From a virus, in the IMG/VR virus record IMGVR_UViG_3300028831_000280, positions 1 to 40,437 of that record: 40,437 nucleotides of DNA; one strand, given 5' to 3'. Positions 1-40,437 of the stretch are shown one piece after another. The translations under genes were made by a program, and so were the position numbers. Below the pieces are notes generated by a model. That model made no database searches. It was given only the letters and a program-made list of their open reading frames with translations, and was not told where the DNA came from. Each line of letters begins with the position of its first letter. Position 1 is the first letter of the stretch.

Positions 1-16
1 CTCGGCGCGTGGTGGC

Positions 17-1948
17 GTGTCGCTAATGACGCCACCCCGCGCCGAGGAGCTGGCTCCACTCGGTCCACAGTGGACGAACGCACTGCAGAAGGGCCACGTC
101 TCCGGGGCGTCGCGCGACACCGGTGGACACCGGGACGACCCGATCAACGTCACGGGACCGGACGGCAGCCGGGTCGACCCCGAGCGGATCTTGACCGAGG
201 AGATTCCGCCAGGTGAGCAGAACCAGGTGTTGTTCGAGTACCTGGCGTCGCTGCGGGCGCGCAACGCTCACCCGCAGGAGATGATCACCCTCGGCATGGT
301 CGCGATCCAGAACTTCGTTAACGAGGACGGTCGTGATCCCTGGGGCCCGCAGCACGTCCGCGACATGGTGGAGAACGTCTGCCGTCGCTACAGGCCGGGC
401 AGCACGTACTCGACCGCGGCTGGCGCGGGAGCCCAGGAGTTCGTCGCGCGCCTGCAGGCCGGGCAGCAGTCCGGGCAGCAGCACCAGCAACCCAGCGGTG
501 AGGCGACGTCGCAGGGAGAGGCGACACCGTCGAGCCTGCTGGTCGTCGACCGCGTCACCGCGGTAGGCACCGGACCCGACAACCCTCACCGTTCGACGGA
601 TCGCGCGAACGGCATCGAGATCGCGACCTTCCTGGATGGCCAGGCCATCTGGGTTCCCGAGGCGGGTTGGCACATCTACGACGGACGGCGGTGGGCACCC
701 GACACCGAGAAGGTGTGCACGCTGCTCGTTGGCGAGTACACCGACCGCCTGCGCCAGCGCGCGACGTCGGGAACCGTGGGCGCGCAGGAGGCCGAGGCGT
801 TGATGCAGCGCGCGACGCGCGTCGAGTCAGCCGCCGGGTACGCGGGAGCGTTGAAGTTCGCCGAGCCAATGCTCGCTAAGACGATCACGAAGCTGGACGC
901 GGACCCCTGGGTCCTCAACTGCCCGAACGGCACGCTCAACCTACGCACCGGGGAGCTGCGCAACCACGCGTCAACCGACCTGATCACTCGCGTCTGCCCG
1001 ACTCCGTTCGACCCCGAGGCGCGCGACCAGACCTGGGAGCGCGTGCTCAACGAGGCCCTGGAGGGCGACGTCGCCAAGCTGCGCGTCCTGGCGCGATTCG
1101 CGGGCTACTCGCTGACCGGCCGGACGACCGAGAAGAAGATGCTGGTGATCAGCGGCACGACCAACACAGGTAAGTCGACCGTCACCGAGCCGATCTACCG
1201 AATGCTCGGGAACATCGCCGAGGGCGGGTACGCGACCACGTGGGACGCCGACGTCGTCCAGGCGGACTCGAACGTCAACCGCAGCGAGAAGTTGAACAAG
1301 GTCCGAGGCGCCCGCATGGTGCTGGTCGGCGAGCTGTCCAAGGGAAGCCGCATGGCCGACAACTTCGTGAAGCAGTTCACCGGTGGCGACACCATGGACG
1401 CCCGCGCGCTCTACCACGACTCCTACTCGTACCGGCCGTCGGGCAAGCTGTGGATGGCCACCAACTACGTCCCGCAGTCACCGGACAAGGCGTTGCAGGA
1501 GCGTCTGCTGCTGCTGCCGTTCATGCACGAGCCGAAGCGCAAGGACCCGAAGGTCAAGGCGTACCTGGACGACGACCCGAGCGCTCATCGCGCGATCATG
1601 GCCTGGGCCGTGCGTGCCTGCGTGGCCTGGCTGAGCGAGGCAACCCTGGGCGAGACGCCGTGGCTGGCGAGCGAGAAGAAGCGGTACGCGCTGTCCAGCG
1701 ACCCGATCCTGGACTTCATGGAGACTCTCGTGCGCGTTGACGAGCACGACGACTCCAGCCCCGCGGAGGAGGTCTGGCGGTACTACTCACTGTTGTGGGC
1801 TCCCGACAACGTGCCACGTCCACTCAAGAAGCGGGCGTTCGAGGCAGCGTTGGAGGAGCACGGTCTTAAGAAGATGCGGGCGCCCGGAGGCTCGGGAGCG
1901 CGACGGTACCGGGGATTCCGAGTTCCACGGGAAGGCGAGAACGACTGA
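17..1948 (+). CDS. SF3 replicative helicase / P4-type primase-helicase
   Basis: Probable replicative DNA helicase of the D5/P4 superfamily 3 type. The C-terminal half has a Walker A motif GTTNTGKST (K386), a hydrophobic acidic stretch MVLVGELSKG fitting Walker B near residue 435, and a sensor-like segment LWMATNYVPQ near residue 477, in the order usual for phage/plasmid P4-family helicases. The first ~200 residues are low-complexity and Gln/Gly-rich, and I see no primase catalytic domain. The start is uncertain: GTG at 17 and ATG at 26 lack a clear ribosome site, and the frame is open to the window edge, so the true start may lie upstream. The stop overlaps the next gene by one base (TGATG). 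Confidence 0.85.
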   Translation: MSLMTPPRAEELAPLGPQWTNALQKGHVSGASRDTGGHRDDPINVTGPDGSRVDPERILTEEIPPGEQNQVLFEYLASLRARNAHPQEMITLGMVAIQNFVNEDGRDPWGPQHVRDMVENVCRRYRPGSTYSTAAGAGAQEFVARLQAGQQSGQQHQQPSGEATSQGEATPSSLLVVDRVTAVGTGPDNPHRSTDRANGIEIATFLDGQAIWVPEAGWHIYDGRRWAPDTEKVCTLLVGEYTDRLRQRATSGTVGAQEAEALMQRATRVESAAGYAGALKFAEPMLAKTITKLDADPWVLNCPNGTLNLRTGELRNHASTDLITRVCPTPFDPEARDQTWERVLNEALEGDVAKLRVLARFAGYSLTGRTTEKKMLVISGTTNTGKSTVTEPIYRMLGNIAEGGYATTWDADVVQADSNVNRSEKLNKVRGARMVLVGELSKGSRMADNFVKQFTGGDTMDARALYHDSYSYRPSGKLWMATNYVPQSPDKALQERLLLLPFMHEPKRKDPKVKAYLDDDPSAHRAIMAWAVRACVAWLSEATLGETPWLASEKKRYALSSDPILDFMETLVRVDEHDDSSPAEEVWRYYSLLWAPDNVPRPLKKRAFEAALEEHGLKKMRAPGGSGARRYRGFRVPREGEND

Positions 1949-2571
1949 TGGAAGCCAAGCGAACGACGTACCGAGGCATCACGTTCCGGTCGCGACTGGA
2001 GGCGCGCTGGGCGGTGGTGTTCGACTACCTGGAGATCGAGTGGCTGTACGAACCGCAGCGCTACATCATCGACATGGCGACCGGCGACGGCCTGGAGGAG
2101 CGCACGTACCTACCCGACTTCCTGCTACCCGCAACCAAGACGTGGGTTGAAGTCAAGGGTGAGATGGACCGAGTCGACTGGCGGCTGCTCGCCAACGCGA
2201 TCGACGGCTTTGGCCGGAAGTTGCCGCACGTTCACGAGAGCTACCGACGCTCAGCTGCCGGTCTGCTCATGCTTGGTGAGATCCCGAACCCGTGGCGGAC
2301 GACACCCGTCTTCCCGCTACTCCAGCACAACAAGGGTGGGTACGTCACGTGGGCAACACCCACTGACACCTGGTTGACGGCGCGTCAGCTCAACGCGACA
2401 ACGGACGACGTCAGCTTTGAGTCGCACCAGACCGAGGGCGACGCGGAGCGTGAAGACTGGATTCAGCGGGTGGCGTGGCTGTGGAAACCACGCATTGGAC
2501 TCACGGTTGAGCCGCACGCCAACGTCACGCAAGCCTACCGTCGGGCACGCTCGTACGCCGCCTGGGGCTAG
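1948..2571 (+). CDS. PD-(D/E)XK-family nuclease
   Basis: A 207-aa putative endonuclease. The N-terminal half carries a PD-(D/E)XK-like arrangement: E18 in FRSRLEARW, D57 in YLPDFLLP and E68-V-K70 in WVEVKGE, as in small phage nucleases related to TnsA-N or resolvase-like folds. The C-terminal half has no motif I recognise. Its ATG overlaps the helicase stop, so the two are probably co-translated and the nuclease likely acts in replication or recombination. The exact substrate cannot be told from the sequence. Confidence 0.7.
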   Translation: MEAKRTTYRGITFRSRLEARWAVVFDYLEIEWLYEPQRYIIDMATGDGLEERTYLPDFLLPATKTWVEVKGEMDRVDWRLLANAIDGFGRKLPHVHESYRRSAAGLLMLGEIPNPWRTTPVFPLLQHNKGGYVTWATPTDTWLTARQLNATTDDVSFESHQTEGDAEREDWIQRVAWLWKPRIGLTVEPHANVTQAYRRARSYAAWG

Positions 2572-2592
2572 CTCTGGAGGGAGTTCTCCGGA

Positions 2593-2821
2593 AAACTGGC
2601 AACATGGCCCAAACTGGCAACAAGCCCGCGGGAGTTCCCGGCGAAACTGGCAACAGGTGGTGAAACTGGCAACAAGGAATTGGACCCTGTTGCCAGTTTC
2701 GCGGTTTTGTTGCCAGTTTGGGTGTCAGTCGACAAACTCCTCTCGCGTACGGGTACGCGACGCGAGAGGAAGTTACTGGCAAGTGGCCCAAACTGGCAAC
2801 AGGCGGCCCAAACTGGCAACA
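2593..2821 (+). repeat. Iteron-like array of a 12-bp repeat (AAACTGGCAACA)
   Basis: Exact copies of AAACTGGCAACA start at 2593, 2611, 2644, 2663, 2790 and 2810. Two exact inverted copies (TGTTGCCAGTTT) lie at 2688 and 2708, and a degenerate copy at 2773. Several are preceded by GGCCC. The spacing (18, 33, 19, 25, 20 and 20 bp) does not fit a coding repeat. The array fills the gap between the nuclease stop and the TerS-like gene. It could be an origin with iterons, a packaging (pac/cos) recognition site for TerS, or an operator or partition site. The sequence does not decide among these. Confidence 0.9.
2739..2769. repeat. 9-bp inverted repeat inside the iteron array
   Basis: CCTCTCGCG (2739-2747) is perfectly complementary to CGCGAGAGG (2761-2769), with a 13-nt centre. 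It lies between the inverted and the distal direct iterons. It may be a cruciform, protein-binding site or transcript hairpin in the same control region. No T tract follows, so a simple terminator is unlikely. Confidence 0.6.
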
Positions 2822-2841
2822 GGGTCGAAAGGAGGAAGAGA

Positions 2842-3540
2842 GTGACGAGTAGTGAGGATAAGGTGCCGGGTCTGTACCTCATGCCTGACGGCAGGCCGTG
2901 GCGAGTGAGGAAGGGGAAGCGTGGCGGCACCGGACCGTTCTGCCCAGGAGAGCAGAAGGATGGCTTGCCCTGCCGTCACTACCCGGGAGAAGGAACTGTT
3001 CACTTTGGACTAGGCTACTGCCGAGGACACAGCAACCGCAAGGCTGAGGAAGTGTGGGGTAAGGCGATGGATGTCGCGCGTGAGTTGAACATCTCTCCCT
3101 GGGACGCGCTGCTGCACTCGGTCCGCGTGGCGGCCGGTCGAGCTGCCTGGGTGGACATTCAGCTGAAGGAGGCTGTGCAGCGGAACGACGGCAACTCAGC
3201 TTCTCCCGAGGTGAGGGGTTGGCTGAAGGAGTCACGCAGCGAGCGCATGATGATGGCGCGCGTCGCCAAGGCTGCACTGGACGCGGGCGTCGCCGAGCGC
3301 CTGGTGCGCAACGTGGAGCTGGAGGGAGAGATCGTCGCGGAGGTCATCGGCCGCGTGCTGGACAAGCTCCAGCTCCCGACCGAGCAGCGCGTGCTGGCGT
3401 TCGACGAGGCGCACAGGCAGCTGCTCGCGCTGGAAGCTCCCTCCGGAGGCGCGACTACGGTTGAGGGAGAGTGGAAGCCGTTCGGTGGCGACGACAGCAC
3501 AGGGTCGAGCGGGAAGGACGAGGGAGGAAGTCAGCGGTGA
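2842..3540 (+). CDS. Terminase small subunit-like protein
   Basis: A 232-aa protein. The start GTG at 2842 is chosen because GGAGG lies 7 nt upstream; the frame is open to 2680 but that part runs through the iterons. The N-terminal region is Cys/His-rich (CPG, PCRHYPGEG, GYCRGH, residues ~30-60), as in a zinc-binding element. The C-terminal helical part (ARVAKAALDAG, VAERLVRNVELEGEIVAE, EQRVLAFDEAHRQLLALE) resembles the C-terminal part of actinophage small terminases, which bind packaging-site DNA and recruit TerL. Unusually, the large subunit lies about 36 kb away at 39521. The adjacent iterons are a natural candidate binding site. A DNA-binding regulator is the alternative. Confidence 0.6.
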   Translation: MTSSEDKVPGLYLMPDGRPWRVRKGKRGGTGPFCPGEQKDGLPCRHYPGEGTVHFGLGYCRGHSNRKAEEVWGKAMDVARELNISPWDALLHSVRVAAGRAAWVDIQLKEAVQRNDGNSASPEVRGWLKESRSERMMMARVAKAALDAGVAERLVRNVELEGEIVAEVIGRVLDKLQLPTEQRVLAFDEAHRQLLALEAPSGGATTVEGEWKPFGGDDSTGSSGKDEGGSQR

Positions 3541-3623
3541 CCGAGAACGCCTTGGTCTGGGTTCTGGTCGTCGTCATCGTGGTGGGTGTCGGTGCTATCG
3601 TCTGGGGACTGTGGAACCTGTAA
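3537..3623 (+). CDS. Tiny single-span membrane protein
   Basis: A 28-aa protein with an almost entirely hydrophobic core (WVLVVVIVVGVGAIVWGLW) predicted to span the membrane once. The GTG start overlaps the upstream stop (GTGA). It is the first of a run of overlapping mini membrane genes. Function unknown. Confidence 0.55.
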   Translation: MTENALVWVLVVVIVVGVGAIVWGLWNL

Positions 3624-3625
3624 GC

Positions 3626-3880
3626 GTGTGGTGGTCGGTTGGACTCTCCGCATCGTCACTCGCGTCGACGTGGCTCATCGGAAACAAGCGGAAGAGTGGG
3701 TGGTTGCTCGGCGTCGCGCAGCAGCTGGGTTGGCTGACGTACGCACTCGTGAGTGCCCAGTGGGGATTCCTGATCTCGGTCGCGGTCTTCACCACAATGA
3801 ACGCGTGGAACTACACGAAGTGGAAGCGCGACGACGCGCGTGCCACGGTCGCGGAGCCCACGGCTACCGTTGCCTCGTGA
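3626..3880 (+). CDS. Small membrane protein, PnuC-like fragment
   Basis: An 84-aa protein with two to three hydrophobic segments (GLSASSLASTWLIGN, WLLGVAQQLGWLTYALV, GFLISVAVFTTMNAWNY). The spacing and the motif GW..G...Q..W..YA recall short phage membrane proteins related to part of the PnuC nicotinamide-riboside transporter. It is far shorter than full PnuC, so transport is not claimed. GTG 3626 is the first start after the preceding stop. Confidence 0.65.
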   Translation: MWWSVGLSASSLASTWLIGNKRKSGWLLGVAQQLGWLTYALVSAQWGFLISVAVFTTMNAWNYTKWKRDDARATVAEPTATVAS

Positions 3881-4089
3881 CCGCGAGCGACGACGTGCGG
3901 GAGTACGTGACACGTGGACGTCGCGAGGAGGCGCTGACCGCGTACGCGTGGGCGTTGACCCGCGCCACGCGACCCGACGTCCAGCCGGGTACGGAGGAGT
4001 TCCACGGCTGGGTGTGGCTAGCCGTCGACACGCACGAGCGCGCGCTGGCTCAGGAACGGGTCACGCAACGAGGAAGAGGAAAGAAGTGA
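3877..4089 (+). CDS. Hypothetical protein, 70 aa
   Basis: Unrecognised soluble protein, mixed charged and helical, ending in a basic tail (QRGRGKK). The GTG overlaps the preceding stop (GTGA) and the next gene starts inside its own stop, so it belongs to a translationally coupled string. No catalytic motif is visible. Confidence 0.6.
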   Translation: MTASDDVREYVTRGRREEALTAYAWALTRATRPDVQPGTEEFHGWVWLAVDTHERALAQERVTQRGRGKK

Positions 4090-4163
4090 GAGTTGTCGCC
4101 ATCTTTGTGGCGCTGTGCCTGCTGTTCATGGGATTCATGTACGCGACGGGAGCGGTGAAGTGA
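4086..4163 (+). CDS. Tiny single-span membrane protein
   Basis: A 25-aa peptide with a membrane span (VVAIFVALCLLFMGFMY). The GTG start overlaps the upstream TGA and the next GTG overlaps its stop. Function unknown. The coupled arrangement supports real translation. Confidence 0.5.
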   Translation: MRVVAIFVALCLLFMGFMYATGAVK

Positions 4164-4255
4164 AGTTCTGGCTCGTGGTCCTGGCCGTCGCAGCCGCGCT
4201 CGCCGTCCTGTTCATCTGGGGAGCGCTGGTGCAGCTCGAGACCGGAGGCCGGTGA
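4160..4255 (+). CDS. Tiny single-span membrane protein
   Basis: A 31-aa protein with one hydrophobic segment (FWLVVLAVAAALAVLFIW) followed by a short polar tail. GTGA overlap upstream, TGATG overlap downstream. Function unknown. Confidence 0.5.
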   Translation: MKFWLVVLAVAAALAVLFIWGALVQLETGGR

Positions 4256-4335
4256 TGCGGTGGCAGACCTTCCTGGTGCTGCTGGCCGTCGGCTTCCTCT
4301 TCGGGGCCGTGTACGCCTGGGTGTTGAGGTGGTGA
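4255..4335 (+). CDS. Tiny single-span membrane protein
   Basis: A 26-aa protein consisting mostly of one membrane segment (FLVLLAVGFLFGAVYAWV). The ATG overlaps the upstream stop. Function unknown. Confidence 0.5.
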   Translation: MRWQTFLVLLAVGFLFGAVYAWVLRW

Positions 4336-4336
4336 G

Positions 4337-4435
4337 GTGAGGAAGCTGTGGCTCGTCGTCGCGGTGCTGGGTGTCATGGCGCTGACGTACGTCGTGGTCG
4401 TCGCCCTGGACGCGTGGTTGACACTCGCACCGTAA
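4337..4435 (+). CDS. Tiny single-span membrane protein
   Basis: A 32-aa protein with one long hydrophobic stretch (LWLVVAVLGVMALTYVVVV) and a basic N terminus, suggesting N-in orientation. It ends just before the first promoter of the early-type set and is the last of the mini membrane cluster. Confidence 0.5.
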   Translation: MRKLWLVVAVLGVMALTYVVVVALDAWLTLAP

Positions 4436-4482
4436 AGATCTTTGAAGTTGGCGTTGACACGGCGTCGGTTATGGGGTAAAGT
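4436..4482 (+). promoter_or_regulatory. Promoter, repeated phage class
   Basis: TTGACA (4454-4459), a 17-nt spacer and TAAAGT (4477-4482), preceded by the palindromic AAAGATCTTT at 4436. It is followed by the CGGAACGAACG leader and a ribosome site before the gene at 4523. It is the best -35 match of the repeated class also seen near 4749, 5172, 6256, 7061, 7732, 10480 and 25055. Confidence 0.85.
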
Positions 4483-4522
4483 TATCATCACAACGGAACG
4501 AACGACAGCGAGGAGCACGACG

Positions 4523-4726
4523 ATGATCTACATGGTGAAGGCGAACGAGACGGTCGAGATCGCGGAGTTCCCCGGCGTCAAGATCACGAACACCGGCACC
4601 TCGACCGACAGCTTCACGGTGAAGGACAACGTCATCGAGGCGGGCCTCGAGATCTTCTCCTCCTGGAACGTCGCCGCCGAGAACGGCAACGTCCTCATCG
4701 ACCTCCCCACCGTCAAGTACGCCTAG
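4523..4726 (+). CDS. Hypothetical protein, 67 aa
   Basis: A small acidic, probably beta-rich protein (MIYMVKANETVEIAEF...). ATG 4523 has AGGAG 7 nt upstream and the repeated leader. It is the first gene behind a strong promoter, so it is probably abundant. I do not recognise the family. Confidence 0.75.
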   Translation: MIYMVKANETVEIAEFPGVKITNTGTSTDSFTVKDNVIEAGLEIFSSWNVAAENGNVLIDLPTVKYA

Positions 4727-4736
4727 CAAGATCTCA

Positions 4737-4777
4737 CCACACGAGTGGTTGACAGCCCGCCACTCGTGTGGTAAAGT
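4737..4777 (+). promoter_or_regulatory. Promoter with a perfect 12-bp operator-like inverted repeat
   Basis: TTGACA (4749-4754) and TAAAGT (4772-4777) with a 17-nt spacer. The -35 and spacer sit between the arms of a perfect inverted repeat: CCACACGAGTGG (4737-4748) and CCACTCGTGTGG (4760-4771). The symmetry suggests a dimeric regulator site covering the promoter. Confidence 0.85.
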
Positions 4778-4825
4778 TAGTCAAGTAGGGAACGACAACG
4801 GAACGCACGGAACCTAGGAGAGATC

Positions 4826-5098
4826 ATGACCGCCACCGTCAAGCCCAACCTGGACCTCCTGCTCCTCAAGGTCGAGCGCGCGGTGCTCGCCCGCCAGCGC
4901 TACGTGCTGCTGACGCCCAAGACGGTGTTCGACGTCGCGGTGGACAACCAGCTCGCTAACTTCGTGATCCTCCTCGAGGACATGGCGGTGGAGGCCGGTG
5001 CCACGCGGGCGCAGCTGGACGCGATCGAGACGGGCGCCGACGACGCGATCCGCGAGATCCGCCGGGAGAAGATCGCAGCCGGTACGATCCAGCTCTGA
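4826..5098 (+). CDS. Hypothetical protein, 90 aa
   Basis: A predominantly helical small protein (MTATVKPNLDLLLLKVERAV...). ATG 4826 has AGGAGA 7 nt upstream and the CGGAACGCACGGAAC leader. A single-gene unit between its own promoter and the terminator at 5108. Function unknown. Confidence 0.75.
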   Translation: MTATVKPNLDLLLLKVERAVLARQRYVLLTPKTVFDVAVDNQLANFVILLEDMAVEAGATRAQLDAIETGADDAIREIRREKIAAGTIQL

Positions 5099-5107
5099 CG
5101 ACGTCAA

Positions 5108-5138
5108 GCCCCACTCCCACACCTGGGGGTGGGGCTTT
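5108..5138 (+). terminator. Rho-independent terminator
   Basis: An 11-bp GC-rich stem (5108-5118 with 5125-5135, one G-U), a 6-nt loop and TTT. It ends the 4826 unit directly before the next promoter. Confidence 0.85.
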
Positions 5139-5151
5139 CCGCTGCCCGCGA

Positions 5152-5200
5152 AAAGATCTTGGGAGACGTGGTTGCACGTCCCGCGGTTGTGTGATAAAGT
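5152..5200 (+). promoter_or_regulatory. Promoter, repeated phage class
   Basis: AAAAGATCTTG box, TTGCAC (5172-5177), 17-nt spacer, TAAAGT (5195-5200). GACGTG and CACGTC form a short inverted repeat across the -35 region. The CGGAACGAACG leader follows. Confidence 0.8.
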
Positions 5201-5242
5201 AATCCTTACACGGAACGAACGACAGAACGCAGGGAGCGCGAC

Positions 5243-5554
5243 ATGTGGGAGCCCACCGGCAAGAAGGCCACCGACCGGACGACCGGTGCCAAGCTGATCG
5301 AGCAGCAGCAGCCCGGCAAGCACTCCTACAGCAAGCGGTGGGAGGTCAGCCTGGACGACGTCGTGCTGGGCTACGTGGACTCCTACGAGGGCCACAAGGA
5401 CACCAAGGCGCCGGGTTCCCGCATCGTGACGCGTCGCGTCATCAAGACCATGTGGTCCTGCGTGAAGATCCGCAAGGAGGGCATGCCGTACCAGCGCACG
5501 TGGTACGGTCACGCCACCCGGGCGCGCGCCGTCTTCTGCCTGGTGAACTACTGA
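5243..5554 (+). CDS. Hypothetical protein, 103 aa
   Basis: A basic, Lys/Arg- and Tyr-rich small protein (MWEPTGKKATDRT...) with a GGGAG ribosome site. First gene of a unit containing two membrane peptides. It may bind nucleic acid by charge, but no motif is recognisable. Confidence 0.7.
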   Translation: MWEPTGKKATDRTTGAKLIEQQQPGKHSYSKRWEVSLDDVVLGYVDSYEGHKDTKAPGSRIVTRRVIKTMWSCVKIRKEGMPYQRTWYGHATRARAVFCLVNY

Positions 5555-5682
5555 TGCGCACGCTGATCGTCGCCCTCATGATCTGGGCGTACGCCGTCTC
5601 CCACACGACGTTCGAGCCCACGCTGTGGCTCTGGTGGCTGGACGTCGAGGTCGTGCAGGGCACGCCCGTGCCCGCACGCTGA
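5554..5682 (+). CDS. Small membrane-associated peptide, 42 aa
   Basis: Begins in a TGATG overlap with the upstream gene. An N-terminal hydrophobic segment (TLIVALMIWAYAV) is followed by a Trp-rich stretch (LWLWWLDVEVV). Possibly a signal-anchor peptide. Function unknown. Confidence 0.5.
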   Translation: MRTLIVALMIWAYAVSHTTFEPTLWLWWLDVEVVQGTPVPAR

Positions 5683-5697
5683 CAACTAGGAGGAAAC

Positions 5698-5814
5698 ATG
5701 GGTAAGGCTTTCGCTTGGTTCATCGGCCTGGCGCTGCTCGCGCTGGTCCTGTACGCCCTGTTCTCGGGGCTCCCGCACGACGTCCAGAACCCCTGGCCCG
5801 CCCCGCGCCCGTAG
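5698..5814 (+). CDS. Tiny membrane protein, 38 aa
   Basis: ATG 5698 has TAGGAGG 5 nt upstream, which makes this short gene credible. One span (FIGLALLALVLYALFSG) and a proline-rich tail. Function unknown. Confidence 0.6.
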   Translation: MGKAFAWFIGLALLALVLYALFSGLPHDVQNPWPAPRP

Positions 5815-5832
5815 CTCGCGCGACGACGCGAC

Positions 5833-5861
5833 GCCCCGTCTCAGGAGAACTGAGGCGGGGC
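5833..5861 (+). terminator. Terminator-like stem-loop
   Basis: A 12-bp stem (5833-5844 with 5850-5861, one G-U) and GAGAA loop. No T run follows, so termination is less certain than at 5108. Confidence 0.6.
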
Positions 5862-5903
5862 CTCACCCCCCACCCAACGGAACGCACGGAACAAGGAGTC
5901 ATC

Positions 5904-6167
5904 GTGAAGAACACGCAGACCCACCGCCACGCCACCCTCTACCCGCTGGCCAAGGCCACCCAGGCCGACGCGTTCGCGCGCCGCCTGACGTCGCTGCGCC
6001 GCGCCGCGGCGAAGACGCTCGACGCCGGCGAGTACGTCGCCCTGCACCGCAAGGCGCAGCAGGTGGCGGGCCGCCTCCTGATGCTGCTGGACTCGCTCAC
6101 CGACGCCGAGATGCTGGCGTGGGGTGCGGACGTCACCCGGCAGAACTTCGGCGGCCCGGTGCTCTGA
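5904..6167 (+). CDS. Hypothetical protein, 87 aa
   Basis: A helical basic protein (VKNTQTHRHATLYPLAKATQ...). GTG 5904 follows AAGGAG and the CGGAACGCACGGAAC leader. No promoter box lies immediately upstream, so it probably depends on the 5172 promoter reading through 5833-5861. Function unknown. Confidence 0.7.
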   Translation: MKNTQTHRHATLYPLAKATQADAFARRLTSLRRAAAKTLDAGEYVALHRKAQQVAGRLLMLLDSLTDAEMLAWGADVTRQNFGGPVL

Positions 6168-6181
6168 CGTCGCGCGACGAC

Positions 6182-6208
6182 GGCCCCTGCCCACGGGTGG
6201 GGGCCTTC
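6182..6208 (+). terminator. Terminator-like stem-loop
   Basis: GGCCCC (6182-6187) pairs with GGGGCC (6200-6205), with an inner CCC/GGG, and TTCCT follows. It separates the 5904 gene from the next promoter. Confidence 0.7.
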
Positions 6209-6214
6209 CTCGTA

Positions 6215-6261
6215 AGAATCTTGAAAGTCGTGGGTCAAACTCGTCATTGATGTGGTAAAGT
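6215..6261 (+). promoter_or_regulatory. Promoter, repeated phage class
   Basis: AAGAATCTTGAAAG box, CGTGGGTCAAAC in the -35 region and GTGTGG-like spacer end with TAAAGT (6256-6261). The -35 is GGTCAA rather than TTGACA, a variant also seen at 7018 and, as GGTTCA, at 7690 and 10439. This suggests an activator or alternative sigma contact. Confidence 0.75.
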
Positions 6262-6306
6262 TAGTCTCACAGGAACGAACGCGAAACGGAACGAAGGAGC
6301 GGGACG

Positions 6307-6684
6307 ATGGCGAAGCGGACGAAGAAGGTCAAGGCCAGCTGGACCGCCCTGTACCCCCACACCCCGGAGAACCCGACCGACTTCTTCCACGTCGTCGACC
6401 GCAACGCGGTGGCCGCGGGCGCGCCGTTCTCCTACGAGTCCTGGGCGACGTTGGACCAGGTCAAGACGCGCATCCGTTCCCTCAGCGGTGAGGGGCGCAG
6501 CGACGTCGCGGCGGACGTCGCGCCCGAGTACAAGTTGACCTGGGTCGACGCCGAGACGTCGCTGGCCGCCGAGCTGGCGCAGCACGCGGCGCGCGACGCG
6601 GCGAAGGCCGCCCGCGACGCGCAGCCCACGCTGCGCTGGAACGTCCAGGGTGACGCCGTCGCGATGTGGTTCGAGAGCAAGTAA
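6307..6684 (+). CDS. Hypothetical protein, 125 aa
   Basis: Unrecognised protein with a lysine-rich start (MAKRTKKVKASW) and an Ala-rich helical C-terminal half (ELAQHAARDAAKAARDA). ATG 6307 is preceded by GGAGC and the repeated leader. First gene of its unit. Confidence 0.75.
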   Translation: MAKRTKKVKASWTALYPHTPENPTDFFHVVDRNAVAAGAPFSYESWATLDQVKTRIRSLSGEGRSDVAADVAPEYKLTWVDAETSLAAELAQHAARDAAKAARDAQPTLRWNVQGDAVAMWFESK

Positions 6685-6716
6685 CACCTCACGGAACGAA
6701 GAGAGCGGAGACGATC

Positions 6717-7019
6717 ATGTGGGAACGGACAGGTTTCACGGTGGAGACGGCCTACCCGCGAGTCACCCTGCACGGGGTCACCAGCGACTCGGGCGAGGGT
6801 GACGCGCTGGACGTCGAGCTGGGCGGACGCGTGATCGCGCGGGTTCAGGAGTACAGCGCGACGATTGAGCTGGGCAAGGGCTTGACGCATCACGGTAGCA
6901 CCTGGGCCGCGACCCCGCTGGACAGCTCGTCGTTCCGCTGGGCAAAGACGCGACGCCAGACGGTGTTCGGTCTGCGCACGCGCGACGACGCGGTGAGCTA
7001 CAGCGTGAGGAACTTCTAA
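6717..7019 (+). CDS. Hypothetical protein, 100 aa
   Basis: A probably beta-rich protein (MWERTGFTVETAYPRVTL...). ATG 6717 is chosen for its GCGGAG site and leader (CGGAACGAAGAG) just upstream. The N-terminal MWERTG resembles MWEPTG of the gene at 5243. Function unknown. Confidence 0.7.
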   Translation: MWERTGFTVETAYPRVTLHGVTSDSGEGDALDVELGGRVIARVQEYSATIELGKGLTHHGSTWAATPLDSSSFRWAKTRRQTVFGLRTRDDAVSYSVRNF

Positions 7020-7066
7020 AGAATCTTGGGAGTTGTGGGTCAAAGTCGCGGTTTGTGTGGTAAAGT
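7018..7066 (+). promoter_or_regulatory. Promoter, repeated phage class
   Basis: AAAGAATCTTGGGAG box overlapping the upstream stop, TGTGGGTCAAA in the -35 region and TGTGTGG-TAAAGT (-10 at 7061-7066), followed by the CGGAACGAGG leader. Confidence 0.8.
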
Positions 7067-7108
7067 TAACCTTACACGGAACGAGGACAGCAACAAGGAG
7101 TGATTCAG

Positions 7109-7351
7109 ATGCTCGGCTACGACGCGACTCAGGACACGGCGCAGGACAACCCCAACTCCCACTGGCGCATCTGGTTCAGCCCGCGCAAGCAGGCGCTGGT
7201 CACGATCAACGTGCAGGACTTCGACTACCCCGACTACCAGCTCATCAACGCGGACGGGTTCGTCGACTACACCGCGTACGCCACCCAGGCGGACGCCCAG
7301 CGCGGGCTCGCGCTGGTTCTCCTCCTCACCCTGAAGGTGGTGACGTCATGA
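7109..7351 (+). CDS. Hypothetical protein, 80 aa
   Basis: A tyrosine- and aspartate-rich small protein (MLGYDATQDTAQDN...). ATG 7109 is 8 nt from AAGGAG; GTG 7100 is too close to that site. ATGA overlap couples it to the next gene. Function unknown. Confidence 0.7.
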   Translation: MLGYDATQDTAQDNPNSHWRIWFSPRKQALVTINVQDFDYPDYQLINADGFVDYTAYATQADAQRGLALVLLLTLKVVTS

Positions 7352-7506
7352 TCACGGTGCATGTTTCCCACCCGCTGTTCGGCGCGTTCACCTGGACCAC
7401 CGTCACGCGCGACACGCGCGCCGCGGTAACCGAGACGACAGTGCAGGCCATCGCCCGCTACGGTGACAGGGACATGGATCTCTGGACCGTCACGCGCGTC
7501 GTGTAA
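7348..7506 (+). CDS. Hypothetical protein, 52 aa
   Basis: A small threonine/valine-rich protein (MITVHVSHPLFGAFTWTT) beginning in an ATGA overlap and ending just before the tRNA pair. The beta-strand-like pattern gives no function. Confidence 0.6.
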   Translation: MITVHVSHPLFGAFTWTTVTRDTRAAVTETTVQAIARYGDRDMDLWTVTRVV

Positions 7507-7511
7507 CACCC

Positions 7512-7527
7512 GCTCACTTCGGTGAGC
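7512..7527 (+). terminator. UUCG stem-loop between mRNA and tRNAs
   Basis: GCTCAC-TTCG-GTGAGC: a 6-bp stem with a stable UUCG loop, no T run. It lies 5 nt before tRNA-Glu, so it may protect the mRNA end or help processing rather than terminate. Confidence 0.6.
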
Positions 7528-7532
7528 ACCTA

Positions 7533-7604
7533 GCCCCGTTCGTCTAGCGGCAGGACACCTGACTCTCACTCAGGAGATCGCGGGTTCGAATCCCGCACGG
7601 GGTA
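7533..7604 (+). tRNA. tRNA-Glu (CTC)
   Basis: Complete cloverleaf: acceptor GCCCCGT/ACGGGGT, anticodon stem CCTGA/TCAGG with loop CTCTCAC (anticodon CTC), T arm CGGG-TTCGAAT-CCCG. CCA is not encoded. It probably supplements decoding of GAG, a very common codon here. Confidence 0.95.
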
Positions 7605-7614
7605 CGCAAGGCAA

Positions 7615-7686
7615 GGCTCGGTAGCTTAACGGTGGAGCGCCTGGTTGTCAGCCAGGAGGTCGGGGGTTCGACTCCCCCTCGGGCCG
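7615..7686 (+). tRNA. tRNA-Asp (GTC)
   Basis: Complete cloverleaf: acceptor GGCTCGG/TCGGGCC, anticodon arm CCTGG-TTGTCAG-CCAGG, T arm GGGGG-TTCGACT-CCCCC. CCA is not encoded. It lies 10 nt after tRNA-Glu, likely on the same transcript. Confidence 0.95.
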
Positions 7687-7689
7687 CTC

Positions 7690-7737
7690 AAAGATCTTGA
7701 AACTCGTGGGTTCAATTCATCACGAGTGTGGTAGAGT
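7690..7737 (+). promoter_or_regulatory. Promoter, repeated phage class
   Basis: AAAGATCTTGAAA box, then ACTCGTG and CACGAGT forming a 7-bp inverted repeat around GGTTCAATTCAT, then TAGAGT (7732-7737). The CGGAACGCACGGAACG leader follows. It starts 4 nt after tRNA-Asp. Confidence 0.8.
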
Positions 7738-7773
7738 AATCATATCAACGGAACGCACGGAACGAGGGACACG

Positions 7774-8052
7774 ATGATCACGATTCCGATTCCCGCGGAC
7801 GACCGCACGCTGAAGCTGACCGGCATGGGCGACGTCAAGTGGCACGGCCTGGAGATGCTCGGCGGCAAGATCACCGGGTACGCGCTGGAGCTGGCGGGCA
7901 GCACCCGCCTCCGCTTCCGCTCGTCCGAGCAGTGGCTCCGCGTGATGCGGAACGTGAAGGGTGGCTGGGACGTCGTGATCGAGGGCGAGGTCGTCGCGAC
8001 CGAGCGCCTGAAGGTCGACGCGCAGGCCGAGGCCCTCACCTGGGTCCGATAG
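7774..8052 (+). CDS. Hypothetical protein, 92 aa
   Basis: Unrecognised, with alternating hydrophobic residues suggesting a beta fold (MITIPIPADDRTLKLTGMG...). First gene of the 7774-9205 operon behind its own promoter and leader. Confidence 0.75.
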   Translation: MITIPIPADDRTLKLTGMGDVKWHGLEMLGGKITGYALELAGSTRLRFRSSEQWLRVMRNVKGGWDVVIEGEVVATERLKVDAQAEALTWVR

Positions 8053-8060
8053 GAGTTGTG

Positions 8061-8306
8061 ATGCAGATCAGGGAGTTCCGCCAGCGCTTGCACCTGCTCC
8101 TCACGGAGCCCGAGACCGCGGTGCTGGACGACGAGGCGTGGTGGGAGCAGTTCGGCGAGGTGCTGGACGACGTGCTCGCCACGCGGGCACACGCCAAGCG
8201 CGACGCCACACGCGCGCGACGTGGCACGCAGTGGGCGGCCTGGACCGCCAAGAACCCGCCCGCGCACGTGGACACGTCCGAGTTCGACGACCCGGACAAC
8301 GGCTGA
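8061..8306 (+). CDS. Hypothetical protein, 81 aa
   Basis: A helical, charged protein (MQIREFRQRLHLLLTEPE...). ATG 8061 follows AGGAG by 5 nt. The segment DDEAWWEQFGEVLDDVLATR resembles LTDEEWYEELWKLLDPVVDAR in the next gene, suggesting tandem paralogous N-terminal domains. Function unknown. Confidence 0.7.
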   Translation: MQIREFRQRLHLLLTEPETAVLDDEAWWEQFGEVLDDVLATRAHAKRDATRARRGTQWAAWTAKNPPAHVDTSEFDDPDNG

Positions 8307-8316
8307 GGAGACGATC

Positions 8317-8691
8317 ATGGACGAGCTGCGCAAGCTGCGCGCGTCGGTGTACAACCTGAGCGCCCGTGACTGGATCAAGCTCACGGATGAGGAGTGGTAC
8401 GAGGAGCTGTGGAAGCTGCTCGACCCGGTGGTCGACGCGCGGATTGAGCGCTCGCAGCAGGCACTGGACGACGCGCTGGCGCGCAAGCGCAAGCTCGCGC
8501 CTGAGGCCACACCCGCTCCCGCTCCCGTGTACAAGAACTGGGGCGTTGCGTGGTTCTCGCGCACCGGTGAGAACGGCTCGTGCGAGCGCTGCGGACGTGG
8601 TGGTCGCGTGTATCAGGGATACAACGGGGGTGCGCACATGGGACTGTTCTGCGGCCCGTGCCGTCGCCCCGTGATGCTCAACGAGGCGTGA
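8317..8691 (+). CDS. Zinc-ribbon protein with helical N-terminal domain
   Basis: A 124-aa protein. Residues 1-65 are helical and resemble the upstream 81-aa gene; a Pro/Ala linker follows; the C terminus has CERCGRGG...CGPC (CxxC-x~22-CxxC), a likely zinc ribbon. ATG 8317 follows GAGGAG. It may be a nucleic-acid-binding or adaptor protein. The zinc prediction rests on Cys spacing only. Confidence 0.7.
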   Translation: MDELRKLRASVYNLSARDWIKLTDEEWYEELWKLLDPVVDARIERSQQALDDALARKRKLAPEATPAPAPVYKNWGVAWFSRTGENGSCERCGRGGRVYQGYNGGAHMGLFCGPCRRPVMLNEA

Positions 8692-8700
8692 GGAGAAGTG

Positions 8701-8841
8701 GTGGAGAAGGAGACGACGACCACGCCCACCCGCACGTGGGCGGAGCAGCGCGACGCGATGTACGCGTTGCTCAAGGAGACGCGAGAGTGGAACCAGCGCC
8801 AGCAGGCGTTGTCCGACGCGATGAAGCTGATGGGAGTCTGA
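8701..8841 (+). CDS. Hypothetical protein, 46 aa
   Basis: A short helical, charged protein (VEKETTTTPTRTWAEQRDAM...). GTG 8698 or 8701 are equally possible starts behind AGGAGA. The next gene follows by 2 nt. Function unknown. Confidence 0.55.
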   Translation: MEKETTTTPTRTWAEQRDAMYALLKETREWNQRQQALSDAMKLMGV

Positions 8842-8843
8842 CG

Positions 8844-9017
8844 ATGACGGTAGCGGAGTTGATCGCCCGGCTGCGCGAGCTGCCGCCGGACGCGATCGTG
8901 ATGGTGCGCGACAGCGACGGCGACATGTCGCGAGTCGATGACGCGGACCTGATGGAGATGCGGTTCAAGGACTGGGCTGGCGTCAAGCAGACCGTGTACA
9001 TCACCGGGAACTTCTGA
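8844..9017 (+). CDS. Hypothetical protein, 57 aa
   Basis: Begins MTVAELIARLRELPPDAIVM, the pattern of small phage proteins with an N-terminal helix followed by strands (xLIxxLxxLPPDAxVxV). Common in actinophages, function unknown. The stop overlaps the next ATG. Confidence 0.7.
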   Translation: MTVAELIARLRELPPDAIVMVRDSDGDMSRVDDADLMEMRFKDWAGVKQTVYITGNF

Positions 9018-9205
9018 TGTGGGTCGTGGCGTGGGCCGTGACGTGGGGGACGTTCGCCACCGGACTGGTGTGGGTGTCCACCACGTCACGCCGCTTCGAC
9101 GTCGACACCGCACTTATGATCCGCGTGATCCTGTACCTGCTGCTCATGGCCGGTGTCATCTTCATGATGCCCGCCCTGGGGCAGCTCAGCGACTGGCTCG
9201 CGTAG
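9017..9205 (+). CDS. Small two-span membrane protein
   Basis: A 62-aa protein with two hydrophobic segments (VVAWAVTWGTFATGLVWV and VILYLLLMAGVIFMMPAL). TGATG overlap with the upstream gene. A holin-like topology is possible, but a better holin candidate lies at 33998. Confidence 0.65.
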   Translation: MWVVAWAVTWGTFATGLVWVSTTSRRFDVDTALMIRVILYLLLMAGVIFMMPALGQLSDWLA

Positions 9206-9234
9206 TTGCACTCAGATCATACGTATGGTAGGGT
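9206..9234 (+). promoter_or_regulatory. Promoter
   Basis: TTGCAC (9206-9211), 17-nt spacer, TAGGGT (9229-9234). It overlaps the upstream stop and would start transcription near 9241, at the first arm of a structured leader. Confidence 0.7.
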
Positions 9235-9240
9235 TAGACA

Positions 9241-9404
9241 CGCGGTACCCCGCCAGCCCAACCTTCGGGTGTAGCGGCGGAGGCGGGGTATCGCACCTCT
9301 CAATCTCCCGTGGTACAGACAACGGTAGGCGTCGCGACGTCAACCGGGCGGTGTGCAAGACCCGCCGGGAGAGCTCACGGAACGCACGGAAACGAGGGAT
9401 TCAG
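9241..9404 (+). ncRNA. Structured 5' leader RNA
   Basis: About 165 nt between promoter and ATG 9405. TACCCCGCC (9246-9254) pairs perfectly with GGCGGGGTA (9282-9290), enclosing an ACC-TTCG-GGT hairpin. TCTCCCG (9304-9310) pairs with CGGGAGA (9366-9372), enclosing about 55 nt. Other genes here have 25-40-nt leaders, so this could be a cis-regulatory element or a small RNA. I recognise no known riboswitch. Confidence 0.55.
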
Positions 9405-9800
9405 ATGGCACTGAACGGTGAGGGCGAGCCCCGCCCGACGCTCATGCAGGTGGCCACGCAGGCCGCGACGATCGAGCTCTTCAGGCAGTGGCAGACGTAC
9501 GCCAACGGGGTCCACATGGACTACGACACCTTCCGCTCGATCAACTTCCGCGCGATCGCGGAGGCCGTGATCGCCGCGGCGGGCTTCCCGGTGGAGACGC
9601 TGGACGCCACGCTCCAGCTGCCGAAGCTGGACGACGAGGACATCACGGAGATGCCCAAGCTGCGCGCGCTCCTCACGCGGGAGTCGCCGTTCGCGCCGCC
9701 CAGCCCGCCCGTGAACCCGCTGGACAAGCACGTCAAGGTCGCGTACCCGAAGCCGGGTAGCGCCGCCTGGAACGAGCACATGCGCCAGGTGCAGGGATGA
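9405..9800 (+). CDS. Hypothetical protein, 131 aa
   Basis: ATG 9405 follows the CGGAACGCACGGAAACGAGGG leader; the frame is open from 9225 but that part overlaps the promoter and structured leader. Helical centre, Pro-rich C terminus (PFAPPSPPVNPLDKHVKVAY). Function unknown. Confidence 0.7.
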   Translation: MALNGEGEPRPTLMQVATQAATIELFRQWQTYANGVHMDYDTFRSINFRAIAEAVIAAAGFPVETLDATLQLPKLDDEDITEMPKLRALLTRESPFAPPSPPVNPLDKHVKVAYPKPGSAAWNEHMRQVQG

Positions 9801-10036
9801 GGGCGACGATCGTCGCGATCCGCGCGCAGGTGACGCGGATCTGCGTGAAGGAGAAGGAGCACGTGCTGCTCGGCGGCGCGTACGCCGCGTCCGCCGTGTG
9901 GCACCACTCGGCGATCCTCACGATCGCGTACGGCGTCGTCGCGCTGGCGGGCGTGCACATCTTCCGCCGACGGGACCACGCCCGACGGAGCGACAAGCAC
10001 CAGGCCGTCTACCACGGCCGTCACTTGGCAGACTGA
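9797..10036 (+). CDS. Small membrane protein, 79 aa
   Basis: Begins in an ATGA overlap. One central hydrophobic region (AILTIAYGVVALAGVHIF) flanked by basic stretches, predicting a single span with a cytoplasmic basic tail (RRRDHARRSDKH). Function unknown. Confidence 0.6.
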   Translation: MRATIVAIRAQVTRICVKEKEHVLLGGAYAASAVWHHSAILTIAYGVVALAGVHIFRRRDHARRSDKHQAVYHGRHLAD

Positions 10037-10045
10037 GGAGAGATC

Positions 10046-10384
10046 ATGGGAGACCGCGGCGACATCTACGTTCACGAGGGTGAGCTCCCGGGCGTGTACC
10101 TGTACACGCACTGGGACGGGCACAAGCTGCCGAGCGTCGTCCAGCGCACGCTGATCTCGCGCGAGGGACGCGAGCGCTGGAACGACGCGCCCTACCTGAC
10201 GCGGATCATGTTCGAGCAGCTGATCCGCGGGTACGAGCGCCAGGAGACCGGGTTCGGGATCTCGGCGCAGCGCAGCGACGGGCGCATGATCAAGGTCGAC
10301 GTCGCGGCGCAGACGGTGACGCTGGACAGCGGGGAAGTCCGCAGCTTCGCGGACTACAGCCACTGGATCGACGCGCACTGGTGA
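10046..10384 (+). CDS. Hypothetical protein, 112 aa
   Basis: Starts MGDRGDIYVHEGELPGVYLY and contains THWDGHKLPSVVQRTL. This resembles a widespread phage and plasmid protein family with the pattern H-WDG--LP--V. Function not known to me. ATG 10046 follows AGGAGA; a terminator follows the gene. Confidence 0.75.
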   Translation: MGDRGDIYVHEGELPGVYLYTHWDGHKLPSVVQRTLISREGRERWNDAPYLTRIMFEQLIRGYERQETGFGISAQRSDGRMIKVDVAAQTVTLDSGEVRSFADYSHWIDAHW

Positions 10385-10394
10385 GCTGACGCGA

Positions 10395-10429
10395 GTGAGG
10401 CGCGTGACTGACGTCGCGCGCCTCACTTT
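10395..10429 (+). terminator. Rho-independent terminator
   Basis: A perfect 10-bp stem GTGAGGCGCG (10395-10404) / CGCGCCTCAC (10417-10426) followed by TTT. It ends the 9405-10384 operon just before the next promoter. Confidence 0.8.
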
Positions 10430-10438
10430 CGCGTGTAA

Positions 10439-10485
10439 AGAATCTTGACGTTCGTGGGTTCAACTACCCACGCGTGTGGTAAAGT
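10439..10485 (+). promoter_or_regulatory. Promoter, repeated phage class
   Basis: AAAGAATCTTGACG box, CGTGGGT-TCAACT-ACCCACG inverted repeat over the -35 region, TAAAGT (10480-10485), then the CGGAACGCACGGAAA leader. Confidence 0.8.
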
Positions 10486-10522
10486 ATCTGGTAACGGAAC
10501 GCACGGAAATCAGGAGGATGCC

Positions 10523-10774
10523 ATGACTGACACCGCCACCGCCACCGTCACATTCGCCAAGGGTGCCCAGCGCCACGACGTGGAGCTGACGCTGAACCCC
10601 GACGACGACGTCGAGGTCGACGAGTTCGTTGAGGAGCTGGAGGTCGACGACCTGGCCTGGGCGGCCGCGAGCGAGTGGCCCGAGTCCGGCTGGGGCACGG
10701 ACAACCCGGCGTGGGGCGTCGTCGCCGTGGTCGTGCACGTCGACGGCCAGGACGTCAACCTGCGGGTGAGCTGA
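10523..10774 (+). CDS. Acidic hypothetical protein, 83 aa
   Basis: Strongly acidic middle (DDDVEVDEFVEELEVDD) between beta-like ends. Such acidic mini-proteins are sometimes DNA mimics, but nothing specific supports that here. ATG 10523 follows AGGAGG. First gene of its promoter unit. Confidence 0.7.
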   Translation: MTDTATATVTFAKGAQRHDVELTLNPDDDVEVDEFVEELEVDDLAWAAASEWPESGWGTDNPAWGVVAVVVHVDGQDVNLRVS

Positions 10775-10775
10775 C

Positions 10776-11048
10776 GTGGCACGCGCGCTGCTGCCGACGC
10801 GCCGCATCCAGGCGCGCAACGTCAAGGCGGGGCACGTCGTCCTCGTGAAGTCGCGGGCTGGTAGCCTGCGCTGGTTCGTGGTGGGCTACGCGGTCGGCTT
10901 TGGCAAGCCGCACGTCTGGTCCGGACGCTGGGCGTTCGGTGGCCAGTGGGTCATGCACGTCGAGCACCAGGACGGCTACGTCACCGTGAAGCACAACGAC
11001 GACGCGCGGCGGGACGTCGAGCGTCTCGCGCTCGCGGCTAAAGTGTGA
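10776..11048 (+). CDS. Hypothetical basic protein, 90 aa
   Basis: A basic protein (VARALLPTRRIQARNVKAGH...) with beta-like hydrophobic stretches that could bind nucleic acid. GTG 10776 starts 1 nt after the upstream stop. Its 3' end overlaps the next promoter. Confidence 0.65.
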   Translation: MARALLPTRRIQARNVKAGHVVLVKSRAGSLRWFVVGYAVGFGKPHVWSGRWAFGGQWVMHVEHQDGYVTVKHNDDARRDVERLALAAKV

Positions 11049-11054
11049 TATAAT
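11043..11054 (+). promoter_or_regulatory. Extended -10 promoter, TGATATAAT class
   Basis: GTGTGATATAAT with a perfect -10 TATAAT (11049-11054) and TG one base upstream. No good -35. Almost the same 14-mer occurs at 31220, and both are followed by an ACGGAAACT leader, so this is a second promoter class. Confidence 0.75.
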
Positions 11055-11089
11055 TGAACTACGACGGAAACTCTGAGAGGATGATCGCA

Positions 11090-11368
11090 GTGAACCCGAG
11101 CGACTACACGCTGGAGATCGACACGTTACACCGCAACGTCTGGCCCGTGCGCTTCAACGGCCAGGTGGTCGGCGAGCTGAGGGAGCACATGACCCTCGCG
11201 CTCGACGGCGGCCAGGCGCCCCTGAGCGACTGGTCCTGGAAGCTGAACGTCAGCGAGGGCGACGACCCCGCGTACGTGGGCACGCGCGCCCGCTACGCCA
11301 CGCGCGACGAGGCGCTCGCGCAGCTGTCCCAGGTCCACCACGCCATCTACCAGACCGGGACCAGGTGA
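11090..11368 (+). CDS. Hypothetical protein, 92 aa
   Basis: GTG 11090 is preferred because GAGAGG lies 9 nt upstream; ATG 11081 directly abuts that site. Sequence VNPSDYTLEIDTLHRNVWPV... is unrecognised. The stop overlaps the next start. Confidence 0.65.
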   Translation: MNPSDYTLEIDTLHRNVWPVRFNGQVVGELREHMTLALDGGQAPLSDWSWKLNVSEGDDPAYVGTRARYATRDEALAQLSQVHHAIYQTGTR

Positions 11369-11556
11369 TGTCGGGCGACCTGCGCGTGGGCGTCGTCGTC
11401 ACCTGGCTCCGGACGACGGCGCAGGAGGACGCGCACGAGGCGGTCATCCTGCCGTCGGGCTGGGTCCGGGTAACGTGGTGCGACGGGACGACGACGCACG
11501 TGTCGCCGTCCGCGCTGCGCAGCATCACCGGGAAGGGTGTGAGTTACGGTGCCTAG
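11368..11556 (+). CDS. Hypothetical protein, 62 aa
   Basis: A small, probably SH3-like beta protein (RVGVVVTWLR...EAVILPSGWVRVTWCDG) of the kind seen in phage accessory regions. ATG 11368 or GTG 11365 within the overlap. Function unknown. Confidence 0.6.
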   Translation: MSGDLRVGVVVTWLRTTAQEDAHEAVILPSGWVRVTWCDGTTTHVSPSALRSITGKGVSYGA

Positions 11557-11842
11557 CCCGAGCTGGGAGGAGCACCGCGCGCAGCAGCGTGTGGAGGCTG
11601 CCGCGGAGTTGGAGCAGCTGATCGCGGTCGCCAAGGCGATCGTGCTCGACCTGCGTGGCAACGAGCAGGACGGCCGGGACGCGCGGTTACGCGCCAACGA
11701 CACCGCCTACGCACGTCTGTACTGGCTGCGCCACAAGCTTGGCCGCATCACTTCGGACATGGGCGTCGGCTTGCCACCCACCCGGGCGCAGCGCGTCGTC
11801 GCCGCGGAGTACGACCCGCTGCTGAACCCGGAGGACGAGTGA
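11549..11842 (+). CDS. Hypothetical helical protein, 97 aa
   Basis: GTG 11549 overlaps the preceding gene by 8 nt. Mostly helical and charged (WEEHRAQQRVEAAAELEQL...). No motif recognised. Confidence 0.6.
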   Translation: MPSPSWEEHRAQQRVEAAAELEQLIAVAKAIVLDLRGNEQDGRDARLRANDTAYARLYWLRHKLGRITSDMGVGLPPTRAQRVVAAEYDPLLNPEDE

Positions 11843-12198
11843 GAACCCAGATCGGCACGGTGGAGATCCTGCGGGACCGCGTGTACCCGCGCTTTCCCGA
11901 GACGGACAGTGATCAGACCGTGTACGTGGAGGCGGGCGAGTGGCCCGTGTACCGCGACGACCGGGGCAACATCTACTGGGAGATGACCGGCAAGCCGTCG
12001 CGTCGTCGCGGCAGCTTCCAGTCGCTCGGTGACGGCATGTACATGTCCACCGAGTGGGATGAGCTCCTGGACGACGAGGACATCATCTTCAAGTCCAAGG
12101 CGTACACGCGCGACGAGTTCATTGACTTCGCGGAGAACCACCCGCAGACGCAGCCCGGCGACGCGCAGCGACTCATCTTCAAGGTGAGGCTGTCCTAG
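11839..12198 (+). CDS. Hypothetical protein, 119 aa
   Basis: GTGA overlap with the upstream stop. The sequence (VRTQIGTVEILRDRVYPRFP...) includes Tyr- and Asp-rich parts. Last larger gene of the 11090 unit; its stop codon lies in a stem-loop. Function unknown. Confidence 0.65.
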   Translation: MRTQIGTVEILRDRVYPRFPETDSDQTVYVEAGEWPVYRDDRGNIYWEMTGKPSRRRGSFQSLGDGMYMSTEWDELLDDEDIIFKSKAYTRDEFIDFAENHPQTQPGDAQRLIFKVRLS

Positions 12199-12225
12199 AT
12201 GTGGTCACCACCTTGGTGATCTAGG
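12194..12225 (+). terminator. Stem-loop over a stop codon
   Basis: TCACCA-CCT-TGGTGA (12205-12219), flanked by CCTAG (12194-12198, containing the TAG stop) pairing with CTAGG (12221-12225). No T run. Possibly an attenuator or mRNA stabiliser. Confidence 0.5.
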
Positions 12226-12241
12226 AAAGGAAGAGGAAAGA

Positions 12242-12340
12242 GTGAGTGGCAAGAAGAAGTCCGGCGTCGGCGGCTGGATCGGCGTCATCGTGTTCCTGGC
12301 GTTCGTCGTCCTGTTCGCGATCGGGGTGCTGAGCCAGTGA
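12242..12340 (+). CDS. Tiny single-span membrane protein
   Basis: A 32-aa protein, basic N terminus (SGKKKSG) then one span (WIGVIVFLAFVVLFAIGVL). A GGAAAGGAAGAGG purine tract gives a ribosome site. Resembles the next gene in plan. Confidence 0.55.
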   Translation: MSGKKKSGVGGWIGVIVFLAFVVLFAIGVLSQ

Positions 12341-12438
12341 GCCAGCCAGCGTACAAGGCCCCCAAGGGCAAGCCCAACTGGATTGGCTGGGTGCTCGTGG
12401 TCGCGGCCATCGTGGTCGCGATTGTGTTCCTGCTCTGA
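12337..12438 (+). CDS. Tiny single-span membrane protein
   Basis: A 33-aa protein starting in a GTGA overlap. A Lys-rich N terminus is followed by one span (IGWVLVVAAIVVAIVFLL). Paired with the upstream mini membrane protein. Function unknown. Confidence 0.55.
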   Translation: MSQPAYKAPKGKPNWIGWVLVVAAIVVAIVFLL

Positions 12439-12443
12439 CGTAG

Positions 12444-12473
12444 CTGCACGGTTGTGAATGCGGGACGTATAGT
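12444..12473 (+). promoter_or_regulatory. Possible promoter
   Basis: TATAGT (12468-12473) with a CTGCAC -35-like hexamer at 12444. It would start near 12480, immediately before the terminator at 12497, giving an attenuated or very short transcript. Confidence 0.5.
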
Positions 12474-12496
12474 TGGTCCTGCACGCCCTACCCGAA

Positions 12497-12528
12497 CCCC
12501 CGCGAGTCTCTCCCACTCGCGGGGGTTT
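12497..12528 (+). terminator. Rho-independent terminator / attenuator
   Basis: A perfect 11-bp stem CCCCCGCGAGT (12497-12507) / ACTCGCGGGGG (12515-12525) followed by TTT. It lies between the candidate promoter at 12468 and the gene at 12550, so it may attenuate that gene. Confidence 0.8.
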
Positions 12529-12549
12529 CACTCTGTAGAGAAGGATGCC

Positions 12550-12834
12550 GTGACTGACGAGATTCCCAAGCACACGAATTGGCAGCGTGACCCGACGCTA
12601 CCCGTCGACTTCTACAAGCGCATGCCCACGGGTGGCACCGCGTACGTCGTGGACCCGCGCTACTCCGACGTTCCCGAGCCACCGGTACTCCCGGGCGTCA
12701 GTGAGAGCAACTGGTTCCGCCGCATGCCTAACGGTGGCACGGTGTACCGCGCCAACCTGCCCATCCCGCCGATCAAGCCCAACGGAGGCGGCACGACGTA
12801 CGTCGCGGACGAGGCTGACGACGCCGGCGAGTAG
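12550..12834 (+). CDS. Hypothetical repeat protein, 94 aa
   Basis: GTG 12550 lies 7 nt after GAAGG. Three internal repeats share a RMPxGGTxY core: KRMPTGGTAYV, RRMPNGGTVYR and KPNGGGTTYV. Gly/Pro-rich, probably extended. It is the last coding gene before the Y-RNA array. Function unknown. Confidence 0.7.
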   Translation: MTDEIPKHTNWQRDPTLPVDFYKRMPTGGTAYVVDPRYSDVPEPPVLPGVSESNWFRRMPNGGTVYRANLPIPPIKPNGGGTTYVADEADDAGE

Positions 12835-12849
12835 GTTCGGCTAATCACC

Positions 12850-12878
12850 TGGACGGTGAGGTTCACCGTTGGTAGAGT
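12850..12878 (+). promoter_or_regulatory. Promoter of the Y-RNA array
   Basis: TGGACG (12850-12855), a 17-nt spacer and TAGAGT (12873-12878) preceded by TTGG. The same -10 hexamer occurs in the 7732 promoter. The expected start near 12885 is exactly the first base of the outer helix of Y-RNA unit 1. An ACGGTGA/TCACCGT hairpin overlaps the spacer. Confidence 0.7.
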
Positions 12879-12884
12879 TTTCCT

Positions 12885-12961
12885 CGTTGCTGGTGCGTAG
12901 TTCACGGATACTTCAAACTGCTAATTTGACACACTCCGTGAATGACTGGTTCTCAGCGACG
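12885..12961 (+). ncRNA. Y-RNA-like unit 1 (short form)
   Basis: Outer helix CGTTGCTG (12885-12892) / CAGCGACG (12954-12961); conserved loop GTGCGTAG (12893-12900) opposite TGACTGGTTCT (12943-12953); inner helix TTCACGGA (12901-12908) / TCCGTGAA (12935-12942). The apex carries TACTTC and a 5-bp hairpin TCAAA-CTGCTAA-TTTGA that looks like a tRNA anticodon arm, but there is no D or T arm. It is the smallest of five units, resembling the bare Ro-binding stem of Y RNAs. Confidence 0.75.
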
Positions 12962-12970
12962 CAAGCTTGA

Positions 12971-13075
12971 TCTCCGGTGCGGAGGTCGAGGGTTACTTCG
13001 TGGTTCGATCCCATGGGCTCCTCCGGGAGTTCACGCGCACTGGGCGCATATCCCTCGCCATCTTGTTCTCGGAGA
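12971..13075 (+). ncRNA. Y-RNA-like unit 2 with permuted tRNA-like module
   Basis: Outer helix TCTCCG (12971-12976) / CGGAGA (13070-13075); GTGCGGAG (12977-12984) opposite CCATCTTGTTCT (13058-13069); inner helix CGAGGG (12987-12992) / CCCTCG (13052-13057). Inside, in order: TTACTTC, a T arm CGTGG-TTCGATC-CCATG (12999-13015), an acceptor-like stem GGCTCC/GGAGTT closed by a TCCG (UNCG-type) loop, and a D-arm-like GCGC-ACTGG-GCGC. This is tRNA order turned around, as expected of a Y RNA that mimics tRNA. Confidence 0.78.
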
Positions 13076-13089
13076 CACCACAACTGAAT

Positions 13090-13225
13090 CCCCGGTGCGG
13101 AGAGCACGGATACTTCTGGAAATCCAACAGGTTGCGGGTTCGAACCCCGCCCGCCGACTCGTCGGCGGTAGCCCAACTGGCAGAGGCAGTGGCGATAAGA
13201 ACCGTGTTCGACCTGGTTCTCGGGG
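13090..13225 (+). ncRNA. Y-RNA-like unit 3 with permuted tRNA-like module
   Basis: Outer helix CCCCG (13090-13094) / CGGGG (13221-13225); GTGCGGAG (13095-13102) opposite CGACCTGGTTCT (13209-13220); inner helix AGCACGG / CCGTGTT (13103-13109, 13202-13208). The module has a perfect T arm GCGGG-TTCGAAC-CCCGC (13134-13150), a 7-bp acceptor stem CCGCCGA/TCGGCGG joined by CTCG (13151-13168), then TA and a D arm with the usual AACTGG loop (13171-13187). No free acceptor end or CCA exists. Confidence 0.82.
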
Positions 13226-13239
13226 AGCCAGCGCGTGTA

Positions 13240-19958: not shown

Positions 19959-20223
19959 GCAGCGGGTAGCGCAGGCGGAGTGGCTACGCCGCGCGGCTGA
20001 GGTCGCTGAGACCCTCACTGACGAGGAGATCTTGTCGCTGGGACGACGTCTACGCCAGCCGACGGCCGAGTGGCTCAGGCAGGCCGCGAGCGCGCACGTC
20101 GCTGGCGAGTCGTCCGAGGGCAACATGCACGTCGCGGACTGGGTGACGCGACTGATGCTGGAGGAGCGCGGACACACGTTCGCGTCCAACCCGAACGTCC
20201 AACTTGGACCGCACCGTGGATGA
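19945..20223 (+). CDS. Hypothetical helical protein, 92 aa
   Basis: ATG 19945 lies inside the end of the previous gene with AGGCGGGAG upstream. Helical first half (AEWLRRAAEVAETLTDEEIL). No motif recognised. Confidence 0.65.
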   Translation: MSGTEQRVAQAEWLRRAAEVAETLTDEEILSLGRRLRQPTAEWLRQAASAHVAGESSEGNMHVADWVTRLMLEERGHTFASNPNVQLGPHRG

Positions 20224-20368
20224 GCGCCTGCACGTGGAACCTGACCCGAACGTCCACAGTGAACCGATGAACCCGGACGACGTCGTGGAGATCCCGGAGT
20301 ACCCGGCGCCGAGTGAGGGTTCGCGACGGTGCATGATTTACCGCTTGCCGAACGACACCGTGAGATAA
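20216..20368 (+). CDS. Hypothetical protein, 50 aa
   Basis: GTG 20216 overlaps the preceding gene by 8 nt. An acidic, proline-rich protein (VDERLHVEPDPNVHSEPMNP...). Its stop codon lies inside the palindromic -10 element at 20359. Function unknown. Confidence 0.5.
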   Translation: MDERLHVEPDPNVHSEPMNPDDVVEIPEYPAPSEGSRRCMIYRLPNDTVR

Positions 20369-20374
20369 TTCACG
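20359..20374 (+). promoter_or_regulatory. Promoter with palindrome around the -10
   Basis: CGTGA-GATAAT-TCACG: an extended -10 (TG-A-GATAAT) framed by a 5-bp inverted repeat, like the element at 18916. It precedes the gene at 20412. Confidence 0.55.
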
Positions 20375-20411
20375 GGTAAGGTTGACGACAACAGCCCGAT
20401 TGGAGTCGACA

Positions 20412-20834
20412 GTGATCAAGATGGCCAAGTGCATCGGACGCGCGGATTGCGGGGGTGATCCGAGATCACGTGGACTGTGCGCGGCGTGCTACGCGCGGCA
20501 CAAGTACGCGGGTACGTTGCACGCGTACCCCACGATGCAGGAACGTCTCATTGGTCTGGATCTACGGAGCCAGCAGCCAACCGCGGTGATCAGTCGCAGG
20601 TACCGCGTGCGTCGGTACAACGAGCGCGTCTGGGTTCACGGCTACCTCGTGCACCCGCGCGCCAAGCACGGGCATCACAACAGCTACGTTGCCTTCGGTT
20701 GCCGCGGGCCGATGTGCCGCGCGGCACAGCGCTGGGTGCGTGATACCGGCCAGTCTGCGCTACCGGTCGCCCGCCTGGTTGACCGCACGGTTGACGACTG
20801 CGTCAACTACGCGGAGTCGGGGAGCTACCAGTGA
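20412..20834 (+). CDS. Cys/His mini-protein, fusion of two phage modules
   Basis: A 140-aa protein. Residues 1-55 have CIGRADCGG..SRGLCAACYARH, a treble-clef-like CxC/CxxC arrangement matching the N terminus of the gene at 22315. Residues ~70-115 have VHPRAKHG...YVAFGCRGPMC, matching the gene at 20831. It is thus a two-module fusion of families found singly nearby. GTG 20412 has GGAG 6 nt upstream. Probably zinc- and nucleic-acid-binding; function unknown. Confidence 0.7.
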   Translation: MIKMAKCIGRADCGGDPRSRGLCAACYARHKYAGTLHAYPTMQERLIGLDLRSQQPTAVISRRYRVRRYNERVWVHGYLVHPRAKHGHHNSYVAFGCRGPMCRAAQRWVRDTGQSALPVARLVDRTVDDCVNYAESGSYQ

Positions 20835-21136
20835 CGGAGGAGCGCAAGTTGACGCGTCGCGAACGTATGTCCAACACCACCGTTCGCTGGCAGCGTGACC
20901 GGTACGCCGAGCGCATCGTGATGAACGGCTTCAAGGTTCACCCGCACGGAGCCCACGGCCAGCTGCGCTCGTACACGGCGTACGGCTGCCGTGGACCGTT
21001 GTGCTACGCCACGCACAAGTACTACGCGGAGACGGGTGTTACCCAGCTGCCGCTGGTTGGCAACCGGCAGTTCACCGCGCACGAGTGTGCGACGTTCACC
21101 AGTGAGGTTTACGTCGACACGAGGAGGCCTCGGTGA
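20831..21136 (+). CDS. Cys/His mini-protein, single module
   Basis: A 101-aa protein with RIVMNGFKVHPHGAHG...YTAYGCRGPLCYATHKYY, closely matching the C-terminal module of the upstream gene, probably by tandem duplication. GTGA overlap. Basic N terminus (RKLTRRERM). Confidence 0.7.
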   Translation: MTEERKLTRRERMSNTTVRWQRDRYAERIVMNGFKVHPHGAHGQLRSYTAYGCRGPLCYATHKYYAETGVTQLPLVGNRQFTAHECATFTSEVYVDTRRPR

Positions 21137-21450
21137 GTTCCGCGCGCCGGCGTAAGAAGCTGGCCAAGGAGCACCTGACCTGGCGCTCGCCACCCGCGCA
21201 CGCCGGCGCGACGGAGGAAGATCGCTGGGAGTCGGGCAAGGGTGCCGCGACGTCGGCGCGCTACGACAAGAAGTGGTACCGGCACGAAGGCGCTGGTCAG
21301 CTGTTTGCGTACCCGCAAGCGCCGGTGAAGTACAGCATTTGCAAGCACTCCGGTGGAGGTCATCACTGCCCGCCAGACTTGTTTGAAATGCGTCAACGTT
21401 TGGCAGCGGAAAGGAAAGCACGTGAGTCGGAACCGAAGTCGCTGGAGTAG
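21133..21450 (+). CDS. Hypothetical basic protein, 105 aa
   Basis: GTGA overlap. Lys/Arg-rich ends and a central CKHSGGGHHC that could bind metal. No family recognised. Confidence 0.65.
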   Translation: MSSARRRKKLAKEHLTWRSPPAHAGATEEDRWESGKGAATSARYDKKWYRHEGAGQLFAYPQAPVKYSICKHSGGGHHCPPDLFEMRQRLAAERKARESEPKSLE

Positions 21451-21517
21451 CAACCTGATCTGGTGGGCGTTCCTGGCGCTCGCGCTGTGGGCCCTGATCG
21501 TCTACTGGCCGCGCTGA
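21422..21517 (+). CDS. Tiny single-span membrane protein
   Basis: A 31-aa protein with basic N terminus (SRNRSRW) and one span (LIWWAFLALALWALIVYW). GGAAAGGAAAG upstream. Overlaps the preceding gene by 29 nt and the next ATG by one base. Confidence 0.5.
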   Translation: MSRNRSRWSSNLIWWAFLALALWALIVYWPR

Positions 21518-21963
21518 TGCCGAAGATCATCGAGACGCTGCGGCAGAACGAGTGGTGGTACGGCCAGGATGGCTTCCCGTACCGTCTAGCTGAGATGGAC
21601 GCGTCGCACATTTGGAACGTCATCAACTTTCTTGGGCGACGCGTGAGTCAGCTGCGCATGCAGCACTACTGGGATGAGTTCCTGGAACTCAACGACATCT
21701 GCGACGACGAGGTCGGCCCGCGGACGCACGAGGCGTTTCACGAGTGGTTGCGACGCCAGAACGAGATCGAGGGTATCCCGCTCGACTGGCTGAACGCGAC
21801 GCCGCTCGTCCGGGAGTTGAGACACCAGCTGGCGCTTCGCGCCACGACCGACGGCGACGTCGTCGGGGTTCGCTATGACGGGGAGCTAGAGGATGACAGA
21901 GGAACGAACGGAAGAGCAGTTGGAACGGATCCGCGACTTCGTGGCGGCCCTGCGCTCGGGTGA
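21517..21963 (+). CDS. Hypothetical protein, 148 aa
   Basis: A helical, Trp-rich N-terminal part (MPKIIETLRQNEWWYGQDGF...). The last 71 nt overlap the next gene, unusually long here, so the C-terminal tail may be dispensable. No family recognised. Confidence 0.65.
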   Translation: MPKIIETLRQNEWWYGQDGFPYRLAEMDASHIWNVINFLGRRVSQLRMQHYWDEFLELNDICDDEVGPRTHEAFHEWLRRQNEIEGIPLDWLNATPLVRELRHQLALRATTDGDVVGVRYDGELEDDRGTNGRAVGTDPRLRGGPALG

Positions 21964-22318
21964 GTACGAGCAGACGAGCGACCAGCTCGCGATCGAGCAG
22001 AATGGTGAGCGAGCTTACTGCTGCGAGGGTGTTGCGGTTGAGCGCTACGGCGCGCAGCTCGGGCACACCGTGGAGTGGCAGGACGGTAACCTCACGATCA
22101 GCGGGCTGCATGACTACGCCGGCAACGGCTTCTGGAAGCAGCTCGGACTCAACGGTCGAGTCGGCACCGACATCATGACGTCGTTCGCGTTCGTGCTGCC
22201 TGCTGGCTTGACCATGTGCGACAGTGAGGAGTCGTCCGCCGGGTACATGACGCTGAACGACGACGGCCTCACCTTCTCGCAGATCGCCGACCTCATCGAG
22301 TGGCAGTTTCTGTCGTGA
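21893..22318 (+). CDS. Conserved phage protein (AYCCEGV type), 141 aa
   Basis: Contains ERAYCCEGVAVERYGA and a downstream FSQIADLIEWQFL, features of a small protein family common in actinophages. Function not known to me. ATG 21893 follows GAGG. The Cys pair may be structural or metal-binding. Confidence 0.7.
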   Translation: MTEERTEEQLERIRDFVAALRSGEYEQTSDQLAIEQNGERAYCCEGVAVERYGAQLGHTVEWQDGNLTISGLHDYAGNGFWKQLGLNGRVGTDIMTSFAFVLPAGLTMCDSEESSAGYMTLNDDGLTFSQIADLIEWQFLS

Positions 22319-22629
22319 CACCAAGTCGGCGCGTAATCACGTGCGCGTCGTGCGGTGAAGACAAGCGGCACGCGTCGCGCAACCTGTGTAACGCGTGTTA
22401 CAAGCACCACCACACGTCGTGCACGTTGGACAAGTTCCCGATCGTTCGCGAACGCGTCTCACCACGGGCGCGCTACGAAGGCTGGGTTGCGTCGGGACTG
22501 AGGCCCAAGGAGTACGCGCGTCAGATCGGCGTCTGGGAGACGTCACTGTCCCGATCACTCCGCATTGAGCGTGAGCGACGTCAACGCCTCGGTCTGCCCT
22601 GGCTGACCGGCTACCGCAAGGAGTGTTGA
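22315..22629 (+). CDS. Zinc-finger plus helix-turn-helix-like protein, 104 aa
   Basis: N-terminal CASCGEDKRHASRNLCNACY gives two CxxC pairs, matching the first module of the gene at 20412. The C-terminal half (GLRPKEYARQIGVWETSLSRSL) reads like a helix-turn-helix. A small DNA-binding regulator is plausible. GTGA overlap. Confidence 0.7.
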   Translation: MTPSRRVITCASCGEDKRHASRNLCNACYKHHHTSCTLDKFPIVRERVSPRARYEGWVASGLRPKEYARQIGVWETSLSRSLRIERERRQRLGLPWLTGYRKEC

Positions 22630-22640
22630 GAGGAGTGAAC

Positions 22641-23132
22641 GTGACGGAGAAGCCTGACCTGCCGGAGCGCAACGTCGCGCTACTGCAGGAAACAATGGCC
22701 AAGATCGAGCTGAACCCGGAGCTGCACGATCAAAGTGTTTGGGCCAACGTGTGCGGTACCGCGTTCTGCTACGCGGGACATGCGGCGATCTTGGCTGGTG
22801 CTGAGGTTCCACGTGGAAAGGCGATCGCGGACGGACACTGGTGGTGCGTCAACCCGGAGACGCTTGAGTCAACCGGTAAGACCAGCATGGAACTTCGCGG
22901 TGATGACGTGCAGGTTGACGTGTTCGCCGCTAGGAAACTCGGCCTCACCGAGGCTGAGGCGGGTTGGCTGTTCGACGCCACGCGCACGCGCGTGGAGTTG
23001 CGACTGCTGGTTGACGCGCTGTGCGCGGGCGCCTGGATCGACGTCAAGGACTCGATCTTCATCAACGGCGAGCGCTACGGCTTCGTCGACGTGTGGCTCG
23101 ACGAAACCAAGGAGGCGTTGACACGGTGCTAG
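22641..23132 (+). CDS. Conserved phage protein (CGTAFCYAGHA type), 163 aa
   Basis: Contains CGTAFCYAGHAAILAG, the hallmark of a family frequent in actinophage genomes, of unknown function as far as I know. GTG 22641 lies 6 nt after GAGGAG. The C-terminal half has a leucine-rich helix (LGLTEAEAGWLFDATRTRVE). Confidence 0.72.
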   Translation: MTEKPDLPERNVALLQETMAKIELNPELHDQSVWANVCGTAFCYAGHAAILAGAEVPRGKAIADGHWWCVNPETLESTGKTSMELRGDDVQVDVFAARKLGLTEAEAGWLFDATRTRVELRLLVDALCAGAWIDVKDSIFINGERYGFVDVWLDETKEALTRC

Positions 23133-23347
23133 TACTGACCATTGGCGCGCTGAAGCGCGTGCTGGAGCTGCTGAGTGAGGGTGAGCCTCGGATGACCGAC
23201 GCGTCACCGGTTCGCGTCGACTTCCTGAACGCGGACAACACCGTCATGGGACCGATCGACGGCGCCGTGATCCAGACTGCGTTCTGGAACGTGGACGACG
23301 AGGTGCTCTCCGTCGTCGTCCGCACCGAGAAGAGGGTTGAGCTGTAG
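23126..23347 (+). CDS. Hypothetical protein, 73 aa
   Basis: An N-terminal helix (IGALKRVLELLSEGE) then strands. GTG 23126 overlaps the upstream gene by 7 nt. No motif recognised. Confidence 0.6.
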   Translation: MLVLTIGALKRVLELLSEGEPRMTDASPVRVDFLNADNTVMGPIDGAVIQTAFWNVDDEVLSVVVRTEKRVEL

Positions 23348-23679
23348 TGGATCCGACGCCGCTGTTTCGGGACAACGACATCATCGCGCTGCGTGACGGC
23401 ACGGTGCTGGAGACGCACCCGGAGCAGCGGTGTGCGGGTGGTTACTGCTGCATTCACAACCCGAGTGATCATCCGCTGAGTGACGCACCACTCTCGTGGC
23501 GTCCAACGCTACGATCACTCCGACGAATTTGCACACACGGCTTGGAGCATCCCGACCTAGACGACTTCGCGTTCAAGGTGAGGATCCAGTCGCCCAACTG
23601 GATTCTCGCGCTGGTTGGCGCGCACGAGTGCGACGGCTGCTGCCACTGGCCCACGGAAGATAAGGACTCTACGGAATGA
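23347..23679 (+). CDS. Conserved phage Cys/His protein, 110 aa
   Basis: Contains CAGGYCCIHNPSDHPLSDAPL, RRICTHGLEHPDLDD and HECDGCC, a combination I associate with a widespread actinophage small protein. Three Cys/His clusters suggest a zinc fold. TAGTG overlap. Function unknown. Confidence 0.75.
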   Translation: MDPTPLFRDNDIIALRDGTVLETHPEQRCAGGYCCIHNPSDHPLSDAPLSWRPTLRSLRRICTHGLEHPDLDDFAFKVRIQSPNWILALVGAHECDGCCHWPTEDKDSTE

Positions 23680-23768
23680 TCAACGGTTTCTGGTGGCGCT
23701 TCTTCCTGCTGACGATCACCGCGCTGGTGCTCGCGGGAATCGCCGCTTACGCGCTCGGCAAGGCGTGA
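23676..23768 (+). CDS. Tiny single-span membrane protein
   Basis: A 30-aa protein: one span (FFLLTITALVLAGIAAYAL), ATGA overlap with the upstream stop. Function unknown. Confidence 0.5.
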   Translation: MINGFWWRFFLLTITALVLAGIAAYALGKA

Positions 23769-23771
23769 GTC

Positions 23772-23936
23772 ATGGATGAGGAAGATCGACCGTGCGACGA
23801 GGAAGCCACCTGTCACAAGGGTGGCACGATCCACTGTCGCATGTGGACACGTTACCCCGAGGTGTTCGAGGAAGGTGACGACGGCTGCTGCGTCGTTGGC
23901 TGCCCACTGGACGTAGATGAGGTGAACGTTCGGTGA
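23772..23936 (+). CDS. Cys-rich acidic protein, 54 aa
   Basis: Six cysteines and two histidines in 54 residues (CDEEATCHKGG, HC, GCCVVGC), probably metal-binding or disulfide-stabilised. ATG 23772 follows the upstream stop by 3 nt. Function unknown. Confidence 0.55.
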   Translation: MDEEDRPCDEEATCHKGGTIHCRMWTRYPEVFEEGDDGCCVVGCPLDVDEVNVR

Positions 23937-24223
23937 GTCACACGATTGGTCCCGGTCCCTGGTGCGGGACGGTCGGTGGGTACAACAACCACAAGTGCCG
24001 CTGCGCTCCCTGCACCGAGGCGAACACGATCGCCATCCGTAAAGCCCGCGCCGAGCGGTTCGCGGGTCGAGTGCTGGTTGCCGGCGTCCTAGTGCACCCG
24101 TACGCGGATCACGGAACCGTTGGCGGCTACCAGAACTGGGGCTGCCGCTGCTGGGACTGCACCCGGGTCAACAGTGAGTCGCGCCGTTGGTATCACAGGA
24201 AGGCGAAGGAAAGAAGTGAGTGA
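23933..24223 (+). CDS. Cys/His mini-protein, two modules
   Basis: A 96-aa protein with two modules: GTVGGYNNHKCRCAPCTEAN and VHPYADHGTVGGYQNWGCRC followed by WDC. It joins the pattern of the 19175 protein (G-T...Y...CRC-x-x-C) to the VHPxAxHG feature of the 20412 and 20831 proteins, so it links the whole family. GTGA overlap. Confidence 0.72.
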   Translation: MSHTIGPGPWCGTVGGYNNHKCRCAPCTEANTIAIRKARAERFAGRVLVAGVLVHPYADHGTVGGYQNWGCRCWDCTRVNSESRRWYHRKAKERSE

Positions 24224-24626
24224 GCGTAGCAAGGTCGACGGTCTGACGGACGACGAGCGTCGCGGACGCACGCTGGTCATCGACCGGATCTGCCAGCAGA
24301 TCAAGGACGAGCACGCCGAACTGCTCGCTGAACTTGGCATGATCCCGATCGTCAAGCGCGTCTGGGACTACAGCGTCGAGCAGCACGTCGCGCACGCGCG
24401 CGAGCGCGGGATCGAACTGAGCCTTGACGCGCAGCGCATCCAGCGTGAGTACCTGGACCTGCTGCGCAGCGCGTCGAAGTCCGAGCTGACGCTGGTCACG
24501 AGCCTCCTGATGATGATCCTGGATCTGGACCGAGCGCGTAAGTTCCACCCGGTCGACCTAGTCAACGACGTGATCTCGATCGCGGTGTTCGCGGAGGGGA
24601 TGTTGGAGCGACGTGAATCTGTCTGA
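24216..24626 (+). CDS. Hypothetical helical protein, 136 aa
   Basis: An almost wholly helical protein (DGLTDDERRGRTLVIDRICQ...). GTG 24216 after GGAAAGAA. No motif recognised. Confidence 0.65.
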   Translation: MSERSKVDGLTDDERRGRTLVIDRICQQIKDEHAELLAELGMIPIVKRVWDYSVEQHVAHARERGIELSLDAQRIQREYLDLLRSASKSELTLVTSLLMMILDLDRARKFHPVDLVNDVISIAVFAEGMLERRESV

Positions 24627-25029
24627 CATGAAGGACGTCCTACGCGAGTGGGAGTGTCCAAAGGGCTGCGGTAAGCAGCGGTGGGAGCACGAGCTGCACA
24701 ACATCAACGACGTTGATGTTAATGAGAGCACGTGGGAGTGCCCACAACCGCCCGAACCTCGCGACTGCTGCGGGCGTCTCGCGGACGACACGGAGGACGA
24801 GAAGCGCGCGTGCTCGAACGGCGCGTGCGTCGCGTGGTGGTGCCAGTGCGGCGTCTTCACCGGGATGAGTGCGGGTCCGGTGTTCTGCGGCTGCGAGTAC
24901 GATCGCGGTGAGGTTCCGACAACGCGTCCGCTGACGCTGGACGAAGCTGCGGACAAGATCGCTACCGAGTACGGAGACGCGCTACGTACGCTCGGACGCG
25001 AGGAAGATCCAAAAGATCTTCAAAGTTAG
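24613..25029 (+). CDS. Cys-rich zinc-binding protein, 138 aa
   Basis: Cysteine-rich: CPKGCGK, DCCGR, CSNGACVAWWCQCG and CGC, enough for two or three zinc sites. GTG 24613 overlaps the upstream gene. The last codons overlap the promoter box at 25011. Function unknown. Confidence 0.68.
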   Translation: MNLSDMKDVLREWECPKGCGKQRWEHELHNINDVDVNESTWECPQPPEPRDCCGRLADDTEDEKRACSNGACVAWWCQCGVFTGMSAGPVFCGCEYDRGEVPTTRPLTLDEAADKIATEYGDALRTLGREEDPKDLQS

Positions 25030-25060
25030 TGGGTTCAACTCGTCATACGTGTGGTACTGT
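25011..25060 (+). promoter_or_regulatory. Promoter, repeated phage class
   Basis: AAAAGATCTTC box, GTGGGTTCAACTCGTCA and GTGTGG, with -10 TACTGT (25055-25060), a weaker variant of TAAAGT. The CGGAACGAACGAAGGAG leader follows. It is the only copy of this class after 10.5 kb. Confidence 0.75.
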
Positions 25061-25091
25061 TGCTCTCAACGGAACGAACGAAGGAGACGCC

Positions 25092-25274
25092 ATGTTTGGC
25101 TACGACATCTCGCTGCAGGGCTCGACGATCCAGTCCGGTCGGACGATCGAGGACGCGAGCGCCAAGGCAGTTGAGATCTCAAAGGGCTTCGCGGGTCGCC
25201 TGATTCGGGTGCACGGCGTTGACGGCGAGACGGTCATGGCGGAGTACCGTGACGGTCAGCTCATCTCCGCCTGA
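25092..25274 (+). CDS. Hypothetical protein, 60 aa
   Basis: ATG 25092, GGAG 6 nt upstream. MFGYDISLQGSTIQSGRT... followed by a helix and a strand. Its plan resembles the next gene (strand, Glu/Ala helix, strand), suggesting tandem paralogues. Function unknown. Confidence 0.68.
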   Translation: MFGYDISLQGSTIQSGRTIEDASAKAVEISKGFAGRLIRVHGVDGETVMAEYRDGQLISA

Positions 25275-25479
25275 TCAGCCCACCTTCCACGGCACCAGCT
25301 GGACGCACGAGGTCGTCATTGACGGCCAGACGCGCGCCTACGCTGAGAGCCTGGATGAGGCTAAGGTCGTCGCATGTGCGATCAGTCGGGTGACTGGTCG
25401 CGCGGTCGAGGTGCGCGTCTACGCGGCGTTCGACCAGCTGCCGAAGGCGTCGTTCGTAACCGGCTGGATCGTGCGGTAA
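25249..25479 (+). CDS. Hypothetical protein, 76 aa
   Basis: GTG 25249 after GGAG overlaps the previous gene by 26 nt. Core: THEVVIDGQTRAYAESLDEA, then AISRVTGRAVEVRVY, similar in plan to the upstream gene. Start uncertain. Confidence 0.58.
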   Translation: MTVSSSPPDQPTFHGTSWTHEVVIDGQTRAYAESLDEAKVVACAISRVTGRAVEVRVYAAFDQLPKASFVTGWIVR

Positions 25480-25494
25480 CCAACGGAATGAGGG

Positions 25495-25833
25495 ATGATG
25501 GAAACTGCCAAGCAGAAGGAACTGCGTCGCAAGAAGGAGCTGCTCGAGGGTCGTCTTACGAGCTTGCTAACGTTCCGCTGGCTCGCGAAACTCAGCATTG
25601 CGCTGGCGTTCATCTCACTGTTCGGTTCGATCATCCTCGGACCACTCGCGTTGATTCCCGAAACGATGGCGTGGCTCGTTGCGGTCTTCGGTACGATCGC
25701 GTTCGGTGCCGTCGGAATTGCGATCCTCTGCTACGTGGAAGACATGTACACGGTCGACGAACTCAACGTCATCAAGATGCGTCACGAGATCGAGGACGCA
25801 AACGAGGCCTACCTCGAGTCGTTGATGGACTGA
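25495..25833 (+). CDS. Two-span membrane protein, 112 aa
   Basis: Two hydrophobic segments (WLAKLSIALAFISLFGSIIL and WLVAVFGTIAFGAVGIAIL) flanked by charged helices. ATG 25495 or 25498; GAGGG close upstream. Function unknown. Confidence 0.65.
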   Translation: MMETAKQKELRRKKELLEGRLTSLLTFRWLAKLSIALAFISLFGSIILGPLALIPETMAWLVAVFGTIAFGAVGIAILCYVEDMYTVDELNVIKMRHEIEDANEAYLESLMD

Positions 25834-25850
25834 CTACAATTGCATAGGAA

Positions 25851-25921
25851 TGCCCACTCGTTCAACGGCAGGACGCCGGTTTTTGGTTCCGGTCATGCAG
25901 GTTCGAATCCTGCGTGGGCAG
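25851..25921 (+). tRNA. tRNA-Gln (TTG)
   Basis: Acceptor TGCCCAC/GTGGGCA, anticodon arm CCGGT-TTTTGGT-TCCGG (anticodon TTG, one T-T next to the loop), T arm GCAGG-TTCGAAT-CCTGC. CCA not encoded. Confidence 0.88.
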
Positions 25922-25923
25922 CG

Positions 25924-25991
25924 GGGAACACTGCAGCGTTCCCAAGTCAGGGTGGGAGGGTGCGAAACCCCCGCGGGTAGACACCACCCTG
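25924..25991 (+). ncRNA. Structured RNA in the tRNA cluster
   Basis: Two hairpins: GGGAAC/GTTCCC (25924-25943) and a longer element with CAGGGTGG (25948-25955) / CCACCCTG (25984-25991) enclosing GGGT-GCGAA-ACCC. It lies directly between tRNA-Gln and the abnormal tRNA-like gene. It cannot be folded into a cloverleaf and lacks the Y-RNA motif. Confidence 0.5.
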
Positions 25992-26000
25992 GCGTCTTAA

Positions 26001-26103
26001 GAAGAGTTGGCTGAGATGGTCAAGGCACGAGCCCTATCGCCGGTTCAAGCAGACGGCTCGGTCCAGCAGGTCGCTGGCGCAGGTTCGAAACCTGCACTCT
26101 TCA
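26001..26103 (+). tRNA. Abnormal class II tRNA-like gene with expanded anticodon loop
   Basis: Acceptor GAAGAGT/ACTCTTC is perfect, the D arm is canonical, the T arm GCAGG-TTCGAAA-CCTGC is perfect and a long variable arm (CCAGC/GCTGG) is present, as in Ser/Leu tRNAs. The anticodon stem CGAGC/GCTCG (26028-26032, 26056-26060) holds a 23-nt loop instead of 7, so no anticodon can be assigned. It could contain a 16-nt insertion or intron, or be a tRNA mimic with another role. Confidence 0.65.
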
Positions 26104-26129
26104 CGGTTGTGACATTAACGTCGCAGCTA

Positions 26130-26168
26130 CCGGACGCGTGGCATCCGCGCCTCGACACGCGCGTCCGG
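26130..26168 (+). repeat. 9-bp stem-loop
   Basis: CCGGACGCG (26130-26138) / CGCGTCCGG (26160-26168) with a 21-nt loop, between two tRNA genes. Possibly a processing signal. Confidence 0.55.
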
Positions 26169-26173
26169 GTCTA

Positions 26174-26258
26174 GGAGGATTGGCAGAACGGCATTGCACC
26201 CGCCTTGAAAGCGGTGGTCCGGGTCACACCGGCGGGGGTTCGAATCCCTCATCCTCCG
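26174..26258 (+). tRNA. tRNA-Ser (TGA)
   Basis: Acceptor GGAGGAT/ATCCTCC, anticodon loop CTTGAAA (anticodon TGA), long variable arm, T arm GGGGG-TTCGAAT-CCCTC type. The anticodon stem has one C-T mismatch at its top. CCA not encoded. Confidence 0.88.
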
Positions 26259-26259
26259 C

Positions 26260-26336
26260 GGGTCCGTAGTTCAAGGGTAAGAACACCGCAGAGTCGGAGG
26301 TTGCGGGAGAGCCCCTCACTCCCGTCGGATCCACCA
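26260..26336 (+). tRNA. Degenerate tRNA-like gene with encoded CCA
   Basis: Acceptor GGGTCCG/CGGATCC (one G-T), a good D arm GTTC-AAGGGTAA-GAAC and an encoded ACCA. The anticodon stem has a G-A mismatch, there is no U33, and the nominal anticodon would be AGT. The T arm is replaced by CGGGAG/CTCCCG with a 9-nt loop lacking TTC. Either a decayed tRNA or a tRNA-like RNA kept for its acceptor end. Confidence 0.5.
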
Positions 26337-26354
26337 AACTTAGGAAGTGACGTA

Positions 26355-26609
26355 ATGATCAGTGTGACGGTTACGTTCTCAACAACGAAACCACTTACAC
26401 AAGATGAGGCGCAGCACTTCTGGACGGACGGCGTAAATCTCAAGACACTCGCTGCGTCAACGTACACGTGGACTACCGGTTACCTCGACACTGATTCATT
26501 TCTCGATGCGGTCAAGTTTGTGACGGATGACGCACGATTTTCGTCACAGCATGATGTCACGATTTTGCAGGTCGCGGCAGTCACACGCGAATTTGAGGAG
26601 TCTAAGTGA
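26355..26609 (+). CDS. Hypothetical protein, 84 aa
   Basis: ATG 26355 with TAGGAAG upstream. Threonine-rich beta-like start (MISVTVTFSTTKPLTQDEAQ). Codon use is visibly less GC-rich than its neighbours, hinting at recent acquisition next to the tRNA cluster. Function unknown. Confidence 0.65.
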   Translation: MISVTVTFSTTKPLTQDEAQHFWTDGVNLKTLAASTYTWTTGYLDTDSFLDAVKFVTDDARFSSQHDVTILQVAAVTREFEESK

Positions 26610-26767
26610 GCTACGAGTACGGCGACCTGATCTGGTTCACCGAGAACGGCAACCGCAAGCCCGGCATGGTCGTCGGCACCCAGGACGGGTTCGAGTACGA
26701 GATCGTGCACTCGCGCGTCAGCGCGACGACGGCGCACGTCACGCAGCTGGAACCGCGCGATGGTTGA
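26606..26767 (+). CDS. Hypothetical protein, 53 aa
   Basis: GTGA overlap with the previous stop and an 8-nt overlap with the next start. A small SH3-like beta protein (GDLIWFTENGNRKPGMVVG...) resembling small phage DUF proteins. Function unknown. Confidence 0.6.
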   Translation: MSYEYGDLIWFTENGNRKPGMVVGTQDGFEYEIVHSRVSATTAHVTQLEPRDG

Positions 26768-27062
26768 CCGGAACGACTCGTGGGAACTGACGCGCGCCAT
26801 CACGGGCGACGACAAGTTCGCGACGGAGAACTACTTCACCGAGCACATCGTTGGAATGATCAACGCGCTGCGTGAGGAGAACGAGCACATCCGCAGCCAG
26901 CTCGACGCCGCCATGAAGCACGTCGAAGTGATGCGGACCAAGCGCGCGTATCAGCGTGACGGTTGGCTGCGCATCGACCTGGAAACGTTGGATCGTCTGC
27001 TCGCGACGAACATGCCCACGTTCATGGATGAGATCCGGAGGTTACATGGTGAACGCGACTGA
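26760..27062 (+). CDS. Coiled-coil hypothetical protein, 100 aa
   Basis: Residues ~30-65 form a charged helix (INALREENEHIRSQLDAAMK) predicting a short coiled coil. The C-terminal part is helical. No family recognised. Confidence 0.65.
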   Translation: MVDRNDSWELTRAITGDDKFATENYFTEHIVGMINALREENEHIRSQLDAAMKHVEVMRTKRAYQRDGWLRIDLETLDRLLATNMPTFMDEIRRLHGERD

Positions 27063-27318
27063 TGAGCGACGACGTCGACTCGAGGTTCTGAAGGTAGGAG
27101 TCGACGTCGCGCTCGCGACGATCGACGAGTACGCGGATCTTCTTCAGGACACGGTGGACAACACCTACCGCGCGGTGACGACGCATCAGCTGCGCAGCAT
27201 CATGCTGGTTCTCGAGTACGTCACCGAGAAGATGCAGCCCAGCGACGTCGCGATCGACGAGTTGGCACGCCTGCTCTACCGAGACCTGCACGCTGAATTC
27301 CCGGACATCGAACCGTAG
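27046..27318 (+). CDS. Hypothetical helical protein, 90 aa
   Basis: ATG 27046 (GTG 27049 equally possible) after GGAGG. An all-helical protein (ERRRRLEVLKVGVDVALATI...). No motif recognised. Confidence 0.65.
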   Translation: MVNATDERRRRLEVLKVGVDVALATIDEYADLLQDTVDNTYRAVTTHQLRSIMLVLEYVTEKMQPSDVAIDELARLLYRDLHAEFPDIEP

Positions 27319-27331
27319 GATTCACGTGTTG

Positions 27332-27337
27332 TAGGAT
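27332..27337 (+). promoter_or_regulatory. Possible -10 element
   Basis: TAGGAT preceded by TTG, 50 nt before GTG 27387. No convincing -35. The same hexamer occurs before the gene at 29664. Confidence 0.4.
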
Positions 27338-27386
27338 AGACACACAGCACAACAAATTGAAGCGGAAAACCGTTGGAAGGATTCAA

Positions 27387-27947
27387 GTGACCGTTACGGA
27401 AAACACGGAAATCGCCGCCGAGGCGACGTCCGAGAACACCGCCTCCCCGTCCGAGGCGCCCACCGTCGTCAACGCGACGTACAAGGACCTCGCGTTCGCG
27501 ACGTGGAAGCTGACCTACCACCTCTGCTACGACGAGGACGCGTTCTGCGCGGACGGCGCCAACGAGTACCTGCGGCGCTTCAACCTGCCGGAGCTCGTGC
27601 ACGTCGACGGCAACCACGAGCTGATGGACAAGTACCTCAACGCGTGGTACAGCTTCACGCACTGGAACGTCGCGGACGAGACGGACAACACGTGGATGCG
27701 TGACCGTCTGGCTCGCACGATCCGCGCGGACCTCCAGCGCAACGAGCCGAAGTCGCGGGCCACGATGAACCAGTGGCTCACCGAACTCGGCATCGAGGAG
27801 ATCCCGGAGCCGCGTCCCGAGCACCGGCACGCGCGCTACCGCGTCAGCACGCGTGGTGACGTCAACAGCGCCATGATCGCCGAGGCGCTGAACGCCAAGT
27901 ACCCGGAGCTGGACGTCCAGGTGGCCTACGAGGGCAACCGCTTCTGA
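27387..27947 (+). CDS. Hypothetical protein, 186 aa
   Basis: GTG 27387 after TGGAAGG; the in-frame TTG at 27357 is rejected. Acidic, low-complexity N terminus, then a mixed fold with LTYHLCYDEDAFCADGANEY and MNQWLTELGIEEIPEP. A single-gene unit between a promoter-like element and two hairpins. Function unknown. Confidence 0.68.
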   Translation: MTVTENTEIAAEATSENTASPSEAPTVVNATYKDLAFATWKLTYHLCYDEDAFCADGANEYLRRFNLPELVHVDGNHELMDKYLNAWYSFTHWNVADETDNTWMRDRLARTIRADLQRNEPKSRATMNQWLTELGIEEIPEPRPEHRHARYRVSTRGDVNSAMIAEALNAKYPELDVQVAYEGNRF

Positions 27948-27950
27948 GCC

Positions 27951-28023
27951 AACGTCCGGCGCCCCGGACGTTGTCAGCTTGATCGTCAAGGCCGTGACGT
28001 GCTACCCGCGCGTCGCGGCCTTG
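27951..28023 (+). terminator. Two tandem terminator-like hairpins
   Basis: AACGTCCGG-CGCC-CCGGACGTT (27951-27972), then CAAGGCCG (27987-27994) / CGGCCTTG (28016-28023). Neither has a long T run. Together they close the 27387 gene's unit. Confidence 0.7.
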
Positions 28024-28042
28024 CCGCTGAGAGGAGGCTAGA

Positions 28043-28258
28043 GTGACGCACGTGCTGGTTGACTTATCGCTACGCGTTGCCTACCTGGTGGATGACCAGG
28101 GAACCGCTCAGCTAGCCCAGTCGGGCGTTACGCGCTCGTCCGCGCGCGACGCGCTGGCTGACTGGGGCTACGAGTTTGCGCCGAACAGCGAGTGGGAGAT
28201 CACGGACATACTCAACGCGATCGACGCCGTTCGTCGGCCAGTCGAACTGAAGGAATGA
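28043..28258 (+). CDS. Hypothetical protein, 71 aa
   Basis: GTG 28043 with GAGGAGG 5 nt upstream. A small alpha/beta protein (VTHVLVDLSLRVAYLVDD...). The stop overlaps the next ATG. Confidence 0.65.
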   Translation: MTHVLVDLSLRVAYLVDDQGTAQLAQSGVTRSSARDALADWGYEFAPNSEWEITDILNAIDAVRRPVELKE

Positions 28259-28509
28259 TGATGGAGAGTTACACACGTCGCGCCACGAAGGCGTTCAGCT
28301 TTCTCTGGTCGATTCTGACGCTGGTCGTCGTCGTCATGGGTGTACTCGTCGGCGCGATCACCGAACCCATGCCCGACTGGTTCGCGATCATGTTCCCGTT
28401 TGTGACGGCGATTGGCGCTGGCGCGTGCGGGTTTCTTCACGGAGTTACGTTGGCAGCCGCGCGTCAGCTCGACAAGCAGGCGCAGGACGAAGAGGAAGTA
28501 GGACAGTGA
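28258..28509 (+). CDS. Two-span membrane protein, 83 aa
   Basis: Hydrophobic segments FLWSILTLVVVVMGVLVGAI and FAIMFPFVTAIGAGACGFL, then an acidic tail. ATG 28258 or 28261. Function unknown. Confidence 0.62.
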   Translation: MMESYTRRATKAFSFLWSILTLVVVVMGVLVGAITEPMPDWFAIMFPFVTAIGAGACGFLHGVTLAAARQLDKQAQDEEEVGQ

Positions 28510-28631
28510 TTCTCGCCGCGGTAGCATCCACCGACGAGAAGATGAGCGTCGTCGCGCTCGTGCTCATCGTGATCTCGGTCGTTGGTCCGATTCTCGCGCT
28601 CAAGTGGCGCTTCGGGAAGAAGCGTAAGTGA
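28506..28631 (+). CDS. Tiny single-span membrane protein, 41 aa
   Basis: GTGA overlap. One span (VVALVLIVISVVGPILAL) and basic tail (RFGKKRK), consistent with N-out orientation. Function unknown. Confidence 0.55.
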   Translation: MILAAVASTDEKMSVVALVLIVISVVGPILALKWRFGKKRK

Positions 28632-29008
28632 ACGTCTGGACGACCCAGCCGCGCTGCTCGAACTGCCGCGCGCGGCTGGCGTTCGACGACTACCGTGAGC
28701 ACAAGTTCTCGTGCTCACGGGCACGTGGTTGGACCGAGATTGCACTGCTGCCGCGACGCGATCCTGGTCGCAGCATTCACCGTTCGTGGTTGGCCAAGTT
28801 TCCGAAGGACCGGAGGCAGAGAAAGATGATGAAGACGACGACGTGGCACGTGCTGCCGTCGCACGTCATCACGCACGTGACGGACCGCATCGCGGTGTTC
28901 AACGACAGCGACGCGAACGCGCACGTGGAGGTGACGGCTGACGGCGAGCTGCTCGTGAAGCCTCTGGACTTCGGCCGACTGATCGTCTCGTACCTGGCGG
29001 TGGAGTGA
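28628..29008 (+). CDS. Zinc-finger-containing hypothetical protein, 126 aa
   Basis: GTGA overlap. CSNCRARLAFDDYREHKFSC in the N terminus has Cys/His spacing like a C2HC finger; the rest is basic, then beta-like. Possibly nucleic-acid-binding. Confidence 0.62.
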   Translation: MNVWTTQPRCSNCRARLAFDDYREHKFSCSRARGWTEIALLPRRDPGRSIHRSWLAKFPKDRRQRKMMKTTTWHVLPSHVITHVTDRIAVFNDSDANAHVEVTADGELLVKPLDFGRLIVSYLAVE

Positions 29009-29223
29009 TGGAGCGCCACGTTCACTTCGGTTCGGGGTACGGTCCAGGGGTGCTCGACTTCCTCTGGGACGTCGATCTCCTGGGCAAGCGTGTCGCGTAC
29101 TTCCTCAGCTCCGAGAACGAGGAGGGCTGGACGGCGTTGCACGACATCATGTACGAGCGCGCGCACGCCGGTCTAGCACTCGAGCAGATCGCCGCCGACA
29201 GCGCCGATGTGTGGCTCATGTGA
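29008..29223 (+). CDS. Hypothetical protein, 71 aa
   Basis: ATG 29008 in the upstream stop. An acidic, helical protein (DLLGKRVAYFLSSENEEGW...). No motif recognised. Confidence 0.6.
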   Translation: MERHVHFGSGYGPGVLDFLWDVDLLGKRVAYFLSSENEEGWTALHDIMYERAHAGLALEQIAADSADVWLM

Positions 29224-29654
29224 AGTGGCACGGCGAGGATTACTTTGCCAAGCGACGCGGGGTCACCCGCGTCGCGCTGCTGCTTGGCCACTGGGTTGTC
29301 AAGCTGCCCTCGGCGCGCAGTCACGGCGAGGGTCTCAGAGGTGTTCTCTGGAGCTTGGCGCGCGGCGTCGTCGCCAACCAATCCGAGTGGGAGTGGAGCA
29401 ACTACGAGGACGTCAGAGGCGTCTGTAGGGCACGCTGGTCACTGCTCGGCGGCCTGGTCAACGTCTACCCTAGGGCGCTGGCGATTCCGCGGGAACGCGT
29501 CGTCGACTTCGACGCGATTCCGTACCTTGGACCGACCGATCCGAACAACCGGAACGTCGGCATCCTGAACGAGGAAGTCGTCTGGATCGACTACGACCGG
29601 AACTGGAACGACTGTCAGCCCTGCACACACGTTAATGATCATCACTCGCGATAG
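29220..29654 (+). CDS. Conserved-type phage protein, 144 aa
   Basis: GTGA overlap at 29220; GTG 29211 in the same frame is possible. Contains LLLGHWVVKLPS, LRGVLWSLARGVVANQSEW and LLGGLVNVYPRA, the pattern of a phage protein seen in both coliphages and actinophages (hydrophobic GxWVVKxP and W-LLANxSE). Function unknown to me. Confidence 0.65.
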   Translation: MKWHGEDYFAKRRGVTRVALLLGHWVVKLPSARSHGEGLRGVLWSLARGVVANQSEWEWSNYEDVRGVCRARWSLLGGLVNVYPRALAIPRERVVDFDAIPYLGPTDPNNRNVGILNEEVVWIDYDRNWNDCQPCTHVNDHHSR

Positions 29655-29658
29655 GATA
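29653..29658 (+). promoter_or_regulatory. -10 element of a probable leaderless gene
   Basis: TAGGAT ends 6 nt before ATG 29664, where transcription should start, and no ribosome site is present. The same arrangement occurs at 34181 and 39509. Confidence 0.55.
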
Positions 29659-29663
29659 CACGT

Positions 29664-30113
29664 ATGCCGATCGACGACCTCGACCCGACCGTTCCCTCGA
29701 ACGTCAGGCAGCCCGTCTGCATCCGCTGCGCCCGCGAGCTGGTCTCGCTGCGATCGCAACGCGCCGGCTACGGTCACGAGTGCTGGACGGCCATTCTGGC
29801 CGCGTCGCGGCTGCCCGAGATCCGTGAGGCACGCTGGTCGTTCGAGCAGCTCGACAGCGCGATCGAGCTGATGCGCGAGGGTGGCATCGTGCTCTGGCGT
29901 CAGACGACGCGCAACGTCGTGTACCGGTCGTCCGCTCACGACGGCGAGACGCACTACCTGACGACCAAGCAGGCGTGCAACTGCCCGGCTGGACGCTGGG
30001 AGCGCGCGTGCTACCACCGTCTCGCGGTTGTGATCCTAAACCTCTCCATGACGACGTCGCGCTCGCGGCGACGTGACTACGCAGCCGAACGTCAACGGAA
30101 GGTGACAAGTTGA
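29664..30113 (+). CDS. SWIM-type zinc-finger protein, 149 aa
   Basis: C-terminal CNCPAGRWERACYHRLAV fits the SWIM zinc finger (CxC-xn-CxH), usually a DNA- or protein-binding domain. N-terminal CIRCARE with GHEC adds another possible site. No ribosome site; a TAGGAT -10 directly precedes the ATG, so the mRNA may be leaderless. Its role may be in recombination or regulation, but this is not established. Confidence 0.75.
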   Translation: MPIDDLDPTVPSNVRQPVCIRCARELVSLRSQRAGYGHECWTAILAASRLPEIREARWSFEQLDSAIELMREGGIVLWRQTTRNVVYRSSAHDGETHYLTTKQACNCPAGRWERACYHRLAVVILNLSMTTSRSRRRDYAAERQRKVTS

Positions 30114-30199
30114 TCGAGATCATTGCCATCGGCGCCATCTTCATTGCGGCGGCTTGGCTCGTTGAAGGTGTTGTGTCACGACGAAAGAGGAGGAAGTAA
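30110..30199 (+). CDS. Tiny single-span membrane protein (TTG start)
   Basis: A 29-aa protein, TTG start in a TTGA overlap after GGAAGG. One span (IIAIGAIFIAAAWLVEGVV) and a very basic tail (SRRKRRK). A sister gene follows immediately. Confidence 0.5.
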   Translation: MIEIIAIGAIFIAAAWLVEGVVSRRKRRK

Positions 30200-30306
30200 T
30201 GCCCGGTGGAATTCCCAGTGAAGTCATCTTTCTTGGCGTCGGCATCGGCGCTCTGCTGATCATCCTCATGTTGTTCGGTGGCGGTAGCGGCAAGAAGAAG
30301 AGGTGA
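30199..30306 (+). CDS. Tiny single-span membrane protein
   Basis: A 35-aa protein, ATG overlapping the upstream TAA, GAGGAGG upstream. One span (VIFLGVGIGALLIILMLFGG) and tail GKKKR. Similar plan to the preceding peptide. Confidence 0.6.
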   Translation: MPGGIPSEVIFLGVGIGALLIILMLFGGGSGKKKR

Positions 30307-30312
30307 GTAGCA

Positions 30313-30570
30313 GTGAGTGAGTTGCCGTCGCACGGCACAGGCTGGTCCGAGACCGAGGTGCTGCTGGACGTCGTCGAGGTGTACAACACCTGGGATGGCA
30401 ACAGCACGCCTGACTTCAGCACGGCGCAGGAACGACTGCGCGAACGATTCACAACGCCGGAGTTGATCGCGCTCGACGCGATCGCAGCTTCACTCCACCA
30501 ACTGATCGAGGCGGAGCGCATGCGCCGCATCGAGGAGGCTCAAGCAAGTGCATCGTCGCAACCGTCCTAA
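30313..30570 (+). CDS. Hypothetical protein, 85 aa
   Basis: A helical protein (LLDVVEVYNTWDG...LRERFTTPELIALDAIAASL). GTG 30313 after GGTGAG. No motif recognised. Confidence 0.62.
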   Translation: MSELPSHGTGWSETEVLLDVVEVYNTWDGNSTPDFSTAQERLRERFTTPELIALDAIAASLHQLIEAERMRRIEEAQASASSQPS

Positions 30571-30664
30571 CGGTGGCGTACCCGATTGGTTCTACTGGAC
30601 GCTGGCGCTGATCGTGCTGCTGATCGGCGCCCTCGCGTTCATGTTCAGCGATTGGATCTTTTGA
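30548..30664 (+). CDS. Tiny single-span membrane protein, 38 aa
   Basis: GTG 30548 overlaps the preceding gene by 23 nt after GAGGCTCAAG. One span (WTLALIVLLIGALAFMFSD). The next ATG overlaps its stop. Confidence 0.5.
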   Translation: MHRRNRPNGGVPDWFYWTLALIVLLIGALAFMFSDWIF

Positions 30665-30852
30665 TGAATGCACGTGACGTTCCTGAGGATAGCGCGCGTG
30701 GCATGCGCTGTCCACAGTGCGCAGCGCGACGTGGTGTACCGTGTCGTGAGTCTGGCATCTCTAGCGTCGGGCGCATCAAGCCTAAGAAGCGCGCGTGCAT
30801 GGCGCGACGGCGCGCGTGGCTCGAACGCAACAACACCGAGGAGACCTCGTGA
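30664..30852 (+). CDS. Small zinc-finger protein, 62 aa
   Basis: RCPQCAARRGVPCRESG resembles a short CxxC-x7-C zinc knuckle found in small actinophage and host proteins. Very basic. TGATG overlap. Confidence 0.65.
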   Translation: MNARDVPEDSARGMRCPQCAARRGVPCRESGISSVGRIKPKKRACMARRRAWLERNNTEETS

Positions 30853-31220
30853 ACGACGACAACGCCCAGGCGCGCATGACCGCAACCGGCAAGATCGTGG
30901 AGTATCTGCACGGTGAAGGTTCACTCATTCCGCGTGACACCGCTGGGCACGCGACCGAGATCGCCCAGGTGTTGAGTAACGCGGGTCTCCTGATCGACCC
31001 GGGTTACCAGGTCGCGATCAGTCCCGATCGACTCAACGAACTCAAGCACGCTGAGGTGATGCTCGCCGCGCTGAACGCAGCGGGTGTCGACAACTGGGAC
31101 GGGTACGACAACGCCATGTTCAAGCTGCACGGTGTCGACGAGACGACGTTGGAGATTCTTCAACGTGACGGTGAGGACCTCGGTCCCGTAACCGAGCCGA
31201 AACCGAGTGAAGACGTTTAG
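30849..31220 (+). CDS. Hypothetical protein, 123 aa
   Basis: GTGA overlap. A helical protein with a soluble, acidic C terminus. It ends at the next promoter. No motif recognised. Confidence 0.65.
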   Translation: MNDDNAQARMTATGKIVEYLHGEGSLIPRDTAGHATEIAQVLSNAGLLIDPGYQVAISPDRLNELKHAEVMLAALNAAGVDNWDGYDNAMFKLHGVDETTLEILQRDGEDLGPVTEPKPSEDV

Positions 31221-31233
31221 TGTGATATAGTTA
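31220..31233 (+). promoter_or_regulatory. Extended -10 promoter, TGATATAGT class
   Basis: GTGTGATATAGTTA, one base different from the element at 11043. Followed by an ACGGAAACT leader. -10 is TATAGT (31226-31231). Confidence 0.72.
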
Positions 31234-31280
31234 CACCGGTACGGAAACTAAGAAGGGACTTAGAACGTTGAGGGGGACCG

Positions 31281-31463
31281 GTGAACGAGTGGGAGTTCGA
31301 CGTCGGCGTGTCGACCCACGACTTGCTGCGGCAAGGCGTGGTCGTGCGTCACTACACAAGGGTGACAGTCAGCGCCGAGTCCTACACCAAGGCACGGCTG
31401 ATCGCCTGCCAGTTGTCCGCGTGCGGCGGCTGGATGCCAACCGAGGCAACGCTAGTCGCGTAA
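31281..31463 (+). CDS. Hypothetical protein, 60 aa
   Basis: GTG 31281 after GAGGGGG. A small alpha/beta protein (VSTHDLLRQGVVVRHYTRV...) of a type common among phage accessory genes. Function unknown. Confidence 0.62.
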   Translation: MNEWEFDVGVSTHDLLRQGVVVRHYTRVTVSAESYTKARLIACQLSACGGWMPTEATLVA

Positions 31464-31618
31464 CGCGTCGCGCCAAGCAGCGCGCTCGCGCGCGACGCGA
31501 CGCGTGGCAGCTCGTGGGTCTCATTATGGTGGGACCACTGCTGTGGCTGCTCTGGCCGGTGAAGTCACTCTTCTACTACATCCCTAAGTGGTACGTCGAG
31601 TTTCTTCTCGGTATCTAA
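31421..31618 (+). CDS. Membrane protein with basic N terminus, 65 aa
   Basis: GTG 31421 overlaps the previous gene by 43 nt; a later GTG is possible. Arg-rich first half, then a span (LVGLIMVGPLLWLLWPV) and aromatic tail. Start uncertain. Confidence 0.45.
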   Translation: MRRLDANRGNASRVTRRAKQRARARRDAWQLVGLIMVGPLLWLLWPVKSLFYYIPKWYVEFLLGI

Positions 31619-31624
31619 GTCGTG

Positions 31625-31633
31625 TGTTAAAAT
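31625..31633 (+). promoter_or_regulatory. Extended -10 promoter
   Basis: TG-T-TAAAAT (31625-31633), then the CGGAACGAGCGGAACGAAGG leader. No clear -35. Confidence 0.6.
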
Positions 31634-31670
31634 ACGACGCAACGGAACGAGCGGAACGAAGGGAGAGACA

Positions 31671-32324
31671 GTGCCGTCAAGCAAGCATCGACTGACCGCT
31701 ACGCGCGTTCGTGATCTGCTCGCAGTCAAGCAGGTTCACAACGACGTCCAGCTCATGGGTGAGAACCTCGGGCGTGCACCGATTATCGTCCACCGCAAGA
31801 GTGATCAGCGCGTGCGCATTCCGGTTCAGCCCGCGTGGCAAGTCCTTGTGACGGGACGTCGCACCGATCCCGACGGTAGCTACCGCGACGGGTTCAACAA
31901 GACGTTCCTGATCAACACGCAACTCGGCAACCGAGACGCGCAGCTCGAAGCTGCCAAGGCCTGGGCTGCCGAGCAGTACGGTCTGTCGGACTGGGTCAAG
32001 ACGCCGTTCGGAGGCTGGACGTCCAAGGCGTACCTGGACCTGCGGCTGCGCGTCCTGCTGCCCGCTCACTTTGACGAGAACTACGGCAAGGTGAAGGAGC
32101 AGGAGCAGACCGAGATCAAGCGTGTCGCCGAAGCTCTCGGTGACACGGTGGGAGACGAGCGCATGTTCCGCGTCGTCATCCACTTGTACTCTCAGCCCGA
32201 ACCACCGCTCTACGTCCTCGCGACGAACGAGGACAACGCTCGCCGGCAGGTTACGCAGCTGTTCACGCGCGTGGCTGGAACGCGCATTCTGGACAGCATC
32301 AGGTTGTACGTCTACGACGCGTAG
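31671..32324 (+). CDS. Hypothetical protein, 217 aa
   Basis: One of the larger unknown genes, with its own promoter and leader. N-terminal basic region (SKHRLTATRVRDLLAV), a middle WAAEQYGLSDWVKTPFGGW and a C-terminal alpha/beta part. I do not recognise a family. GTG 31671 after GGGAG. Confidence 0.7.
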   Translation: MPSSKHRLTATRVRDLLAVKQVHNDVQLMGENLGRAPIIVHRKSDQRVRIPVQPAWQVLVTGRRTDPDGSYRDGFNKTFLINTQLGNRDAQLEAAKAWAAEQYGLSDWVKTPFGGWTSKAYLDLRLRVLLPAHFDENYGKVKEQEQTEIKRVAEALGDTVGDERMFRVVIHLYSQPEPPLYVLATNEDNARRQVTQLFTRVAGTRILDSIRLYVYDA

Positions 32325-32344
32325 ACGTCAAGGGAAGGAAAGCA

Positions 32345-32539
32345 GTGTCCAACGAACTGATCATCGGCATCGTGATCGTCGGCATCATCATCCTGATCGC
32401 ACGCAAGTGGGATTCCTTCAAGTGGATCTTCGCGCTCGGCCTCATCGTCTTGGCCCTGTGGACCGCGTACGACATGGGCATGTTTGACGAGATGATCGGC
32501 GGCGCCAAGGACAAGCTGCCCTCGGTCTCGGTCGAGTAA
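32345..32539 (+). CDS. Two-span membrane protein, 64 aa
   Basis: Two hydrophobic segments (LIIGIVIVGIIILIA and WIFALGLIVLALWTAYD), then an acidic tail. GTG 32345 after GGAAAG. Function unknown. Confidence 0.62.
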   Translation: MSNELIIGIVIVGIIILIARKWDSFKWIFALGLIVLALWTAYDMGMFDEMIGGAKDKLPSVSVE

Positions 32540-32668
32540 GTGCCGTGGTACAGCAGTGGCGGGGCGGTGGTCTCCATCGCCCTGACTCTCTTTTACCTGG
32601 CGTACGTTGGCGGAACGATCAGACGAGAGTTGCGCCAACGGAGGGTGAATGAGCAAGAAGAATCGTGA
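32540..32668 (+). CDS. Tiny membrane protein, 42 aa
   Basis: GTG 32540 directly follows the upstream TAA. One span (GAVVSIALTLFYLAYVGG) and a charged tail, overlapping the next gene by 20 nt. Confidence 0.5.
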   Translation: MPWYSSGGAVVSIALTLFYLAYVGGTIRRELRQRRVNEQEES

Positions 32669-32900
32669 GCAGGGAGCCCGCTGTTCGCGAATGCCAGGTG
32701 AGTGTTTCGACACCGAGCAGGCTGCGAACGACATGCGTGTCACGCGGCAGATCAACGTCGCGACAGGTGGCATGGGTAGCGTCGTGTACCAAGTGCGTCC
32801 GTGCCGCTGCGGGAAGTTTCACCTGATGACAGACGAGGACCTGAAAAAGTGGGAAGCAGCACGACGCGCTATCCGAGCCGAGAAGAGACGCAATGCGTGA
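32649..32900 (+). CDS. Hypothetical Cys/His protein, 83 aa
   Basis: ATG 32649 after GGAGG. Contains CSRMPGEC and PCRCGKFHLM, possibly zinc-binding, plus a basic C terminus. The last part resembles zinc-ribbon phage proteins with a CRCGxxH motif. Confidence 0.62.
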   Translation: MSKKNREQGARCSRMPGECFDTEQAANDMRVTRQINVATGGMGSVVYQVRPCRCGKFHLMTDEDLKKWEAARRAIRAEKRRNA

Positions 32901-32923
32901 CATCCTACGGTAAGGATTGCACT

Positions 32924-33137
32924 TGATACGATTTGCCTAGTTCGACGGAAAGCAACAGAGACTTTTGCGCTAGTGCGTCAAAACATCATCCATCATCATT
33001 GTGCGGATGTAAAGGTTCGACCGGAGGGATTAATCCGTTCCTCTGTCATGGGAGTTCCTGCGTGACTAGCGTGACGAGAGGTGTGGCTCGCGCTTAGATC
33101 CTACCCTAAGCGCGAGCCCCTCGAGACTGGAGGCACA
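32924..33137 (+). ncRNA. Long structured leader RNA
   Basis: TGATACGAT (extended -10, 32924-32932) would start a ~200-nt leader before GTG 33138. It contains an A/T-rich stretch unlike its surroundings, a GGATTAATCC palindrome, a GGTTCGACC motif and a perfect 13-bp hairpin GGCTCGCGCTTAG (33085-33097) / CTAAGCGCGAGCC (33106-33118). A cis-regulatory RNA or small RNA is plausible. No known class recognised. Confidence 0.5.
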
Positions 33138-33326
33138 GTGCCAAAGAAGATGTACGTCAAGGAACCGCCGGTGATCTTCAACGAGCTGCTCGCGGAGGTA
33201 CGCGCGAGTCAGCCAGAGGGTGAACCGGAGTTTACGATCAACACCGACGATCCCGCCCCGCCACCGTTCGCCGCGGCGTTGATCGAGGAGCACTACCCAC
33301 CGCAGAGTCAGCTCCCTCTGGACTAG
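33138..33326 (+). CDS. Hypothetical protein, 62 aa
   Basis: GTG 33138 after CTGGAGG. Acidic and proline-rich C terminus (DDPAPPPFAAALIEEHYPP), probably mostly disordered. Function unknown. Confidence 0.6.
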   Translation: MPKKMYVKEPPVIFNELLAEVRASQPEGEPEFTINTDDPAPPPFAAALIEEHYPPQSQLPLD

Positions 33327-33354
33327 CACAAACACTTCGGGGATCACCAACTTC

Positions 33355-33438
33355 ATGTGGCGTTACGTTGTCGCGGTATTGTCTCTACTCGTGCTCGTAG
33401 GAAGTGGAGTAGGGTGGGTTTGGTTGTACGTGTGGTAA
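33355..33438 (+). CDS. Tiny membrane peptide, 27 aa
   Basis: MWRYVVAVLSLLVLVGSGVG... is one hydrophobic span with aromatic ends. The ribosome site is weak (GGGGATC). Less GC-rich than its neighbours. Tentative. Confidence 0.4.
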   Translation: MWRYVVAVLSLLVLVGSGVGWVWLYVW

Positions 33439-33454
33439 CGGAAAGGACGGAACG

Positions 33455-33838
33455 ATGGGACTGCTTGACCGATTCTGGGACGCGACAACACCACTGGAAC
33501 GACCGGCGGCTGCAACGCTGCGTCAGAGTGCGCACGAGCGTCAGGTGGCCCACGCCACCGAGGCGCGCAATCGAATGCAGAAAGTCGAGTACGACAGTGA
33601 CGGCACACCGTTGCTGTGGTTCGACGTTACGGTGACGTCGCTCGGCGGCGTCATGAACGTTCCGATCGCGTGGCCCGCGCGCGATCAGGACGACGCGCGT
33701 GATACGTTTCTCGAGTGGATCAACTCTGACGACTGGCACACGGTCGACTACGTTGAGAACGGCGCGCACACGAAGCTGACGTTCCGTGGCTCGTGGGTGG
33801 CAGGATTCATGATCGGCGCGGGACGCAAGAACCAGTAA
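33455..33838 (+). CDS. Hypothetical protein, 127 aa
   Basis: ATG 33455 after the CGGAAAGGACGGAACG leader. Starts MGLLDRFWDATTPLERP. A helical first half and beta-like second half. No motif recognised. Confidence 0.66.
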   Translation: MGLLDRFWDATTPLERPAAATLRQSAHERQVAHATEARNRMQKVEYDSDGTPLLWFDVTVTSLGGVMNVPIAWPARDQDDARDTFLEWINSDDWHTVDYVENGAHTKLTFRGSWVAGFMIGAGRKNQ

Positions 33839-33872
33839 GTTGTAGCGAAGGGACTGCGATCTCTTCGCGCAA

Positions 33873-33949
33873 GCCGGGCAGTACGCCAAACGGCAGAGCG
33901 ACTCGCCTCAAAAGCGAGTGTGTTGTGGGTTCGAGTCCCACCCCCGGTA
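33873..33949 (+). tRNA. tRNA-Leu-like (CAA) with short variable loop
   Basis: Anticodon arm CTCGC-CTCAAAA-GCGAG gives anticodon CAA (Leu, UUG). T arm GTGGG-TTCGAGT-CCCAC is perfect. Acceptor GCCGGGC/CCCCGGT has one C-C mismatch, and the D arm is irregular (CGC/GCG). The variable region is only 5 nt, whereas bacterial tRNA-Leu normally has a long arm. It may be a mis-charged or specialised tRNA. Confidence 0.75.
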
Positions 33950-33962
33950 CTGAGGTCTACAG

Positions 33963-33987
33963 TTTCACTCTAAGGTGAAGAGTGAAA
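33963..33987 (+). terminator. 9-bp A/T-rich hairpin
   Basis: TTTCACTCT (33963-33971) / AGAGTGAAA (33979-33987), 7-nt loop, 11 nt before the holin start. It may hinder ribosome access or protect the tRNA 3' side. Confidence 0.55.
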
Positions 33988-33997
33988 GGGTGTAGCC

Positions 33998-40437: not shown

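Follow-up and report, generated by a model that had tools for sequence, protein, structure and literature searches.

The DNA analyzed here, hereafter the window, is the entire viral record IMGVR_UViG_3300028831_000280 (40,437 nucleotides), and it opens with a plus-strand gene (17 to 1948) that is truncated at its 5′ end by the record boundary. The helicase that a sequence-only reading of this DNA had placed beside a repeat array is indeed encoded here, as the product is a D5-type SF3 helicase of the PrimPol-helicase kind (Pfam D5_N, 3.5e-29; DUF5906, 1.3e-8). It is followed on the same strand by an endonuclease or Holliday-junction-resolvase-like gene (1948 to 2571; PHROG 9019, 2.7e-10; PHROG 945, 2.4e-7) and, beyond a non-coding stretch, by a gene of a small terminase subunit (TerS) family (2842 to 3540, plus strand) that begins with GTG, is preceded by AGGAGG, and has homologs that adjoin TerL. 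The non-coding stretch, bounded by the stop codon of the nuclease gene and the GTG at 2842, holds an array of nine iterons at 2593 to 2821. A motif search placed four exact direct copies of AAACTGGCAACA at 2593 to 2604, 2611 to 2622, 2644 to 2655, and 2663 to 2674, then two exact inverted copies at 2688 to 2699 and 2708 to 2719 (minus strand). A hairpin (2738 to 2770) comes next, and three direct copies close the array: a degenerate one, TTACTGGCAAGT, with the core ACTGGCAA intact (2773 to 2784), and two exact ones (2790 to 2801 and 2810 to 2821). These are the six direct, two inverted, and one degenerate copies in 230 bp that the sequence-only reading had counted. The extra inverted repeat that it reported is also present, with perfect arms of 11 bp (2738 to 2748 and 2760 to 2770) rather than 9 bp; the overall symmetry that it saw in the array is not, as there are two iteron sets around the hairpin, six iterons before it and three after it, and no overall palindrome.

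The array is unique within the record. At up to two mismatches, AAACTGGCAACA was found eight times in the 40.4-kb window against 1.7 expected, a count reached by none of 100 shuffles, and the window held no match at this threshold outside the array. In 20 Markov-simulated sequences of equal length and dinucleotide make-up, exact 12-mers never occurred more than twice per 230 bp, and no other repeat cluster in the record is as strong as the array (score 164, against a 99th percentile of 30, in 400-bp windows). The hairpin is GC-rich and, folded as single-stranded DNA, reached −17.2 kcal/mol (z −4.3), a value that none of 200 shuffles equaled. The array of the window shows no clear AT-rich melting tract, as its best 30-mer is 57% AT (98th percentile of a GC-rich genome); the AT-richest 30-mer in the array region of one related phage, G003, reaches 73% (100th percentile). 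A GC-skew analysis, which had been proposed as a check, did not locate an origin; only in G003 is the array close to the cumulative minimum. A terminator scan around the array was empty.

The window helicase lacks its N-terminus, where the primase would be, and the corresponding proteins of three related phages (G001 to G003) carry an N-terminal Prim-Pol domain (PF09250). An AF2 model of the window protein (mean pLDDT, 74) found its best match in the SaPI5 primase-helicase 7om0 (Z 30.1; rmsd 5.5 over 402 residues; model residues 181 to 643), and the next-best fold matches were other D5-type proteins. The SaPI5 alignment extends to model residue 643, that is, to the C-terminus, and thus across a predicted winged-helix-like domain at about residues 569 to 643. 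In the last 70 residues, the model places helices at 583 to 598 and 605 to 614, followed by wing strands at 619 to 621 and 629 to 631 (pLDDT about 73 to 82). This protein is the presumed origin-binding initiator. Its C-terminal domain diverges faster than its helicase core, with identities of 41% and 73%, respectively, between the window and G001 and of 45% and 63% between G002 and G003, as would be expected if the domain tracks the iteron.

The related phage contigs are 100.9 kb (G001), 93.4 kb (G002), and 84.4 kb (G003) long, and their helicases are 57% (G001) and about 28 to 31% (G002 and G003) identical to that of the window. In each of them, a PrimPol-D5_N-DUF5906 protein gene is followed by a non-coding region with an array; TerS is the next gene or the next but one, a small gene then intervening, and TerL lies in another part of the contig. 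The nuclease gene is found at this place in the window only. Counted as 12-mers with up to two mismatches, for which shuffled sequence gives at most two, the arrays consist of AAACGTGTCAAC four times in G001, TACCGGAACCGG ten times in G002, and CGGGTACAGTAG seven times in G003. In G002 and G003, no other repeat cluster of the entire contig scores as high as the array; this does not hold for G001, whose four iterons were not above local controls in a 10-mer test. The iteron words of the four phages do not cluster in one another's genomes, and a nucleotide search of phage records with the array region returned a single 84-bp match, which lies in the nuclease gene. The place and form of the array are therefore conserved, while its sequence is not, a pattern to be expected if the binding sites co-evolve with the protein that reads them. 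The earlier reading had turned on whether phages with the same gene order carry such repeats at all, and they do, in the same position and form though not with the same letters. Separately, a second repeat type, GTGATTGTTACTGAGAGT, occurs twice beside the iterons of G001 (L016, 7704 to 7751).

Exact pairs of the iteron were also present elsewhere, in elements that proved unrelated. L015 and L018, which are unrelated phages or islands, carry the word inside initiator-like genes, where AAACTGGCAAC is repeated on the reverse strands (L015, 4747 to 5592, with, for example, FAETGN repeats; L018, about 1350 to 2630). The same iteron word inside unrelated initiator-like genes is no sign of kinship, and the sharing of AAACTGGCAAC with L015 and L018 is probably convergent.

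The gene on the other side of the array had been called TerS-like in the sequence-only reading, correctly as it turned out. Its product has a Zn-knuckle-like N-terminus and is otherwise helical; it belongs to phrog_3678, a family of unknown function, and has no match in Pfam. In fold searches, the TerS model matched nothing significantly, and the identification rests on synteny. A scan of viral contigs with the single protein found nothing, and a scan with a six-sequence alignment found homologs at 46 loci, each on its own contig. TerL was detected in 24 of these contigs, and 20 of the 24 have the homolog no more than about 1.1 kb 5′ of TerL, so that synteny identifies the family as a small terminase subunit. 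The TerS of the window is about 36 kb from TerL (39521 to 40437).

A packaging site was one of the two functions that the sequence-only reading had offered for the array; it would be of the pac or cos type, with the neighboring TerS as the protein that binds it. The next gene downstream of the array is a genuine member of the TerS family, much as lambda cosB precedes Nu1, and all four phages keep TerS next to the array even with TerL tens of kilobases off. However, the array does not accompany this TerS family in other phages. D5_N occurs in only three of the 46 TerS contigs, namely, G001 to G003. Among the other 43, L033 had too little upstream sequence to be scored, and 41 of the 42 that were scored (five more of which had less than 700 bp upstream) showed no comparable array within 900 bp upstream of TerS; the same family thus stands beside TerL without one. 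The exception, L068, has repeats within an upstream open reading frame that resembles a replication initiator. Near the TerS genes of TripleJ, Kukla, Microdon, and LazerLemon, which are distant homologs, no comparable multi-copy iteron array was found either. Moreover, D5 helicases without this TerS nearby still have an array, as described below, and we consider a packaging site improbable. The array might also serve both replication and packaging, with TerS beside the origin coupling the origin to the start of packaging, for example, by reading DNA in or next to it. We hold this to be unlikely to the same degree, and TerS is not needed to explain an origin.

The presence of an array goes with the helicase rather than with the terminase, as far as the sequences compared here indicate. 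Where the D5 helicases of unrelated phages, with other downstream genes, are followed by a gap of more than 200 bp, arrays are found 3′ of the gene: GCGGCACCCG eleven times in Gordonia phage GMA4, ACAGGGACGG eight times in Mycobacterium phage Marcoliusprime, ATCTGTGCCC nine times in Mycobacterium phage DarthP, TTTGTTACTT six times in Bacillus phage phi105, GGTGAGCAGT five times in Lactobacillus phage EV3, and CTACACAACT six times in L080. Onyinye, R18.1, and Javan51 also have arrays 3′ of the D5 helicase, and DSL-LC01, with a 297-bp gap at this place, has no iterons there. Repeats rose above local control tiles in 13 of 16 cases with a gap of more than 200 bp versus 0 of 12 with no gap or one of less than 100 bp (Fisher p 1.5e-5), a value that is only indicative because some of the phages are related to one another and all were chosen by hand from hit lists, partly by genus. 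L076, with a gap of 100 bp, was left out of this count, and GMA4 was counted from a separate scan, as the fixed 400-bp window of the helicase-downstream scan missed most of its array, which lies further on.

A further candidate function is regulatory, the array serving chiefly as a set of operators for autoregulation of the helicase operon or of the rightward operon from TerS. Initiators often autoregulate through their iterons, and the array occupies a non-coding stretch ahead of a long rightward gene run. Nevertheless, a scan of 2400 to 3000 for sigma-70-like promoters, the one type that it covers, found none; the array lies 3′ of the helicase gene and not at the helicase promoter, and its placement is the same in phages with unrelated downstream genes. 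This function appears very improbable to us. A partition (centromere-like) site is hardly credible: clustered short direct repeats do also form plasmid centromeres, but no ParA/ParB-type gene was noticed beside the array, and both the position of the array and the variation of its iterons follow the helicase.

We therefore turn to the reading of the array as an origin, for which several known systems offer a comparison. Among them is the pri-rep-ori module of SaPIs and PICIs (SaPI5, SaPIbov1, EcCICFT073), which, according to published accounts (PMC6092414, PMC7581432), combines an AEP primase (in the phages compared here, a Prim-Pol domain is seen in G001 to G003) and a self-loading SF3 helicase with a C-terminal DNA-binding domain (predicted in the window) and has element-specific iterons in two sets directly 3′ of the gene, sometimes with terS further on. 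In the published account of PICI replication, the origin lies immediately 3′ of rep and contains two iteron sets, and plasmids without rep failed, while those without ori were much reduced (PMC6092414). Recognition of iterons 3′ of the gene through the C-terminal domain is described in the literature for both SaPI and SCCmec helicases. The window shares the broad features of this kind, namely, a D5-family SF3 helicase upstream, a predicted C-terminal winged-helix domain, and element-specific iterons 3′ of the gene. It differs in belonging to a large phage rather than a satellite, in the nuclease gene that intervenes, and in having its two iteron sets around a GC-rich hairpin, with no clear AT-rich tract between them.

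Among phages, Streptococcus phage Sfi21 has an annotated origin of replication in GenBank, a 302-bp non-coding element (the phage inhibitory sequence) directly 3′ of a D5-family primase, and a later paper describes this element as an origin (PMC6356513). There too, a non-coding repeat region lies 3′ of a D5-family gene, in Sfi21 directly after that for a Prim-Pol and DUF5906/Pox_D5 primase, and Pfam families are shared; in contrast, the Sfi21 region is AT-rich, has the iteron TTAGTTACT, and has no TerS directly alongside, and protein identity to the window is very low. The alpha protein of P4 is likewise an SF3 helicase-primase that binds origin repeats through a winged-helix domain, as cited in PMC4234260, although its primase is of the bacterial (Toprim) type. 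For pRN1, a required element lies directly 3′ of the gene for ORF904, a PrimPol-SF3-winged helix protein, but that element is a 100-nt stem-loop without iterons (PMC4234260). Finally, a lambda O-type origin also consists of iterons bound by an initiator encoded there (such binding is presumed in the window), yet the lambda iterons lie inside the initiator gene, whereas those of the window lie in non-coding DNA, with an SF3 helicase as the presumed initiator.

Taken with the position 3′ of the helicase gene, the three relatives, the unrelated phages, the annotated Sfi21 origin, and the literature, these comparisons favor the origin over the packaging site among the two functions first offered. 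The stretch from 2580 to 2830 is, very probably, the replication origin of a large phage, presumably bound by the self-loading D5 helicase encoded upstream; the host of the phage is probably an actinobacterium. A mechanism can be proposed by analogy, as follows: (i) the C-terminal winged-helix domain of the helicase would bind the nine AAACTGGCAACA iterons; (ii) two rings of the helicase could load, as the hairpin has an iteron group on each flank; (iii) the rings would melt the DNA between the iteron groups and move outward; and (iv) the PrimPol domain would prime synthesis outward. The missing clear AT-rich tract is the weak point of this mechanism, and the hairpin might supply the melting point in its place, as has been proposed for pRN1.

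Other phages and phage satellites are already known to have this layout, and the window is a solid new example of it rather than a new kind of system; an earlier description of such an origin in this phage group was not found. Here, a probable origin could be placed from sequence alone and its presumed reader protein named. This suggests a possible rule for uncultured phages, in which phage-specific iterons in a non-coding gap 3′ of a PrimPol/D5 helicase gene would mark the origin.

Several other features of these genomes deserve mention. TerS adjoins the putative origin and is far from TerL in all four phages, with a separation of about 20 to 37 kb in the window and G001 to G003 (if G001 and G003 are taken as circularly permuted), and most of its homologs from other contigs adjoin TerL. 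At 13603 to 15222, this phage genome encodes a TROVE/Ro60-like RNA-binding protein (PF05731). Six tRNA genes lie at 7533, 7615, 13407, 25851, 26174, and 33873 (Glu, Asp, Gly, Gln, Ser, and Leu), and a further tRNA at 26001 to 26103 was called by Rfam and is not listed by ARAGORN. Just before TerL, a run of sugar genes (34562 to 39318), also present in L014, includes a family 2 glycosyltransferase by Pfam and, by eye, nucleotide-sugar epimerase-, methyltransferase-, and dehydrogenase-like genes. Four small proteins (19175 to 19456, 20382 to 20834, 20831 to 21136, and 23933 to 24223) have a similar Gly-Tyr and Cys-rich motif and look like paralogs.
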